From positions 726,748 to 790,747 of the forward strand of contig NZ_FNWL01000002.1 in NCBI RefSeq assembly GCF_900108095.1: a stretch of 64,000 bases of DNA. Reading direction: 5' to 3'. Numbering within the stretch: position 1 is the stretch's first letter; every line of letters begins with the position of its first letter. The position numbers and the translations under genes are program-made. Under the pieces are notes generated by a model, which did not search any database, was not told where the DNA came from, and saw nothing but the letters and a program-made list of their open reading frames with translations. Below are positions 1-64,000 of this stretch, piece after piece. The DNA is from Natronorubrum sediminis (lineage in GTDB: Archaea; Halobacteriota; Halobacteria; Halobacteriales; Natrialbaceae).

Positions 1-943
1 CGGCGGCGTCGCGACACTCATCGGTACGCCGCCGAACATCCTCTTCGCCGGGCAAGCAGGGGAACTCTTCGGCCAATCGATCGGCTTCGCCGAGTGGATG
101 TTCTACGGCGTCCCGATCGCACTCATCGGACTCGCAACCGTCTACTTCTACGTGACGCGTCTCGCCATCTCACCCGAGTTCGACCAGCTCCCGATCGGCG
201 ACGACACGATCGATCGACAACTCGAGCAACTCGGCGCGATGAGCAAGCAAGAACGCATGGTGCTCGTCGTCTTCGTCGGAATGGCACTCGCCTGGATCTC
301 CGCCAGCCTCCTCGAGCAATTCGAATACATCGGCCTCTCGGACCCTGATACGGTGGTCGCAATCGCCGGTGCGCTCGTCCTCTTTACGTTGCCGACGAAA
401 ACGGAAGACGGCGAACATACCTTCCTGCTCGACTGGACCAACGGCGTCAAAATTCCGTGGGGTGTCATCCTCCTGTTCGGCGGCGGCCTCGCGATCGCCG
501 CCGGATTCGATCAGTCGGGCCTCGCGGCCTGGCTCGCCGAGCAACTCCAGTTGCTCGAGGGCGTCTCGATGGTCGTCATCTTACTCGCCGTCGTCGTCCT
601 GACCGTCTTGCTCACCGAGGTTACGTCGAACACCGGAACGACGGCGATGCTCATGCCGATCCTCGCGAGCGTCGCGGTCGGAATCGGCGTCCATCCCTAC
701 GGCCTCATGATCGCCGGCGCGACCGCAGCGTCCTTCGCGTTCATGCTCCCCGTCGCGACGCCGCCGAACGCGATCGTCTTCGGCAGCGGATACATCACGC
801 TGCCACAGATGGTCCGCGTCGGGTTCGGGCTCAACGTCATCGGGATCATCCTGATTACGGTCGTCGCCCTCGCGTGGTTACCGATCGCGTGGGGGATCGA
901 CATCGGAACGCTCCCGACCGAGTTCGCAGAGGCCTGGGACTAA
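1..943 (+). CDS. SLC13/DASS-family anion (sodium:dicarboxylate/sulfate-type) transporter, 5'-partial
   Basis: The C-terminal part of a secondary transporter enters from the left edge in frame 2, so the gene begins outside the window. Two features mark the divalent anion:sodium symporter family. A GTPPN motif lies at the start (about base 29), and a second half-repeat contains TSNTGTTAM near base 630 and ATPPNAIVFGSGY near base 757. These paired Ser-Asn-Thr and PPN signatures form the substrate/sodium sites in this family. The visible part is strongly hydrophobic, with about seven membrane segments and a short cytoplasmic stretch rich in Glu/Lys around base 390. The substrate (dicarboxylate, sulfate or phosphate) cannot be told from this sequence. 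The gene ends at TAA 941-943. Confidence 0.88.
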   Translation, partial: GGVATLIGTPPNILFAGQAGELFGQSIGFAEWMFYGVPIALIGLATVYFYVTRLAISPEFDQLPIGDDTIDRQLEQLGAMSKQERMVLVVFVGMALAWISASLLEQFEYIGLSDPDTVVAIAGALVLFTLPTKTEDGEHTFLLDWTNGVKIPWGVILLFGGGLAIAAGFDQSGLAAWLAEQLQLLEGVSMVVILLAVVVLTVLLTEVTSNTGTTAMLMPILASVAVGIGVHPYGLMIAGATAASFAFMLPVATPPNAIVFGSGYITLPQMVRVGFGLNVIGIILITVVALAWLPIAWGIDIGTLPTEFAEAWD

Positions 944-1135
944 CCCCGTCTCTCGTTCACTATTCTTCGCGGGCCACACCGACCGTGGCCATCGCTGTTA
1001 GCTGAGAACGCCACTCACACCGTTCGAACTCGCGTATTGCCCGTCCAGTATGACCGTTGGTAATCGCTTTCTAACTCGCTGGGAACCGGCGGAGTGGTTG
1101 ATATATCCAAGTTGGCTTGTACTGAATGAGACGGT

Positions 1136-1402
1136 ATGCCAGACCACGAGCACACAGATCCACCCCGAGCGCGCGACGTTTTCGAGGCGCTCGAGACGTC
1201 CAGTCCGACGACCGTCGTCGAACTGGCGACCGCCCTCGACTCTCACCCCGCGACCATCGAACGTCACTGCCAAACGCTGCAGCGAAACGGTTCCATTCGC
1301 CAGTGTACCGGCGGCATGTACACGCTCGCCGAACGCGGCGAAGACGCTCCGGCAACCAGTCTCGCCGACAGCCACGCGACCGCGACCAACCCTGCCGACT
1401 GA
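1136..1402 (+). CDS. small winged-helix/HTH-like protein (88 aa)
   Basis: This is a short acidic protein whose residues 10-70 read like a winged helix. A first helix (RDVFEALETSS) is followed by a helix-turn-helix pattern, TVVELATALDSHPATIERH, then a probable wing with GSIRQCTGGMYTLAERG. The fold resembles haloarchaeal single-domain DNA-binding proteins that sense or switch transcription, but no named family is certain. It stands alone, downstream of the transporter and on the same strand after a 190-bp gap. A TATA-like GATATATCC lies about 35 bases before the ATG, so it probably has its own promoter. The C-terminal 18 residues are low complexity. The target is unknown. Confidence 0.6.
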   Translation: MPDHEHTDPPRARDVFEALETSSPTTVVELATALDSHPATIERHCQTLQRNGSIRQCTGGMYTLAERGEDAPATSLADSHATATNPAD

Positions 1403-2185
1403 GGTCGTCCCTCGAGGCGTCAGCGAATCGGTCGTCCCATAGCAACGATCTCCGGTTCCGACGCTCGAGAACGCGACCGCGAAGCCGGACGGCGCAATCG
1501 ATCCGGTTTCCACTGCTGGCTGCCGACTCATATCGTACTTCGAAATAGCTTCCTCGAGAGCCGCCACCACGTCAGGCGTCGAATCAGTACCAGTAGTCGG
1601 GAATCCGGTTTCGTTATTCAGGGTAGCTTGTGAAACTCGCGGGCAGTACAGGCGAACCTCTTTTCGCCTCGGGTGCGCTTGGCGCACCGCTCGACGAAAA
1701 CCCGTTCATGCCAAAAAGCCGGTCTCGCTTCGCTCGACCGGCGAATCGCGCTCACTACCGGGTCCTTCGGACCGCTCGTTCGCGCGAATGCTCGTGTTCG
1801 ATTCGCACGTGTACTGAGCAAATCAGCACCCGTCTTTGTAGCTGGTCTTGAGTAGAATGCCACGGTCAGTACAGGCGGAGACGTGTGCACTCACCGCGAG
1901 CGAACGGAGTGAGCGAGCGGGCCGACGACCGACCCGTCGGGGAGGAAGGAGTGCTTTTCATCAACGTTTTGCCGAGCGACCGAGTGCCAGCGAGGGAGCG
2001 CAGCGCAAAAGGTTGGCTAGTGGAGTGACCGAATTACCGCGATTCGGTTTCGGGTTCAATTCTGAATACCGAAATGGTGCTACTATCTACTGCCAAAAAC
2101 GTCTCGAGAAACACTATGGTACGTCTCGTAGAGTCGAATCGGCTGCGGTACGAGCGTGCTGGAGGCGAGGTCGTCTACGAGAGAG
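1403..2185. other. long intergenic region with haloarchaeal palindrome-like extragenic repeats
   Basis: No convincing gene is seen in this 780-bp gap. All open frames here are Arg/Ser-rich, unlike acidic haloarchaeal proteins. Two stretches, near 1720-1800 and 1900-2010, have the GAGCGAACGGAGTGAGCGAG style found between many haloarchaeal genes. They contain short near-palindromes such as CTCGCTTCGCTCGA. Confidence 0.55.
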
Positions 2186-3139
2186 TTAGACCAGTTTTCG
2201 GAGCAGCCGATAGCCGGCATCGCGAAGCGTATCCGGTAGGAATCGAGCATAGACGCCGTACTGAGCGAGCGGACCGACTGGATAGCGGGCTGGCGGCTCG
2301 GGTGTCGTCGCGCTCTCGAGAATCGCCCGCGCGACGTCTTTGGGTTCCGATGCAAACGGGCCGCCGCTCCCGCCGCCGATCAGTTGCATCTCGTCGTAGA
2401 GTTCGTAGAGCGTCTCGTACGCTGGCGTGCGTTCGTTTTCGGGTAGCTCCTCGTCGACGCGGTTGGTGAAATTCGTCTCGACCGGGCCGGGTTCGATGAC
2501 GGTGACGTCGATGTCGAACTCGTCGACTTCCGCGCGCAGCGAGTCGCTCATCGCCTCGAGTGCGTGTTTCGAACCGGCGTAGGCACCCGACCCCGGCACC
2601 GAAATGCGACCGATGACGCTCGAGACGTTGATGATCCGGCCGGCACCCTGTGCGCGCATGTGGGGCAGTGCGGCCCGAGCGAGACGATGTGGTCCGTAGA
2701 CGTTGACGTCGAACTGACGGTGGAGGTCTGCCGTCGGCACGTCCTCGAGCGGCCCCATCTGGGCATAACCGGCGTTGTTGACGAGACAGTCGATCGCGCC
2801 GGCGACTTCGACGACGCGTTCGACCGCTCGCGAGACCTGGTCGGGGTCGGTCACGTCGAGTTCGAACGTGGTACACCCTGCTTCCTCGAGTTCCGTGATA
2901 TCGTCAGCGTTGCGTGCGGTCGCGAACACCTGCCAGCCGTCGGAGAGGAACGCGGCGGCTGTCGCGTGGCCGATGCCGGACGAACAGCCGGTGATCAGGA
3001 CGGATCGCTTTCGCGTGTAGCGATCATCGGCGTCACCCGGTGCGTCCGTCTCGGTCGTCGTCGATTCGCTCTCACGGTCTCCCTCGCCGGTGCCAGCCGG
3101 CTCGTCGTCGGCTCCCTCGAGATCCTCAGCAGTGGCCAT
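2186..3139 (-). CDS. SDR-family NAD(P)-dependent oxidoreductase with acidic N-terminal extension
   Basis: A classical short-chain dehydrogenase/reductase. The Rossmann motif TGCSSGIG is at residues 50-57, NNAG at 121-124, the catalytic Ser in NVSSVIG near 173, and the YxxxK pair at Y187 and K191. The core length is normal for the classical group, but about 42 residues of very acidic, Ser/Thr-rich sequence precede it, ending before the basic YTRKRS. The substrate cannot be assigned. The sequence around the active site and the PGPVETNF stretch resemble SDRs that act on lipophilic ketones or alcohols. The gene stands alone, facing away from the endonuclease V/rhomboid pair's upstream side. An inner start is possible at residue 43-48, because the extension is not needed for the fold. 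Confidence 0.9.
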   Translation of the reverse strand: MATAEDLEGADDEPAGTGEGDRESESTTTETDAPGDADDRYTRKRSVLITGCSSGIGHATAAAFLSDGWQVFATARNADDITELEEAGCTTFELDVTDPDQVSRAVERVVEVAGAIDCLVNNAGYAQMGPLEDVPTADLHRQFDVNVYGPHRLARAALPHMRAQGAGRIINVSSVIGRISVPGSGAYAGSKHALEAMSDSLRAEVDEFDIDVTVIEPGPVETNFTNRVDEELPENERTPAYETLYELYDEMQLIGGGSGGPFASEPKDVARAILESATTPEPPARYPVGPLAQYGVYARFLPDTLRDAGYRLLRKLV

Positions 3140-3326
3140 ACGTGCGATGTTCGAGAGACGATACCTAAGTATCGACGGTTTGTCGCGCTGCTCGTAAATT
3201 CAATTGCGGGTGAACTCTCACTGAGTACACTCTCCGAACCCTACTCGAGCAGTGGCCGGCACTCACCTAGCGCCGAATTGAGGTGCCGTCACTGACGACG
3301 CGGCTGACGGTCCGCACTCGTTCTGG

Positions 3327-4118
3327 TCAGTCGCCGATCTCCTGTTTCGCCGTTTCGGCGTAGTTATCGGCCAGCCTCACCGGTTCGGGGAGTTTATACG
3401 ACGACGCGAGTGCCAGCGCGACATCGGCCGCCGTTTCGGGACCGACGCGGTGGCCCGGACTCACGTAGAGTGGGTTGATGTAGCGATCCGGGGACTCGTA
3501 CTGTCGGGTCTGAACGGCGTAGCCGATCAGGTCGCCGTCGGGCGCGTCGACGCTCGAGTCGGCCTCGATCGGCACTCGAGTTCCAGCCGGCAGATTTTCG
3601 GTGGATTCGCGGGGCGTCCCACAGAGGAGGCTCTTCGCGACGCCGATACTCGGCAGGTCGCGGACGACGCCGACGTGCGTCGCGATTCCGGCCTGCCGAA
3701 AGTGAATGCGGCCGCTGCCGTCGAACAACGCGAGATCAGGATCGACGGAGAGGACCTCGAGCGCCTCGAGAATCGGCCCACCCTCTCGAAATGCGAGCAA
3801 TCCCGGAATATAGGGGATCTCGAGGGGTGTCACGGCGTGTACGCGTTCGATCACTTCGCCGCCTCGCATCGCGACCACGGCACTCAGCGCACGGTCAAAC
3901 TCGCCGTCTTCGTCGCGCAAAAAGGATTGGTCCACGCCGACGACGATCGGTGGTTCCGCCCCGCCTGCGGCCGTCGCGAGCGGATCCCCGAGCGTCGACG
4001 GATCGAACGCGAACTCGTCGTCGAACACCGCAGCGTCGCCGATTTCACGTTGCATCGCTTCCATCTCCTCGCGCTCGAGGGAGCTGTCGGGTGCGAGGTC
4101 GGGGCGAGTGGGAGGCAT
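3327..4118 (-). CDS. nfi: endonuclease V (deoxyinosine 3' endonuclease)
   Basis: Cuts DNA (or RNA) one nucleotide 3' of inosine, starting repair of deaminated adenine. The family motifs are in order: GVDQSF with metal ligand D63; PYIPGLLAFREG with E112; FDGSGRIHF with D133 and H139; HVGV with H148; and GVAKSLL with K162. These match the Asp-Glu-Asp metal site and catalytic Lys known from bacterial endonuclease V. At 263 residues it is longer than the usual 220 or so, because of an N-terminal 50-residue acidic lead. HPR is the common form after the third motif, but here it reads HFR. It lies 62 bp after the rhomboid gene on the same strand, so the two may be co-transcribed, though no functional link is known. 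Confidence 0.93.
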   Translation of the reverse strand: MPPTRPDLAPDSSLEREEMEAMQREIGDAAVFDDEFAFDPSTLGDPLATAAGGAEPPIVVGVDQSFLRDEDGEFDRALSAVVAMRGGEVIERVHAVTPLEIPYIPGLLAFREGGPILEALEVLSVDPDLALFDGSGRIHFRQAGIATHVGVVRDLPSIGVAKSLLCGTPRESTENLPAGTRVPIEADSSVDAPDGDLIGYAVQTRQYESPDRYINPLYVSPGHRVGPETAADVALALASSYKLPEPVRLADNYAETAKQEIGD

Positions 4119-4180
4119 GGGTGCTCGAGCGTTGGGTCGGGACGAAAATCAGTGGTCGGATTGTGGTGGGAAACGCAGCC

Positions 4181-5116
4181 TCAGAATCGACGGCGTCCGC
4201 CGGGGCCACCGGGGCCACCCGGACCGCCGGGGCCGCCACCGCCGAGTTGCAGTTGGCTCGGAGCCCGAATGTTCTGCGTTCGCTTGACGTACTCGCCGTA
4301 GGCGAGGCCGATGACGAGTCCGACGAGGTGAGCCATGTGCGCGATTCCGCCGCCGCCTCCTGCGCCAGTTCCGATGAACAACACGCTGATGAGCGCCGTC
4401 AATCCGGTCAGGATCCAGATCGGCATCGGGATCATGAACATGAGGTAGACCGTCAGGTTCGGGTTCAGTACCGTAATGACGCCCATGATCGCGAGTGCGG
4501 CACCGCTGGCACCGAGAACGGGGGTCACTCCGCCCTCTACTGCGGTGAGACCGATCTGGCTGAGTCCGGCGAGTGCGCCTGCACCGATGAACAGTACTGC
4601 GAACGACTTCGAACCGACGTACCGTTCGACGAGCGGTCCGAAGAAGAAAATCACGATGCTATTGAAGATGATGTGGAAGAAGTTGGCGGTGCTGTGAGCG
4701 AAAATCGAGGTTACCCACGTCCAGACGTACTCCGGGTTGAGCGGTGAGAGCGTAAAGAGCGCGTTATGGAGTGCCGGCCCACCGATCAACAACGAAATGT
4801 ACTGCAGGAGGAACGTGATCCACATTATCGCGAGGAACGTGTAGGTCATGTTCCCGCGGAAGTAGGCGAGTGGCCCGCCGACTCCCGTGTCGATGGGGAT
4901 CTTCTCCATCACACTCGAGGCCCGCGATGTACTTCCCCCGCCGTTGACGCTCTCGTCGAACCCGCTGTCGAAGACGGCGTTCGGGTCGTTCCAGTTCTGC
5001 AGCCCCGTACAGTCGTGGTTCTCCGGGAGTCTGTGTTCCCCACAGTACGTCCCCCCGCAGTGCCGACAGTTGTAGGGCATGCTTTCGTCTTTCCCACACA
5101 CGTCGCACGTGGCCAT
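4181..5116 (-). CDS. rhomboid-family intramembrane serine protease with AN1-type zinc finger
   Basis: A membrane protease expected to cleave transmembrane proteins within the lipid bilayer. Residues 1-40 form an AN1-like zinc finger (Cys 4, 7, 17, 20, 25, His 28, 34, Cys 36). An acidic linker of about 40 residues follows, then six or seven membrane segments. The rhomboid signatures are HIIFN (148-152), the catalytic serine S204 in GASGAAL, and the catalytic histidine in IAHMAHLVG (H263). The tail is a Gly-Pro-Gly repeat ending in Arg-Arg-Arg-Phe. The zinc-finger/rhomboid fusion is common in haloarchaea. The gene precedes endonuclease V on the same strand. Physiological substrates are unknown. 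Confidence 0.93.
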   Translation of the reverse strand: MATCDVCGKDESMPYNCRHCGGTYCGEHRLPENHDCTGLQNWNDPNAVFDSGFDESVNGGGSTSRASSVMEKIPIDTGVGGPLAYFRGNMTYTFLAIMWITFLLQYISLLIGGPALHNALFTLSPLNPEYVWTWVTSIFAHSTANFFHIIFNSIVIFFFGPLVERYVGSKSFAVLFIGAGALAGLSQIGLTAVEGGVTPVLGASGAALAIMGVITVLNPNLTVYLMFMIPMPIWILTGLTALISVLFIGTGAGGGGGIAHMAHLVGLVIGLAYGEYVKRTQNIRAPSQLQLGGGGPGGPGGPGGPGGRRRF

Positions 5117-5261
5117 TGCGCGGGGATATGTGTGGCACCGCTAAGGGATTTGGGGTTTGTATTCATTGGCGATAGATCCCGCCTCACTACAGAGATAATG
5201 TCTTTTAAATAATATAAGGTAGTGTGAATTGAGCGTCTGTGGACTACGACGTCAACTGTAA

Positions 5262-6161
5262 CTAAACAATATCATCAAAATCAGGAATGTCAACATTTAT
5301 AATCCGCCCCGGTGCATCGTCATCACACGCGCCGATAGCATCGTGAGTACAAATTGTTTTTGCGAGGTCATCACCGCAACCGCTTGCAGCGTCGGCAATT
5401 CTGCAGACGCCAGCCACGAATGTTGCACAGCCGATTCCACCGACGACCGTAATCCCCAGGACACCACAGGCGAAACCACCGGCTGCACCACAAAGGTAGC
5501 GACAAGTCAGTCGCGCTATCTCATAACAGCTATTACATCCAGTAATATCCCATTCGGTCGGGAAGTCACTGGGTACGTCGACAAACTGTGTCGAGACGGT
5601 GTTATCGTCGAAAGCAGCAGAGAACTGTGCAAATACCGCTGGATCAACCTCGTGCGTTGTCAACTTGATGCCTTCTTCCGGCGTTGTTTTCCCTTCTTGG
5701 GTTCGCTCTACGTCGGTAGCTGCTTCGAACCGTTCGATTTCGGTTAATACACCGTCGGAGTTGGTATGGTAGTAGTCAAGTTGTGCGAATTCGACTGCTG
5801 ATGTCTTTAGATCACGCGCGATAATAATCGCAGCATCAACCCCCTCATCGGTATCAAGGAGATCGTAACTAACCACTTCTCGTTTGAAGTCATCGTTCTC
5901 AACTCGAGCAGCGTCGATGTTCGTAGCCGACAGGACGATTCGCTGTCCCCGTTCTTCCGCTTTTCTTGCTAATGAACCGTACTGTTCTGTCTGTTCTAGC
6001 TCTCGAGCGACCGATCTTTTATTGCCACCTTCGAGGATCGTAATCGGATCATCCTCGTCTCCTTCGAGTGCCGCCGCTGACACCGATATCGATGCTATCG
6101 AACTAACTCCCACGCCGATACTTTTCAGCATACTTCGCCTGTCTGGTTTCTTTCTAACCAT
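5262..6161 (-). CDS. halocin C8-like bacteriocin precursor (Tat-exported, ten-cysteine C-terminal peptide)
   Basis: A 299-residue precursor with three parts. Residues 1-32 are a twin-arginine signal (PDRRSMLKSIG, then a hydrophobic stretch). Residues about 35-204 are an acidic domain without any Cys. Residues about 205-299 carry ten Cys at 209, 212, 220, 224, 232, 245, 253, 262, 271 and 279. The start of this part, WDITGCNSC, and the stretches CGAAGGFACG and GCGDDLAK match mature halocin C8 as I remember it (76 residues, DITGC start, ten Cys, Cys spacings differing only by one and two residues). In halocin C8 the N-terminal part of the precursor is the self-immunity protein HalI; the same division here is inference. 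A 20-residue acidic tail after the last Cys is unlike C8. The gene lies in AT-rich DNA, suggesting transfer. Confidence 0.85.
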   Translation of the reverse strand: MVRKKPDRRSMLKSIGVGVSSIASISVSAAALEGDEDDPITILEGGNKRSVARELEQTEQYGSLARKAEERGQRIVLSATNIDAARVENDDFKREVVSYDLLDTDEGVDAAIIIARDLKTSAVEFAQLDYYHTNSDGVLTEIERFEAATDVERTQEGKTTPEEGIKLTTHEVDPAVFAQFSAAFDDNTVSTQFVDVPSDFPTEWDITGCNSCYEIARLTCRYLCGAAGGFACGVLGITVVGGIGCATFVAGVCRIADAASGCGDDLAKTICTHDAIGACDDDAPGRIINVDIPDFDDIV

Positions 6162-6192
6162 ACATTAGAATATATTAGAGAATACAATTTGA

Positions 6193-6198
6193 ATTATA
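6193..6198 (-). promoter_or_regulatory. candidate TATA box of the halocin-like gene
   Basis: On the minus strand the sequence reads TATAAT about 32-37 bases before the ATG at 6161. It is placed to give a very short leader. The surrounding DNA is AT-rich, so other TATA-like matches are possible. Confidence 0.4.
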
Positions 6199-6511
6199 GT
6201 ATGTAGGGCATAGTTTCTTGTATACAAATATTTATAAATAAGTTTCATTGGGCCCTTAATATATTCGAACCCGGATTAAGTATGAATTTTTGATATTTCA
6301 CTAATGATGGTGTTCCAGTATGAGAAGGTCATACCAACCTGAGTAACCAGACTAATATGTACGTCTGATCAGGATCGATATTTCTCCACCAAAGTAGATA
6401 GTTATCTTATATACATCTCTCAAAATCCCATTTCTTTCTATCAAATATATCCTTCTATACTCTAACACTATTTATCGTAAAATACTTAGGTTTATCTAAT
6501 AATATACAAGT
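6199..6511. other. AT-rich intergenic DNA of the halocin island
   Basis: No gene is recognised here. The stretch is markedly poorer in G+C than the flanking chromosome and contains runs such as AATATTTATAAATAAG. It separates the halocin-like gene from a divergent small membrane protein and probably holds both promoters. Confidence 0.5.
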
Positions 6512-6733
6512 ATGAGAAATGCCGTTAGAGTGTACGGATCGATGTTCGTACTGATCTCTGGATTAATCTGCATGGCACTAACTGTTGCCTTGTTCATTTC
6601 TCCATCGGGATTGATAGATAGAATAGGTATTGGCGGATTTGCAGTGTATGCGTTCTGGACCATAATTGTTTGCATACTCTCACTTTTGTATGATCTCCCA
6701 AAAAATGCGATGGGAGCGTTCAACCGTTCGTGA
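6512..6733 (+). CDS. small two-helix membrane protein (73 aa), unknown function
   Basis: A 73-residue hydrophobic protein with two predicted membrane segments: residues about 9-29 (MFVLISGLICMALTVALFI) and about 41-61 (GFAVYAFWTIIVCILSLLY). A short polar loop lies between them and a polar C-terminus follows. It is divergent from the halocin-like gene and lies in the same low-GC island. A TTTATC element about 35-40 bases before the ATG could be its TATA box. Small membrane proteins beside bacteriocin genes often give immunity or help export, but nothing in this sequence proves that role. An antisense frame of similar length is open here but lacks a protein-like pattern. Confidence 0.5.
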   Translation: MRNAVRVYGSMFVLISGLICMALTVALFISPSGLIDRIGIGGFAVYAFWTIIVCILSLLYDLPKNAMGAFNRS

Positions 6734-6824
6734 TTGTCTTTTTCATCCCATAGTACGACACACGATTGATTATTGTCGCTTAGGGTGCCCCAGACCGTGA
6801 CCAAGCCGCACTGGGGATTGAGAG

Positions 6825-7058
6825 TTACGCTTCGGAAGTTGTTGTTTTTGTCCGCCGACGAAGACCAAGGTAGTATCCTATTCCGATAATAATACCCATT
6901 CCGAGACTCCCTATAATACCCGTGAATGAAACCCCATCAAGGATGAATTCCAATACGAGGAGCACCATAGAAACGGCCAGTGCTACGAAAGTTGCACTGG
7001 TTTCGATCGATATTTCACCACTGTATCCAGTTGGAATGTTCACCATATTCTCATTCAT
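6825..7058 (-). CDS. small two-helix membrane protein (about 77 aa), unknown function
   Basis: Two strong hydrophobic segments (ATFVALAVSMVLLVLEFIL and about 20 residues starting FTGIIGSLGMGIIIG) are followed by a basic, Arg/Lys-rich tail (LRRRTKTTT). This topology would leave the tail in the cytoplasm. The frame is open back to an ATG at 7118, but that start would leave no room for a promoter, while AAAATACTT at 7065-7073 could serve the inner Met at 7058 or 7046. Like its neighbour it sits in the AT-rich island between the halocin-like gene and the repair genes, which makes it a second candidate for a bacteriocin accessory protein. No family is recognised. Confidence 0.5.
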   Translation of the reverse strand: MNENMVNIPTGYSGEISIETSATFVALAVSMVLLVLEFILDGVSFTGIIGSLGMGIIIGIGYYLGLRRRTKTTTSEA

Positions 7059-7208
7059 ATCGCGAAAATACTTAGATACCTCGAATGCAGCAATATGTTC
7101 CCATAGATATGAATACAAATATTTTCTTGGAAGAGTGCCGTAGTCATCGCATTCGAGTCAAACGCGACGCTAGCCACATTTTTGATAATTGAGAACTTAC
7201 TCCGTACT

Positions 7209-7649
7209 ATGAAACTGTACGAGCGAAAGCAACTCCTCGAGCGAGTCGAGCGCGAGGGGGCGACCGTCGGCGCGGACATCCCGGAGACGATCACCGTCCA
7301 GGGCGAGGAGATCGACCTCCGGACGTTCGTCTTCGAGATCAAGCGCCGCGAGACGATCCCCGCCGGCGAGCGCGACCGCGTCGAGCGAGCGAAGAAGAAC
7401 CTCCGCCGCGAGCGCGTCGAACGCCTCGAGGCCATCGAGGAGGGCGACATCTCCCGCGAGGAGGGCGAACAACTCGCCCAGAGCATCATCGGGATCGATC
7501 GCGCGTTGAACGCCCTCGAGAGCCTCGGTCCGACCGACCTCGAGCGCGAGCAAAAGACCAAGCAAGCCGCCGACCGAAAGCGCTGGATGTCCTTCCTGAA
7601 GAAGGCCCTCGGCGACGATGACGGCGGCTCCTCACGGAGGGGACGATAG
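7209..7649 (+). CDS. haloarchaeal conserved protein upstream of polX (possibly DUF5788)
   Basis: A 146-residue, highly charged, mostly helical protein (many Arg/Glu alternations, e.g. ERAKKNLRRERVERLE) with no Cys and no membrane segment. It has the look of the haloarchaeal DUF5788 family, though that label is from memory. The ATG at 7209 is preferred over an upstream ATG at 7182, because the extra nine residues (MIIENLLRT) lie in AT-rich promoter-like DNA. Its stop TAG shares its last base with the GTG of polX, a sign of translational coupling, so a role alongside PolX in DNA repair is plausible but unproven. Confidence 0.8.
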   Translation: MKLYERKQLLERVEREGATVGADIPETITVQGEEIDLRTFVFEIKRRETIPAGERDRVERAKKNLRRERVERLEAIEEGDISREEGEQLAQSIIGIDRALNALESLGPTDLEREQKTKQAADRKRWMSFLKKALGDDDGGSSRRGR

Positions 7650-9400
7650 TGGCGACCAACGCCGAAATCGCCGGCCGCTTCGAGGAGTTCGCCGACCTGC
7701 TCGAGGCCGACGACGTCGAGTACAAACCGCGGGCGTACCGCCGGGCGGCCGAGAACATCCGCGCCCACCCCGTCCCGATCGCCGGCCACATTGAAGACGG
7801 TAACGAGGGGATTCTCGAGGAGATCGACGGCGTCGGCGACGCCATCTCCTCGAAGGTCGTCGAGTACGTCGAAACCGGCGACATAGAAGAACTCGAAGAA
7901 CTGCGCGCCGACCTCCCGATCGACATCGCCGACATCACGCGAATCGAAGGTGTCGGACCCAAGACGGCGGGGAAGCTCTATCGGGAACTCGGCATCGAAA
8001 CGCTCGACGATCTCGAGGAGGCGGCCGAGGCAGGCGAGATACAGGAAGTCAGCGGCTTCGGCCCGAAGACCGAGGAGAACATCCGCGACAACATTGAATT
8101 CGCCAGAGAAGTCGGCCAACGACAGTTACTCGGCGAAGCACGGCCGCTCGCCGACGACGTGCTCGCGTTTCTCGAGTCGCTCGAGACGGTCGAACGCTGT
8201 GAGGTCGCCGGGTCGATCCGGCGCTGGCGCGAGACGATCGGCGACGTGGACGTACTCGTCGGCACGGACGAAAACGAGGATGTGGTCGAGTCCTTCTTGA
8301 ATTGGAACTCAGTCGACAGCGAGATCGAGTCCGGCCCCGACAAGGCGAGCGTTCGGGTCGGCGAGATTCGCGTCGACCTGCGGGTCGTCGTCCCCGAAGA
8401 GTTCGGCTCGGCGCTGCAGTACTTTACGGGGAGCAAGGACCACAACGTCCGGCTTCGCAACTATGCGATCGACCGCGAGATGAAGCTCAACGAGTACGGC
8501 GCGTTCGACGTCTCGAGCGTCGACGATCCCGATGCGGGCCAGCGCGTCGGCGAGCGCGTGGCTGGCGAGACCGAAGCGAGCATGTACGACGCGCTCGGGT
8601 TGCCGTTGATTCCGCCGGAACTCCGCGAGGATCGCGGCGAGATCGCCGCCGCCGAAGCCGACGCGTTGCCCGACCTCATCACGCGCGAGGACGTCCGCGG
8701 AGACTTCCACACGCACACCGAGTGGTCCGATGGGAACACGTCGATCGAAGCGATGGTCGACGCCGCCGCGGAGATGGGGTACGACTACTACGGCGTCGCC
8801 GACCACGCCGAGGGCCCCGGAATCGTCGGCGATATGGGCCTTTCAGACACCGAAATCCTCGAGCAAGTCGAGCAGATCCGCGAGGTCGCAGCGGCAAGCG
8901 AGATCGAAGTCTTCGCGGGAATCGAGGCGAACATCGACGCCGACGGAGAGATCGGACTCTCCGAAGCAGCCATCGACGCACTGGATGTGATCGTCGCCTC
9001 GCCACACAGTGCGCTCGATCAGGACGCACCGACGGCGACCGACCGTCTCGTAACTGCTATCGAGAATCCGGCGATCGACGTCATCGGCCACCCGAGCGGC
9101 CGAATGCTCAACGAGCGATCCGGGCTCGACTTCGACGCGCGCGAACTCGCCCGGGCCGCGGCCGACCACGACACGGCCCTCGAGATCAACGCCAATCCCC
9201 GACGGCTCGACCTCTGGGGCAGCGCCGTACAGGCCGCACTCGAGGAAGGCGCGCCGATTTCGGTCAACACAGACGCCCACCAGCCATCGACGCTCGAGTA
9301 CATGCGCTGGGGCGTCCACACCGCTCGTCGGGGCTGGGCCGAACCGGCGGACGTGCTCAACACGTGGGAGCTCGACGACGTTCGCGAGTTCCTCCACTGA
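7649..9400 (+). CDS. polX: DNA polymerase/3'-5' exonuclease PolX
   Basis: A family X repair polymerase that fills short gaps, fused to a PHP-type 3'-5' exonuclease. Residues about 5-140 hold helix-hairpin-helix repeats (GVGDAISSKVVEYV, EGVGPKTAGKLYREL, GFGPKTEENI). The nucleotidyltransferase motif AGSIRRWRETIGDVDVLV is near residue 187, with the metal Asp pair in DVDVL and a third in RVDLRV. The PHP domain begins near 352 with DFHTHTEWSDGN and continues with GVADHAEG, GIEANI, ASPHSAL, IGHPSGR and NTDAH, so all metal motifs are present. The length of 583 is normal. The start is GTG at 7649, overlapping the upstream stop. It probably works in base-excision repair with the neighbouring genes. 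Confidence 0.96.
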   Translation: MATNAEIAGRFEEFADLLEADDVEYKPRAYRRAAENIRAHPVPIAGHIEDGNEGILEEIDGVGDAISSKVVEYVETGDIEELEELRADLPIDIADITRIEGVGPKTAGKLYRELGIETLDDLEEAAEAGEIQEVSGFGPKTEENIRDNIEFAREVGQRQLLGEARPLADDVLAFLESLETVERCEVAGSIRRWRETIGDVDVLVGTDENEDVVESFLNWNSVDSEIESGPDKASVRVGEIRVDLRVVVPEEFGSALQYFTGSKDHNVRLRNYAIDREMKLNEYGAFDVSSVDDPDAGQRVGERVAGETEASMYDALGLPLIPPELREDRGEIAAAEADALPDLITREDVRGDFHTHTEWSDGNTSIEAMVDAAAEMGYDYYGVADHAEGPGIVGDMGLSDTEILEQVEQIREVAAASEIEVFAGIEANIDADGEIGLSEAAIDALDVIVASPHSALDQDAPTATDRLVTAIENPAIDVIGHPSGRMLNERSGLDFDARELARAAADHDTALEINANPRRLDLWGSAVQAALEEGAPISVNTDAHQPSTLEYMRWGVHTARRGWAEPADVLNTWELDDVREFLH

Positions 9401-9423
9401 ACGCTATTACTCGCTTCTCGACA

Positions 9424-9903
9424 GTGCAATTCCTTCTCGACGTCATGTGTGGCGGACTCGTGAGCTACCTTCGAATGTGTAACTACGACACCGTCTACGC
9501 CGGCGACCGTGAGCTCGAGGCTGACGACGAGTTGCTCGCGCTCGGCCGGAACGAGGGGCGCACGCTGGTCACGAGAGACGTCGAACTCGCGAATCGGGCC
9601 GCCCGCCCGACGGACGAACCGAGGGGGGCGATCCTCCTCGAGTCGCTCGACGTCGAGGATCAGCTACGGGAACTCACGGCGGCCGGGGTCGAACTCACGC
9701 TACCCGCCGAGCCTGCCGTCTGCAGTCGGTGCAACGGCTCACTCGAGCGAGTTGGCCGAGGTGAATCGACACCGGAGTACGCGCCAGACGCTGAGGAGAC
9801 GCCACTCTGGCGCTGTCGGTCGTGTCAACAACACTTCTGGCGGGGCAGTCACTGGGATCGGGTGCAAGCGACACTCTCGGAACTATCTACGGACACCGAG
9901 TGA
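9424..9903 (+). CDS. Mut7-C family PIN-like RNase with zinc ribbon
   Basis: A 159-residue protein of the Mut7-C type. It opens MQFLLDVMCGGLVSYLRMCN with the conserved nucleolytic Asp at residue 5, continues with the typical YDTVYAGDRELEADDELL and the second acidic site in LVTRDVELANRA, and ends with a zinc ribbon (CSRCNG and CRSCQQHFWRGSHW). The family is predicted to be an RNase with a PIN-like fold. The start is taken as GTG 9424, because the family almost always begins with a hydrophobic strand followed by D. An inner ATG (codon 8) would remove that strand. It lies 23 bp after polX on the same strand and is likely in that operon. Confidence 0.88.
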   Translation: MQFLLDVMCGGLVSYLRMCNYDTVYAGDRELEADDELLALGRNEGRTLVTRDVELANRAARPTDEPRGAILLESLDVEDQLRELTAAGVELTLPAEPAVCSRCNGSLERVGRGESTPEYAPDAEETPLWRCRSCQQHFWRGSHWDRVQATLSELSTDTE

Positions 9904-9914
9904 GAACGGACGAC

Positions 9915-10679
9915 TCAGTAAACCGCGACGTCGTCGAAGCGACCGTCGTACGCGATGTGATCGGGGTGTGTCGGCTCGGTTCCCGAGAGAAAGAGTCGGT
10001 CGATCTTCTTCCACGTGTTTTCGTAGCCGAGGTGGGCGAGTTCACCGGCCGTCGCCTGCCAGCGCCGGCGACCGTTCTGATGGACGACGCGACGAGAAAC
10101 GGACTCTTTGAGCGCGTTGACGAGATCGGATTCGTCGGTGATCTCCGCGTCGAATTCAGTGTGTGCCACGCCGACCGTCCCCGGCAAATGCGCGTACGAC
10201 GAGGTAAACGGTGCACACGAAATCTGCTCAGCGAGTTCGCGTGCACGTCGATTGTGCGAGGGAAGATGCTTTGGGTTGAAAATTTCGAGCGCGTCGATGA
10301 CGTCCTCGAAGCGCTCGAGGTCCGACTCGTTCAGACTCACCGTCGCAAACTCGGGATGTGGAACCAACACGGCGGCCTCCTGTCGGTCGAACTCCGCCAT
10401 CGCCGTCTCGAGCGGGATAAAATCCGGAACCGGCTCCTCGAGACCGATCGCGAGCACGTGTTTGCGATTCCGCCAGGAACCGGTGAACACCTCCCGTCCG
10501 GGAACGACCGTTAACTCCTCGCTCGAGTAGGCGGCGGCCGTGCGTCGAATCTCCGGCAGCCGAGTGAAATGGGGAGCGTAGACGATCGCGTCGAGGTTAG
10601 CAGCGATCGCTCGCTCGACGATTCGTTCGTCGAGGACCTTCACGTGGCAATCGACTCGAGTCGCTGTACCCTCGCTCAC
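9915..10679 (-). CDS. PHP-domain protein with altered metal-binding motifs
   Basis: A 254-residue PHP-fold protein of the kind related to RNase P subunit-like and phosphoesterase families. Motif I reads DCHVK (residues 10-14) where active enzymes have DxHxH. Later motifs are YAPHFTR, VPGREVF and LVPHPEF, and the final motif reads SYAHLP where SDAH is usual. Thus one His and one Asp of the metal site are replaced by Lys and Tyr, so it may have lost or changed catalysis. It runs convergent to the Mut7-C gene, ending 11 bp from it, and has a long gap upstream. The family is widespread in haloarchaea as PHP-associated proteins. The function is unknown. Confidence 0.82.
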   Translation of the reverse strand: MSEGTATRVDCHVKVLDERIVERAIAANLDAIVYAPHFTRLPEIRRTAAAYSSEELTVVPGREVFTGSWRNRKHVLAIGLEEPVPDFIPLETAMAEFDRQEAAVLVPHPEFATVSLNESDLERFEDVIDALEIFNPKHLPSHNRRARELAEQISCAPFTSSYAHLPGTVGVAHTEFDAEITDESDLVNALKESVSRRVVHQNGRRRWQATAGELAHLGYENTWKKIDRLFLSGTEPTHPDHIAYDGRFDDVAVY

Positions 10680-10878
10680 GTCACCTGCTTCTTGGAGTGA
10701 TGAGTTATGAATTCTGATTTAGTTGCCACCCGGTAGTACCGCCGGCACACGACACTCACACTCGTCGGTATTGGGTCCCGGCCTCGTCCATTCTGACTGG
10801 CTGGCACAGTCTGGATTCCGCGAATTTCGCTGCGAAAGGATCATTAGGGCGGCCACTCGATACTGACACTGAGAGTAC

Positions 10879-11160
10879 ATGGCTTGGGAATGCGGAATCG
10901 AGGGCTGTGGTGAGACGTTCGAAGAAGTCGAATCGACGGTCGTCCATCAGGCGACGGAACACACCCGACAGGAGTGTAAAGTCTGTGGAACGGTCGTTCC
11001 GGACGGCTACCTCGCGATTCGACACGTGTTTACCGAACACAGCCGAGCCGAGTACGTTCGCGCGTACGGCGCTGACTCAGAAGACGTCCGGACGCGCGAG
11101 GAACTCCTCACGGAAATCGAGGACGTCGCCGACATGCAAGCGATCGTCCAGCAACTGTAA
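10879..11160 (+). CDS. two-finger zinc protein (93 aa)
   Basis: A small acidic protein with two consecutive C2H2-like units: C5-x4-C10 (CGIEGC) with H23 and H28 (VVHQATEH), and CKVCGTVV with RHVFTEH. A helical acidic tail rich in Glu/Asp follows. Zinc binding is supported by both complete Cys/His sets. Such small finger proteins are common in haloarchaea and usually of unknown role, perhaps RNA or DNA binding. It is preceded by a 199-bp gap and followed by a repeat-rich intergenic region, so it is probably transcribed alone. Confidence 0.82.
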   Translation: MAWECGIEGCGETFEEVESTVVHQATEHTRQECKVCGTVVPDGYLAIRHVFTEHSRAEYVRAYGADSEDVRTREELLTEIEDVADMQAIVQQL

Positions 11161-11376
11161 CGGCCCACACCTGCCCTCGAGTCTCTTGCGAATCCGACGG
11201 TTTTCGCAGGCTTCGGCTGCAACGGTTTTCCTCGGCGCACACCACAGTCAGGAGTCAGTAGCTGCCACAAAAACCCATTTTCGCCTCGAGTTGTATCCGT
11301 CCGCACTCGTCACGGGTCGTCTCTCCCCGTTCGCTTTTCGAGGCACTCGCTTCGCTCGTCCCACGTATCGCTCACA

Positions 11377-11459
11377 CCGAGCAAACCGACTCACTACCGT
11401 TCGTCGGAATCCAGCACGCGGATCTGGTCGCCCCGAACCGTCACCGGAATCGGAACCGT
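11377..11459 (-). pseudogene. duplicated 3' fragment of spt5 (83-bp direct repeat, copy 1)
   Basis: Identical, base for base by eye, to 11553-11635 at an offset of 176. It contains the last 66 coding bases of spt5 including its TAG plus 17 bases of downstream DNA. It has no upstream coding context, so it is a dead fragment produced by duplication. Confidence 0.9.
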
Positions 11460-11466
11460 TGCACTC

Positions 11467-11527
11467 CTAAATTTTACTGCGTCGAGTTCGCTCACGGCGT
11501 TCGCTCACCGCTCCTTGCAAAATTTAG
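11467..11527. repeat. 61-bp inverted-repeat element between the two spt5 copies
   Basis: Begins CTAAATTTT and ends AAAATTTAG, which are 9-base perfect inverted arms. The interior holds GAGTTCGCTCACGGCG and GTTCGCTCACCGC, giving it near-palindromic character. Elements of this style recur between haloarchaeal genes. Its position between direct copies of the spt5 end is suggestive of an insertion or repair event. Confidence 0.65.
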
Positions 11528-11552
11528 TATAAAACTCTCTCGGCGCGAAGCG

Positions 11553-11635
11553 CCGAGCAAACCGACTCACTACCGTTCGTCGGAATCCAGCACGCGGATC
11601 TGGTCGCCCCGAACCGTCACCGGAATCGGAACCGT
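11553..11635 (-). repeat. 83-bp direct repeat, copy 2 (inside the real spt5 3' end)
   Basis: This is the intact source copy. It overlaps the final 66 bases of spt5 and matches 11377-11459 exactly by eye. Confidence 0.9.
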
Positions 11636-12007
11636 CGCCTCGTACAGTTCGACCGTGACCTGGTCTTTGCCTTCGTCGATACGCTGGACCTGTGCCTTCT
11701 CGCCTTTGAACGGGCCGGCGATGAGTTCGACGATGTCTCCTTCGGCGATTCCCTCGACGTCCGGCTTCGGCGAGAGGAAGTGCTCGACTTCCGAAATGTC
11801 GGATTCACCCGGAACGATGCTCCGGGCGTGGGGAATGTCCTCGAGCACCCGATTCAAGACGGCGTCGCCTTCGGCTTCGACCATCACGTAGGAGGTGAGT
11901 GAATCCGGGGCGAGGGCGGCGTGGACTTCGGGCTCTTCGCGGTTGATAATCATATCTGCGACAGTGCGTTCTTGACTCGCCGTCGTTTTGACCGCGAAGA
12001 TACCCAT
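11570..12007 (-). CDS. spt5: transcription elongation factor Spt5 (NusG homologue)
   Basis: Binds the RNA polymerase clamp and, with Spt4, raises processivity. Residues 1-85 are the NGN domain ([20 protein letters not shown], then SYVMVEAEG and SIVPGE). Residues about 88-140 are the KOW domain ([19 protein letters not shown]). The length of 145 is normal for archaea. Its ATG overlaps the secE stop by one base (TGATG), so the two are coupled in the classical secE-spt5 order. The last 66 bases are duplicated downstream, but the coding sequence itself looks intact. Confidence 0.97.
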
Positions 12008-12186
12008 CAGAGACCACCGCCCGCGGGTAAGAACAGCATGATTCCCCCGATGAGGAAGCCCATCAATCCGACCAGCAAAATGCCTGCACCAGCGATCTTT
12101 GATACCTGAAGGAACTCCTCAGTCGTGGGTGTCGTTGCCATCTTTAACACCCGAACGTACGAGGTCAGGTCGTACGGAACGTCCAT
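12007..12186 (-). CDS. secE: protein translocase subunit SecE (Sec61 gamma)
   Basis: A 59-residue subunit of the SecYEG channel. It has an N-terminal amphipathic part ([20 protein letters not shown]) and one C-terminal membrane helix (about 20 residues ending LIGGIMLFL), the standard archaeal form. The ATG at 12186 is chosen because a TATA box (CTTTTATC on the plus strand, 12211-12218) sits 25-32 bases upstream, which suits a leaderless start. The longer frame from 12210 would run into it. The stop overlaps the spt5 start. In many haloarchaea ftsZ lies just upstream; here it is absent and a divergent small acidic protein is found instead. Confidence 0.95.
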
Positions 12187-12210
12187 GTCTATCTGTTCAC
12201 AGCGCGGCAT

Positions 12211-12218
12211 CTTTTATC
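12211..12218 (-). promoter_or_regulatory. TATA box of secE-spt5
   Basis: Reads GATAAAAG on the minus strand, 25-32 bases before the secE ATG, the usual spacing for leaderless haloarchaeal transcripts. Confidence 0.6.
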
Positions 12219-12315
12219 TGTCTTTCGTGTCCGAAGACAGTTCGGCCGACGAATACGACTCGAGGTTGCACGTGACGGCCCGTCTCCCAACCCCCTCGAG
12301 CGTCAACGTCGCCCC

Positions 12316-12528
12316 ATGGCTGAAGACGATACCGACCGCGCAGACGAGTACGAAGCGGAGCGAGAAGCCGAAATCGAAGAAGAACTCGAGCGAGTCGATC
12401 AGGAGTCGGCCCAGGCCGAGGGTGACGACGACCTCGGTACGCAAAACGCACCGAGAGAAGACGCTGAGGACCTCGAGGACCTCGAAGACAACCCAGAGGC
12501 GACGGAGGAATCCACGGCGGACGAGTGA
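12316..12528 (+). CDS. very acidic small protein (70 aa), unknown
   Basis: About half of the residues are Asp or Glu, with a helical middle (EAEREAEIEEELERVDQES) that could form a short coiled coil and a low-complexity Asp/Glu tail. Such proteins occur in haloarchaea, and the acidic composition and third-base G/C preference support this frame over the basic or hydrophobic frames on the same DNA. There are no Cys, no motif and no membrane segment. It is divergent from secE. It could be a spurious frame; confidence is modest. Confidence 0.5.
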   Translation: MAEDDTDRADEYEAEREAEIEEELERVDQESAQAEGDDDLGTQNAPREDAEDLEDLEDNPEATEESTADE

Positions 12529-12670
12529 GCGACGGGCCGGCCCTGTCAGTAGTGGGTGTTTGTCGACTTCGAGAAGCAGGCTGAGTCACTGCGTCGGGAG
12601 GGACGCTCTGAGACGCTGGGTCAGTGACGACGTTTCGACACTCGGTCTGCGTGCGTTCTGACCTCTCGCC

Positions 12671-13006
12671 TCAGAGTGTCACAGAGCGAGGTTGGGATGG
12701 CTCCTCGAGCAGTTCGTGAAAGTGCTCGTCACAGAGACAGGGGACGGCGTCGCCGGTTTCGATCGACGACTCGACGACGAGGTCCCCATCGCGGACGTGC
12801 GTCTCCGGGACGTACCGCGGGAACTGCACCTGTCCGTCCCGGTTGCAAAGCGAACAACACCGATCAGCGTCCGTCGAGCTGTCGAAGTGTCGTCCGAACT
12901 CGTCTCGCTCACAGTTCATACAGAGTCCCCCGATTTCGACGCCGCTGAACAGTTCGATCACGGCACGGTTGTAGCCAGCATTCTTCCTACAGTTCACACA
13001 TCGCAT
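12671..13006 (-). CDS. zinc-ribbon-like haloarchaeal protein (111 aa)
   Basis: The protein begins MRCVNCRKNAGYNRAVIEL and has several Cys pairs: CVNC, CMNC, CCSLC and CLC followed by DEHFHE. These would build two zinc sites, resembling treble-clef or ribbon folds of unknown function. The rest is acidic and typical of a folded haloarchaeal protein (FSGVEIGGLCMNCERDEFGR). No family name is certain. A TTTTTATG-like TATA element lies about 46 bases upstream, in a 380-bp non-coding gap, so it is probably monocistronic. Confidence 0.8.
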   Translation of the reverse strand: MRCVNCRKNAGYNRAVIELFSGVEIGGLCMNCERDEFGRHFDSSTDADRCCSLCNRDGQVQFPRYVPETHVRDGDLVVESSIETGDAVPCLCDEHFHELLEEPSQPRSVTL

Positions 13007-13385
13007 CAGTAATCCACTCCATAGGGGAGTGGGTCTACAAATGGACCCCGCATAAAAACCAGTTCCCGGGTGAAATTGAACGAACTTGTCAGCACCAATA
13101 GGTTCTTACCCACCTCGTGGACCGTGCTCGTGTGTAACGGTTTCGTGACGTCGACGGTAGAAATCGTCTCCACGTTTTGAGGTAATTCGTTTAAGCTACT
13201 CGCAGTTGTTTCCAAATCCAAACTTCTTCAAAATCGCTGCCGTCTTGTGGTTTTTCGAGAAGGTTCCATATGAAGTGACTGTCAATCTATCTTACGTCAC
13301 TCCATTTCGACACACCACCCGTTCCCTCTCTTCAGTTGCAAGTCGCTCACCCAAACGCATCCCGTTCGATCTAACACCACGCTCG
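13007..13385. other. intergenic region upstream of the zinc-ribbon gene
   Basis: No supported gene is present. It is less GC-rich than the coding DNA. A TATA-like element near 13050-13057 (minus strand) fits the zinc-ribbon gene. A 71-residue minus-strand frame here overlaps that gene's start by TGATG but lacks haloarchaeal composition. Confidence 0.5.
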
Positions 13386-14546
13386 TTAGAAATCGGTTTC
13401 ACTCGGCCGTTCCTCGAGTGTGAGTTCGACCGTTTCCTCGTCTCCGTCTCGGAGGACGTCGATCGTAATCGTCTCGTCGGGTTCCGTCTCGAGTGCCAGC
13501 GTGGAGGAGAGTCGTTCTTGTGAGGGAATTTCGGTGTCGTCGATCGCGACGATGACGTCACCGTCGACGGGAACGGGGACGCCGTCGACGGTGGGACCGG
13601 GCTCCGCTGTTTCGAAAACATCGGCGGCAGGCCCGTCCGACACCGTCCCGACGACCATGACGCCGCGTGCGTCCTCGAGGTCGTTCGCCTCGGCGACGAT
13701 CGGACTGACGGGGGCGACGCTCACGCCGAGATACGGGTGATCGTAGGAACCGTCCTCGAGGAGAGACGGCACGACTCGATTCGCGAGCGCGGCGGAGATT
13801 GCAAAACCGATCGTCTGGCCCGCACCGGCGAAGACGACGCCCACGGCGTCGCCCGAGAGGTCGACGAGCGGGCCGCCGCTGTTTCCGGGGTTGACCGGTG
13901 CGTCCGTCTGAATCGCCGCCGGAATGGAAAACCCAGTTGGGCTCGGCAGCGAGCGATTGACGCCGCTGACGATCCCCTGGGAAATCGACGCGTCGAGACC
14001 GAGTGGGTTCCCGAGTGCGAGGACCTCCTCGCCGACCGTCGGCTCGTCTTCGGCGAGCGTGATCCCCTCAGTTTCCTCGGGGAGATCGTCGACCTCGAGC
14101 GCGGCGAGGTCGCTGTGAATATCTGTTCCGACGACGTCGGCCGTTCGCCACTGCTCGTCACGAAACTGGAGTTCGACCGTTTCGGCCTCGCGGACAACGT
14201 GGTGGTTCGTGACGACAGCGTCGTCGACGACGAATCCCGAACCGATTCCAGCGGGTGTTTCGGGGCCGTCACCCTCTGGTACACCCGGTTCGTCGTCGAG
14301 GCCACCGAAGACGTTGACGAGGACGACGTCGTCGATGTACTCGTCGTATACGTCTGCAGGGGTGTTCTCGGTGTCGCCGTCGTCCTGCGTGACACTCGAG
14401 GCGACCGCGGTGGAGTGTTGCTCGGAGATACTCGATGCTGCAGCGCCGGTTCCACTGCCCGCAGCGACTCCGAGAAGAGTTACGCTAACGCCTCCACAGC
14501 GTTTCAGTACCTGGCGACGAGCAAGCCGCGACTGATCTGACGACAT
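13386..14546 (-). CDS. HtrA/DegP-like S1C serine protease with PDZ domain, Tat-exported
   Basis: An exported trypsin-like protease. Residues 1-40 are a twin-arginine signal (LARRQVLKRCGG, then a hydrophobic run). The protease domain shows the catalytic His in VVTNHHVV, Asp in HSDLAALEV and Ser in NPGNSGGPLVDL. A C-terminal PDZ domain (about 290-386) contains YLGVSV and DVIVAIDDTEIPS. The role would be quality control of exported proteins outside the membrane. The start at 14546 is chosen because an AATAAAAC TATA box lies 25-32 bases upstream and the signal begins there. A longer frame from 14633 would be built only from the tandem repeats. Confidence 0.94.
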   Translation of the reverse strand: MSSDQSRLARRQVLKRCGGVSVTLLGVAAGSGTGAAASSISEQHSTAVASSVTQDDGDTENTPADVYDEYIDDVVLVNVFGGLDDEPGVPEGDGPETPAGIGSGFVVDDAVVTNHHVVREAETVELQFRDEQWRTADVVGTDIHSDLAALEVDDLPEETEGITLAEDEPTVGEEVLALGNPLGLDASISQGIVSGVNRSLPSPTGFSIPAAIQTDAPVNPGNSGGPLVDLSGDAVGVVFAGAGQTIGFAISAALANRVVPSLLEDGSYDHPYLGVSVAPVSPIVAEANDLEDARGVMVVGTVSDGPAADVFETAEPGPTVDGVPVPVDGDVIVAIDDTEIPSQERLSSTLALETEPDETITIDVLRDGDEETVELTLEERPSETDF

Positions 14547-14570
14547 GCCGCGTTCCTCCCCGGGGAGCGG

Positions 14571-14578
14571 AATAAAAC
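14571..14578 (-). promoter_or_regulatory. TATA box of the htrA-like gene
   Basis: Reads GTTTTATT on the minus strand, 25-32 bases before the ATG at 14546. The tandem repeat array starts directly behind it. Confidence 0.6.
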
Positions 14579-14584
14579 GCGCCC

Positions 14585-14656
14585 CGGCACAGGCACCCTT
14601 GGGGAGTTCGGCACAGGTTCCCTTGGGAAGCACGGCACAGGTTCACATGGGTAGGT
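14585..14656. repeat. three tandem 24-bp repeats with inner dyad symmetry
   Basis: Three units start CGGCACAGG at 14585, 14609 and 14633. The middle of unit 2 is TTCCC-TT-GGGAA, a dyad; unit 1 has ACCCTTGGGG and unit 3 has ACATGGGT. They lie right upstream of the htrA TATA box and between divergent genes, so operator or activator sites are likely. Confidence 0.8.
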
Positions 14657-14794
14657 CGAGTATTCGACTTCGATCCAGCCCTGACGAGACAGTCTCGAGT
14701 GATTCGAGGTGAAACGACCGGCAACCCGGACGCTGCTGGCCAATACTTATTGACGATTTCCAGTGAGGGACAGATACAAAGTCAGTTTTCGCCC

Positions 14795-16732
14795 ATGACG
14801 TACCCACCACTTCGAGACTACGGCATTATCGGCAACGACGACCGCTGTGCGCTCGTCAGTAGACGGGGATCGATCGATTGGTGTTGCTTCCCACACCTCG
14901 AGTCGCCGAGCGTCTTCGCTCGACTCCTCGATGCCGACCGGGGCGGTCACTTCGCCGTCCGACCGACCGACCCCCACGAATCGAGCCATCGGTACGTCGA
15001 CCGAACGAACGTTCTCGAGACGACGTTCGAGACGACGAGCGGACAGGCGACGGTCGTCGATTTCATGCCGATTCGAGCCGACGGGCGAGAGTCGTCGGAA
15101 TCCACACAGCAGGCGATCTACCGCCGACTCGAGTGCGATCGAGGAACCGTCGACCTCGAACTCGAGTTCGCTCCCCGATTCGACTACGCGCGGACGGACC
15201 CGACGCTCGAACGGGTCGAAAACGGCGTATTGGCCACGGCCGGCGAGGACGGCGTCGACGCCGACTCTGCTGACCCGGAGCAACTCTTCTTGTACACCGG
15301 GGACGCCCTCGACGACGCCCTCGAGTTCCGTGCGTCCGAGACGAACACGGAAGCGACAGTTTCGCTCAAGGCGGGCGACTCGTGTTGGACTGGCGTCCAG
15401 TACGGCGCAACGGAGCCACTGGCATCGGTCGACCACCAGCAAGCGCTCGACGAGACGAAACGCTACTGGCGCGAGTGGCTCAGCCACCGCGATGGTGCGC
15501 CCGAATCGATGCCCGAACGGTGGCACGAGATGGTGATCCGTTCGGAACTCGCGTTGAAGGTCTTGATCCACCACGAAACGGGTGCGATTCCCGCTGCAGC
15601 GACGACGTCGGTTCCAGAAGCTATCGGTGAGCCACGGACCTGGGACTACCGCTACAACTGGATTCGGGACGCGAAGTTTACCGTACAAGCGCTTCACGAC
15701 ACCGGTCACGAACAGGAAGCGCGGGAGTACTTCGAGTGGTTTTCGGACATCGCCCAGACCGATCCAGCCGAAATCAATCCCGTCTACGGCCTCCACGGCG
15801 ACACCGGTGACGCCCTCTCCGAGCAAACGCTCGAGCACCTCGAAGGCTATCGCGAAACGGGACCGGTTCGAATCGGCAACGCGGCCGCGCCACAACAGCA
15901 ACTCGACGTGTACGGCACGATCGTTCAGGCCGTCTACGAGACGATTCAGTTCGATTCCGAGGCGATGGTCACCAACGAGGAGTGGGACGCACTTTGCGAC
16001 ATTGTCAAGTACGTCTGCGAGCACTGGGACGAGCGCGATGCCGGTATCTGGGAGTTCCGCGACGAACGGCGACACTTCTTGCACTCGAAACTGCTGTGTT
16101 GGGTTGCGCTCGATCGAGGAATCGCACTCGCGACCGAAAACGATCTCGAGGCGCCCCTCGAGACGTGGCGCGAGGAGCGCGACGCCGTCCGAGAGGCCAT
16201 CGAAGCCCGCGGCTATAGCGAACGGGCCTCGAGTTTTACCCAACACTTCGAGAGTGACGAGGCCCTCGACGCGACGGCGCTCTTGTTACCGATCTACGAG
16301 TTCCTCCCGCCGGAAGACGACCGCGTGCAGGCGACAATTGACGCCGTTATCGACCGACTGACGACCGACGACGGCCTCGTCGTCCGGTTCGTCGACAGCG
16401 ACATCCGTCGCGACGAGGAGAAAGCGTTCTTCCTCTGTTCGTTCTGGCTCATCGACGCATTGGTTCTCTCGAATCGACTCGAGCAAGCCCGAGAGTACTT
16501 CGAAAACGTCCTCGAGCGGGCGAGTCCGCTCGGCTTGTACTCCGAAAAGATCGACCCGGAAAATGATCAGTTACTCGGTAACTTCCCGCAGGCGTTTTCA
16601 CACCTCGGACTCCTCAACAGCGTCACGTACCTCGCTCGGGCCCTCGAGAGCGACGGCGACGTGACACCTGCCGATTTCGATCCTGGAAACGTCGAAACGC
16701 TCTTTCGGCGAAGCGAGTCGTCCGAGTCGTAA
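14795..16732 (+). CDS. glycoside hydrolase family 15 protein (glucoamylase/trehalase-like)
   Basis: A 645-residue cytoplasmic enzyme of the GH15 type that removes glucose from alpha-glucans or splits trehalose; which one is not clear. The N-terminal beta-domain starts MTYPPLRDYGIIGNDDRCAL and RGSIDWCCFPHLESPSVFA. The (alpha/alpha)6 barrel contains GEPRTWDYRYNWIRDAKFTV (catalytic acid region near residue 290) and, near the end, EKIDPENDQLLGNFPQAFSH, where the second acidic residue acts as base. No signal peptide is seen. The ATG at 14795 matches the family's start; upstream codons are repeat-adjacent. It is divergent from htrA across the 24-bp repeats. Confidence 0.93.
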   Translation: MTYPPLRDYGIIGNDDRCALVSRRGSIDWCCFPHLESPSVFARLLDADRGGHFAVRPTDPHESSHRYVDRTNVLETTFETTSGQATVVDFMPIRADGRESSESTQQAIYRRLECDRGTVDLELEFAPRFDYARTDPTLERVENGVLATAGEDGVDADSADPEQLFLYTGDALDDALEFRASETNTEATVSLKAGDSCWTGVQYGATEPLASVDHQQALDETKRYWREWLSHRDGAPESMPERWHEMVIRSELALKVLIHHETGAIPAAATTSVPEAIGEPRTWDYRYNWIRDAKFTVQALHDTGHEQEAREYFEWFSDIAQTDPAEINPVYGLHGDTGDALSEQTLEHLEGYRETGPVRIGNAAAPQQQLDVYGTIVQAVYETIQFDSEAMVTNEEWDALCDIVKYVCEHWDERDAGIWEFRDERRHFLHSKLLCWVALDRGIALATENDLEAPLETWREERDAVREAIEARGYSERASSFTQHFESDEALDATALLLPIYEFLPPEDDRVQATIDAVIDRLTTDDGLVVRFVDSDIRRDEEKAFFLCSFWLIDALVLSNRLEQAREYFENVLERASPLGLYSEKIDPENDQLLGNFPQAFSHLGLLNSVTYLARALESDGDVTPADFDPGNVETLFRRSESSES

Positions 16733-16866
16733 GCGACGTGTTCAGGGCGTACTCGCTTGCTCTCGACGATGTTCGGTGCTTCGACAGCGAAGACGCGAAT
16801 CCATCACGGCTGGAAAAGCGAGAAAGTTTATGCCAAAGGGGTCGGATTTGCAGACAATCAACGAGA

Positions 16867-17226
16867 ATGTCAGAACAGGCGGTCCCACAACACGTTCCCG
16901 AACGCATCCTCTGTCCGAACTGCCCAGCAGACTATCCCCAGCCGTTTTCGGAACAGCACATCTGCTGTCGACGCTGTGGCACGAGGTTTCTCGCGCCGAC
17001 AGATGCCCGAACCCCAAAAAATGCCGACGATCAGTGGGTGACAGAGAGTCCCATCGCACACGATCTCACTCGAGCGCTCGAGGGTGTCGTCGATCACTTT
17101 CCACTGATCGGCTTGAGTTTCAACCTTCTCGCAGTCCTATTGTGGCTCGGCGGATACGTCTCGTTCGAAGTCACGGTCCTCACAATTTTGCTGATCACCA
17201 GTGCGTTCGTCGCTGAACGACACTAG
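16867..17226 (+). CDS. zinc-ribbon membrane protein (119 aa)
   Basis: An N-terminal zinc ribbon (CPNC at about 16-19 and CCRRC at about 33-37) is followed by a polar linker. Two C-terminal hydrophobic segments follow: LIGLSFNLLAVLLWLGGYV and VTVLTILLITSAFVA. The arrangement suggests a membrane-anchored protein with a cytoplasmic metal-binding head. No family is recognised. The ATG at 16867 is preferred to the 16738 start, since the extra 43 residues are basic and have no ribbon. A TTTATG-like TATA element lies 35-40 bases upstream. It follows the GH15 gene on the same strand after 134 bp. Confidence 0.72.
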   Translation: MSEQAVPQHVPERILCPNCPADYPQPFSEQHICCRRCGTRFLAPTDARTPKNADDQWVTESPIAHDLTRALEGVVDHFPLIGLSFNLLAVLLWLGGYVSFEVTVLTILLITSAFVAERH

Positions 17227-17311
17227 TTGGTGCGCCCAAAACTGGCACATCGGACTCGAGTAGTTCCGCGCTGACAGGCCGACGTAAAGTGGCCCCTACA
17301 ACCTGTCTCGA

Positions 17312-18550
17312 TCAGGCTTCGTCGAAGAGTTCCTCGCCGTCGACCATCTGCTCCGCGACGACGTCCATATCCAGCGTGACCCCGAGGCCGGGTTGCTCCG
17401 GAACTTCGATGTAGCCGTCCTCGATGACGTCCTCTTCGACGAGATCGCCCCACCACTCGAGTTCGTAAGAGTGGAACTCGACGGCGAGGGCGTTCGAAAT
17501 CGCCGCTCCGACGTGGACGCTCCCCATCGTCGCGACGGGTGACGCGACGTTGTGCATCGCGACGGGAACGTAGTAGAGATCGGCCAGATCGGCGATCTTC
17601 CGCGTCTCGCGCATGCCGCCGACCTTGGGCATATCGGGGGCGATGATGTCGACAGCCTGTTCTTCGATGAGTCGACGCTGGCCGTGGGTTCGATAGACGT
17701 TTTCGCCGACGGTGATCGGCGTCGTCGTACTCTGTGTGACCTCCCGCTGCACGTCGTGGTTTTCGGGTGGCACGGGATCCTCGAGCCACCAGACGTTGTA
17801 CTCCTCGAGGCGGTTTGCCAGGCGCTTCGCGCTGTCGGCTGAAAACGTCCAGTGGCAGTCGAAGGCGACGTCGGCGCGGTGGCCGACGCGTTCGGTGATC
17901 GCCTCGACAATCGACGCTTTGTGGTCGATTTCGGGACGCCGAAGGTGTCGGTTCGCTCGATCTTTCTCGTGGCCCGAGGGCACGTCGAGGTCGAATTTGA
18001 GCGCATCGTAGCCCAGTTCCTCGACGACGCGTTCGGCTTCGTCGGCACAGGCGACGGGATCCGCCTCGTCTTCGGTGTGACAATCACAGTAGACCCGAAC
18101 CTCGTCTCTGTACTTTCCACCGAGTAACTGGTAGGCTGGCACCTCGAGAATCTTCCCGACGAGATCGTGTAACGCGACTTCGATCCCCGCGATGGCGGTG
18201 ACGGTGACGCCCCCGATCGATCCTTCGCCGGACATCTTCTGGAAGAGGTGTTCCGTAAGTCGGTCGATATCGAGCGGATTCTCGCCTTCTAGGAAGGAGC
18301 TCATTCGTTCGATTAGTTCCGGTGCGCCTGCGCCCCAGTAGGCCTCGCCGGTGCCGACGATACCCGCGTCGGTGTAGATTCGAACCAGCGTCCACGGGAA
18401 GTTGCCGTCGACCATCGTCGTCTGTACATCCGTGATCACGACGTCTCGATCCTGACCACGTTCTCGCGTGACCCCCATCGTCTCCGCCGAGAGATCCCGC
18501 ATCGTATACTCGGCGTTTGGATCACGCAGCTGCGAGTAATCGATCCCCAT
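17312..18550 (-). CDS. enolase-superfamily sugar-acid dehydratase (gluconate/xylonate dehydratase-like)
   Basis: A 412-residue mandelate racemase/muconate lactonizing enzyme-type protein. The N-terminal capping domain is followed by a barrel with KFDLDVP, the first metal ligand in DCHWTF, the second in EDPVPPE and the third in VGENVY, and a catalytic His in MHNVASP. This set matches haloarchaeal D-gluconate and D-xylonate dehydratases, which make 2-keto-3-deoxy sugar acids for the semi-phosphorylative or oxidative pathways. Choosing between them needs more than motifs. The gene stands alone; no aldolase or sugar dehydrogenase is adjacent. Confidence 0.85.
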   Translation of the reverse strand: MGIDYSQLRDPNAEYTMRDLSAETMGVTRERGQDRDVVITDVQTTMVDGNFPWTLVRIYTDAGIVGTGEAYWGAGAPELIERMSSFLEGENPLDIDRLTEHLFQKMSGEGSIGGVTVTAIAGIEVALHDLVGKILEVPAYQLLGGKYRDEVRVYCDCHTEDEADPVACADEAERVVEELGYDALKFDLDVPSGHEKDRANRHLRRPEIDHKASIVEAITERVGHRADVAFDCHWTFSADSAKRLANRLEEYNVWWLEDPVPPENHDVQREVTQSTTTPITVGENVYRTHGQRRLIEEQAVDIIAPDMPKVGGMRETRKIADLADLYYVPVAMHNVASPVATMGSVHVGAAISNALAVEFHSYELEWWGDLVEEDVIEDGYIEVPEQPGLGVTLDMDVVAEQMVDGEELFDEA

Positions 18551-18714
18551 ACCTCAACAGTCACTCGCACAGTAGTAATAGGTTTCACCCGCAGGTGACA
18601 CGGACGGGGTCGACGGAAGTGGGTGCAAAGACCGGTATTTCGTCGTGACGTGACGCCAGTGAAACGTCTTGTGACTGGTGTAGTACTTTACAGCAGGTTC
18701 GTGTAGCGCGTGCC

Positions 18715-19422
18715 ATGAGCGAGGACGAACACGAAGAGAGCCCACTCGAGCGATCGGATCAAGAGATCGGAGCCGAAATCGCGGAAGATCCTGAAACACT
18801 CATCGGGGCGCTTCCCCACTACTACCGAGGAGAGGTGGCGCAATCGACGACCTCGCAGGATCGGATCGACCAGACGACGAACTGGGCGATTACGGTGCTC
18901 GCCGCCTTGCTTTCGGTCGTCTTCTCGAGCCCCGATATGCCTGCGTACTTGCTCCTCGTCGGCATTCTCGTCCTCAGCGTCTTCCTCTCGTTCGAGGTGA
19001 GGCGGTACCGATTCTACGACATGTACCGGGCTCGAGTCCGCTTTTTCCAGGAAAATGTCTTCGCGAACGCGCTTCAGCCCGTCGGCGTCGAACACGCACA
19101 CTGGCGCGAGGAATTGAGCGAAGACCTTCGGTATCCGACGTTCAAAGTAACGGCCTGGGAAGCCCTCTCTCGGCGTCTCAGCCGGATATATGTACTCCTC
19201 TTCGTCGTCCTCGGTGTCTCGTGGATCGCGAAGGTGACCCTGTTCACGCCGGAGACGCAGTGGACGGAGGCCGCGGAGTTACCCGGAGTCCACGGCCTGA
19301 TCGTTGCGGCGGCACTCGGTGTATTCTATCTCGGAATATGCATCATCGCGTGGTGGCCCCACAGCCGGCGAGCAAAAGGGGAAATATACGGCGAAGAACC
19401 CGGCGAGTGGAAAGACGAGTGA
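18715..19422 (+). CDS. DUF2270-family membrane protein
   Basis: A 235-residue protein with the DUF2270 signature: HYYRGEV near residue 35 and DQTTNWAITVLAALLSVVFS, then EVRRYRFYDMYRARVR. There are four membrane segments: about 57-75, 82-97, 157-175 and 195-215. The function of the family is unknown; in haloarchaea it is widespread. It starts 164 bp after the divergent dehydratase. The acidic N-terminus and polar C-terminus should face the cytoplasm. Confidence 0.9.
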   Translation: MSEDEHEESPLERSDQEIGAEIAEDPETLIGALPHYYRGEVAQSTTSQDRIDQTTNWAITVLAALLSVVFSSPDMPAYLLLVGILVLSVFLSFEVRRYRFYDMYRARVRFFQENVFANALQPVGVEHAHWREELSEDLRYPTFKVTAWEALSRRLSRIYVLLFVVLGVSWIAKVTLFTPETQWTEAAELPGVHGLIVAAALGVFYLGICIIAWWPHSRRAKGEIYGEEPGEWKDE

Positions 19423-19447
19423 CGACGGCCGTCTGTGACTGGACGCG

Positions 19448-20374
19448 TCAGTCTCTCGGTGAGGGTTGCTCACTCGAGGCGTCCAGTCTGTCGATCGTCC
19501 GTGGAACGCGATCGAGATCGACACCGAGTTCGTCCGTGACCGCCAGGACGGCGCGCTTTTCGGCCGCTCGACGTTCGATCGCCGCGGGACCGACCGCTAG
19601 TTCGATTCGGCTCGAGCCGTCGTCTCGAGTCGTCCGGCCGACGACCGTCACCGGTCCGACTTCGCGCGTGTTCCGGACGTGGGTTCCGTCGCAGGCGGTC
19701 ACGTCCCACGAGCGGCGCGTGTCAGCGAAGGACGAGCCGTTTCCGTTGCCCGATTCGTCACGGTTACCGATCGTCACGGTCCGAACGCGGCCGCTCTCGA
19801 CGGCGGCCGCCGTTCGCTCCTCGTCGAAGGTAATTTCCTCGCGCTCGCGGGCGTCTTCGATCGACACGTCGTCCCACGACACCGGCCTCGATTCCCAGAC
19901 GACGCGGTTGATCGACGCGTCCAGTTCGATCAGCGCCTCGTCGTCGATCGACCCCGTCTCGAGGTCGAGACCCACCGTTTCCTCGCCGATTTCGTGGCCG
20001 ACGTAGGTCGCCTCGGCTGGCTCGAGGACGCGTCTCGCCGCGCCGTAGCAGATGTGACTGGCCGTGTGAGCGCGCATACAGTACATGCGAAACGACCAGT
20101 CGATCGAACAGAGGACGTGATGGCCGGTCCGAAAGGACGGCTCCGTCTCGAGGACGTGGACGTGCTCGCCGTCGACCGTGCGCACGTCGTCGACGGAGAC
20201 TCCGCCAATGGTTCCGCGATCCGCTGGCTGCCCGTCGCTCGCCGCGTAGAAAAAACTCGTCTCGAGCCAGACACGTCGGCCGTCGATGGCCGTCACTTCG
20301 GTTTCGAATCGCGTGGTGTAGGGCTCTCGAGCGGCCCGTTGTCCGATCATTAGAGGGACTCTCTCTGCAGCCAT
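19448..20374 (-). CDS. alaX: alanyl-tRNA editing protein (AlaX family)
   Basis: A stand-alone editing domain that hydrolyses Ser- or Gly-tRNA(Ala). The N-terminal part has the barrel-type sequence FFYAASDGQPADRGTIGGV. The zinc ligands are HTASH (HxxxH, near residue 103) and ACDGTHVRNT, where the Cys and His complete the site; CGGTH is the more usual form. The length of 308 is that of the longer AlaX type with a C-terminal extension. The ATG at 20374 is chosen over 20350 because TATATC at 20403-20408 is at leaderless spacing. It runs convergent to the DUF2270 gene (25 bp between stops). Confidence 0.92.
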   Translation of the reverse strand: MAAERVPLMIGQRAAREPYTTRFETEVTAIDGRRVWLETSFFYAASDGQPADRGTIGGVSVDDVRTVDGEHVHVLETEPSFRTGHHVLCSIDWSFRMYCMRAHTASHICYGAARRVLEPAEATYVGHEIGEETVGLDLETGSIDDEALIELDASINRVVWESRPVSWDDVSIEDAREREEITFDEERTAAAVESGRVRTVTIGNRDESGNGNGSSFADTRRSWDVTACDGTHVRNTREVGPVTVVGRTTRDDGSSRIELAVGPAAIERRAAEKRAVLAVTDELGVDLDRVPRTIDRLDASSEQPSPRD

Positions 20375-20402
20375 CAAAAGTCTGACTGCCGACTCGCTCG
20401 AG

Positions 20403-20408
20403 TATATC
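20403..20408 (-). promoter_or_regulatory. TATA box of alaX
   Basis: GATATA on the minus strand, about 29-34 bases before the ATG at 20374. Confidence 0.5.
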
Positions 20409-20443
20409 GGGTTCGAAGACGGCTCAACTAGTCGATGCCAGGG

Positions 20444-20974
20444 TTATTCTGCGAGCGAGACGTCGAGATACTCCTCGAGTGCGTCGATCAAGCGGCCGCC
20501 GACGCCGGCTTGCGTCGCCCGACCTTGCTCGACTGCGAGGAGGTCTTTTTCGCGAGCGCCGAGTTCCTCGGCAAGTTCGTCGCGCTGGAGGCCGGCGTCC
20601 TGTCGCGCTTCGGTGAGCGTCTCGCCGTAGTCGGTGACGAGATAGGGAAGTGGGTCGTCGTCGTAGTTCGTGCCCTCTTTCTCCCAGTGCTCGGAATCGC
20701 CGTCCCAGACGGGATTCGCCTTGGCGACGTTCTGGGCGGCCTTTTGCTTCCGACTCGGTTCGTCGTTCGAGCGGCCGCTTCCCCCGCTTTGTTGTCCGCT
20801 GCGCCGACGGGAGGACGATTGCTTCTGGGTGTCGTCGTGTGGCGCACACTCCGAACAGACCTCGAGTTCGGCCCCGGCGACGCTCGCACGTCGAAGCGAG
20901 TCGCTCTCGGCACCACAGAGTTCGCAGTTCGTCCCGCTGCCGCCCGATGCGGAACCGGTCGAATACTTAGCCAT
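20444..20974 (-). CDS. multiprotein bridging factor aMBF1-like transcription factor
   Basis: A 176-residue archaeal MBF1. An N-terminal zinc ribbon (NCELCGAES and VCSECAPH) is followed by a Ser/Arg/Gln-rich linker and a C-terminal cro-type HTH: LVTDYGETLTEARQDAGLQR, then DELAEELGAREKDLLAVEQG. The eukaryal counterpart bridges activators and TBP; in archaea it is thought to touch translation and stress. The ATG at 20974 is chosen because the ribbon begins soon after it. An upstream ATG at 20998 adds eight residues. Confidence 0.9.
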   Translation of the reverse strand: MAKYSTGSASGGSGTNCELCGAESDSLRRASVAGAELEVCSECAPHDDTQKQSSSRRRSGQQSGGSGRSNDEPSRKQKAAQNVAKANPVWDGDSEHWEKEGTNYDDDPLPYLVTDYGETLTEARQDAGLQRDELAEELGAREKDLLAVEQGRATQAGVGGRLIDALEEYLDVSLAE

Positions 20975-21070
20975 GGTATCCTTTGGCACCTGTCGCATTT
21001 CAAATCACCGCCTCGAGACCAGCCAGTTGCGTGTGACCCCGGCGCAGGCATGGGGACAAAGGAAAGGGCT

Positions 21071-21078
21071 TTTATAAT
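21071..21078 (+). promoter_or_regulatory. TATA box of tRNA-Leu
   Basis: TTTATAAT, about 40 bases before the mature tRNA 5' end, as expected for a transcript with a short leader. Confidence 0.65.
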
Positions 21079-21115
21079 CACACTGGATACGATTGAGTGC
21101 AGAAAGACACAGCGA

Positions 21116-21200
<85 letters not shown>

Positions 21201-21207
21201 TCGCACG

Positions 21208-21246
21208 GGTGGACGATGTCCACCAATTGCGAGGCGGGTTACCGCC
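21208..21246. terminator. two hairpins just downstream of tRNA-Leu
   Basis: GGTGGAC-GAT-GTCCACC (21208-21224) is a perfect 7-bp stem, and GGCGG-GTTA-CCGCC (21233-21246) is a 5-bp stem. They start 7 bases after the tRNA end. They could aid 3' processing or termination, though no T-run follows. Confidence 0.35.
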
Positions 21247-21432
21247 GAGCACAACGATGCAGGTGATTTCCCTTCGCGGACATCACCCACGCATAACTTC
21301 TGAGGAAAACTACACCGAACAGTGCCAGCGCTGTCGTGTGATCAGTTCGGATCAGTACCGGAACGTGTACTCGAATGGAATTGACTCGAGTGGGACAGTA
21401 ACCACTAACCCGTCTCGCTCGAAGGTCGATGT

Positions 21433-21996
21433 ATGGAATACGTTTCTCGAGAGCGCGTGGCTCCGCTCACGGCGATTTTGAGCGTCGTCTCGCTCGCGGT
21501 CGTCTTCGCGGCTGCGGGTGGGCGAGTGCCGCCCTCGACGGTTCCGGCGGCCCCCGAGTGGGTTCTCGACGCGATTCCCCACGTCAACGTCGCGATTAGT
21601 GGGGCCGCAATCGGGACGATCACGCTCGGGTGGCGAGCGATTCGTCGCGGGAACGTCGCCAGACACCGACTCGCGATGCTTGGCTCGTTCGGGCTGTTCG
21701 CGAGCTTTCTCACGCTCTATCTCTACCGGCTGGTCGCGACCGGCGGGGCACAGCCGTTCCCGGGCCCCGACATCGTCTACCAGTTCGTCTACCTCCCAAT
21801 CCTCGCGGTTCACATCCTCCTTGCGATCGTCTGCATTCCGCTGGTGTACTACGCGCTGTTACTCGCCTCGGCGTACCCGATCGAGGAACTTCCGCGGACG
21901 AGCCACGCCCGTTTCGGTCGGTACGCGGCGTCGCTGTGGCTCGTCTCGTTCTCGCTGGGAATTGTCGTCTACATCCTCTTGCACGTCGTGTACTGA
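21433..21996 (+). CDS. DUF420-family membrane protein (cytochrome oxidase-assembly-like)
   Basis: A 187-residue protein with five membrane segments. The DUF420 motifs are PHVNVAISGAAIGTITLGW, then RHRLAMLGSFGLFASFLTLY, and HILLAIVCIPLVYYALLLA. The conserved His residues in PHVNV, RHR and HILL are thought to bind metal or heme, as in the related CtaM/YozB proteins that help cytochrome oxidase assembly. No oxidase genes are adjacent, so the role is from family knowledge only. It begins 232 bp after the tRNA-Leu and is followed by a methyltransferase on the same strand. Confidence 0.88.
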   Translation: MEYVSRERVAPLTAILSVVSLAVVFAAAGGRVPPSTVPAAPEWVLDAIPHVNVAISGAAIGTITLGWRAIRRGNVARHRLAMLGSFGLFASFLTLYLYRLVATGGAQPFPGPDIVYQFVYLPILAVHILLAIVCIPLVYYALLLASAYPIEELPRTSHARFGRYAASLWLVSFSLGIVVYILLHVVY

Positions 21997-22167
21997 ACGC
22001 GCTCGTTCTCATACTCGAGTGAATCGGCCTGCAATTGCTCTCCAGCCGTGTCGCTCGAGACTGTCCCCAGCACTCACACCGAGCGCGGCCTCGCCGAGAA
22101 GGCCTAGTTGCTCCACTCGTCGAGTCAGTGATACAACACTTATGCGGGTCGCGGAGAATCGTGTCGT

Positions 22168-22758
22168 ATGCTCCCCGAGATCGGTTCGGAACTGCTGTCA
22201 ACGGTCGCCCTCCTCGCCGCCATCGGTGTTTGGATCGTTTCGGACTGGTCTATCGCCTTCGCTCACCGCGGAACGGCCGACGACTCGAGAGATCAGGGCT
22301 CGAAGTACGCGATCGGCGCAGCCGTCGTTGGAGGCGTCCTCGCGGCCGTCCTGCTCTCGCAGATAGCCCCCAGCCTCAGCGTTCCTGCGCCGACCGTTGC
22401 ATTCTGGCTCGGAGTAGGGGCGATCCTGCTCGGCGTCGTCCTCAGACAGTACGCTGTTCGCACGCTCGGAGACGGGTTCGACCTCGAGGTGCGCGTCGAC
22501 GCGGCGGACGAGGTGGTCGATTCCGGTCCGTATCGGTGGGTTCGCCACCCTTCGTACACAGGCGCGCTGCTGTCGCTGGTCGGCGTCGGGATCACCGTCG
22601 GAAACTGGCTGAGCATCGCCGTCGCCCTCCTCGCCGGGATCGCGGGCTACGGCTATCGAATTCGCGTCGAAGAACGAGCCTTGCGCGAGACGCTCGGTGA
22701 GCGATACGCCGCGTACGCGAACCGGACGCCGTACCGACTCGTTCCCGGCATCTGGTAA
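22168..22758 (+). CDS. isoprenylcysteine carboxylmethyltransferase (ICMT)-family membrane protein
   Basis: A 196-residue integral membrane protein with four to five helices and the C-terminal SAM-binding signature of the ICMT/PEMT family: SGPYRWVRHPSYTGALLS, EERALRETLG and ERYAAYANRTPYRLVPG. Archaeal members are broadly assigned as protein or lipid methyltransferases; the substrate is unknown here. It ends 10 bp before the stop of purF, convergent. The ATG at 22168 is the first start and begins a normal hydrophobic N-terminus. Confidence 0.88.
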   Translation: MLPEIGSELLSTVALLAAIGVWIVSDWSIAFAHRGTADDSRDQGSKYAIGAAVVGGVLAAVLLSQIAPSLSVPAPTVAFWLGVGAILLGVVLRQYAVRTLGDGFDLEVRVDAADEVVDSGPYRWVRHPSYTGALLSLVGVGITVGNWLSIAVALLAGIAGYGYRIRVEERALRETLGERYAAYANRTPYRLVPGIW

Positions 22759-22767
22759 CGACCGAGG

Positions 22768-24279
22768 TCAGTCGTCCGCGTGCATCGTTCGGCCCTCGAG
22801 TTCGGGCCGCGTGACGTCTCGGTCGGTCGCCTCGCCGTCGATGTCGTAGGGGTACTCCCCGGTCACACAGCCCAGGCAGAGATCGATTCGGTCGTTGCCG
22901 AGCACTTCCGCGACGGCGTCGGTCGAGAGGTACGCGAGACTGTCCGCGTTGATGGTGTCGCGAATCTCCGTCGTCGATTTGTCCGAGGCGATGAGTTCCT
23001 CGCGGGTGGCCATGTTGATTCCCATGTAACAGGGAGCGACGATTTCGGGTGCACCGATTCGGACGTGGACTTTCTCGGCCCCGCAATCTTTGAGCAGTTG
23101 CACGAGTTGTGTCGAGGTAGTGCCACGGACGATACTGTCGTCGATGACGGTGACCGTCTTGCCTTCGATCGTCGATTTGATTGGGTTGAGTTTGAGACGA
23201 ACCGCGCGCTCGCGTTCGCCCTGAGTCGGCATGATGAACGTCCGTCCGACGTAGCGGTTTTTCATCAGCCCTTCTGCGAACTCGACGCCGTTATCGCTTT
23301 CCTCGCGCAGGTCGCCGTCAGCCGTCGTCTCGCTCGCGGCGTCGGCGTACCCCGAGGCGAACGCCCGTCCGGAGTCGGGGACGGGCATCACGACGTCGCT
23401 CTCGACGCCGCTTTCCTCCCAGAGCTTGCGGCCGAGGTTTCGGCGCGCCTCGTAGACCAGCGTCTCGTCGATGACGCTGTCCGGGCGCGCGAAGTAGACG
23501 TGTTCGAAAAAGCAGTGGGCGGTGTTGTCCTCCTCGACGAGTTGGTAGGAGTCGAAGCCATCGCCGTCCTCTCGCAAGACGACGAGTTCACCGGGTCGCA
23601 CGTCGCGAACGAGGTCGCCGTCGAGCGTATCGATCGCGGCCGACTCAGAGGCGAGCATGTAGCCGTCCTCGAGTTCGCCGATACACAGCGGGCGGTTACC
23701 CTGCGGATCGCGCACGCCGAGTATCGTGTCGTCGTGGCTGATCGCGAGGGCGTAAGAGCCGTGGATCCGCCCCATTGTGCGCTTGACCGCGCGGACGAGG
23801 TCCTCCTCGAGTAAGTTGCGCGCGAGGTCGTGGGCGATCACTTCGGTGTCACCGTCGCTCGTAAAGGCGTGGCCGACGGCGGCGAGTTCGTCGCGGATCT
23901 CGTCGGCGTTGACGAGGTTGCCGTTGTGTGAGAGCCCGAGCGAGCCGCTCTTGAACGAGACGGAGAAGGGTTGGGCACACGAGGAGTCGACCGAGCCGGC
24001 AGTCGGATACCGGACGTGACCGATCCCGGTCGCGCCGTTGAGAACGTCGAGGTCGTCCTCGTCGAACACCTCGCCCACCAGTCCCATGTCGACGTGGCTG
24101 TGTTGCTGGAAGCCGTCGTGCGTGACGATTCCGGCGGACTCCTGGCCGCGGTGCTGGAGTGCATAGAGTCCGTAGTACAACGGTCGTGCCGCGTCTCGAC
24201 CGTCGAGTGAGACGCCGACGACGCCGCACTTTTCGGTCATTCCTGTTCGCCGGGGAGTTTCGCCCCGCCCATCAGTCAT
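22768..24279 (-). CDS. purF: amidophosphoribosyltransferase PurF
   Basis: Makes phosphoribosylamine from PRPP and glutamine, the first step of purine synthesis. The mature enzyme begins at Cys 18 (EKCGVVGVSLDGRDAARP), and the 17 residues before it would be a cleaved propeptide. The glutaminase domain has LYALQHRGQESAGI. The phosphoribosyltransferase loop is VTVIDDSIVRGTTS. Cysteines in HCFFEHVYF, PCYMGIN and CLGC resemble the iron-sulfur ligands of the Bacillus-type enzyme. The ATG at 24279 is chosen because a TATA box (ATAAAAAT, 24304-24311) sits 25-32 bases upstream. An inner Met (residue 14) would be a second possible start. Confidence 0.96.
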   Translation of the reverse strand: MTDGRGETPRRTGMTEKCGVVGVSLDGRDAARPLYYGLYALQHRGQESAGIVTHDGFQQHSHVDMGLVGEVFDEDDLDVLNGATGIGHVRYPTAGSVDSSCAQPFSVSFKSGSLGLSHNGNLVNADEIRDELAAVGHAFTSDGDTEVIAHDLARNLLEEDLVRAVKRTMGRIHGSYALAISHDDTILGVRDPQGNRPLCIGELEDGYMLASESAAIDTLDGDLVRDVRPGELVVLREDGDGFDSYQLVEEDNTAHCFFEHVYFARPDSVIDETLVYEARRNLGRKLWEESGVESDVVMPVPDSGRAFASGYADAASETTADGDLREESDNGVEFAEGLMKNRYVGRTFIMPTQGERERAVRLKLNPIKSTIEGKTVTVIDDSIVRGTTSTQLVQLLKDCGAEKVHVRIGAPEIVAPCYMGINMATREELIASDKSTTEIRDTINADSLAYLSTDAVAEVLGNDRIDLCLGCVTGEYPYDIDGEATDRDVTRPELEGRTMHADD

Positions 24280-24303
24280 GGATGTGTGTAGGCGATCCAG
24301 TCG

Positions 24304-24311
24304 ATAAAAAT
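24304..24311 (-). promoter_or_regulatory. TATA box of purF
   Basis: ATTTTTAT on the minus strand, 25-32 bases before the ATG at 24279; it decides the start choice. Confidence 0.6.
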
Positions 24312-24500
24312 CCCCGTGTTTGTGCCTTCCGACAGTCCCCCACCTCACGGTATTATACACGTTCTTGAACATAAGCGCCAACAGACTGCCACTCGACGTA
24401 CGGATCTCGGCTTTCAGGCGAGAACGCGTGCGTCTGTCGAGCAACGCTTCTGGTCGACTGATAACACAGTTTCAAGACGGTTGCCCCGAGTGCACCACGT

Positions 24501-26279
24501 ATGCGACTCGAGGAGTACTGGGGTGTCGGGCCGAAGACCCGGGAGACGCTAGTCGAGGAGTTGGGTGCCGAGCGAGCGATGCAGGCCATCGAGGGCGGTG
24601 ACGTGCGCGCGCTCTCGAATGCGGGACTCGCTCGCGGTCGTGCGACGCGCATTCTGCGTCGGGCGACGGGCGGCGACGGAATGGAGATGCTAGCGACGCG
24701 CGATGCTCGCTCCGCGTACAAGGAAGTACTCGACCTTGCCGTCGAACACGCCGTCACGCGACGAGCGGCCGACCGAATCCGCGTGCTGACGCCGCTCACC
24801 TCACAGGAGGCCATGGACGACCGACTGGACGACGTACTCGCGGCCCGGAACGCCTGGGGGGCACTCACCGACGAGGACCGCGACGCCGTTCTCGACGCCT
24901 ACGAACGCTACGACGAGCGAAACGAGAGCGAACGCGCCGCCGTCGAGACGGCATTAGCCTTGCTCGAGGCAGGGGTCGACTCCGGGCCGTTCGCGACCAT
25001 CGCTGAACTCGAGCGAGAGCGACTCGAGGACGCTGCCGACGCGCTCGCGTCGTTCGACGGCGACCGACAGCGGGTGCAATCGGACGTCGACGACGAACTC
25101 GATCGACTCCGCGATGCACTGGGTGCGATCGAAGATATGGACGCGAACGCCCTCGAACTGATCGAGGAACTCCGTTCGGACGGCGTGCGCGACGTCGGGC
25201 AGTTCCGCGAGTCCTTCGAGGATCATCTCTTGAGCGAGACTGGCGTGACGATCGAGCAGGTCCACGACGCGATGCCTGCCGACGCGACGGACGCGACGGA
25301 TTTCGTCGGGAGCACCCTCCGAACGCTTCGAAGCGATCTCACGAGTGCGATCGACGAACGCGAAGCGACGGTCGCGAGCGACCTCGAGGAAACGCTCGAG
25401 GAGACCAGTGACGCGACCGACCAGGCCGTTGGCGCGGTCGACGAGATCGCCTTGCACCTCTCGTTGGCTCGGTTCGCACTCGCGTACAACTGCACCCGCC
25501 CGGCGTTCGTCGAAGGAGACGGCGCGGTGTCCGTCGTACAGGCCCAGAACCTGACCATCGCTGCGAACGACGATGAGTCGGTCCAATCTGTCACCTACGC
25601 GCTCGGCGAACACGCCGTGACCGACGTGTCGGCAGACGTCAACGCCGTTCCAGGCGAGGAACGCGTCACCGTCCTCACTGGAGCCAACAGCGGCGGGAAG
25701 ACGACCCTGCTCGAGACGCTGTGCCAGGTCGTCTTACTGGCGACGATGGGGTTACCCGTCCCCGCCGAACGCGCGGAGGTGACGCCCGTCGACTCGCTTG
25801 TCTTCCACCGCAGACACGCGAGTTTCAACGCCGGTGTGCTCGAGGCGACCCTGAAGTCGATCGTGCCGCCACTGGCGACAGAGGGAAAGACGCTGATGTT
25901 GGTCGACGAGTTCGAGGCGATCACCGAACCCGGCAGCGCGGCCGAGTTGCTTCACGGCCTCGTCACGCTGTCGGTCGACCGGAACGCGCTCGGCGTCTTC
26001 GTCACGCACCTCGCGGACGATTTGGAGCCGCTGCCGCCGACGGCCCGCGTGGACGGCATCTTCGCGGAGGGGTTGAACCCAGACCTCGAGTTGGAAGTCG
26101 ATTACCAGCCGCGATTCGACACCGTCGGCCGTTCGACGCCGGAGTTCATCGTCTCTCGATTGGTCGCGAACGCAGACGGGAGGGGTGAACGCGCCGGATT
26201 CGAGACCCTCGCGGAAGCCGTCGGAAACGACGTCGTCCAGCGAACCCTGGCCGACGCGCGCTGGAGCGAGAGCGAGTAA
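24501..26279 (+). CDS. MutS-related (MutS5-like) ATPase with helix-hairpin-helix
   Basis: A 592-residue protein. The N-terminus is a helix-hairpin-helix (LEEYWGVGPKTRETLVEELG). A long charged helical region, the clamp/lever equivalent, fills about 60-330. The C-terminal ABC-type ATPase has Walker A GANSGGKTTLLE (near 394), a VTPVDSLVFHRRHAS stretch and Walker B TLMLVDEFEA. The mismatch-binding domain of MutS1 is absent, so it belongs with the MutS5/MutS2-like haloarchaeal proteins, whose part in repair or recombination is unsettled. It is divergent from purF and ends one base before the stop of the next, convergent gene. Confidence 0.88.
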   Translation: MRLEEYWGVGPKTRETLVEELGAERAMQAIEGGDVRALSNAGLARGRATRILRRATGGDGMEMLATRDARSAYKEVLDLAVEHAVTRRAADRIRVLTPLTSQEAMDDRLDDVLAARNAWGALTDEDRDAVLDAYERYDERNESERAAVETALALLEAGVDSGPFATIAELERERLEDAADALASFDGDRQRVQSDVDDELDRLRDALGAIEDMDANALELIEELRSDGVRDVGQFRESFEDHLLSETGVTIEQVHDAMPADATDATDFVGSTLRTLRSDLTSAIDEREATVASDLEETLEETSDATDQAVGAVDEIALHLSLARFALAYNCTRPAFVEGDGAVSVVQAQNLTIAANDDESVQSVTYALGEHAVTDVSADVNAVPGEERVTVLTGANSGGKTTLLETLCQVVLLATMGLPVPAERAEVTPVDSLVFHRRHASFNAGVLEATLKSIVPPLATEGKTLMLVDEFEAITEPGSAAELLHGLVTLSVDRNALGVFVTHLADDLEPLPPTARVDGIFAEGLNPDLELEVDYQPRFDTVGRSTPEFIVSRLVANADGRGERAGFETLAEAVGNDVVQRTLADARWSESE

Positions 26280-26864
26280 TCACCACCAATCGCGGACGTC
26301 TTCTCGGTCCGACAATCTGGTCTCTTCTTCGGGTCGTCGATCCGGCGGCGAGGCGTACTCTCCACCGTCGACACCTCCTTCGCCGTACGTGTACGCTCTC
26401 CCGTCTTCTTCCTCACAGACTCGAGCCTCGAGGTACGTCTGTGCGGCGCGACGAGAGAGCGCACCCATCTCGACGATATCCGCGAGCGTCGTTTTCGTCG
26501 CCTGAAACCAGATCCGAACCCGTTCGTCGACAGCGAGCGTGTCCACGGCGACGATCCCGCCGCGACACCCGCCGTGGCTGACGGCCCACTCGAGCCAACA
26601 GACTCGGTACGTGGTGGTGCGGTAGTCTTCCCCCGGTGCGACGAGGACCAGTCGCTCGTACGTACAGGGGTCAAGATAGGCGCTCAGAATGCGGTCGCGG
26701 GAAACTGCGTGGCCGACCATTTCGGGGTTGATCGAGCCGTCGGCCAGCGGCGTCTCGGCCGTGATCTGCTCGCCGAGCGCGACCCGCTCGCCGCCCCAGT
26801 GGCTGTACCTGATATCGTAGCGCTGGTCCGGTCGTCGATAGGCGACGAGTGCTCTATGCCCCAT
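26280..26864 (-). CDS. haloarchaeal conserved protein (possibly DUF6735)
   Basis: A 194-residue protein beginning MGHRALVAYRRPDQRYDIRY, SHWGGERVALGEQI. This opening is typical of a haloarchaeal family I recall as DUF6735. There is an aromatic-rich core (TTTYRVCWLEWAVSHGG) and a disordered acidic C-terminus. No catalytic or metal motif is evident. It is convergent with the MutS-like gene, with directly adjoining stops (26279/26280). The function is unknown. Confidence 0.75.
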   Translation of the reverse strand: MGHRALVAYRRPDQRYDIRYSHWGGERVALGEQITAETPLADGSINPEMVGHAVSRDRILSAYLDPCTYERLVLVAPGEDYRTTTYRVCWLEWAVSHGGCRGGIVAVDTLAVDERVRIWFQATKTTLADIVEMGALSRRAAQTYLEARVCEEEDGRAYTYGEGGVDGGEYASPPDRRPEEETRLSDREDVRDWW

Positions 26865-27009
26865 CGACTCCCCTCCGCGTTCGCGAGACGTCCACGGCGT
26901 CGGTCCGTGAACGAGCGCCGGCCTGGCTCGGACGGTCCATCACGGGGTCTGGCCGCCCGCCAGTATTTGAACCTACGGATGGCGGGGGTGACCGAACAGC
27001 GGAGTCCGC

Positions 27010-27034
27010 ATTCGATTCGATTCGGTTCGATTCG
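27010..27034. repeat. five ATTCG-type pentanucleotide repeats
   Basis: ATTCG ATTCG ATTCG GTTCG ATTCG in a row, about 70-90 bases before the HAD-hydrolase start. It may be a slipped repeat in the promoter region. Confidence 0.6.
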
Positions 27035-27101
27035 ACCGTCTCGACTCGTAGACAATGGGGAAAGGCAGAACTTCGTCGGCGTCGTAGGGAGACGTACGCA
27101 G

Positions 27102-27755
27102 ATGGCGACGGCATACGACGCGGTCGTGTTCGACAACGACGGCGTACTGACGACACCGACGGACCGCAGCGCACTGCTCGAGGCGATGGACGAGGCGTTC
27201 GACGCGGTCGGCGTGCGCGAGCCACCGGATCACCACCGCGAGACGCTGTTGAGCCCCAGCGTCGACTCGCTCCAGACCATCGCGGACGCACACGACGTCG
27301 ATCCGCGAACCCTCTGGTCTGCTCGCGAAGAGGCGGCGATCGCCGCCCAACTGGGGGAGATCGAAGCGGGCCGAAAGCGACTCTACGACGATATCGACGC
27401 CCTCGAGGACCTCGAGACGCCGACAGGGATCGTCAGCAACAACCAACACGAGACGATCGGCAACATCGTCGACCACTACGGCCTCGACTCGTTCGAAATC
27501 TGGTACGGCCGCGAACCGAGCCTCGAGGGAATCGAGCGCAAGAAACCCACGCCACACTACCTCGAGCGAGCGCTCGCGGATCTCGAGGCCGACGACGCCC
27601 TCTACGTCGGCGATAGCTGGGTCGATGTCGCCGCAGCGGATGCGGCGGGAGTCGACGTCGCGTTTATCCGGCGGGCGCACCGACGAGAGTACGAACTCGA
27701 GCGCGTGCCAACGTACGAAATCGAGGGGTTAGGGGACATTCAGGAGCTACTGTAA
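27102..27755 (+). CDS. HAD-superfamily hydrolase
   Basis: A 217-residue phosphatase-type HAD protein. Motif I is VVFDNDGVLT (nucleophile Asp and acid Asp), motif II IVSNNQHET, motif III the Lys in RKKPTPHYL, and motif IV YVGDSWVDVAAA. A helical cap lies between motifs I and II, as in the phosphoglycolate phosphatase-like subfamily; the substrate is unknown. The ATG at 27102 is chosen because the protein starts right before motif I. The frame is open far upstream but is basic there. It converges on the SRPBCC gene with a 25-bp gap. Confidence 0.88.
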   Translation: MATAYDAVVFDNDGVLTTPTDRSALLEAMDEAFDAVGVREPPDHHRETLLSPSVDSLQTIADAHDVDPRTLWSAREEAAIAAQLGEIEAGRKRLYDDIDALEDLETPTGIVSNNQHETIGNIVDHYGLDSFEIWYGREPSLEGIERKKPTPHYLERALADLEADDALYVGDSWVDVAAADAAGVDVAFIRRAHRREYELERVPTYEIEGLGDIQELL

Positions 27756-27780
27756 GAACTGCATTCCCCTGTCGAGCAAA

Positions 27781-28227
27781 TTATTCTGCTGTGCTGGCTC
27801 TTGCCTCCGAACGCGCCTTGACGGCCGCGTTCATCGCCCCGAAGCCGGCTTCGATCGCGTCGGCGTCTAACAACACCGGAACGAGTGCACCCCGGAACGT
27901 TTCGCGGTGTAACAACCGCGTTCGCTCGCCGTCGTCGATCGGCTCGAGGTGGAACTCGTGGTAGCCGTCGAAGGCGAAGGGGACGACCAGTCGGCCGAGC
28001 CAGACGAGCCGTCGATTCTCTTCGACGGCGACGACTTCCGGCGTGAACGTCATCGCTCGAGCGCCGGGGGGTTCGATCCGGACGCGGAGTCGCTCGCCTT
28101 CGCTCGGCGTTCCGTCGATCGCGCGCACAAACGGGTTCCACTCGGGGTAGCTGTCGAACTCGAGGAGAACGTCCCAGACGACGTCGGGCGGGGCGTCGAT
28201 CTCTTCGAAGACCTCGATCTGGTTCAT
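27781..28227 (-). CDS. SRPBCC (START/PYR-like) domain protein
   Basis: A single-domain protein of about 148 residues with the helix-grip fold pattern of SRPBCC/CoxG-like proteins. It begins QIEVFEEIDAPPDVVWDVLL, EFDSYPEWNPFVRAIDG, and continues with EVVAVEENRRLVWLGRL and RTRLLHRETFRG. These bind hydrophobic ligands; the ligand is unknown. The ATG at 28227 is preferred; another at 28254 adds nine residues (MALWRIPGL). It is divergent from the amidohydrolase gene. Confidence 0.85.
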   Translation of the reverse strand: MNQIEVFEEIDAPPDVVWDVLLEFDSYPEWNPFVRAIDGTPSEGERLRVRIEPPGARAMTFTPEVVAVEENRRLVWLGRLVVPFAFDGYHEFHLEPIDDGERTRLLHRETFRGALVPVLLDADAIEAGFGAMNAAVKARSEARASTAE

Positions 28228-28357
28228 TAGTCCGGGTATGCGCCACAGTGCCATGCGTGTGTCGCCGTCGCAGGCTGGGACGGCGGCCATAACTCGGATC
28301 GGTGACCGACGAACGTAGCCCGAATCGTTGAAGGCGCAGACGACGGAAGAGACGAGT

Positions 28358-29380
28358 ATGGAACGAACGGGGACGATTCTTCGGGGCCGCGAGTTCGAGC
28401 CGATCGAGGGCCGAATCGTAATCGACGACGACGGTCGCATCGAAGCCATCGAGGAGACGGCTATCGACAGTTCGGACATTATCCTGCCGTCGTTCGTCAA
28501 CGCCCACACGCACATCGGCGACTCGATCGCAAAAGAGGCGGGTGGTGGACTCTCGCTCGAGGAACTGGTCGCGCCGCCGGACGGACTGAAACACCGATTG
28601 CTCCGACAGGCCTCACCCGAGGAACTCGTCGACGCGATGCGTCGGTCCCTGCAGTTCATGCAGCGCTCAGGGACCGCTGCCTGTCTGGATTTCCGAGAGG
28701 GCGGTGTCGAGGGCGTCCGCCACCTCGAGCAGGCTGCAGACGGCCTTCCGATCGACGCACTGTCGTTCGCTCGCGGCTCGATCGACGCCATGCACGCGGG
28801 CGACGGCTTCGGCGCGAGCGGAGCGAACGACGCGGAGTTCGGCGACGAACGAGCGGCAACCCGAGAGGCCGACAAACCCTTCGGCATTCACGCGGGCGAA
28901 GTCGACGCGAGCGACATCGATCCCGCCCTCGACCTCGAGCCAGAGTTTCTGGTCCACGTGGTCCATCCCGAGCGAGATCACCTCGAGCGCATCGCAGAGC
29001 AAGCGGTGCCGGTCGTCGTCTGTCCCCGCTCGAACGTTGTCACGGACGTCGGCCTCTCGCCGTACACGGAGCTGAACGAACGGACGACACTCGCCCTCGG
29101 CACGGACAATGTGATGTTAAACTCGCCGTCGATGTTCCGTGAGATGGCGTTTCTGTCGAAGTGCTCGGAGCTGACAGCCACTGAAATCCTTCGGATGGCG
29201 ACAATCAACGGGGCCGAAATCGCCGGCCTCGAGTACGGACTCCTCGAACCGGGCCGACGCGCTCGCCTGACGATTCTCGACGGCGACTCGCACAATCTCG
29301 CGGGGGCGCGCGACCCCGTTCGGGCCGTGGTCCGCCGAGCGGGCGTCGACGACGTTCGAGAGATTCTCCTCGACACGTGA
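28358..29380 (+). CDS. amidohydrolase-family protein
   Basis: A 340-residue TIM-barrel metal-dependent hydrolase. The N-terminal strand domain has GRIVIDDDGRIEAIEET, the metal HxH is in SFVNAHTHIGDS (near 55), later ligands are in FGIHAGE and FLVHVVHP, and the catalytic Asp is in LALGTDNVMLN. The set resembles deaminases and related cytosine/adenosine-type amidohydrolases; the substrate is not evident. The ATG at 28358 is chosen since the protein starts there like its family. The frame extends ten codons upstream. Confidence 0.85.
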   Translation: MERTGTILRGREFEPIEGRIVIDDDGRIEAIEETAIDSSDIILPSFVNAHTHIGDSIAKEAGGGLSLEELVAPPDGLKHRLLRQASPEELVDAMRRSLQFMQRSGTAACLDFREGGVEGVRHLEQAADGLPIDALSFARGSIDAMHAGDGFGASGANDAEFGDERAATREADKPFGIHAGEVDASDIDPALDLEPEFLVHVVHPERDHLERIAEQAVPVVVCPRSNVVTDVGLSPYTELNERTTLALGTDNVMLNSPSMFREMAFLSKCSELTATEILRMATINGAEIAGLEYGLLEPGRRARLTILDGDSHNLAGARDPVRAVVRRAGVDDVREILLDT

Positions 29381-29460
29381 GATCGATTCCGTCCCCCGAT
29401 TTCTGACGGAAATTCCGTTCTATTCGCTCGAGTGAGGGTCTCTCGACACCACAACAACGT

Positions 29461-29467
29461 TATTATA
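29461..29467 (+). promoter_or_regulatory. candidate TATA box of the universal stress protein gene
   Basis: TATTATA, 30-36 bases before the ATG at 29497. Confidence 0.45.
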
Positions 29468-29496
29468 CTATCGGGAGCTATATGTTCACATATAGC

Positions 29497-29973
29497 ATGT
29501 ACGACTGCATCCTCGTTCCGACTGACGGATCGCCCGAAGTCGAACGCGCACTCGAGTACGCGTTCGAGTTGGCACAGGTCCACGACGCGACGGTCCGGGC
29601 GATTTACGTCGTCAGCGTCGCGGGCTATGGGGGACTGCCCATGGAGACCGCCCTGGAGGGAGTCAGCGGGGCCCTCCGCGACGAAGGGGAAGCAGCCGTC
29701 CGCCGAGTAAAGGAACTAGCCCCCGACGGTGTCGAGGTCGAAACGCTGGTCCTCGAGGGGTCGCCGAGTCGCGTCATCGTCGAGCAGGCTCAGCCGGATC
29801 GGTGTGACCTCGTGGTGATGGGGACCCACGGCCGTGGCGGCATCGACAGACTCCTGCTCGGCAGCGTGACGGAACGAGTCGTCCGGCGCGCCCCCGTCCC
29901 CGTATTGACCGTACAGGTCGATCCGTCCGAATCGGGCGAACAACCAGAACAGCCGTCGCTCGCCGTCGAGTGA
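29497..29973 (+). CDS. universal stress protein (UspA family)
   Basis: A 158-residue single Usp domain, starting MYDCILVPTDGSPEVERALE. The nucleotide-binding signature is VVMGTHGRGGIDRLLLGS, then VTERVVRRAPVPVLTV (G-2x-G-9x-G-S/T type), so ATP binding is likely. Members rise under stress or starvation; the exact role is unknown. The ATG at 29497 is taken instead of 29482, as it fits the TATA spacing and the family start. Confidence 0.93.
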   Translation: MYDCILVPTDGSPEVERALEYAFELAQVHDATVRAIYVVSVAGYGGLPMETALEGVSGALRDEGEAAVRRVKELAPDGVEVETLVLEGSPSRVIVEQAQPDRCDLVVMGTHGRGGIDRLLLGSVTERVVRRAPVPVLTVQVDPSESGEQPEQPSLAVE

Positions 29974-30020
29974 GTGTTTCGACACATAAGTCGATTTTCT
30001 CGAGTCCCCAAAGCGGCTCC

Positions 30021-30965
30021 TCAGACGGGACGTAAATGCTCACAGTCGCCGGCAGCGACCGTTTCGTTGCCGTCCGCCGTTTTCACCACGAGGGCACCCG
30101 AGTCGGTGATATCCACCGCGTCGCCGACGAGTTCCCCCGACGGTCGGTCCACGCGCACCCGCTGGCCGAGCGTGAGCGCCAACTCACGCCAGGCTGGAAC
30201 CACGCCCTCCAGGTCGGTTCGGTACTCCGCTAACTCCTCGAGTAGGCGTTGAACGAACCGTCGTCGGTCAACGTCGCCGGCTTCCTCGCGAATCGTCGTC
30301 GCCGTTTCGGGGAGGTCGGCGGCATCGATGTTTGCATTGACGCCGATGCCGACGGCGATCCACTCGACGCGGTCCATCTCCCCTTCCATCTCAGTGAGGA
30401 TGCCCGCGAGCTTTCGGTAGTCGCCGTCCTCGTCGACGGGAACGACGACGTCGTTCGGCCACTTGATCCGGGCGTCGACCCCGGCTTCGCGGGCCGCTCG
30501 AGCCGTCGCCACCGATGCCGCGAGCGTGTACAGCGGTGCCTGTGCGGGCGTAATCTCCGGTCGCGTGAGCAGGCTGAGCCAGACGCCGCCCGACGGTGCC
30601 GACCACGCGCGCTCGAGGCGACCACGGCCGCCGACCTGTTCGTCGGCTAGGACGGCGACGTCCGTCGCCCCTTCGGCGGCCAACTCGCGCGCACGGTCGT
30701 TCGTGCTCCCGATCGAGTCGTGATACTCGAGAGAAACGGCCGCCTCGAGTCCGTACTCGATGGCGGGAGCGTTGTACGCAGTCACGTCGGTGAGTTCGTA
30801 TCCGCCGGGGCCGCTTTCGATCTCGAAGCCGGCGTCCCGGAGCGCGTCGATCTGCTTCCAGACGGCGGCCCGCGAGATGTCGAGCGAGTCGGCCAACTGG
30901 GGCCCCGACACGGGCCCGTCGCCGAGTGACTCGAGGATGGCGCGTCGCGTCTCGTTCGTGGTCAT
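30021..30965 (-). CDS. birA: biotin--[acetyl-CoA-carboxylase] ligase BirA
   Basis: Attaches biotin to carboxylase carrier domains and may also repress transcription. An N-terminal winged helix (LADSLDISRAAVWKQIDALR) precedes the ligase domain with GGRGRLERAWSAPSGGVWLS, the lysine motif IKWPNDVVV and VGIGVNANI. A C-terminal SH3-like piece (LGQRVRVDRPSGELVGDA) follows. At 314 residues it is a full-length, bifunctional type. The ATG at 30965 is chosen because the wHTH begins ten residues later. The window shows no biotin or carboxylase genes beside it. Confidence 0.95.
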   Translation of the reverse strand: MTTNETRRAILESLGDGPVSGPQLADSLDISRAAVWKQIDALRDAGFEIESGPGGYELTDVTAYNAPAIEYGLEAAVSLEYHDSIGSTNDRARELAAEGATDVAVLADEQVGGRGRLERAWSAPSGGVWLSLLTRPEITPAQAPLYTLAASVATARAAREAGVDARIKWPNDVVVPVDEDGDYRKLAGILTEMEGEMDRVEWIAVGIGVNANIDAADLPETATTIREEAGDVDRRRFVQRLLEELAEYRTDLEGVVPAWRELALTLGQRVRVDRPSGELVGDAVDITDSGALVVKTADGNETVAAGDCEHLRPV

Positions 30966-31306
30966 GGACTCGAGAGGGGCGCGCTCGTACTTCAATCGGC
31001 GGGATTCGAAGCCAATCGAACCACGTGCGGTGGCGCGCGCTGAACGGCGGCGAACGTAATCGAGTCGCGAGCGAAGCGAGCTACGAGCCGAGTGAGACGC
31101 CGTTCAAAATTGCGCGAGGATGAGTGAGGGAGCATTGCGACTGAGCGAATCGGCTGGGGAGTGCGAGGCGTGAATGGAGTGAGCGCCTCGAGGGTGCGAA
31201 CGGGGAACGAAGTGATCCGTGAGCAACGTGGCAATCATCGCTGCCAGCGCGAGCAGCGTATCTGCGTCACCAGTACGCTTGCAGAAACGGAGACGGATAG
31301 CCTCGC
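30966..31306. other. intergenic region with GAGCGAAG-type extragenic repeats
   Basis: No gene is seen. The stretch 31060-31230 is rich in GAGCGAAGCGAGC and GAGTGAGCGCC patterns, the haloarchaeal extragenic style. Open frames are Arg-rich shadows. Confidence 0.5.
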
Positions 31307-32446
31307 CTAGAGCAACTGATCGGCGATGATCCCCTTCTGAATCTCGCTCGTCCCGTCGTAGATCTTCGTGACGCGAGCGTCCCGGTAGAACCGCTCGACC
31401 GGATGGTCCGTGACGTAGCCCGCGCCTCCGTGAACCTGCAGCGCCTCGTCGGTGACCTCGACCGCACGTTCGCTCGCGAACAGCTTCGCCATCGAGGCGA
31501 GTCGCGTCGCCCGATCGGTGTCGCCTGACTCGAGGCTCGCCGCCGCGCGATACGCCAACGACCGACCGGCCTCCACGCTCGTCGCCATCTCGGCGAGTTT
31601 GTGCCGAATCCCCTGAAACTCCGCGATCGGCTGATCGAACTGCTCGCGCTCGTTTGCGTACGAGATCGCCTCCTCGAGCGCCGCCTGGGCTACCCCGGTC
31701 GCCTGCGCGGCGACGTCGACTCGAGCGGGCGCGAAGAACTCCATCAGCTGGTAGAACCCCCTATCGACCTCGCCGACGACGTTTTTCTCCGGAACGCGAA
31801 GGTCGTCCAGCACGATCTCGGCGGTGTCTTGCGCCTTGATCCCCAGCTTGTTCGTGATCCGCGTCGCGTCGTAGCCGTCGACGTCGGTCGGGGTGAGAAA
31901 CGCGGTGATCCCGCCGTGACCCTGCTCCGGCGAGGTTTTGGCCATGATGATCGCCACGTCCGCAACGGTGCCGTTCGTGATCCACATCTTCTGGCCGTCG
32001 ATCACCCATTCATTCCCATCCTTTTCAGCACGGGTTTCCATCCCGGCCACGTTCGAACCATGTGCGGGTTCCGAGATTCCGGTCGCGATCGGCGTCTCTC
32101 CGGCCGTCACCTTCGGCAGCCACTCCTCGCACATCCACTCGTCACCGTACTCGAGGAGCATCCCGGTCCCGAAATCGGCCGCGGCGATCGAGCCGCCGAC
32201 GCCGGGATCGGCGCGCCATAGTTGCTCGGTGACGATGGCCGTTGAAATCGCGTCCATCCCGGCCCCGCCGTACGACTCCGGGACGTGGGGCGCGACGAGG
32301 TCGAGGTCGGCCGCGTCCGACAGCAGATCTGCAGGATACCGCTGGTCGGCTTCGTACTCCGCCGCGACAGGCCGGATCTCCTCGGAGCCGAACGTCCGAA
32401 CCGCGTCGCGGATGGCTTCCTGCTCCGGTGTAAGGTGAAACGACAT
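31307..32446 (-). CDS. acyl-CoA dehydrogenase
   Basis: A 379-residue flavoprotein that oxidises acyl-CoA to enoyl-CoA. The N-terminal helical domain is followed by signature 1, ISEPAHGSNVAGM, the beta domain with WVIDGQKMWITNGTVADVAI, and signature 2, QVHGGAGYVTDHPVERFYRD. The catalytic Glu lies in YDGTSEIQKGI. The chain-length preference is not readable. The electron acceptor would be ETF, not encoded here. It is isolated between BirA and TyrS. Confidence 0.95.
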   Translation of the reverse strand: MSFHLTPEQEAIRDAVRTFGSEEIRPVAAEYEADQRYPADLLSDAADLDLVAPHVPESYGGAGMDAISTAIVTEQLWRADPGVGGSIAAADFGTGMLLEYGDEWMCEEWLPKVTAGETPIATGISEPAHGSNVAGMETRAEKDGNEWVIDGQKMWITNGTVADVAIIMAKTSPEQGHGGITAFLTPTDVDGYDATRITNKLGIKAQDTAEIVLDDLRVPEKNVVGEVDRGFYQLMEFFAPARVDVAAQATGVAQAALEEAISYANEREQFDQPIAEFQGIRHKLAEMATSVEAGRSLAYRAAASLESGDTDRATRLASMAKLFASERAVEVTDEALQVHGGAGYVTDHPVERFYRDARVTKIYDGTSEIQKGIIADQLL

Positions 32447-32569
32447 ACCCTACCCTCACGTCGGACGAGCCTCAACCCATCGCCGAAATTCTGACACGCA
32501 GGCTGTGCAACAAAGAGCGGCCCAGTCGGTCGGGTAGTCGATCGGTCGATCGGGCAGCCGGCCGACCGA

Positions 32570-33550
32570 TCAGTCCCGAATCTCGAGCAGCTTCTCCCGC
32601 CCCGGCGCGATCAGTTCGTCGAGGTACGTCGCGAGCGTGCCCTTTGCGTCGGCGGGGTGAAGTTCGCCGGACTCTAAGTCCTCGGCGAGTACCTCATACT
32701 CCTCGTAGGTGAGGTCGCCGCCGTACTTCTCGGGTCGTTCGACGACGACGGCCTCGAATCGCGGGAAGACGTGGTACTCGAAGAGTTCGAGGACGGGGTT
32801 CTCGAGATCGCCCTCGGGGTCCCGCTCTGGCGGACAGAACGCGGAGTTGACCTTGTCTTCGAGGTCCGCACTCGAGTCTTCCATCGAGATGGTGATCCCT
32901 TCGCTCGAGGACATCTTGCCCTCGCCGCTGGTGAGATCGGCGACGATGGGTGTGTGCAGGCACGTCGGGGCATCGTAGCCCAGTTCGGGCAGTTCCTCGC
33001 GGGCGAGCATGTGGACCTTGCGCTGGTCGAGGCCGCCGACGGCGAGGTCGAGGTCGAGGTACTCGATGTCCAGACACTGCATCAACGGGTAGACGAGGTG
33101 GCTGACCTTCGCTGTCTCTCCGGACTGTAGTTCGGCCATCGCACGCTGGGCTCGGTTCATCGTCGTCGAGAGTTCGAGTTCGTGGAGGTCGAGCGTGTAG
33201 TCGTCCTCGAGTTGGAACTCCGAACCGTAGACGAACTCGGTGTTGTCCTCGTCGAGTCCGTAGGCGACGAACTGGGCTTTCATCTGTTCGGCGGTGTCAC
33301 GAATCTCCTCGAACGATCCCTTCCCGTTGAGGTAGGCGTGAACGTCGGCGAGCAAGACGACGACCTCCATCCCGGCGTCCTGGAGGTCGATGAGCTTGTT
33401 GGCCGTCAGGAGATGGCCCAGGTGCAACACGCCGGAGGGTTCGTAGCCGACGTAGGCTCGCTTCCCCTCGGCGTCAGCCGCGAGTTCGCGGACCTCTTCG
33501 TCGGTAACGACCTCCTCGGCGTTTCGCGTGATCAGGTCGTAGGCATCCAT
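32570..33550 (-). CDS. tyrS: tyrosyl-tRNA synthetase
   Basis: A class I enzyme of the archaeal type, 326 residues. The HIGH motif reads HLGHLL (in GVLHLGHLLTANKLIDL) and the KMSKS motif is KMSSSEG. Tyrosine-pocket residues lie in YVGYEPSG, and QCLDIEYLDLDLAVGGLDQR follows. The ATG at 33550 is chosen because a TATA box (ATTTATAC, 33575-33582) is exactly at leaderless spacing; the frame is open further to 33628. It is divergent from the next gene. Confidence 0.97.
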   Translation of the reverse strand: MDAYDLITRNAEEVVTDEEVRELAADAEGKRAYVGYEPSGVLHLGHLLTANKLIDLQDAGMEVVVLLADVHAYLNGKGSFEEIRDTAEQMKAQFVAYGLDEDNTEFVYGSEFQLEDDYTLDLHELELSTTMNRAQRAMAELQSGETAKVSHLVYPLMQCLDIEYLDLDLAVGGLDQRKVHMLAREELPELGYDAPTCLHTPIVADLTSGEGKMSSSEGITISMEDSSADLEDKVNSAFCPPERDPEGDLENPVLELFEYHVFPRFEAVVVERPEKYGGDLTYEEYEVLAEDLESGELHPADAKGTLATYLDELIAPGREKLLEIRD

Positions 33551-33574
33551 GTGTGAATCGAAACGCGAGGAGGG

Positions 33575-33582
33575 ATTTATAC
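33575..33582 (-). promoter_or_regulatory. TATA box of tyrS
   Basis: GTATAAAT on the minus strand, 25-32 bases before the tyrS ATG. Confidence 0.6.
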
Positions 33583-33687
33583 CCGCTGAATGCGCTCGCT
33601 CGAGACGGCCGAGCACCGAGACACCCATCCGTAGCTGAATGCCTGCCGAACATACTTGTCGATAGCTGGCTTCCTACAGACAAGCCC

Positions 33688-34341
33688 ATGGGTCTCAGAG
33701 AGGACTTTGTCAACGGCATCCGTCGGAGCACGTGGCCACAGATACACTACCTGCTCAAGGGAACCTTCGACGGCTACGCCGTCAGCCATACCACGGCCGA
33801 GGAGTACGCGCTGACGACGCGTTGTTCGGAGGAGCACCTCGAGGACGTTCTCGAGAAACTCGGCTTCTCGCGTAATCCGATCGCATCATTAAAGGTACGC
33901 ATGGACGGCAACACCTCCGAGGGATCGTGGGTCTGGCGGGAGTCGCCCCTCGCCGATATGCAACTGCACATCGTCCTCCACGAGATCGAAAACGCCGAGA
34001 AGGTCGACGTCTACGCCCACTGGGAGTGTTCGTGGATCCGCCACCCATACAAGCACTACGTCGCTCGCGGCTACGACGCCGAGAAAGGGGTCGAACTGGC
34101 ACGTCGGTGGCTGATCAACTACGACGAGGAGTGTCTCAACGGCTCCGACGGAATTGGGTACGAAATCGACGACTCGCTGTCCCGACGGCTGAGCGAGTAC
34201 TTCTCGTTGTCGTACTACCAAATCGAAGAAACGCTCGCGTCGATTCGATCGCGACTACCGTTCGTCGACGCAGATCGGAATCGCGTCATCGATCGTGACG
34301 GTCGCGACGCCGTCTCGCCGACGATCACCGACGAATTCTAA
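33688..34341 (+). CDS. conserved haloarchaeal protein of unknown function (217 aa)
   Basis: An acidic soluble protein starting MGLREDFVNGIRRSTWPQIH. It has a middle region rich in Trp/His (VYAHWECSWIRHPYKHYVAR) and a C-terminal part with repeated aromatic residues (EYFSLSYYQIEETLASIRSR). No catalytic or metal site is certain. The composition and length support a real gene, while the frame open back to 33553 crosses the tyrS promoter and is unlikely. It converges on the CoA gene at 34410 with a gap of 68 bp. Confidence 0.72.
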   Translation: MGLREDFVNGIRRSTWPQIHYLLKGTFDGYAVSHTTAEEYALTTRCSEEHLEDVLEKLGFSRNPIASLKVRMDGNTSEGSWVWRESPLADMQLHIVLHEIENAEKVDVYAHWECSWIRHPYKHYVARGYDAEKGVELARRWLINYDEECLNGSDGIGYEIDDSLSRRLSEYFSLSYYQIEETLASIRSRLPFVDADRNRVIDRDGRDAVSPTITDEF

Positions 34342-34409
34342 CTCGAACCGGCCGTCTCCGCCAACTCGGACTGAGAGCTACCGACTCGGACTACCAATCA
34401 CGGTGTCAC

Positions 34410-35189
34410 TTACAGTTCCCCGTTCCGGATGCGCTCTTCTGCGTTCTCGAGCGCGCGCTCGCGGTCGAACTCCTCGACGACCGTCCGAAGTTCCGCCTCC
34501 TCGGCGTCGGTCAACGCGTTCGCGTGCTCGGTCATGTTCGGAACCGCGCGAATGATGTTGTCGACGATCGGGACGTCTGCAACCTGTGGCGAACGCGAGA
34601 GCGGGTTGAGGTCGATGACGATCTCGGTCTTGTCCATCTCGTTCAACGCTTCCGCGCGGTCGCCGTCCTCGAGGGGAACGAGTACGACGTCGGCCGCGTA
34701 GATTCCGTCTTCGTCGACTTTCGCGCGCTGGTGGTCCAGATTCGGGATTCGAGCGTCGGCCTCGAGTCCCTTTACGTCCTCGGCACCGTGTTCGCGGAGG
34801 TGAGCCGTGATCGCGCCGATTCGCTCCGGCGTCCGGTTGAAGAGGTTGACCTCGAGGTCGGCCCCTGTCGCGTCGGCTAACTCGACCATCTCGCCGGGAA
34901 CCAACGCGGCGACGTTGCCGTTGATTGAGAGGACCGGGTCGTCGGCCAACAGGAGGTGGGCCGCGGCCGCTCGTTCCGCGTCGTCCGCACTGGGAATCGT
35001 CTCCTCGCCGAGTAAGTAATCGAACGCGCTGCCTCGCCCTTCGGCGTGCATCCCCTGGAGGTGCGTGATCCCCTTCTCGACACCGCGCTCGATTCGGTGG
35101 CGCGTGAGCAGGTCCTGGTATCTCGGGTGGTCCTCGGGGATCTCCTCTTCGTGCTCGACGTCGGCGGAGACGGTGTCGTAGTCGGTCAC
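34410..35189 (-). CDS. 4-phosphopantoate--beta-alanine ligase (phosphopantothenate synthetase)
   Basis: The archaeal CoA-pathway enzyme that joins 4-phosphopantoate to beta-alanine, replacing bacterial PanC and PanK. A family stretch runs SINGNVAALVPGEMVELADA, TGADLEVNLFNRTPERI, and the C-terminal part has IVIDLNPLSRSPQVADVP, IVDNIIRAVPNM. At 259 residues the length is normal. It works with pantoate kinase, which here is 5 kb away (40067-40900) rather than adjacent. A TATA box, GATAAAAAAC (35211-35220), is at leaderless spacing upstream of the ATG. Confidence 0.94.
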   Translation of the reverse strand: MTDYDTVSADVEHEEEIPEDHPRYQDLLTRHRIERGVEKGITHLQGMHAEGRGSAFDYLLGEETIPSADDAERAAAAHLLLADDPVLSINGNVAALVPGEMVELADATGADLEVNLFNRTPERIGAITAHLREHGAEDVKGLEADARIPNLDHQRAKVDEDGIYAADVVLVPLEDGDRAEALNEMDKTEIVIDLNPLSRSPQVADVPIVDNIIRAVPNMTEHANALTDAEEAELRTVVEEFDRERALENAEERIRNGEL

Positions 35190-35210
35190 GATCGATCACT
35201 GGAGACCGTC

Positions 35211-35220
35211 GATAAAAAAC
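35211..35220 (-). promoter_or_regulatory. TATA box of the phosphopantoate ligase gene
   Basis: GTTTTTTATC on the minus strand, 22-31 bases before the ATG at 35189. Confidence 0.55.
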
Positions 35221-35319
35221 GGCCCGGTCGATCCTCGAGCGAACTTCCACAGGAGCACCGTATAAACCACCGATAGACTTCGTCCGAACGTACTCCTCTC
35301 GATTCACACGACGTACACT

Positions 35320-36033
35320 ATGCCCAGTGAGCATCGAGAACGGAAAGCGAGCGACGCAAGCAAATCACTCACCGCTGGCGACGACGAGTATGCGGCCCAT
35401 CTCGAGCGAAGTCGGACCGTCTGGGATCGGTGGAGCGACTGGTACACGCTGAGCGAGCGGGACTTCGAACCGATGCGTGAGGACGCGATGGATCGCCTCG
35501 AGTTACAGCCGGGAGACCGCATCCTCGATATCGGCTGTGGCCCCGGCGTCAATTTCGAACGACTGCGAAACGAGATTGGGCCCGACGGCGAACTCGTGGC
35601 CGTCGACTACAGTCCGGAGATGGTCGTGAAGGCGCGCAAACGCGTCGAGGAACACGGATGGGAAAACGTCGAGGTTCGTCGGGCCGACGCAGCGAGGGCC
35701 GAATTCGACGCACCGTTCGACGAGGCTATCGCGACGCTCTCCATGAGCGTCATGGCAGACATTCGCGACACGGCCGAGACAATCTACCGCGCGCTCACAC
35801 CAAACAGTCGGTTCGTCGTCTTCGACGTTCGGCCGGTTCCTGACGGCCCCACACGCGTGTTCAACCCCGTCATCCGCCGCTTTCTCCAGTGGTACGCGAA
35901 CTGGAATCCGGACGAATCCGTCATCGAGGCGCTCGCGACGGTCTTCGACGAGTGTGCTATCGTGGCAACCTACAACGGCGGCTGTACGTACACGAGCGTC
36001 TGTGAGAAGAGGAATCAGTCGACTGGCGGCTGA
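35320..36033 (+). CDS. class I SAM-dependent methyltransferase
   Basis: A 237-residue methyltransferase. Motif I is ILDIGCGPGVNFERL (near residue 68), followed by GELVAVDYSPEMVVKARKRV and a helical C-terminal part. It resembles UbiE/type 11 enzymes with the SPEM motif, but the substrate is unknown. An N-terminal 40-residue acidic segment precedes the fold. It converges with the HTH regulator gene, with 21 bp between the stops, and has a divergent promoter region shared with the phosphopantoate ligase gene. Confidence 0.88.
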   Translation: MPSEHRERKASDASKSLTAGDDEYAAHLERSRTVWDRWSDWYTLSERDFEPMREDAMDRLELQPGDRILDIGCGPGVNFERLRNEIGPDGELVAVDYSPEMVVKARKRVEEHGWENVEVRRADAARAEFDAPFDEAIATLSMSVMADIRDTAETIYRALTPNSRFVVFDVRPVPDGPTRVFNPVIRRFLQWYANWNPDESVIEALATVFDECAIVATYNGGCTYTSVCEKRNQSTGG

Positions 36034-36054
36034 ACCGAGTCGAACGCCGACACG

Positions 36055-36693
36055 TCACGGACGGTCTTCGAGCACGCGCTCGACGGCGTGTGCTTCGCCT
36101 CGACGCAGGAGCTCCGAGGCGGTCGAAACGGCACACTCGAGTTCGTCGGCGACGGCTTCGATTCCAGCCTCGCGTGGCACCTCATAGAAGCCGACGTCCC
36201 ACGCAGTCTGCAGTGCCGTCCGCTGTCGATCAGAGACCGATGACCCGTTCACCGTCACGTCGGTGCTCACCCAGCGAACGTCCAGACGAATGCCATCCGG
36301 AACCGTGCTCACCAACTGCTCGAGACCCGACGGATGGCCGACCAGCGTCAGTCGAATCGTCCGATCCGACCGAATTTCGATCGGTGGAACGACCACGACG
36401 GTATCCTGTGATAGCGACGACAGCAGCGACAACCCGTCCGACCCGAGTTCCCGCCGCAGGTACAAGAAGAATCCCTCGGTAGCCGGCGTCACATCGTACT
36501 CGAGCACCGATTCGAGATTCGACAGGAGCGGTTCGTACGCCGCTGGCTCGCCGTATACGAACGACGTGATCGTTTCGACACCGTCGACGGCCTGTCCCCC
36601 GACGACGAGTTCGCGATCGAGCGCGTCCGATTCGCAGATCCCCTCGTGGATCGGTGGAATCGTCTCCGGCGTGTACTCGAGTTCGACACGCAT
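36055..36693 (-). CDS. Bat-type (HTH_10) transcriptional regulator
   Basis: A 212-residue protein of the bacterio-opsin-activator-like class. The N-terminal 150 residues are an alpha/beta domain without PAS or GAF signatures. The C-terminus is the HTH_10 type: SDRQRTALQTAWDVGFYEVP, then EAGIEAVADELECAVSTASE and LLRRGEAHAVERVL. Such proteins regulate diverse genes in haloarchaea. The ATG at 36693 is preferred; two more Met codons lie at 36702 and 36717. No dedicated target is adjacent; it is convergent to the methyltransferase. Confidence 0.85.
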   Translation of the reverse strand: MRVELEYTPETIPPIHEGICESDALDRELVVGGQAVDGVETITSFVYGEPAAYEPLLSNLESVLEYDVTPATEGFFLYLRRELGSDGLSLLSSLSQDTVVVVPPIEIRSDRTIRLTLVGHPSGLEQLVSTVPDGIRLDVRWVSTDVTVNGSSVSDRQRTALQTAWDVGFYEVPREAGIEAVADELECAVSTASELLRRGEAHAVERVLEDRP

Positions 36694-36884
36694 CGACTTC
36701 ATCGACCGAACATTCACCTGCTGGGTGAAAAGTCCTGACCGCCCTGGAAAACGGATTCGTCGACTCGGGCGTCGTGACTCGGGGGCAGTGTCGGTCGCTC
36801 ACAGCACGTTTGACTCTCGGGTGGAAACCACGTCAAAACAGCCCAGACACTCGAAAATCTCCGTTGCGAATCGAGCCCGCTCGC

Positions 36885-39809
36885 TCACTCGGTGAAGGTG
36901 ATCCAGCCCTCTGGCGCGTGCGATTTCACGTCGTTCATCGCTTCGCGGGCGTCCGTGCGGTTCTCGTAGTGTTGGGTGCTCTCGGCCATCGTCGCGCCGT
37001 ACTCGTCGACCAGCTGCCAGACCCAGCCGTCGTCCGCTGTGTGGAGTTCGAAGGAGACGCTGTCGATCTCGAGGATGCTCGCTTCCTCGATCAGCGGGCG
37101 GACGTCCTCGAGTGCGCCTCGAGCGGCCTCGCTCGACTCGTGTGTCTCTGCGGCGGTGGCGATCGTTCGACCGTCCTCGTCGATGAGCCGCCAGCGCCAG
37201 TGGTCTTCGTCGTCGGCCACGAGTTCGAACGACGCGACGTCGAAGTCGACGCGACCGGCTTTCGGTGCGAGTTGTCGAACGTCTTCGACGTTTCCGAGGA
37301 CCGCATCTTTGGACGAGGCAGTGTCGACTGCACTCGCGCTCACGTCGCGGTCGGTGTCGACGAGTTCCCACGTCCAGTCCTCGCTGCCGTCCAGACGAAT
37401 TACCGCGTCTTCGATCGTGAAGATCGGTGCATCGCCAGCATGGGATTTGAGACCCTCAGCAGCGTCTTTCGCAGCCACTCGAGAGTCGTAGGTGACGGTC
37501 GAATCGGCGATTTCCTCGCGGTCACGATCGAGCAGTCGCCAGCTCCAGCCGCCGTTGTCGTACAACTGTACGGCGACGTCGCCGACCGCGTGGCGGTGTG
37601 CCGATGCGGCCGACTCTCGAACGTCCCCGAGACTGTCGACGAGTTCGTCTCGAGTCGGATGTGCTTCGCCTCCTTCCGCGACGGTTTCGCCCGACGGCAA
37701 GACGAATCGCCAGTGCCACTCGTCTTCGGCATACGTCTGGAAGATCGCCCGGTCCATCGTTCGAATGTCGGACTCGAGGTGCTCGAGCAAGCGATTCATC
37801 GCCTGCCGGGCAGCGCCCCGCGTCGGGTGCGTTGCTGGATCCTCGGCGACGAGTTTGCCAGCTTCGTCGATCAGCCGCCAGCCCCACTCGTCGTCTTCGT
37901 TGACGAACAGTTCGAACGCGGCGGTCTCGATTTCCAGTAACTCGGCGTCGGGTGCCTGCTCTTTGAGCGTCATCATCGCCTCTGCGGCTTCGCCTCGAGA
38001 GGTGTGCTCTTGGCCGCTGTCTGCGAGGACGTTGCCGTCTTCGTCGATGAGCCGCCAGCGCCACTCGCCGGAGTCGGCTTCGTAGACCTGGAACGCCGCG
38101 TGTTCGAATTCGATGAGGTCCGCCTCACTGGCCTGCTCGCGAACGCGGCGAATCGCATCGGCCGCCGTGTTCGCGTTCGGATGCGGTTCGGTACTTCCGG
38201 CGACGATCTCGCGGTCGTCCGTCACGAGCCGCCAGTGCCAATTCGGTCCGGTCTCGTCGTTGTACTCGAGCGTCGTTCCGCCGTCGGTCTGGGCTGTCGG
38301 TTCCTCCTCGACGGTCGTCGGAAGGTCGTCTCCCGGTTCGTCGGGCGTGGTCGTGGACGCTGCGGGGTAGACCTCGTACTCCGCAGCGTCGATCTCGACC
38401 GTCTCGGCCTCGAGCGCCTGCGCGCTGAACTCGTCGGCACTCGATTCGACTGGCGAACGTTCGGTAATATCGGTCGGGTTTCGGGCGACGACGTGTTCGG
38501 TTTCGTCGACGAGTCGCCAGCGCCACGTCGAGCCGGATTCGTACAGTTCGTAGGTTGCTTCGCCGGCGACGGTGACCGACGCCGAATCGAGTTCGGGCAA
38601 GAGCGCTTCGGACGCCTCTTCGGCGTCACGGCGCGTATCGAAGCTGTCGGAGGCGTTGGCGACGACCTCGTCCGCGTCGTCGACGAATCGCCACGTCCAC
38701 GTCTCCTCGCTCTCGAGCAGTTCGACGCCGACGTGTTCGATGTCGAGCACGCGTGCGCGGTCGAAGCGTTCGGCGAACGTCTGGGCGGCCTCCTCGGCAC
38801 GTTCCTGGGATTCGTAGCGATCCTCGCTCGAGGCCAGTGGTGTTCGGTCGTCGTCGACGAGTTGCCAGACCCACTGATCTCGATCTTCGGCGTACGTGAA
38901 CGCGGCTCCCTCGATTTCGATAACGTCGGCATCCGGGCCGCGGTCTTTGAGGAAACTTACGGAGTTTTCGGCGCCATCGCGCTCGTCGAATTCGCCGGTG
39001 CTCGAGCCGACGACGCTCCCGTCGTCGCGTGCGAGCGTCCACTGCCAGTTGCCCTCGCGATCCTCGAACAGTCGGAACGCGGACGTCGTGAGTTCCATCA
39101 GCCCTGCGGAGCTAATCTGGGACTGGACGCGTTCGATGCTCTCCGTCGCATCTGGTCGCGTAACCGCGCTCTCGTCGCTCGTCGCGAGCGCCTCGAGGTG
39201 AAGGACGTTCCACTGCCAGTCGCCGTTTTCGTCGCGGAAGACGGCGAACTGTGCACCTTCCATCGCATCGCCGGTCAGAATCTCCGGATCGTCGGTCTCT
39301 TTTTCGTCGACGAACATCCCTTTTCGCCCGGTGAGAATCGGTACGAGCGCGGTAACGCCTGCGATCAGGCCGACACCGGCCGTGTAGACGGCAATAACCT
39401 GGACGCTGTAGTCCGTTCCGAGTTCCCGCCAATTGTTGGGATACGCCCACCCGAAAAAGACGACGCCAGCCAACGCGACCAGTAGCCCGATAGCACTCAC
39501 GTAAATCCCGATTCGCCTGACCGGCAACATGAGGACGATGCCGAACAGACAAAACGCCAGTCCGGTCGCCGCCGTGACTCCCGACGCACGAATGAGCGTG
39601 TAGGAATCACCAGCCCCACCGTAGCTGATGATGAACGCCACGAGCCCCGCACCACCGAGTACGTAGCCGAAAATGAACAGCCAGTACCCGTACACGTCAG
39701 TACTCGAGTCGGGTTCGCCGACGTAGTGTTCATACAGCCGAAACAGCTTTTGATTGACCCCACTTGTCGATGCATTTACAAACTTGAACTGATAAGTGAA
39801 ACCCACCAT
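36885..39809 (-). CDS. giant membrane protein with 13 DUF1508-like (YegP) modules
   Basis: A 974-residue protein. The N-terminal 170 residues hold four membrane helices (about 40-62, 72-95, 100-120, 140-160) with a short cytoplasmic lead. From about 185 to the end run 13 modules of 50-70 residues. Each contains a WxW pair: DWQWNVL, NWQWTLA, QWVWQLV, TWTWRFV, TWRWRLV, NWHWRLV, EWRWRLI, EWGWRLI, EWHWRFV, GWSWRLL, DWTWELV, HWRWRLI and GWVWQLV. The modules fit DUF1508/YegP-type units, usually found once or twice per protein. The role is unknown; the array would be cytoplasmic or external, depending on topology. The gene stands alone after a 257-bp AT-rich gap. Confidence 0.87.
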   Translation of the reverse strand: MVGFTYQFKFVNASTSGVNQKLFRLYEHYVGEPDSSTDVYGYWLFIFGYVLGGAGLVAFIISYGGAGDSYTLIRASGVTAATGLAFCLFGIVLMLPVRRIGIYVSAIGLLVALAGVVFFGWAYPNNWRELGTDYSVQVIAVYTAGVGLIAGVTALVPILTGRKGMFVDEKETDDPEILTGDAMEGAQFAVFRDENGDWQWNVLHLEALATSDESAVTRPDATESIERVQSQISSAGLMELTTSAFRLFEDREGNWQWTLARDDGSVVGSSTGEFDERDGAENSVSFLKDRGPDADVIEIEGAAFTYAEDRDQWVWQLVDDDRTPLASSEDRYESQERAEEAAQTFAERFDRARVLDIEHVGVELLESEETWTWRFVDDADEVVANASDSFDTRRDAEEASEALLPELDSASVTVAGEATYELYESGSTWRWRLVDETEHVVARNPTDITERSPVESSADEFSAQALEAETVEIDAAEYEVYPAASTTTPDEPGDDLPTTVEEEPTAQTDGGTTLEYNDETGPNWHWRLVTDDREIVAGSTEPHPNANTAADAIRRVREQASEADLIEFEHAAFQVYEADSGEWRWRLIDEDGNVLADSGQEHTSRGEAAEAMMTLKEQAPDAELLEIETAAFELFVNEDDEWGWRLIDEAGKLVAEDPATHPTRGAARQAMNRLLEHLESDIRTMDRAIFQTYAEDEWHWRFVLPSGETVAEGGEAHPTRDELVDSLGDVRESAASAHRHAVGDVAVQLYDNGGWSWRLLDRDREEIADSTVTYDSRVAAKDAAEGLKSHAGDAPIFTIEDAVIRLDGSEDWTWELVDTDRDVSASAVDTASSKDAVLGNVEDVRQLAPKAGRVDFDVASFELVADDEDHWRWRLIDEDGRTIATAAETHESSEAARGALEDVRPLIEEASILEIDSVSFELHTADDGWVWQLVDEYGATMAESTQHYENRTDAREAMNDVKSHAPEGWITFTE

Positions 39810-40066
39810 AATAAAGCTCTGGCCAATTTCAAGAATACTTACATGAATTGTGTCGGTTCAATCAGTCATTGAGAGTACCCAATCGATCGAGAAAAAGGTC
39901 GTTCTGAGACGTCTACCATCCGATAGGGGGGAATCAGATAATTGATAGCGGAAAACAGGTAGGAATACACAATTATCGAACTCGTCGACACGCACGAGAG
40001 AGTTGGATTACAATCAGTTAGTGTGAATAACCAGAGCGATGGTGACTCACGATCCCGGCTGCCAGT
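39810..40066. other. AT-rich intergenic DNA
   Basis: No gene is found. It is clearly lower in GC than the coding DNA and probably holds the promoter of the 974-residue gene; a GTAAGTATTC-like element lies near 39830-39840 on the minus strand. Confidence 0.4.
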
Positions 40067-40900
40067 TTACTTGAGGAATGCGCCTGCTGGATGCGTCGCA
40101 CAGACGTTCGGTTCGTAGCCCGCATCGGAGAGGCCAGTCCCGAGCGCGAAGACAGATTCGCCGAGCATCGCCATCGACGCTTGCCCATCGGCGTCGGTGA
40201 CGTCGCCGATTACATCAGCGACCGTCTCTGTGAGCAACTCCGCCTCGCGGGCGAACGATCTCGAGGCGTACATGAACGACAGGAGCGTCGGCTCCTCGAC
40301 GACGTTCGAGAGGGCCTGTTTGCCAGCGGCCGAAAGCTGGTCGGTGTCTGCCGAGAGCACCTCAGCCGTCGAGAGTTCCCCAAACGTGACGTACTCGACG
40401 CGCGCTCGCGATGGAATGGCATCCAGTTTGTTGACGAGCGGCCCGCCCGGCTCTAACCGAATCGGAATGCCACCGTATGCCTGCGCGACGACATCGCCCA
40501 GGCCAGTCTCTGCCTGTACTTCCGCGCCGTGTGCGATCGTTACCAGTTCGTTTCGAGATAACTGTCGGTCGAAGACGTGATTCGCAGCTAGCGCTGTCCC
40601 GAGTGCCAGTGCGCCCGAGACACCAAAGCCGGAGCCGAGTGGAATCTCCGATTCTGCTTCGATGTGAGCCGTAACCTCGAGCGTCTCGAGGACGGTTTCG
40701 ACGGGCTCGACCGTGATCGTCTCACCGTCGAGAACGACCGTCGACGTGTCGTCGGCTGCGGGTTCGACGGTCACATCGACGCCGTCGGTGAGTGTCAAAC
40801 CGGCTCCTCTCGAACCCGCAGTCGTCGGATCCGACGCCGGATGAGCGCTGAAAAAGCCCGTTATATGCCCCGGGACGAACGCCGTTGCCTCCTCGCGCAT
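40067..40900 (-). CDS. pantoate kinase
   Basis: A GHMP kinase that phosphorylates pantoate, upstream of the phosphopantoate ligase in archaeal CoA synthesis. Motifs: AFVPGHITGFFSAHPASDP, with TTAGSRGAGLTLTDGVDV, and the GHMP ATP loop PLGSGFGVSGALALGTALA. The C-terminal part has VCATHPAGAFLK. The ATG at 40900 (277 residues) is chosen because the family starts just before AFVPGH; the open frame upstream is basic. The partner enzyme is 4.9 kb downstream, with the 974-residue protein gene and others between. Confidence 0.93.
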   Translation of the reverse strand: MREEATAFVPGHITGFFSAHPASDPTTAGSRGAGLTLTDGVDVTVEPAADDTSTVVLDGETITVEPVETVLETLEVTAHIEAESEIPLGSGFGVSGALALGTALAANHVFDRQLSRNELVTIAHGAEVQAETGLGDVVAQAYGGIPIRLEPGGPLVNKLDAIPSRARVEYVTFGELSTAEVLSADTDQLSAAGKQALSNVVEEPTLLSFMYASRSFAREAELLTETVADVIGDVTDADGQASMAMLGESVFALGTGLSDAGYEPNVCATHPAGAFLK

Positions 40901-41082
40901 TGGCTGGTCTTGCGACTCGGATGATTTAACAGTACAGATTCGTCTCGGAGTACGACTCGCTGGCATCGACCGGTGAACCGTCGCAACCGTTCGCTGACGC
41001 GAGCGTCGATTCTGAACTTCCCGAACGGAGGCCAAGACGAAATTCGATACACTGGGTAGTTAAATACATTCACTTCTGAGGG

Positions 41083-41090
41083 AATATAAT
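41083..41090 (+). promoter_or_regulatory. candidate TATA box of the first secreted hydrolase gene
   Basis: AATATAAT, 33-40 bases before the ATG at 41123; a second candidate is TTAAATA at 41060-41066. Confidence 0.4.
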
Positions 41091-41122
41091 GATGCAGATA
41101 GCGTTGGAGAACTCAGTTGGCG

Positions 41123-42010
41123 ATGTCAGAGAAAGACACACTACACGGACGATCAACGAACGAATCGACGGCGACGAACCGACGGACGATGCTCAGAGGA
41201 ACCGGCGCGGCAATCGTCGGAATGACTGGATTAGCAGCGTCCTCGAGTACGGCGAGCGCCGTTTCGACGTTCGATATCGAGGTGCTCGACGTTGGTGGGA
41301 GCGTCTTCGGCAGCGGCTCGACGCCATCGATTCCCGTCGGCGACGAAGTGTTCATCTTCGCTCACGGCTGGTTCGGTGACACGACCGTCTCGAGCCAGGC
41401 CTCCGACGTTGCAACCTCGATGGCGGATGTCGGCTACGAAGCCGACGAGTACGTCGCCATCGAGTGGGACGCAACTACGATCAACTTCATCGGCGCAGAG
41501 AACGAGACCGAGGACGTCGGCGAGACGGTCGCTGAAATGCTCGAGGAGTTTTACGACGACGGCGGCGGTGACGTGCGCTTGGTTGGTCACTCGTTGGGCG
41601 GCCGCGTCGTCCTCGAGACGGTCAATCACATTGACGACGGGTACGAAGTCGAAACCGTCGCCCCACTCGGGGCAGCAGCGGACGGCGAAATGGTTTGTGA
41701 AGGCGGAGGTGGACTGTTCGGTGACAACTGGTACGACGGTATCGCGGACAACGCCGCCGACGTGCGGAACTATCACTCCGAGGATGACTCGACGGTCGGC
41801 GCAGCCTACGGCGGTATCGGCGGCGCTGCACTCGGAACTGACGGGTCGGGCTGTCCGGACGACACGGCAGATACCTACACGGACGTCGACGTGACCGACA
41901 GCGTCGGCAGCCACATGGGCTTCCTCGGAGACGAGGCGGTCGGTGCTGACCTCGCCGAGGCCGCCGGCGTGGATGTCGACGATGACGACGGTGGCTGGGG
42001 TTGGCTCTGA
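41123..42010 (+). CDS. Tat-exported alpha/beta hydrolase (lipase-like), copy 1
   Basis: A 295-residue secreted protein with a twin-arginine signal (NRRTMLRGTG, then a hydrophobic region up to about 46). The hydrolase core has FIFAHGWFGDTTVSSQA, the nucleophile in LVGHSLGGRVVLETV and the likely His in GSHMGFLGDEAV. A candidate Asp lies in HSEDDSTVGAAY. Two Cys (MVCEGG and SGCPDD) are conserved in the next gene and could form a disulfide. The C-terminus is Asp-rich, ending DDDDGGWGWL. The start is ATG 41123; the frame open to TTG 41117 adds two residues. Esterase or lipase activity is inferred. Confidence 0.88.
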   Translation: MSEKDTLHGRSTNESTATNRRTMLRGTGAAIVGMTGLAASSSTASAVSTFDIEVLDVGGSVFGSGSTPSIPVGDEVFIFAHGWFGDTTVSSQASDVATSMADVGYEADEYVAIEWDATTINFIGAENETEDVGETVAEMLEEFYDDGGGDVRLVGHSLGGRVVLETVNHIDDGYEVETVAPLGAAADGEMVCEGGGGLFGDNWYDGIADNAADVRNYHSEDDSTVGAAYGGIGGAALGTDGSGCPDDTADTYTDVDVTDSVGSHMGFLGDEAVGADLAEAAGVDVDDDDGGWGWL

Positions 42011-42191
42011 CGAACGAGACGCTCCTGCTCTCGAATACGATCGTTACAACCGATTCTCAGGCAGTTTGGTCCTCGAGCGACCGATGGCGCTTCCTTTCTC
42101 CTTCGAAGTTAGTAGCCACTCATCCGAGACGTGCCATGAACGGAGTAGCGCAGTTGGACTCGTATTACCAATGGTATCTGAAAATATTAAA

Positions 42192-42198
42192 TATAAAT
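42192..42198 (+). promoter_or_regulatory. candidate TATA box of the second secreted hydrolase gene
   Basis: TATAAAT, 58-64 bases before the ATG at 42256, which would give a leader of about 34 bases. Confidence 0.4.
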
Positions 42199-42255
42199 GG
42201 CCTTTGTAGTGAGTGGAAATGAATATCGGTCCATCGTGAGACGGACAGTTGTAGC

Positions 42256-43149
42256 ATGGGAGACAACAACAAGCAGAATACAGACGACGAATCGTTCAGT
42301 CCTGATCGCCGCGCAATGCTCAAAGGAACCGGTGTCGCACTCGCTGGGACAGCAGGTCTCGCCGCCTCGACGGGTTCAGCATCCGCCGTGTCCTCGTACG
42401 ATATCGACGTCATCGAGGTCAGCGATAGTCTCTGGTCCTCGTCCGACCCCGATCCGCTTCCAGTCGAAGACGAACTGTTCGTCTTCATCCACGGCTGGTT
42501 CGGCGACTCGACCGTCGCGAGTCAAGCAGCCGACGTCGCCGAAGCCCTCGAGGACGGCGGCTACGAACCCGACGCCTACGTCGGCATCGAGTGGGACGCG
42601 ACCACCATTAACTTCATCGGCGCGACGAACGAGACGGAAGAAGTCGGCGAAACCGTCGCCGACCTCGCCCAGGACTTCTACGACGACGGCGGCGGGAGTA
42701 TTCGCCTCGTCGGCCACTCGCTGGGCGGTCGGGCCGTCCTCGAGACGATCAACGCCCTCGAGGATGGGTACGAAATCGAAACGGTGGCACCCCTCGGTGC
42801 TGCTGCAGACGGCGATGAGGTCTGTGACGTGAGTGGCGTCTTCAGCGACAGTTGGTACGACGGCATCGCGAACAACGCCGGCGAGGTTCGAAACTACCAC
42901 TCCGAAAACGACTCGACGGTCGGTGCTGCCTACGGAGGCCTCACCGGGAACGCGCTGGGGGCCCAGGGCTCCGATTGCGACGAGGTGGCCGAGACGTACG
43001 CGGACATCGACGTCACTGACAGCGTCAGCAGCCACATGGGCTTCCTCGGCGACGACGTGGTTGGCGAAGACCTCGCCGCCGCAATCGTCGACGGCGAGGG
43101 TGCAGACCACGGCGAAGCGCCGGGCAACGGCGGTGGCTGGTGGGGATAA
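42256..43149 (+). CDS. Tat-exported alpha/beta hydrolase (lipase-like), copy 2
   Basis: A 297-residue close relative of the preceding gene, alike along nearly the whole length: the Tat signal (PDRRAMLKGTG), FVFIHGWFGDSTVASQA, IEWDATTINFIGA, LVGHSLGGRAVLETINALED and SHMGFLGDDVVGEDLA. The two cysteines are kept (EVCDVSG and SDCDEV). The C-terminal tail differs (His/Gly-rich, ending NGGGWWG). It lies 245 bp after copy 1 on the same strand with its own TATA-like promoter, indicating a tandem duplication with separate regulation. The substrate is unknown. Confidence 0.88.
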   Translation: MGDNNKQNTDDESFSPDRRAMLKGTGVALAGTAGLAASTGSASAVSSYDIDVIEVSDSLWSSSDPDPLPVEDELFVFIHGWFGDSTVASQAADVAEALEDGGYEPDAYVGIEWDATTINFIGATNETEEVGETVADLAQDFYDDGGGSIRLVGHSLGGRAVLETINALEDGYEIETVAPLGAAADGDEVCDVSGVFSDSWYDGIANNAGEVRNYHSENDSTVGAAYGGLTGNALGAQGSDCDEVAETYADIDVTDSVSSHMGFLGDDVVGEDLAAAIVDGEGADHGEAPGNGGGWWG

Positions 43150-43372
43150 TCCCGATTACTCGAGTCACGATCCATCTTCCGTCACCGCAGTTTTGCAACC
43201 CAGATAGGCGCTCACAGTCGTTCTCGTCATGTTTTCGTTGTCGCCACGCCTCCTCGAGCACGCTCGTGGCAGGCGAAAATCCCGATGTGGGAACTTTACG
43301 AAAAAGATTCAGAATCGTTTTCCGGATGATCCTCCTCAATCAGAGAATCTGCATCTCGCGTGAAAGTGCCAA

Positions 43373-43963
43373 TTATCGTGGCACAAATTCATCAGTAGCG
43401 GCACCATCTGGATGGTCTTCGGTCGAGATTTCGACGGTGAGTTCGCCACTTCTGAGAGCTTCGAGTTCTTCATCAGTGAGTTCATACGATCCCGCAAACT
43501 GACCACTTCCCTCGTCATCTTCGATATCAGCAATCAGCTCGTACGTGGAGGAGTTGTCTCCGTTGGTGTAGATAGTAATCGCCGGCGCAAGCACGTTCTC
43601 CATTTGATTTTCCAGTCGGCTACGCAGACCACTGAAATCCCCTCCGACAGTAAGTTCACCATCGGTAAGGGATCCAGTAGCGTGGCCGAGAACAGTCGTG
43701 CCGCCGGTAAGGTCTGCGTCAAACAATTGCACGTCTTGGTCCGTGGGTGTAAGCTGGTCACGTACTTCACCGTCTTCGAACTCTTCGGTGTGGACATCCT
43801 GGTAGAACTCTTCGTTGTATAGGGTGATTATTTGGCTCTCAGTTACCGTGAACGAGCCGGCGTATCGTGAGCTTATTTCACCGAACTCGTCTCGAGTGGC
43901 TCGCGTCGAGTAGGCGTCGTCGGTCTCAGTAATCACCCACACCGATCCCCGAAACCGCCGCAT
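43373..43963 (-). CDS. CHRD-like-domain protein, probably 5'-truncated
   Basis: An acidic protein of 196 residues without a signal peptide. Its parts resemble CHRD (chordin-type) domains: LYNEEFYQDVHTEEFEDGEV with RDQL looks like the end of one domain, and a second unit ends ELTVEISTEDHPDG. The first half of the first domain and the secretion signal that such proteins normally have are missing. The ATG at 43963 lies only 33 bp from the divergent gene's start, leaving hardly any promoter; an upstream Met at 44014 overlaps that gene. The DNA is more AT-rich than its neighbours. It is most likely a decaying remnant, although a working gene is not excluded. Confidence 0.5.
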   Translation of the reverse strand: MRRFRGSVWVITETDDAYSTRATRDEFGEISSRYAGSFTVTESQIITLYNEEFYQDVHTEEFEDGEVRDQLTPTDQDVQLFDADLTGGTTVLGHATGSLTDGELTVGGDFSGLRSRLENQMENVLAPAITIYTNGDNSSTYELIADIEDDEGSGQFAGSYELTDEELEALRSGELTVEISTEDHPDGAATDEFVPR

Positions 43964-43995
43964 ATTCCCCGTCGGCGACCGACTGTTGAATCGGT

Positions 43996-44994
43996 ATGCC
44001 TTCCGAGATGACATCCCACGTGATCGAAGAATACGGAGAACCGGACGTACTCACGGAGACGACCATCGACGTTCCCGAACCTGATCCGGACGAGGTTCGC
44101 GTCGAGGTCGTCGCCTCGAGCGTCAATCCCGTCGATTACAAGATTCGACAGGGAGCCATTCCCCATTTCGCGCCGGAACTCCCCGCGACGCTCCACTGCG
44201 ACGTGTCGGGCGTCGTCGACGAAGTCGGCGCGAACGTCACGCGCTTCGACGAAGGCGACGAGGTGTACGGCATGCCCGGCGGCGCGGGCCAGCAGGGCTC
44301 GCTCGCGGATTACGTCGTCGGCCACGTCGGGACGTTCGCCCACGCGCCGGAGTCGATCCCGCTCGAGGACGCAGCGGCGTTGCCAGTCGTCGCGCTCACC
44401 GCCTGGGAGATGCTCGTCGACAAGACGACCGTCTTCCTCGGCGACGAGGTGCTCGTCTACGGCGCGACCGGCGGCGTCGGGCACATCGGCGTCCAGTTAG
44501 CCGACTGGTTCGGGGCCAACGTGACCGCGACGGCCTCGAGCGAAGAAAAACGCGCTCTCGCCGACGAGTTCGGTGCCGACGCGACGGTCGACTACACCGA
44601 GACCGACGTCGAGTCGTACGTCGAGAAACACGCTGGCGGCGACGGCTTCGACGTCGTCTTCGATCCGATCGGCGACGACCATCTCCAGACGGCCTTCGAC
44701 GCCGTGGGGCCGTTCGGAACCGTGGTAACGACGGAATCGAGCTCGACGCAGGACATCTCGGCGATGCACGAACGGTCGCTCGAGCTCGGCGTCGTGCTTG
44801 TGATCCTCCCCGTGTTACTCGGCGAGCGACAGGAGCGGATCGGAGACGAACTCGCGGATATCGCGACGCTGGTCGACGACGGCGTCGTCGAACCGCACAT
44901 TGACGAGCGATTCGCCTTCGAAGACGTCACTGACGCACATCGATTGGGCGAATCAGGTGACTTCCAGGGCAAGATTCTGCTCGTCAACGAATAA
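43996..44994 (+). CDS. zinc-independent MDR-family NADPH:quinone reductase-like protein
   Basis: A 332-residue medium-chain dehydrogenase/reductase of the quinone-reductase type. The N-terminal catalytic domain has SSVNPVDYKIRQGAIPHF and LHCDVSGVVDEVG. The cofactor domain shows VLVYGATGGVGHIGVQLADW and the C-terminal FEDVTDAHRLGESGDFQGKI. The zinc-binding Cys/His set of true alcohol dehydrogenases is absent. It would reduce quinones or activated alkenes with NADPH; the substrate is unknown. A second Met (residue 5) is an alternative start. Confidence 0.92.
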   Translation: MPSEMTSHVIEEYGEPDVLTETTIDVPEPDPDEVRVEVVASSVNPVDYKIRQGAIPHFAPELPATLHCDVSGVVDEVGANVTRFDEGDEVYGMPGGAGQQGSLADYVVGHVGTFAHAPESIPLEDAAALPVVALTAWEMLVDKTTVFLGDEVLVYGATGGVGHIGVQLADWFGANVTATASSEEKRALADEFGADATVDYTETDVESYVEKHAGGDGFDVVFDPIGDDHLQTAFDAVGPFGTVVTTESSSTQDISAMHERSLELGVVLVILPVLLGERQERIGDELADIATLVDDGVVEPHIDERFAFEDVTDAHRLGESGDFQGKILLVNE

Positions 44995-45400
44995 TAGGTC
45001 AATCGAATCCGCTGAATACGACGTTAATGTTTTTGAACAGTAACATGACTCGATAGACAACAGACGGTTCGGTAAACTCACTTCGCTCACGACTTCGCCG
45101 TTCGTGTTCGTCGTTCGAGTGAAAGGAGAGTTACGCACCGTTCGTCTCGCTAACCCCCAGATTTGCCGCCGCTCGCGTGTCGCTGCGCTCCCGCTCGCAG
45201 TTTTGAGGACGCTCCCACCGGTCGCGTCCTCGTCTACGGCGACAAACGCTGGCGATCTCTCGGGAACAACGCGGGATCAAAGATCCCACGAGCACCCACT
45301 CAACGGTCAGCGACCAGTCCTACGGACTGAGTCGCTGCCGGTCTCGCAAGACGTTGCTCGATAACGCTCGCAACGACTTGCCAGCTCTCAACGTCTTCGT
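44995..45400. other. intergenic region with several hairpins
   Basis: No gene was found. Perfect small hairpins occur: GGGATC-AAA-GATCCC (45273-45287) and CAGTCC-TAC-GGACTG (45315-45329), with further CTACGGAC/GTCCTACG copies around 45230-45410. It is likely non-coding haloarchaeal extragenic DNA between two convergent genes and may hold terminators. Confidence 0.45.
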
Positions 45401-46705
45401 CTACGGACTCAGACGTTGACGATCCCGCGGGAAGAGCACTGCTTCTCGGATGTTGTCCAATCCGAGAATCGTCATGACGAGGCGTTCGCCACCGAGTCCA
45501 AAGCCGGCGTGTGGCGGCATGCCGTACTTGAACATTTTCGTGTAGTACTCGAACTGTTCCGGGTCGAGTCCCTGCTGCTCGAAGCCTTCGATGAGCTTCT
45601 CGTGTCGGTGCTCACGCTGGCCGCCCGAGACGAGTTCCATCCGCGGGTGCATCAGGTCGAAGCCGGTCGAGAGTTGCTCGTCGTCATCGTGATCTTTGAT
45701 GTAGAACGGCTTGATCTCGCTCGGCCAGTCGGTGATGAAGTAGTGGCCACCGACGTCGTCGCCGAGTGCCTTCTCGCCTTCCGTTGGCAGGTCGTCGCCC
45801 CAGACGAGTTGCTCGTCGAGTTCGCCCGTCGCGTTGATGCGCTCGATGGCTTCCTCGTAGCTAAGACGTGGGAACGCCTCGTCCGGAACCTCGAACTCCG
45901 CGGCGAGACCGAGTGCCTCGAGTTCGTCCTGGCAGTTCTCGACGATAGCCTCGTAGGCTGCCGTGACGACGCCCTCGACGACGTCCATCGCGTCGTTCTG
46001 GTCGCAAAAGGCGCCCTCGAAGTCGATCGAGGTCGCTTCGTTCAGGTGTCGCGGCGTGTTGTGCTCTTCGGCGCGGAAGATCGGACCGATCTCGAAGACG
46101 CGCTCGACGTTCGACCCGGCGATGAGCTGTTTGAACAGCTGTGGCGACTGGTTCATGAACGCCTCCTCGCCGAAGTAGGTGATTGGGAACAGTTCCGTGC
46201 CACCCTCGGTCCCCGTCGCAACGATCTTCGGCGTGTTGATCTCCGTACAGTCGAACGCGCGGAACTGCTCGCGGACCGCGCGGAGGATTTCGGCGCGGAT
46301 CTCGAACACTGCCTGAACCTCGTCTTTCCGGAGGTCGAGCGTCCGGTTGTCGAGTCGCGTCGAGAGTTCCGCGTCGACCTTTCCGGACGGATCGAGTGGG
46401 AGTTCGGGTTCGGCAGGAGCGACGACCTCGAGTTCCTCGGGCGTGACCTCGACGCCCGTCGGTGCGCGTGGCTCTTCTTCGACTGCACCGGAGACCTTCA
46501 CGACGCTCTCTCGAGAGACGCTGAGGCCAGTTTCGACCAACTCTTCGTCCATCTCGTCCTTTTCGAACTTGATCTGAATCTTGCCCGAGCTGTCCCGGAG
46601 AATCAGGAAGGCGATTCCGCCCAGGTCACGAATCTCGTGTACCCAGCCAGCGACGGTCGCGTCGTCGCCCGGCTCGGCGTCCGCAGTGTGAATTCTATCC
46701 TGCAT
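45401..46705 (-). CDS. aspS: aspartyl-tRNA(Asp/Asn) synthetase
   Basis: A class II synthetase of the archaeal type, 434 residues. An OB-fold anticodon domain ([20 protein letters not shown]) is followed by the catalytic core: motif 2 in [20 protein letters not shown], and motif 3 in [16 protein letters not shown], ending [11 protein letters not shown]. Archaea with this enzyme often also charge tRNA-Asn with Asp; whether it is discriminating cannot be told here. The ATG at 46705 is the first after which the OB-fold starts. It is divergent from the sirtuin gene, with about 156 bp between. Confidence 0.97.
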
Positions 46706-46861
46706 ACCACCCGATTCACGTAGGCGGGACTTAAGCGCAATCGTTCGCGGTCGAAATACAGCCCACGACGTGAGAGTCGTGAACCGTCGACGCCTGCCGA
46801 GCACACGGTGTGAGAAGTCCCTACCACGACGAGTTTTGATCCTTCGGCCCAATCATTCGAT

Positions 46862-47704
46862 ATGAACGACCTCGAGGAACTCGCCGAGCAAATCGACCGC
46901 GACGCGACGGCCGTCGCGTTCACGGGCGCGGGAATCTCCGCACCGTCGGGCGTTCCCACGTTTCGCGGCGACGACGGCGTTTGGGAGAAGTTCGACGAAG
47001 GACAGTTCGCTTACGGACGATTTCAGCGGGATCCGGAGGGATTCTGGGACGACCGCGTCGACCTCCAGCGAGAGCTATTCGGCGGTGAGTACGAACCAAA
47101 CGCAGCCCACGAAGCGCTAGCGTCGATGGGGCTGGACGGACACCTCGAGGCCATCCTCACGCAAAACACGGACGGGCTTCACGCGGATGCACTCGAGTCG
47201 GTGAGAGACGATGCGTCGTCGACGGACGACGTAGCGGTGACAGACGACGTGGCGGCGACGGACGACGCGACGACCGGAACGGCCGAGCAGACGCTCCTCG
47301 AGTTACACGGCAACTCCCAACGAGTGCGGTGTACTGACTGTGGAAAGCGAATCGACGGCGATCCGGTTTTCGAGCGCGCGGCAGACGGCGAACTACCGCC
47401 GACGTGTGACTGTGGCGGCGTCTACAAACCCGACGTCGTCCTCTTTGGCGAACAGTTGCCGGGAGCAGTCATCCAGCAAGCCCGCACACTGGCTCGAGAG
47501 AGCGACGTGTTCCTCGCAATCGGGTCGTCGCTGGTCGTCGAACCCGCGGCGTCGCTCCCCCGAATCGCCGCGTCGAACGGCGCGACGGTCGGCATCGTCA
47601 ACCTCGAGTCGACGCCGGTCGATAGCAGTGCCGAGGTGGTGATCCGTGAGGACGTCACCGAAGTATTACCCCACCTCCAGTCGCTCGTGAACGGCGATTA
47701 CTGA
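46862..47704 (+). CDS. Sir2-family NAD-dependent protein deacylase
   Basis: A 280-residue sirtuin. Motifs: VAFTGAGISAPSGVPTFRG (NAD site), AILTQNTDGLHADAL, the catalytic His in LLELHGNSQRV, and a zinc site made of CTDC and CDC. Then IGSSLVVEPAASLPRIA follows. It could remove acetyl groups from proteins such as Alba. Between the QNTD and HG motifs there is an insert of about 25 acidic residues with a repeated TDDVA unit (18-bp DNA repeat, 47222-47275). The length is slightly above normal because of it. Confidence 0.95.
   Translation: MNDLEELAEQIDRDATAVAFTGAGISAPSGVPTFRGDDGVWEKFDEGQFAYGRFQRDPEGFWDDRVDLQRELFGGEYEPNAAHEALASMGLDGHLEAILTQNTDGLHADALESVRDDASSTDDVAVTDDVAATDDATTGTAEQTLLELHGNSQRVRCTDCGKRIDGDPVFERAADGELPPTCDCGGVYKPDVVLFGEQLPGAVIQQARTLARESDVFLAIGSSLVVEPAASLPRIAASNGATVGIVNLESTPVDSSAEVVIREDVTEVLPHLQSLVNGDY
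47222..47275 (+). repeat. three 18-bp repeats inside the sirtuin gene
   Basis: Units beginning ACGGACGACGTAGCGGTG, ACAGACGACGTGGCGGCG and ACGGACGACGCGACGACC are in frame and encode TDDVAV, TDDVAA and TDDATT. They probably arose by slippage in a surface loop. Confidence 0.8.
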
Positions 47705-47728
47705 TTGCGGGGAGAATTGGACCTCGCG

Positions 47729-48433
47729 TTATGCGTCTCGCGCTGCTTCGACCGTCTCGCGAACGGCACCGACGCCCTCGTCGTGTGCGAGGTCGCCAAC
47801 GACGATCACGTCGGCGTGTGTGGCCATCGTCGCCGCGGAATCGTAATCGTGAATGCCGCCACCATAGAACAGCGTCGACTCGTCGGTCGCTTCGCTCGCG
47901 GCTTCGACGATGTCCTCGTCACCGAACGTGCCGGAGTACTCGAGGTAGACGAGTTCCTGGCCGAACATTCGTTCCGCGACTGTGGCGTAGGCGGCGACAT
48001 CTTCGGCGCTGAGGTCGCAGTCGGCTTCGGTGTACGTCGCGACGTCGGCGTCGGGGTTCATCACGATGTAGGCTTCCGTCCACGTCCGGTCCCAGTCCAT
48101 GTCGCCGTCGAGACGGACCCACTCCTTGTGTGCGCCCGTGATCCAGAAGGGAGAGCCGGCGTTGAGTACGGTCGGAATGAGGTAGCCCTCGAGCGCCCGG
48201 TTGTCGATGACGACGTCCGGACTCGAGGGTTCCTGATAGAGCGGCACGTCGTGTTCGGCGCAGGCGTCGACGACGGCTTCCATGTTCTCCTCGGTGATAC
48301 CCATGGTACCGCCGACTTCGATCGCGTCGGTTCCAGTCGCACAGAGATCGCCGTACGTGACGCCCTCGGGAAGGTCCTTGTCGGGATCGATCTTCAGAAC
48401 GTGGTTCCAATCGTCCCAGGGGCAGGTAGTCAT
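47729..48433 (-). CDS. geranylgeranylglyceryl phosphate synthase (GGGPS)
   Basis: Makes the first ether bond of archaeal lipids from glycerol-1-phosphate and geranylgeranyl diphosphate. A TIM-barrel with the family stretches [59 protein letters not shown] and [12 protein letters not shown]. At 234 residues it is normal. It converges with the sirtuin gene, with a 24-bp gap. The other lipid genes are not nearby. Confidence 0.95.
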
Positions 48434-48517
48434 ACCCGTCGTTTCCCGACAACCGGCAAAAACGCTACGAAAGTGAACACTTCGAAGACAGTATTCGAGA
48501 ACCGAGCGTGAGAGCGT

Positions 48518-49447
48518 TCAGACGTAGTCGAACCACTCGTCGTACTCGTCGGTCTTGCGCTCGACGACGTCGAAGAACTTCTGTTGAATGTCCTCGGTCA
48601 CGGGACCGCGCGAGCCGTCACCGATGACGACGTTGTCGACTTTTCGGATCGGCGTCACTTCGGCTGCGGAGCCGGTGAAGAACAGTTCGTCGGCCGTGTT
48701 GAGTTCGCCTCGAGAGATCGAGACGGTGTCGTGGACGGTGTAGCCGAGGTCCTCCGCGAGCGTGATCACCGTATCCCGGGTGATGCCGTCGAGGATCGAC
48801 TCCGAGAGGCCGGGCGTGTAAATCTCGTCGTCGCGGACGAGGAAGACGTTCTCGCCGGGGCCTTCCGCGACGTTTCCTTCCTTATTCAGGACGATCGCTT
48901 CCGCGTAGCCGTTTCGTCGGGCTTCCTCGCCCGCGAGCATGCTGTTGACGTAGAGCCCGTTCGTCTTCGCGTTCGTCGGAATCTGACTCGAGGCGTGCTT
49001 TCGCCACGAGGAAATCATCACGTCGATCCCTTCCTCGAGGGCCTCCTCGCCGAGGTACGCGCCCCACGGCCAGACGGCGATCGCCGTCTTCGTCGGGCAA
49101 TCTTCGGGGCTCACGCCGAGTGAGTTGTAGCCGTAGAATGCAACCGGACGGATGTAACACGACTCGAGGTCCTGCTGGCGGATGAGGGTTTTCGTTGCCT
49201 CTGTCAGTTCTTCTTTCGAGTGATCGATGTCCATCTCGTAGGGCTTTGCTGACTGAAAGAGCCGCTCTAAGTGTTCCTCCCAGCGAAAGATCGCTGGCCC
49301 TTCCTCAGTGTCGTAACAGCGTGCCCCCTCGAAGACGCCGCTCCCGTAGTGAAGTCCGTGTGTGAGGACGTGTATCTGCGCGTCGTCCCAGTCGACATAC
49401 TCGCCATCCATCCAGATCGTGTCGACATCCATCTCGTCGAATCCCAT
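48518..49447 (-). CDS. ilvE: branched-chain amino-acid aminotransferase
   Basis: A fold-type IV PLP enzyme of 309 residues that transaminates Leu, Ile and Val. Motifs: THGLHYGSGVFEGARCYD, YIRPVAFYGYNSLGV, the PLP lysine in TNAKTNGLYVNSML, and the phosphate-binding GPGENVFLVRD, with SILDGITRDTVITLA and ELFFTGSAAEVTPI. The length and motifs are standard. It stands alone on the minus strand between GGGPS and the copper cluster. Confidence 0.96.
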   Translation of the reverse strand: MGFDEMDVDTIWMDGEYVDWDDAQIHVLTHGLHYGSGVFEGARCYDTEEGPAIFRWEEHLERLFQSAKPYEMDIDHSKEELTEATKTLIRQQDLESCYIRPVAFYGYNSLGVSPEDCPTKTAIAVWPWGAYLGEEALEEGIDVMISSWRKHASSQIPTNAKTNGLYVNSMLAGEEARRNGYAEAIVLNKEGNVAEGPGENVFLVRDDEIYTPGLSESILDGITRDTVITLAEDLGYTVHDTVSISRGELNTADELFFTGSAAEVTPIRKVDNVVIGDGSRGPVTEDIQQKFFDVVERKTDEYDEWFDYV

Positions 49448-49557
49448 GATCGAGAGTGTTGAAAGCCAACGTAGTAAGTGTTCGCGATTTCGCGATCGGA
49501 GGCCAGGAGTTTCAGCGGGGAGATGGAAAGGGTGGTTCCGAAGAGATCCGACAGTCG

Positions 49558-51597
49558 TTACTCGGACCGACCTCGGAAGCGAAGCGCTTCCATCGTTACG
49601 GCGACGGAGCCGACGACACCGATCGCGACAGCTCCGAACTGCAATAGCGTCGCGAACGCCGAATAATCCGCTTCGTCGCCGTGGTCGTGGTCCCCGTGAT
49701 CGTGACCCTCATCGTCATGCTCACCGTCGGCATCGTCACCCGGTGAGACGTAGACGTCGACCCACTCGCTGACGAACGCGCCGTCCGGCTCGCCCGTGAT
49801 TCGGAGTTCCCAGTCACCGTCGGACGGGAACGGCTGGACGGTCGAGTACGTGCCGTCGTCGTTCTGCTCGAGGTCGACGTCGAACGTGTCCTCACCGTCT
49901 GCGGTCAACCGGACGGTCTGGTCCGATTCGACCGGTTCCCCGCCGTCGTCCAGGAATGTGACTTCGAAGACGACCGGATCGTCCTGTTGGACGTGGATTC
50001 GGTCGTCGCCGCCGGTGTCGGTCGCCGCTGGAATCGCCGTCAACTCGAGGTCGACGTCGCCTTCGCGTTCGATCGTCGCCGTCTCGGGACCGTCGTCGTC
50101 GCCGACAACGGCGGCCGTCGGGACGGAGGTGAGCAGTCCCGTGAGGAGCAAGACGAGGACGATCACGCCGACCTCGAGTCGGACCGTGCGAGTGAACGCC
50201 GAAATTGCGCCGGTAGAATTCGACGAGCGGCCGCCGTCTTCGCGGACCTCGGCATCTGTCCCGCCGGCGTCTCCCCCGCCGAATCGATCGAGGAATCCGA
50301 ATCGGCTCCGGCCACCGTCGGACTCGAGTCGGCGAAGGAAGACGAACCGAGTGAGTCCGCCGAGTCCGAGCGCGACGATCACCAGGAGCGTCTTCGCGGT
50401 GAGCACCGTCCCGTAGAAGGTCGCCCCGATCGCCTCGAGATCGGGCACGTGCCACGCCGCGAGCGCGAGGCCGGTCGCGCCGGCGAGCGTCACGCCGGCG
50501 AGTGCGAGCAGCGAGTAGCGCCGAATCGTGCCGGCGGCGAGTGCAGATCGATCCGCGGGGGGCGCGTCACGAAGCATGGCGGGGACGACCAGCGCGAGGA
50601 CGACCAATCCGCCCAGCCACAGCCCCGCGCCAGCGATGTGTGCGAAGTCGACGGCCGTCCCCTGCAGGCGATCGATTGCCGTTGCGGAGTGACTCGTCCA
50701 GCTGAGCGCACCGCCGACGCCGATTGCGCCGACGAACGTCCCCCCAAGCCAGACCGAGCGCGGGACCTTCCCTGCAACGGCACTCCCGAGAACGACGGCG
50801 AGGCCGAGCGCCAGGACGGCCTGAACGAGCCACGCCTGACCGAGTGGCATCCCGAGGAACTCGCCGAACGTCTCGAGCGACGGCGAGCCAATCGAGGTCG
50901 CCTGAACGTAACCAAGGAGGGCGACGGCCGTGAGCACCCCCGCTGCCAGCACGGCGAGGAGGGTGGTGAGGCGGTCATCGACGGCTCGCTTCGATACTCC
51001 GGCGCGGTCGGCGACCGGGTAGACTGCCATCGCAGCCGTCACCGGGGCACCGACGAGGCCGACGAGCGAGACGAGCAACAGTCCTCTCGCCGCGCTCTCG
51101 AGCGGCGGAACCGATTCGTCGACCTCGTCCTCGTCCTCGTAGGTCTCGAGGACCGAGTCACGATCGAGCGGTTCGTCGCCGACGCTGAAGAAGAACGTGC
51201 CCGAGGTGGTGTGTCCGTCGTCGGCGAGGACTTCCCACTCGACGGTGTACATGCCTTCGGCGTCGTCTTCGGTCTCGAATGGAACGTCGACAAGTTGCGT
51301 ATCGTCGGGATCGATCTCGGCGTCCCCGCTGACATCCTCGCCGTCGGGTCCGACGATACTGATGTCGGCGTTTTGGACGCCATCACCGGAGAACGTGAGC
51401 GTGATGTCGTCGGGTGCGGACTCGAGTTGCTCGCCGTTTTCGGGGTCGGTTTCGCTGAGGTACGCGTGGGCGGCAACTGGGGTCGCGACACTCGCCAGGA
51501 CGAGCGCGACGACGAACGCGATCGCGAGCACGGTGAGACCTCTCTTGGCTCGAGATTGCGTGCGGTGGTCGTGGAGAGCGGACTCGTTCGAACGCAT
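49558..51597 (-). CDS. CopC-CopD fusion membrane protein with His-rich segment
   Basis: A 679-residue protein. A signal/anchor segment of 45 residues is followed by a CopC domain that starts HAYLSETDPENGEQLESAP, where the first His can bind copper. A CopD-type domain of about eight membrane helices follows (around 150-480). A soluble beta domain precedes the tail with GHDHGDHDHGDE before a final helix. CopC/CopD take part in copper import or handling in bacteria. Its start lies three bases after the stop of the lipoprotein gene, so both are one operon. The direction of copper transport is unknown. Confidence 0.9.
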   Translation of the reverse strand: MRSNESALHDHRTQSRAKRGLTVLAIAFVVALVLASVATPVAAHAYLSETDPENGEQLESAPDDITLTFSGDGVQNADISIVGPDGEDVSGDAEIDPDDTQLVDVPFETEDDAEGMYTVEWEVLADDGHTTSGTFFFSVGDEPLDRDSVLETYEDEDEVDESVPPLESAARGLLLVSLVGLVGAPVTAAMAVYPVADRAGVSKRAVDDRLTTLLAVLAAGVLTAVALLGYVQATSIGSPSLETFGEFLGMPLGQAWLVQAVLALGLAVVLGSAVAGKVPRSVWLGGTFVGAIGVGGALSWTSHSATAIDRLQGTAVDFAHIAGAGLWLGGLVVLALVVPAMLRDAPPADRSALAAGTIRRYSLLALAGVTLAGATGLALAAWHVPDLEAIGATFYGTVLTAKTLLVIVALGLGGLTRFVFLRRLESDGGRSRFGFLDRFGGGDAGGTDAEVREDGGRSSNSTGAISAFTRTVRLEVGVIVLVLLLTGLLTSVPTAAVVGDDDGPETATIEREGDVDLELTAIPAATDTGGDDRIHVQQDDPVVFEVTFLDDGGEPVESDQTVRLTADGEDTFDVDLEQNDDGTYSTVQPFPSDGDWELRITGEPDGAFVSEWVDVYVSPGDDADGEHDDEGHDHGDHDHGDEADYSAFATLLQFGAVAIGVVGSVAVTMEALRFRGRSE

Positions 51598-51600
51598 CGG

Positions 51601-52842
51601 CTACCGGATCTGTCCAGTGTAGCCGACGCCCGAGTCGCCGACGTACTGTATCGTATCGACGCCGTCTTCGACATCGACCTCCGCGACCTCCTGTTCGGCC
51701 ATGTCGACGACGGCGACGAAGCCGTCCGCCGGCGCGGGCGTGAAGAAGTACTCGTCGCCAGCGACGCCGGATCGGTGGAGGTGATCGGCGTCCTCCGGTC
51801 GCTCGATTTCGCCGATCTCTACGTGATCGACGACCTCGAACTCCTCGACGTCGATGACGGCCGACTCGTCGTTCATCGTGTTCGCCGTAAAGGCGTAGAG
51901 TCCGTCGTCACCGTCGTAGTAGCGCAACGCGTCGGGGCCGCCCTCGACGGAGACCGAACCGACCTCCTCACTGTCCTCGCTCGTCGCGTCGAGGAACCGA
52001 ATATCGTCGCCGTCGAGGACGCCCATCAGTTCCTCGTCGGGCGTGAGGTACATGCCGCCCGCTAACTCGAGTTCGTCGACGACGTCGTTGTCGTCGGTGT
52101 CGACGACGACCGTCTGGTCGCCGTACTCGAAGTAGGCCAGTCCCGTCTGCGGGCTGTAGGCCTTGTAGTGAGTTCCTTCGTCGGCGTCGTCGAACTCGAT
52201 GAAGTCGCTTCGCTCGTACTCGTCCAGATCGATCACCGGCGCACCCGGATCGTTGACGTTCGTGGCGTACCCCATCGAGCCGAAGTCCTCGTGGTAGAGT
52301 AACTTGCCGTGGCCTTCGTCGTCCATCCCGGACTGGACGGTCTCGATAACTTGGTGATCGTTCGTATCGATCACGTAAAACGCGCCTTCGTCGTCCGAGT
52401 GGGCCCACATCTCGTCATCGTTTGGGTGATACATGTGCGTCGCGTCGGGGCCGATGTCGACTTCCGCGACGATTTCTCGAGCCTCGGTGTCGATTACCAG
52501 CACCTGATCGAGTGACTCCTCGATAACGTAAATCTCCGAGAGATCGGTCGTAATCTTCGCGTCGCCCCAGCTATTGTCGTCGATATCGTCCGTGATTTCG
52601 TCGACCACGTCGCCGTCCGCAGGATCGATGATCGCGACCTCGGTCGGTCCGAACGCGAACGCGAGTCCCTCGCTTTCCTCGCCGCCAGACTCCCCGTTGT
52701 CGTCGTGATCGTGTCCGTCGTCACCGCCTGAGTCGTCGTCTTCACCGTCGTCATCGTCACCACTCGTACAGCCTGCAATACCGACGATGAGACCGGTACT
52801 TGCCAATTGAACGTATCGTCGTCGATCCATCTGTCGAGCCAT
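51601..52842 (-). CDS. secreted lipoprotein with beta-propeller-like repeats, metal-cluster partner
   Basis: A 413-residue protein. The signal contains a twin-arginine stretch (MDRRRYVQLAS) and a lipobox (VGIAGC), so it is an exported lipoprotein. A low-complexity Asp/Gly/His stretch of about 40 residues (including GHDHDD) follows. The remainder has repeated units of the YncE-like type: VLVIDTEAREIVAEVDIG, GAFYVIDTNDHQVIETVQ and VVVDTDDNDVVDELELAG. The His/Asp-rich segment suggests metal binding. The stop is followed by the CopCD start after three bases, so they are co-transcribed. The start is placed at 52842; Met codons at 52830 and 52866 are alternatives. Confidence 0.85.
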   Translation of the reverse strand: MARQMDRRRYVQLASTGLIVGIAGCTSGDDDDGEDDDSGGDDGHDHDDNGESGGEESEGLAFAFGPTEVAIIDPADGDVVDEITDDIDDNSWGDAKITTDLSEIYVIEESLDQVLVIDTEAREIVAEVDIGPDATHMYHPNDDEMWAHSDDEGAFYVIDTNDHQVIETVQSGMDDEGHGKLLYHEDFGSMGYATNVNDPGAPVIDLDEYERSDFIEFDDADEGTHYKAYSPQTGLAYFEYGDQTVVVDTDDNDVVDELELAGGMYLTPDEELMGVLDGDDIRFLDATSEDSEEVGSVSVEGGPDALRYYDGDDGLYAFTANTMNDESAVIDVEEFEVVDHVEIGEIERPEDADHLHRSGVAGDEYFFTPAPADGFVAVVDMAEQEVAEVDVEDGVDTIQYVGDSGVGYTGQIR

Positions 52843-52966
52843 GGGCGACCCTTTGTAGACAGCCACATTTGTGCTTCTGGTGCAGTAGCCGAAATTATGG
52901 TTCGATCGTCGAATCGACTATCGCTACTGTCGCCGAGCAAACGTAGATGATCTAAAACAGGCCTTC

Positions 52967-53485
52967 TTACGACGGGGTCTCGAGCAAGCTATCGACGAGT
53001 CGCGTGAACCGATCGACCAGTCGGTCGGGAACCGTCGGCGTCACTTCGGAGAGCAACGGTGCGGTTTGCTCCCGATTCGAGAGTGTGAGCGAGACCCGAT
53101 TTCGCGAATCGTAGCGCTTCTCGACGACATCCTGCTCGAGTAAGTGATCGAGGTGGTACTCGAGCGTGCTGCGAGCGATGTCGAGGTCCTCGGCGACGGC
53201 TTCCGGACGTGACGGCTCGTGTTCGATGAGGTAGACGACGACTGCTCGCGTCGTCTCGCGGCGAAACAGTGCGAGGGTCGCGCGCTCCCACTCGTCGTAC
53301 TGTGGCGGGTAGTAGTGTGTCTGGCCGTACCACTCCTCTCGGACGAGGTCGCCCGCGTCGGTGAGTCGTCGAATGTGATACTGCACTTGCCCCGGTGCGA
53401 ATCCGGACTGTCTGACGAGTTCGTTGAAGTGAATGCCGGCGTGTTCGTGTACGTGTGTGCTAATCTGTCGACGAGTGGAGTTCAT
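52967..53485 (-). CDS. winged-helix transcriptional regulator, likely of the metal cluster
   Basis: A 172-residue regulator with two successive winged helices. The first spans about 8-55 (HAGIHFNELVRQSGFAPGQV, then QYHIRRLTDAGDLV) and the second about 80-130 (AVAEDLDIARSTLEYHLDHL, LEQDVVEKRYDSRNRVSLTL). It resembles haloarchaeal tandem ArsR-like regulators. No Cys-based metal site is evident. It lies upstream of the lipoprotein-CopCD operon on the same strand, 124 bp away, and is divergent from a small membrane protein; it may control both. The ATG at 53485 is chosen since the fold begins right there. Confidence 0.88.
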   Translation of the reverse strand: MNSTRRQISTHVHEHAGIHFNELVRQSGFAPGQVQYHIRRLTDAGDLVREEWYGQTHYYPPQYDEWERATLALFRRETTRAVVVYLIEHEPSRPEAVAEDLDIARSTLEYHLDHLLEQDVVEKRYDSRNRVSLTLSNREQTAPLLSEVTPTVPDRLVDRFTRLVDSLLETPS

Positions 53486-53698
53486 TGAAATCGAGAGTTG
53501 TGTCCGTTTCCAATCCTGTTTCAGGGAGTCGATCGTATCACCAGCTAGCACAGCAACGGTGATAACGCCTTTTGATCGTTCCCGACAAGTAAGAACAACG
53601 GACGTACCTTCCTGGTGGTTGCTCGAGCCCTCACTCGTCGAGTCACAGAGTCGACCGAAGAGCATAGATACCCACCGACGCGATGTAAAATTGTGTAG

Positions 53699-54109
53699 AT
53701 GAACCACTCGAGCCCGTTCGATATCGCGTGGTTGGATCCACAGCTGGCTCCAGTGTTACTCGCCGTGATCGTCCTCGCCGTCATCGGGACGACGATCCTC
53801 TTTTGTGTCGGCGTCGTCGCCTACTCTCGACGCCGATCGACGCGATACCTCCTCATTACGGTCGTGTTGGGGCTGCTCGTCGGTCGATCACTCATCGGGC
53901 TGGGGACCGTCTTCGGCCTGTTACCGATGACACTGCATCACCTCGTCGAGCACAGCGTTGACTTTACAATCGCCGTACTCATCCTCTATGCCGTCTATCG
54001 AAGCGGCCCCGTTGGGTACACCGAGAGTCAAATTACGTCCGACGGCGGACGCGACCTCGAGAATAGCTCCGAGGACAGAGGAAATTCCGGGAACGGCTCC
54101 GACGACTGA
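53699..54109 (+). CDS. small membrane protein divergent from the metal-cluster regulator
   Basis: A 136-residue protein with three membrane segments: about 15-40 (LLAVIVLAVIGTTILFCVGV), 48-66 (YLLITVVLGLLVGRSLIGLG) and 78-98 (HHLVEHSVDFTIAVLILYAV). A polar, low-complexity tail ends NSGNGSDD. The two His in HHLVEH near the third helix could bind a metal or heme. It is divergent from the regulator across 213 bp. The family is not recognised; it is probably part of the cluster. Confidence 0.78.
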   Translation: MNHSSPFDIAWLDPQLAPVLLAVIVLAVIGTTILFCVGVVAYSRRRSTRYLLITVVLGLLVGRSLIGLGTVFGLLPMTLHHLVEHSVDFTIAVLILYAVYRSGPVGYTESQITSDGGRDLENSSEDRGNSGNGSDD

Positions 54110-54169
54110 TAGTAATAACCAGTATTCGAGTAGCGAGTAGTGACGACCAGAAATCGGCGAAAACCAGTT

Positions 54170-54883
54170 CTATGCTAATCGGTCGAGAACGTCACGACCC
54201 TCGAGATAGGTGAACCCGTGGCGCTCGGCGTACGCTCGAGCGTCGGCCGGGGTTCGCGCCTCGCCGGTTTCGTCGTCGAGCATCTCACAGACAACGACGG
54301 CGGACGAGAGGCCGGCAGCGTCGGCGAGTGCGACGCCCAGTTCGGTGTGGCCCGCTCGCTGCTCGAGGAGGTCGGGTGCGGCTTTGAGCAGGTGGACGTG
54401 GCCGGGGACCCGAAACGTCTCGGCGAAGTCGGTCGCCGTCGGTGCCGCCGCCGCCTCGCCGAGTGAGCGGATCGTCAGCGACCGATCGGCGTCCGTAATG
54501 CCGGTGAAGGTGTCTCGGTGGTTGACCGTCAGCGAGAACGACGAGCGCTCGTCGTAGCCGAGTTCGTGGTCGCCAGCGGCCGGGTGATCGATCGCGTCGG
54601 TGTAAAACGGCAGGTCGAACGCGTCCGCCGTCTCGTGGCCGAGCGCGACGCAGACGAGGCCGCCAGCGTCGTTTCGCATCCGAGCCACCGCCTCCGGCGT
54701 CACGCTATCGGCGTGGTAGATCAGGTCCGTCTCGCCCTCGCGGTCGGCTGCGTCGTGTACGAGCACCGGCTCACCGGCACGAAGGGACTCGAGCGCGTCG
54801 TCGACGGTCCCCGTCGTCACCGCCGGGTTCGTCTCACCGTCTGCACCCGCATTCGAGCGAGGCCCGGCGTGGTGGCCAGTCAT
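54170..54883 (-). CDS. ribB: 3,4-dihydroxy-2-butanone 4-phosphate synthase
   Basis: Forms the four-carbon unit of riboflavin from ribulose-5-phosphate. Motifs: [17 protein letters not shown] (metal/substrate site), [27 protein letters not shown] and [19 protein letters not shown]. The length of 237 is right for the single-function enzyme. The start overlaps the ribK stop by four bases, so the two are one transcript, with ribK first. Confidence 0.95.
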
Positions 54884-55587
54884 CGTCGATCACCCACGTA
54901 GACGGTGACGTGATCGTCGTCCTCGAGACCGAGTTCCTCGCGGAGTTTCTCCGGGGCAATCACCTCGAGTTGGTCCTCGTCGTGGTGCGTTCGTTCCGGG
55001 GCGATGATGTGGGCGTCCTCGTAGCGCTCGCCCGTCGCCGTCTCGATGGTCGCACGATGGCAGACGGCAGGCCCGTACGTCCGTTCGTCGTCCTCCCAGC
55101 CGTCGATCGGAACCGGCTCGAGCGAGGTGATTGCACTGCGTCGGCGGACGCTGTCCTCGCGAAGGTCGACGTTCAGCGTGCCGGGGAAGGGCTCGTAGCC
55201 GAGTCGGTCCTCGAATTGGCGCATGTAGCCCGACAGCGAGATGTAGTGGCGGCCCTCGCCCATGCCGCTGGTGACGGTGCCGTCGAGTTCGATCTCGGAG
55301 TCCGTCTCGAAGATGCGACGGTAATCCTCGTACTCGCCGTGGAGCGTCTGTTCACCGTCGTCGGTGATTGCCACCCACTGGCCGTCACTGACCGTATCGC
55401 GCTCGAGTAATCCCTCGCTCTCGAGGCGCTGGAGGCGTCGCGAGGCGGTCTGATTCGAGGCGTCTAATCGATCTGCGAGGTGAGAACAGGAGATCTTGAC
55501 GTCGCCTTCGAGACCCCCCTCGAGGGCGAGCAGTTTGAGCACGGCGAGTTCGTCGTGCCCGACGGCAGCCGCGGCGGTAATTGACAT
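54880..55587 (-). CDS. ribK: archaeal CTP-dependent riboflavin kinase with N-terminal winged helix
   Basis: A 235-residue fusion. The N-terminal winged helix ([20 protein letters not shown]) resembles a regulator, and the C-terminal domain is the archaeal Rib[37 protein letters not shown] and [20 protein letters not shown]. The kinase uses CTP in the characterised archaeal enzymes. The pairing with RibB and the fused HTH suggest self-regulation of riboflavin genes, as found for the RbkR type. The ATG at 55587 fits the HTH start; CTAAAAG at 55611-55617 is a possible TATA element. Confidence 0.93.
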
Positions 55588-55821
55588 ACCACTTGGTTTG
55601 AGACACGACCCTAAAAGCATACCGAATGTGGCATGCGTAACAGAATTGTGAAGGTAAGTGACGTCGAGACGCCGCGTCAGTACTTCATCGTCGTGGATGC
55701 GGGTGAAAAAGCCATCGGTCGTGGCGGTGTCAGAGAGCCAAACGGCGTTTCCGAAAGTGGCGGGGCGGATTGAACCGATCCACAACTCGACCGAGATGGA
55801 CAGATTCGCAACTCGAGCGGT

Positions 55822-56847
55822 TCAGTCGCCGACGACCGGATCTCGCTCCCAGAACTCACTTCCCTTCTTCAGTTTTGGCACCCAGGTGTCTTTTTGTTTC
55901 GCGAGCAAGGCGACGCGAGACTCCGGAACGCCGCGACACTCGGTGAACTCGGGCATGTAGGATTTGACGTCCTCGGCGAACTCGAGGACCTCCTCGTGGT
56001 CGGGCATCGCCGACCGGTCGAGACGCCCCTGGGAGTGGCCGACGTGCATGTAGGCCTTGAGTTCGATAAAGTCCGGATCAGCCTGCTGGTAGAAGCCAGC
56101 GTACCAGTCCGGGTGGTGCATGTTCTCGCCTTTGACGAGCGTCGTCCGGAGGACGGTTCGTGTCTCGTCCTTCTCGGCGAGCACGTTCATCGTCTCGAGT
56201 AACTTGTCCCACGCGTCGTCTTCCATCGCGCCGACGACCTCGTCGAAGGTGTGGCGTTCGGGTGCGTCGACGCTGACGTACAGTTGGGTCGGGTCGCACT
56301 CCCGGAGCATCTCGGGACGGGTGCCATTCGAGACGAGAAAGGTCGTGATGTCTCGGTCGTGGAACGCGTCGATCAGTTCGGGCAGGTAGGGGTAGAGCGT
56401 CGGTTCGCCGTCGAGCGAAATCGCGACGTGGCGTGGCTCCATCGACTGCTCGAAGACTTCACGGGGAACCTCGTCGTTGCCGCCGAAGCCCGAGAGGAGA
56501 CGCTTTTGCAGGTCGATAGAGGCATCGACGACGGCTTCGGGGTCGTCCCACTCAACGCCGTCCATCTCGTAGGAGTGGCCCTGATGGTCCCGCCAGCAGA
56601 AGACGCAGCGCTCGTTACACCGGACGACCGGCGTCATCTGGATGCACCGATGGGACTCGATGCCGTAGTAGATGTACTTGTAACACTTCCCCTCGCCACG
56701 AAGGGCATTCGCCGTCCACCCACACGTCTGGGCGGCCGTGTGATTCTCGCTGTGATAGTCCGGGCTCGAGACCTGCATCGCCCCGTCGTCTTCTCCTTCC
56801 TTGGCGTCGGTCCCAGAATCGACGCCCGTCTCGGCGGAGTTACTCAT
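55822..56847 (-). CDS. taw1: tRNA 4-demethylwyosine synthase TYW1 (Taw1)
   Basis: A radical SAM enzyme that forms the tricyclic imG-14 base at G37 of tRNA-Phe. The cluster motif is RCNERCVFCWRDHQGHSY (CxxxCxxC). An N-terminal second cluster uses Cys in CGWTANALRGEGKCYKYIYY and HRCIQM. Other family stretches: HVAISLDGEPTLYPYLPELI, and LVKGENMHHPDWYAGFY. The ATG at 56847 gives 341 residues, the normal length; the frame open to 57336 is Arg-rich non-coding sequence. Confidence 0.95.
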   Translation of the reverse strand: MSNSAETGVDSGTDAKEGEDDGAMQVSSPDYHSENHTAAQTCGWTANALRGEGKCYKYIYYGIESHRCIQMTPVVRCNERCVFCWRDHQGHSYEMDGVEWDDPEAVVDASIDLQKRLLSGFGGNDEVPREVFEQSMEPRHVAISLDGEPTLYPYLPELIDAFHDRDITTFLVSNGTRPEMLRECDPTQLYVSVDAPERHTFDEVVGAMEDDAWDKLLETMNVLAEKDETRTVLRTTLVKGENMHHPDWYAGFYQQADPDFIELKAYMHVGHSQGRLDRSAMPDHEEVLEFAEDVKSYMPEFTECRGVPESRVALLAKQKDTWVPKLKKGSEFWERDPVVGD

Positions 56848-56939
56848 GTTGTCCTCGCTTGAACGGGCGCAGTCAAAAGCCGTGTGGTGTCTTCGCTGTG
56901 AATCGATGCTCGAGTCGCTCGAAATCAAACGGTTACGCG

Positions 56940-57230
56940 TCAGTCGTGAGGCAGTTCTCCCGGTTCGGCGGGTTCCTCGTCCTCGGAAACGATTTCGCGT
57001 TCGAAGCCGTACAACACCAGCCCCGTGTTCGCGGTCATGATGACGCCCGTCATCGGCGCTGCCGGGACGAAGAGATACAACCAGACGCCGACCGCGAAGG
57101 GAGCCGCGACGACGACCGCCCAGAACACCGGCCTCGAGATGTCCACGCGCGAGGCGTCCCAGTAGGCCACGACGAAGAGCGCGACCGTCGTCACGGAGCC
57201 AAACACGGTGACGAGGATATCGACGACCAT
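56940..57230 (-). CDS. small membrane protein (96 aa), unknown
   Basis: Three hydrophobic helices: about 2-22 (DILVTVFGSVTTVALFVVAY), 34-54 (VFWAVVVAAPFAVGVWLYLF) and 57-75 (AAPMTGVIMTANTGLVLYGF). An acidic tail (EDEEPAEPGELPHD) follows. It lies upstream of taw1 on the same strand and downstream of the phosphoglycolate phosphatase gene. It looks like a common haloarchaeal small membrane protein family without known role. Confidence 0.75.
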   Translation of the reverse strand: MVVDILVTVFGSVTTVALFVVAYWDASRVDISRPVFWAVVVAAPFAVGVWLYLFVPAAPMTGVIMTANTGLVLYGFEREIVSEDEEPAEPGELPHD

Positions 57231-57274
57231 ACGTCGTAGTTCGTCGTCCAGAAGAAAAGCGTTCTGAGTACCTC

Positions 57275-57958
57275 CTAGACGGCCCGGCCCACTCGCTCGA
57301 GCACCGCCAAGGTTCCATCCGCGTGACTTGCCTCAAGGACCTCGTCTGCCGCCGCTCGCGCCAGTTCGTCGGCGTTGTTCACGGCGAAGCTCCGATCGAC
57401 GGCCTCGAACGTCGAGACGTCGTTGACCGAGTCGCCCACCGCGACAGCCGTCTCGAGGTCGATCCCGACGTGTTCGGCGATCGTCTCGAGGCCGTCGCCT
57501 TTGTTCGGTTCGGTGGCCTTGACGTGGTAGGCGTAGCCGGTGTCGACGACTTCGAGTCCGTGGCTGGCTGCGATCTCGCGCAGCGGCTCGAGGGGCTGGT
57601 CAAGATTGACTGCAACTTCGGTCTCGCGCCAGCGGTTGACCGTATTCTCCTCGCCCCAGCCGGGCGAGTAGCCGGCCGCACGGTAGTCTTCGACGACGGC
57701 CTGTGCAGCCTCCCGGTCGGCGGTGAAGAAGACGTCGTCGCCGGTGTAGACGACGCCGCCGTTTTCGGCCACAACGAGTTCGGGAATGCCGGCGAAGTGA
57801 CAGAGCGCGACGGGGTAGGGGAAGGCCTTCCCGGTGGCGATGACGACGGGTGCCTCCCAGTCTCGGATCGGGTCGAAGATGCGCGGATCGATTCCCCAGC
57901 CCTCGGGACGGGTCAGCGTGCCGTCGATATCGAGCACGAGCGGCGGATCGGTTGTCAT
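57275..57958 (-). CDS. phosphoglycolate phosphatase (archaeal HAD type IIB)
   Basis: Removes phosphate from 2-phosphoglycolate, likely a repair product in archaea. A HAD with motif I in LVLDIDGTLTRPE, motif II in VIATGKAFPYP, the Lys in EPNKGDGLETI, and motif IV in VAVGDSVNDVSTF. The C2B-type cap is in the middle. At 227 residues it agrees with the archaeal family named after the Thermoplasma enzyme. Confidence 0.92.
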   Translation of the reverse strand: MTTDPPLVLDIDGTLTRPEGWGIDPRIFDPIRDWEAPVVIATGKAFPYPVALCHFAGIPELVVAENGGVVYTGDDVFFTADREAAQAVVEDYRAAGYSPGWGEENTVNRWRETEVAVNLDQPLEPLREIAASHGLEVVDTGYAYHVKATEPNKGDGLETIAEHVGIDLETAVAVGDSVNDVSTFEAVDRSFAVNNADELARAAADEVLEASHADGTLAVLERVGRAV

Positions 57959-58059
57959 ACTTGCTTGTGGGCGTGGGGTAGCCTAAAGCGGACGGGTCCC
58001 GGCACGAGACTCGAGTAAGCAATATCTACCGAAAGCGAGAAGAAGTCAGGAGCTTGCGA

Positions 58060-59211
58060 TCAGAACCACGGAACCCAAACCGTGTGCGGGAAGACTCCTA
58101 CGACGTACAGCAACGCGACTAGGAACGTTCCGAACACGATCGCTGCGGCGGGCGGGTCCACGTGCGTGTCGCCGTGGGCGTAGAAGATCCGCTGGAACAG
58201 TTCGGCGAATACGGCACAGATCACGCCGAAGACGAGACCGATGACGAGCGCGACTTCCGCGGACTGGGCAGCCAATATCGCACCTTCCTGGTAACTAACG
58301 AGGTCCGTGTCGTAGAAGTCGCTACCACCGAAGTCGTAGACTGCCATTGCGGCGGTGCCAGCGGGCAGCGTGATGTGGTGAGTAACGGGAACCTTCTCGA
58401 TACCGAGGTTGAGGAACAACAGCGACGCGGCGCTGATCCCGAATCCGAGGAACGCACTCTCCGTCATGATCGCAATCCACGCACCGAGGATGCCGACGAA
58501 GAGCCCGAGCGTGGCAACGTGACCCCACTTGTACTGGTGGGGAAGCCACGGTTCGACGGTGAACCGACCAGCGCTCGCCTCATCGACTCCGTCTTTTTTG
58601 TCGGGCGTGATGGCGTCGCCACCTTCGGGTGTCTCGTCCGTCGCGGCGTTCGAGTCGACGACTTTCGATCCGCCGTCCGCAGACGTGCGGCGTTCCCCGC
58701 GTTCGAAGGGGCTCATGTCGAGGATACCGCTTCCTCGAACCTTCCCGATGATGCTGTATCCCAGGATGAGTCGGTGGAAAATCGCCGAGAGGACGACCCC
58801 CATCGCGATAGGATCGTAGGGCATTCCAAGCCCCTCCGACGCGACGGTCAACCAGTAGCCGAGGACGCCGAAGAGCGCACCGACGACGAGCACGTCGGGT
58901 TTCGTTCCGAGCGCTTGCGCGATGTTTTTCGCCTGATGATAGTCGTCTTCGAAGCCGTCCATATACCCTTTCTTCGCGGCGTAGGCCGTCGCGGCCACAC
59001 CACCGGCGAAGCTCACTGCGGGGGAAAAGGCCGGGCCGAACGCGATCTCGTTCGTAATCGCGCCGCCCCCGCCGGCGATCGCGGACGCCTCGCCGGCGAT
59101 CACCATGAAGCCGGTGAAGACGAATGCGGGAAGCGGACCGATTGCCGCGCCGAACGCGCCGCCGGCGAGTGCAGCGATGATGTACGCGAGGTCGGTGAGC
59201 GCCTCGATCAT
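58060..59211 (-). CDS. membrane protein of the glycerol locus (putative glycerol facilitator)
   Basis: A 383-residue protein with about ten membrane helices in two groups separated by a long hydrophilic acidic loop (about 170-225). Helical stretches contain ALAGGAFGAAIGPLPAFVFT and AIVFGTFLVALLYVVGVF. It overlaps the glpK stop region by four bases (59208-59211), the typical arrangement in haloarchaea, where I recall the same gene being proposed to move glycerol. It is not similar to aquaporin-type GlpF. The role is inferred from position. Confidence 0.8.
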   Translation of the reverse strand: MIEALTDLAYIIAALAGGAFGAAIGPLPAFVFTGFMVIAGEASAIAGGGGAITNEIAFGPAFSPAVSFAGGVAATAYAAKKGYMDGFEDDYHQAKNIAQALGTKPDVLVVGALFGVLGYWLTVASEGLGMPYDPIAMGVVLSAIFHRLILGYSIIGKVRGSGILDMSPFERGERRTSADGGSKVVDSNAATDETPEGGDAITPDKKDGVDEASAGRFTVEPWLPHQYKWGHVATLGLFVGILGAWIAIMTESAFLGFGISAASLLFLNLGIEKVPVTHHITLPAGTAAMAVYDFGGSDFYDTDLVSYQEGAILAAQSAEVALVIGLVFGVICAVFAELFQRIFYAHGDTHVDPPAAAIVFGTFLVALLYVVGVFPHTVWVPWF

Positions 59212-60752
59212 TCTGCGTCACCGTCGTTAGCCCACCCGAGCGATCGGTCGACGGCGTCCTGCCAGCGCCCGTAGCGCGCGTCCGCCGTGTCGCTATCCAT
59301 CTCGGGGTCGAACTCGCGGTCGACCTGCCAGTTGTTCCGCAGGCTGTCGACGTCGTCCCAGTAGTTCACCGCGAGCCCGGCCGCGTATGCCGAGCCGAGC
59401 GCCGTCGTCTCGTCGACGACCGGCCTGACGATCTCCGAGCCGATGATGTCCGACTGAAGCTGACAGAGGTAGTTGTTCTTGACCGCGCCGCCGTCGACTT
59501 TCAGCGAACGCATCTCGATGCCCGAATCGGCAACCATCGCCTCCGCCACGTCTCGTGTCTGGTAGGCGATCGACTCGAGCGTCGCGCGAACGATGTGTTC
59601 TTTCTTCGTGCCGCGGGTCATCCCGACGATGGTCCCGCGGGCGCGTTGATCCCAGTGGGGAGCTCCGAGGCCCGTAAAGGCGGGCACGACGTAGACGCCG
59701 TCCGTCGAATCGACGCTTCGGGCCAGTTCGGCCGTCTGCGCCGGGTTGTCGATAAGCGAAACGTCCTCGAGCCACTCGACTGCCGCGCCGGTGATGAATA
59801 TCGATCCCTCGAGGGCGTACTGGGCGGGTTCACCGGAGCGCTGGAAACCGATCGTCGTCAACAGACCGTGGTCGCTCTCGACGGCTTCGTTGCCGGTGTT
59901 CATCAGGAAGAACGAGCCCGTGCCGTAGGTGTTCTTGGCGTCGCCGGCGTCGAAACAGGTCTGACCGAACAGGGCCGCCTGCTGATCGCCGAGTGCGCCC
60001 GCGACGGGAATTTCGGCCTCGAGGAACCCTTCGGGGTGCGTCGAGCCGTACGTATCGTCGTCGCTCGAGGGCCGAACCTCGGGGAGCATCTCGCGGGGAA
60101 TGTCGAACTCCGAGAGGAGGTCGTCGTCCCACTCGAGGTCGTGGATGTTGTAGAGCATCGTCCGCGAGGCGTTCGTGACCTCGGTGATGTGGTTGCCCGT
60201 GAGGTTGTAGATCAGCCACGAGTCGATCGTGCCGAAGAGCACGTCGCCGCGTTCCGCGCGGTCGCGGATGTCGTCCGGACGCGAGCGTTCCATCTTGATC
60301 GGGTCGGCGTTCTCGAGCAACCACTCGGCTTTCGTCGCCGAGAAGTAGGCGTCGGCCTCGAGCCCGGTCTTCTCGCGGATCGTCTCGACCATCCCGTCTT
60401 CCTCGAGTGCTTCGACGCGTTCTGTGGTTCGCCGATCTTGCCAGACGATGGCGTTGTGAACGGGCTTGCCCGAATCGGCGTTCCACAGCAGCGTCGTCTC
60501 GCGCTGATTCGTGACGCCGATCGCCTCGAGTTGCTCGGGACTGATGCCGGCCTGCCCGAGCGCCTGCGTGATGACGGCTTTCGTATTCTCCCAGATCTCC
60601 ATCGGGTCGTGTTCGACCCAGCCCGGTTCGGGATAGATCTGTTCGTGCGTTTCGTATGCATTCGCGACAACCTGCCCGCTGTGATCGAACACGATAAAGC
60701 GCGTGCCGGTCGTCCCCTGGTCTACCGCTCCGACGTATGTGGTTTCTGTCAC
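59208..60752 (-). CDS. glpK: glycerol kinase
   Basis: A FGGY-family kinase, 514 residues, phosphorylating glycerol to sn-glycerol-3-phosphate, the first step of glycerol use. Motifs: GAVDQGTTGTRFIVFDHSG, TNQRETTLLWNADSGKPVHN, PVAGALGDQQAALFGQTCF and VDGGAVKNNYLCQLQSDIIG. The length is normal. It is divergent from glpA with a 308-bp gap and is followed by the membrane protein with a four-base overlap. Glycerol is a major carbon source where Dunaliella lives, which fits the organism. Confidence 0.97.
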   Translation of the reverse strand: MTETTYVGAVDQGTTGTRFIVFDHSGQVVANAYETHEQIYPEPGWVEHDPMEIWENTKAVITQALGQAGISPEQLEAIGVTNQRETTLLWNADSGKPVHNAIVWQDRRTTERVEALEEDGMVETIREKTGLEADAYFSATKAEWLLENADPIKMERSRPDDIRDRAERGDVLFGTIDSWLIYNLTGNHITEVTNASRTMLYNIHDLEWDDDLLSEFDIPREMLPEVRPSSDDDTYGSTHPEGFLEAEIPVAGALGDQQAALFGQTCFDAGDAKNTYGTGSFFLMNTGNEAVESDHGLLTTIGFQRSGEPAQYALEGSIFITGAAVEWLEDVSLIDNPAQTAELARSVDSTDGVYVVPAFTGLGAPHWDQRARGTIVGMTRGTKKEHIVRATLESIAYQTRDVAEAMVADSGIEMRSLKVDGGAVKNNYLCQLQSDIIGSEIVRPVVDETTALGSAYAAGLAVNYWDDVDSLRNNWQVDREFDPEMDSDTADARYGRWQDAVDRSLGWANDGDAE

Positions 60753-60831
60753 TGGTATTCACCCCTTCGGTGTCGCCACGCGATGATTTTACTGCTGGTC
60801 GCGTGATACTGGTAAACAATATCGACGTTCA

Positions 60832-60839
60832 TTATAAAA
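60832..60839 (-). promoter_or_regulatory. TATA box of glpK
   Basis: TTTTATAA on the minus strand, about 80 bases before the glpK ATG, which implies a leader of roughly 50-55 bases. Confidence 0.45.
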
Positions 60840-61020
60840 GTTGCTGACCATTACGACTGCGAGAAATCGAGACCTGCTCGAGAGGGCTCCAAAATAGCGT
60901 ATTCTCCGTTCCAACGAACAGTCGCGAAGTCCAATACGTGTCGGCGTTGCCCCGATTCGAGTACTTTCGACGGTCGAATCCCGTCCCCGGCTGTATGTTA
61001 TGGCTGTTCGAGGAGCGTCG

Positions 61021-61029
61021 ATAAAATAA
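61021..61029 (+). promoter_or_regulatory. TATA box of glpA-glpB
   Basis: ATAAAATAA, 32-40 bases before the glpA ATG. Confidence 0.5.
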
Positions 61030-61060
61030 TGAATCGGGGTACCTAGAGTCGAACGAAGGG

Positions 61061-62731
61061 ATGGCAGACGACACCGAGGTCCTCGTGCTCGGCGGTGGCT
61101 CGACTGGCTGTGGTATCGCCCGAGATCTGGCGATGCGCGGCCTCGAGGTCACCCTCCTCGAGCGCGGGACCCTGACAGACGGGACGACTGGCCGCATGCA
61201 CGGCCTCTTACACAGCGGCGGGCGATACGCCGTCTCCGATCAGGCCAGTGCGACCGAGTGTATCGAGGAGAACGAAATTTTGCGAGACGTTGCGAGCCAC
61301 TGCGTCGAGGAAACCAGTGGCTTGTTCGTCCAACGACCCGAGGATCCCGACGAGTACTTTCAGGAGAAACTCGAGGGCTGTCGCGACTGTGGAATCCCCG
61401 CGCGGGTGCTCTCGGGGCGCGAGGCCCGCGAGGTCGAACCCTACCTCGCGGACGACATCTCGCGCGCGATTGAGGTTCCCGACGGCGCGGTCGATCCGTT
61501 CCGCCTCTGCGTCGCGAACGCACTCGACGCGCAAAATCACGGCGCGCGCATCGAGACTCACGCCGAGGTGATCGACCTGCTGCGTGAGGGCGACGACATC
61601 TACGGCGTTACAGTTCGCCACGAGTCAGGGCCCGGGAAGCGAACGCACAATAGCGCCGGAGCGACCGAGGAGATCACCGCCGAGTACGTCGTCAACGCGA
61701 CGGGCGCGTGGGCGGGCCAGATCGGAGCGATGGCCGACCTCGACGTCGCGGTTCGGCCCTCGAAGGGCGTCATGACCATCATGAACGTCCGGCAAGTCGA
61801 CACCGTCATCAACCGCTGTCGGCCGAAAGGCGACGCCGACATAATCGTTCCCCACGAGACGACGGCGATTCTCGGCACGACGGACGAGGAAGTCTCGGAC
61901 CCGGACGACTACCCCGAAGAACAGTGGGAGGTCGACCAGATGATCGACACCCTCTCGGAACTCGTCCCGATTCTCGAGGAGGCCCGGACGATCCGTTCGT
62001 TCTGGGGCGTTCGTCCGCTGTACGAACCGCCGGGAACGGGAACGACGGACCCAACGGACATCACGCGAGACTTCTTCCTGCTCGATCACGCCGAGCGCGA
62101 CGGCGTTTCGGGCATGTCGAGCATCGTCGGCGGCAAATTCACGACCTACCGGGCGATGGCCGAGGAAATCTCGAACCACGTCTGTGCGAAACTGGGCGTC
62201 AGCGCGTCGTGTGCGACCGCCGAGGAGCCACTCCCCGGGAGCGAGAACATCGAAACGCTCGAGGCCGGGATGGACCAGTTCGGGCTTCGATCACCGGTCG
62301 CTCGCCGAAGCACGCAGCGACTCGGCAGTCGGGCACAGGAGGTCCTCGAGACGAACGAGGCGAACCCGGTCATCTGCCAGTGCGAGGGCGTTACGCGGGC
62401 CGAGATCTGTGACGCGATCGAGCAGTCGGGTTCGGATCTGAACGCCGTTCGCATTCGCACGCGCGCCTCGATGGGGAACTGTCAGGGCGGCTTTTGCTGT
62501 CAGAACATGGCGAACGAACTCCACCCCACCTACGACGAGGCGACGGTACGGGCCGCACTCGACGAACTCTTTCAGGAGCGCTGGAAGGGCGAGCGCCACG
62601 CCCTCTGGGGTGAACAGCTCTCCCAGGCCATGCTCAACTACGCCCTCCACGCGACGACGATGAACCGAGACCGGGATCCCGCCGACGCATCGATTGGGGT
62701 CGACTACGCCCGATTCGACGGAGGTGCCTAG
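61061..62731 (+). CDS. glpA: glycerol-3-phosphate dehydrogenase subunit GlpA (anaerobic type)
   Basis: The catalytic FAD subunit of the GlpABC complex, 556 residues. The FAD motif is [20 protein letters not shown], the substrate-binding part has [16 protein letters not shown], and [14 protein letters not shown] lies near the end. The C-terminal domain has a [2Fe-2S]-type Cys set: [15 protein letters not shown] and GNCQGGFCC. It oxidises glycerol-3-phosphate to dihydroxyacetone phosphate and passes electrons to GlpB and the membrane subunit GlpC, then quinone. The stop TAG is followed at once by the glpB ATG. Confidence 0.96.
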
Positions 62732-64000
62732 ATGGCCATCGAAGACGACGTCCTCGTAATCGGCGGCGGCCTCGCAGGCACGACGGCTGCGCTTGCGGCC
62801 GCGGCGTCTGCGAAGGACGCTCGAGTCCGCCTCGTCACGTACAAACAGAGCACGCTGCGACACGCGAGCGGCCTGATCGATATTTTGGGCTACGCGCCGG
62901 GTGACGACGCGAACGCGCCGCTCGTCGACCCCTTCGACGCACTCGAGGACCTGCCCGAGGGCCATCCCTACGAACGCGTGGGGAGTCAGGCCGTCCGCGA
63001 CGCGCTCGCCTTTTTCGACGAAATCGCGGGCGACGCCTACGCGGGTGGACACACTGACGCCAACGCGCTCGTCCCGACCCACGGTGGGACGGTCAAACCG
63101 ACCGCTCGCTATCCAGTCTCGACGGCCGAGGGGCTGGCGAGCGACCCTCGAGAGACCCTCCTCGTCGGCTTCGAGACGCTCCCGGACTTCGACGCCCCAC
63201 TCGCCGCGAGCCACCTCGAGGCCGCGGGTGCTCCCTTCGAGGCGCGCGGGGTGACGCTCTCGTTCCCCGGCATCGTCCGCGACGACGCCAAAGTGACGCG
63301 CTACGCGCACCTGCTCGATCACGACGAGACGGTATCGACGGAAAGTGGCGAGACAGGCGCGCGAACGGCGCTCGTTACTGCTGTGGAGGGTCACCTCGAG
63401 GACGAACCGCGCGTCGGGTTCCCGGCCGTGCTGGGCGACGAACACGCCGACGAGGTCCGAAACGCACTCTCGGACGAACTCGGCGTCGACGTCTTCGAGG
63501 TCCCGATGGGTCCTCCGAGTCTGCCCGGAATGCGACTCGAGGAGCGACTGTACGACGCGCTCGAGGACGCTGGTGTTCGCGTCACCTCGGGCGTACCGGT
63601 AGTCGAGTACGAGACGACAGACGGAGACGACGACAGGGGCTGGCGCATCGATCACGTCGTCGTCGACCGCCACGGAGCCGAGATTCCCCACCGAGCCGAC
63701 CAGTACGTGCTGGCCACCGGCGGACTGGTCGGGAAGGGAATCGAGTCCGACCGCGAGCAGGTGTCGGAGCCAATCTTCGACTGTCACGTTCCACACGCCG
63801 AGGACCGCTACGACTGGTTCGTCGACGACGCCTTCGGCGAACAGCCCTTCGCCGCGTTCGGTCTCTCCCCCGACCGGGAGCTTCGCCCGCTCGACCCCAA
63901 CGGCGAGCCCGAATTCGAGAATCTGCGAGCCGCTGGGTCCGTTCTGGGGGGCTACGACTACGCCGCGGAGAAATCCGGCGCGGGCGTCTCGCTCGCGACG
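62732..64000 (+). CDS. glpB: glycerol-3-phosphate dehydrogenase subunit GlpB, 3'-partial
   Basis: The second FAD-dependent subunit of the complex. The first 423 codons are visible and the end is cut by the window edge. The FAD motif is VLVIGGGLAGTTAALAAAAS, then TLRHASGLIDILGYAPGDD and FPAVLGDEHADEVRNALSDE. Near the cut, YVLATGGLVGKGIESDREQV is again FAD-associated. The ATG at 62732 directly follows the TAG of glpA, so the two are translationally coupled. The [FeS] membrane subunit GlpC is expected next, outside the window. Confidence 0.93.
   Translation, partial: MAIEDDVLVIGGGLAGTTAALAAAASAKDARVRLVTYKQSTLRHASGLIDILGYAPGDDANAPLVDPFDALEDLPEGHPYERVGSQAVRDALAFFDEIAGDAYAGGHTDANALVPTHGGTVKPTARYPVSTAEGLASDPRETLLVGFETLPDFDAPLAASHLEAAGAPFEARGVTLSFPGIVRDDAKVTRYAHLLDHDETVSTESGETGARTALVTAVEGHLEDEPRVGFPAVLGDEHADEVRNALSDELGVDVFEVPMGPPSLPGMRLEERLYDALEDAGVRVTSGVPVVEYETTDGDDDRGWRIDHVVVDRHGAEIPHRADQYVLATGGLVGKGIESDREQVSEPIFDCHVPHAEDRYDWFVDDAFGEQPFAAFGLSPDRELRPLDPNGEPEFENLRAAGSVLGGYDYAAEKSGAGVSLAT

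Follow-up and report, generated by a model that had tools for sequence, protein, structure and literature searches.

A halocin C8-type precursor gene and two small partner genes in an acquired cassette of Natronorubrum sediminis

Halocin C8 is described as the best-characterised halocin. It comprises 76 residues (PMC11509114), and its protease is unidentified (PMC12893001). According to its title, the study of Sun et al. (2005) assigns C8 production and immunity to a single gene, and the title of Mei et al. (2008) describes a helix-loop-helix motif of the immunity protein HalI as essential for immunity. The locus described here belongs to Natronorubrum sediminis, and was analyzed within a window of 64,000 nucleotides (contig NZ_FNWL01000002.1, positions 726,748 to 790,747). 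It encodes a C8-type precursor together with two small proteins, termed div and down (Table 1).

The precursor and its place in the halocin C8 family

The precursor ORF starts with an ATG codon. Its ten Cys are found at residues 209, 212, 220, 224, 232, 245, 253, 262, 271, and 279, with spacings of 3, 8, 4, 8, 13, 8, 9, 9, and 8, while residues 1-208 are devoid of Cys. Both this spacing and a mature start reading WDITGCNSC had been proposed in an original prediction made from the letters of the sequence, and they are recovered on the ORF. The twin Arg at residues 8-9 (DRRSMLK) matches the NRRxVLK motif of relatives in the alignment and marks a putative signal. Pfam analysis reports a hit with PF22862, the Halocin 8-like N-terminal domain, covering the entire profile from position 1 to 106 (E 2.8e-27, 95.8 bits for a cut-off of 27 bits). 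NCBIfam reports a second hit, with the halocin C8 domain TIGR04449 (36.7 bits for a curated cut-off of 24 bits, E 6.5e-9, residues 209-274), and residues 205-279 are hydrophobic (GRAVY 0.8). The twin Arg, PF22862, and TIGR04449 are in line with the overall plan given in the prediction, namely a Tat signal, a Cys-free N-terminal part, and a Cys-rich C-terminal part. The canonical precursor of Natrinema altunense AJ2 (L105), which ends at its last Cys and has a predicted mature part of 76 residues, carries the C8 spacing (3, 8, 4, 8, 14, 8, 9, 9, and 6) and the DIDITGCSAC start that had likewise been given in the prediction. It aligns with the window precursor from the Tat motif through the ninth Cys, the alignment check that had been proposed, with 38% identity.

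The closest relative found is a protein of Halorussus amylolyticus, with 48% identity over the full length including the tail, and plasmid-encoded relatives share 39% identity over 98% of the window precursor. Across 34-35 relatives, nine Cys are invariant and one is nearly invariant. About a dozen precursors have in common a spacing of the 13-and-8 type and a tail of 16-17 residues, ending with II(N/D)VDIPxF or close variants; the tail of the window precursor, 20 residues long, contains the clade core RIINVDIPDF followed by DDIV. In a maximum-likelihood tree of 49 precursors, the window precursor is the deepest branch within this tailed clade (support 100/99), and the clade as a whole is sister to canonical C8 (support 97/90). 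The two curated models matched independently over their cut-offs, the pairwise alignment including the Cys region, the conserved Cys, and the tree together support membership of the halocin C8-like family, as originally predicted, with a match beyond chance; the family was already known, and the gene adds a new member to it. Given its conservation within the tailed clade and the position of the window precursor in the tree, the tail is an inherited trait of the sister clade and not a local oddity. The original prediction, in which the tail was called unlike C8, is revised on this point, as the tail is shared with the precursor's own clade.

AlphaFold2 yields a confident model of the N-terminal domain, with a helix-loop-helix at residues 45-70 (pLDDT ~95) that fits the motif named in the title of Mei et al. 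(2008). The mature part is modelled as four helices with low confidence (pLDDT 64). Foldseek analysis of the precursor model returned no hit at E < 0.001, the best second-look matches (Z ~6) being divided among cystatin-like, StART-like, and barrel folds. The precursor sequence did not return any convincing relative in the PDB, nor any phage family in PHROGs. A single-protein query with the precursor did not return related loci among the genome contigs and viral contigs, while an alignment query did match genomes.

Two observations concern other members of the family. Plasmid pHl5678-1 of Haloferax larsenii NCIM 5678 encodes a tailed C8-type precursor (L064, 5001-5933); this strain is listed as the producer of the 13 kDa halocin HA3 (PMC11509114), and its tailed precursor could be the gene for halocin HA3. 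In another C8-like clade (L066:5359-5736, L123:5554-5931, L075:5553-5915), a conserved neighbour of 120-125 residues with four predicted membrane helices is located directly downstream; the L066 copy did not return any Pfam family.

Table 1. Features of the halocin C8-type locus, in window positions.
Feature	Positions	Strand	Basis
Inserted cassette, ~2.05 kb, absent from nine congeneric genomes	5161..7208		Comparison with congeners
Halocin C8-type precursor, 299 aa, tailed clade	5262..6161	-	Pfam/NCBIfam matches, alignment, tree
Acidic C-terminal tail, residues 280-299, RIINVDIPDFDDIV at end; final four residues extra here	5265..5324	-	Alignment; conserved in clade
Cys-rich peptide with ten Cys, predicted mature form, residues 203-279 (77 aa)	5325..5555	-	TIGR04449; alignment to 76-aa mature C8; cleavage site placed by alignment
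HalI-like domain, PF22862, residues 42-147; predicted helix-loop-helix 45-70, then antiparallel sheet	5721..6038	-	Pfam; AlphaFold2 pLDDT ~90
Putative Tat-type signal region, residues 1-31 (RR 8-9, hydrophobic stretch, SAAA)	6069..6161	-	Sequence; alignment with relatives; low pLDDT at 10-35
AT-rich (29% GC) promoter region separating the divergent precursor and div genes	6162..6511		Shared TATA-like/AAATATTTGTATWC stretches, weak
div, 73 aa; two membrane helices predicted, at 11-29 and 38-56	6512..6733	+	Haloferax larsenii homologue; family A1; hydropathy
down, 77 aa (73 aa with the ATG at 7046 as start); two membrane helices predicted	6825..7058	-	Family A2; hydropathy

The inserted cassette and its partner genes

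In nine out of nine other genomes of the genus examined, the rhomboid gene (4181-5116) directly adjoins the DUF5788 gene (from ~7209), which defines the empty site. DNA identity to the nearest relative is 95% up to position 5160 and resumes at 92% from position ~7218; the segment between these flanks measures 2,057 bp in the window and 205 bp in the relative. The GC content is 29-50% within the cassette, as compared with 61-66% in the flanking genes. The cassette is a recent, strain-specific acquisition, and it contains exactly three genes, the precursor, div, and down, no integrase or transposase being seen among its ORFs. The low-GC island of the original prediction is thus real and corresponds to an insertion, although the two conserved partner genes inside it had been missed. 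Scans of the DNA for sigma-70 promoters and terminators returned counts near chance.

The neighbouring rhomboid protease was considered as a maturation enzyme and rejected, as it is kept at the same place in congeners devoid of the halocin. Elsewhere in the window, a protein recognized by eye as an HtrA-like trypsin-fold protease with a twin-Arg signal is encoded 7 kb off the cassette (13386-14633, minus strand). Positions 36885-39809 (minus strand) encode a 974-residue protein whose N-terminus is of the membrane type and which contains many W-x-WRLV-type repeats in tandem, DUF1508-like by eye.

No Pfam or NCBIfam model fits div or down. In Haloferax larsenii, the ORF that lies upstream of the tailed precursor and diverges from it is 47% identical to div, and the down family A2 includes the 66-70 residue ORF found directly downstream of other tailed precursors. 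With iterated profiles, all of the canonical C8 loci examined return both families. Complete canonical loci are arranged in the order halC8, winged-helix regulator, div, a 534-residue membrane protein, and down. Both families are also present, in shuffled order, at the Halobacterium/Haloferax plasmid loci. Since gene order varies between lineages, the linkage goes beyond the inheritance of one arrangement. Among 391 class genomes, 13 of the 14 strong down matches lie less than 5 kb from a precursor, for a chance expectation of ~4.5e-4 per gene, bearing in mind that the genomes are not independent. Among 72,556 plasmids, div and down each match 13 records, and these coincide exactly with the 13 records in which a tailed precursor spans 80% or more of the query. 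Three Halorussus-type genomes contain a tailed precursor and neither partner gene. In one genome, a div and down pair (L146:4695-5210) has no precursor nearby, and a canonical C8 locus is found elsewhere in the same genome.

Retention of div after toxin loss and possible roles of the partners

Strong matches to div amount to 27, 12 being near a precursor and 15 being orphans. The C8 site of Natrinema/Haloterrigena, flanked by an AI-2E-type transporter on one side and a DUF5518/MacB pair on the other, holds the complete cluster in five loci. In two others (L112 and L122), the halocin gene is broken and the regulator is gone, while div, the permease-like gene, and down are intact, and in four more (L144, L147, L149, and L154), div alone is left. 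These loci form a natural series of decay, the toxin being lost and one partner kept. Pairwise dN/dS values of div are mostly 0.1-0.5, including comparisons of orphan with linked copies; one very close orphan pair, with few changes, reaches 1.3. In Halobacterium R1 (L062:5037-5798), the precursor is shortened to 253 residues with six of the ten Cys left and ISH30 just downstream, and both div and down remain intact beside it. Retention of div without the toxin is the behaviour expected of an immunity gene. Separately, the tailed precursor of Halobacterium GN101 (L061:4980-5927) is interrupted by an in-frame stop codon immediately ahead of the twin-Arg motif.

Wider relatives of div (L156-L159, L109:7843-8527, L063:2872-3762) are found in an operon-like block with a 131-residue membrane protein of three helices and a 65-residue HTH protein. 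Because this block usually occurs without a halocin gene, div may have a general membrane role. Div could also be older than the halocin cluster at the Natrinema site and, in view of its wider family, may have an older native role.

We consider it probable that the locus as a whole represents an acquired antagonism cassette of the halocin C8 type, encoding a Tat-exported and self-protected proprotein, and that div is the likeliest candidate for an additional immunity protein. The more specific proposal is that div is a second immunity factor, kept by non-producers as an orphan resistance gene, and that down completes a mobile three-gene toxin module; it is tentative, and we rate it at somewhat less than an even chance. 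Were div such a factor, the accepted single-gene model of halocin C8 production and immunity would be incomplete.

A competing possibility, less than even but deserving weight, retains the same halocin precursor but leaves immunity to the HalI domain alone, div and down serving in secretion, processing, or sensing, for example as a membrane adaptor with the 534-residue permease-like protein of canonical loci. It draws on the large membrane protein and the ABC-type permease that are also found near canonical loci, and on the title of Sun et al. (2005): if a single gene provides C8 production and immunity, as this title states, div may be dispensable. However, div alone persists at the same Natrinema/Haloterrigena site when the C8 gene is absent there, so that a secretion role would have no substrate at that site, and orphan copies of div elsewhere also speak against such a role. 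The Cys-rich domain might otherwise be a surface or signalling peptide built on the C8 scaffold and devoid of antimicrobial activity. TIGR04449 is indeed wide and diverse. It occurs in 42 of the 391 class genomes, its many divergent forms include some with other Cys patterns, and its members need not all be halocins; to our knowledge, only C8 and its close relatives have been characterized within it. The window protein, however, falls in the clade that is the nearest sister to C8 proper, and it has the HalI-like domain and the partner genes in common with C8, which makes this reading unlikely. Quite improbable as well is that the gene is a decayed or silent relic, a family member by its sequence whose product is no longer made or active. 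The DNA is accessory, strain-specific, and of low GC, the GN101 and R1 relatives are visibly damaged, and truncated C8 genes exist, but the window gene combines an intact ORF, a signal, all ten Cys, intact partners, and an AT-rich promoter region.

Proposed mechanism and comparison with known systems

Returning to the antagonism cassette with div as an additional immunity protein, we infer export, cleavage, disulphide formation, killing, and immunity by analogy. The precursor would fold in the cytoplasm and leave by the Tat route; the genome encodes TatC. The HalI-like N-terminal domain would sequester or neutralize the C-terminal peptide and thereby protect the producer. The original suggestion that one gene may provide both toxin and protection fits the presence of this domain. 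An extracellular protease would then cut ~6 residues ahead of the first Cys; the genome returns three or four subtilase matches. The freed peptide, of 77-97 residues, would be helical and hydrophobic, presumably with five disulphides, and would damage the envelope and lyse related haloarchaea, an effect reported for C8 (PMC6759562). Div would most likely be an additional immunity protein embedded in the membrane, which can be kept without the toxin, and down most likely an accessory of the producer, for immunity or secretion. With the tailed sister clade, the two partner families, and the decay series, immunity, resistance, and mobility of archaeal antimicrobials become directly testable in laboratory haloarchaea. 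Besse et al. (2017) on the distribution of halC8 aside, the literature consulted does not describe the tailed sister clade, the minimal mobile form with three genes, or div and down with their orphan retention, all of which may be new.

Other halocin systems provide a partial parallel. Those of halocin H4 with the halolysin HlyR4 and of HFX_0892 likewise involve an inactive secreted precursor activated by an extracellular serine protease (PMC12893001), although no match of precursor family is claimed between them and the window. Among the closest known systems is canonical halocin C8 (ProC8/HalI) of Natrinema and Haloterrigena (Sun et al. 2005; UniProt P83716), which has the same Tat-type signal, PF22862 domain, ten-Cys TIGR04449 peptide, and overall length, and whose loci also carry the div and down families. 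In contrast, the window precursor is 38% identical to it, exhibits spacings of 13 and 8 where C8 has 14 and 6, and extends into a 20-residue acidic tail where canonical C8 ends at the last Cys, while the cassette is devoid of the wHTH regulator and of the 534-residue permease-like gene. The tailed relatives, found on Halobacterium megaplasmids and in Haloferax larsenii (NCIM 5678 and JCM 13917), Halorussus amylolyticus, Haloterrigena salina, and Natrinema thermotolerans, belong to the same clade as the window precursor, with identical or near-identical Cys spacing, a tail motif around VDIPxF, and often the same two partner genes. They differ from it by their identity of 39-50% and by another gene order, the window precursor being the deepest branch of the tailed clade and carrying four extra tail residues.
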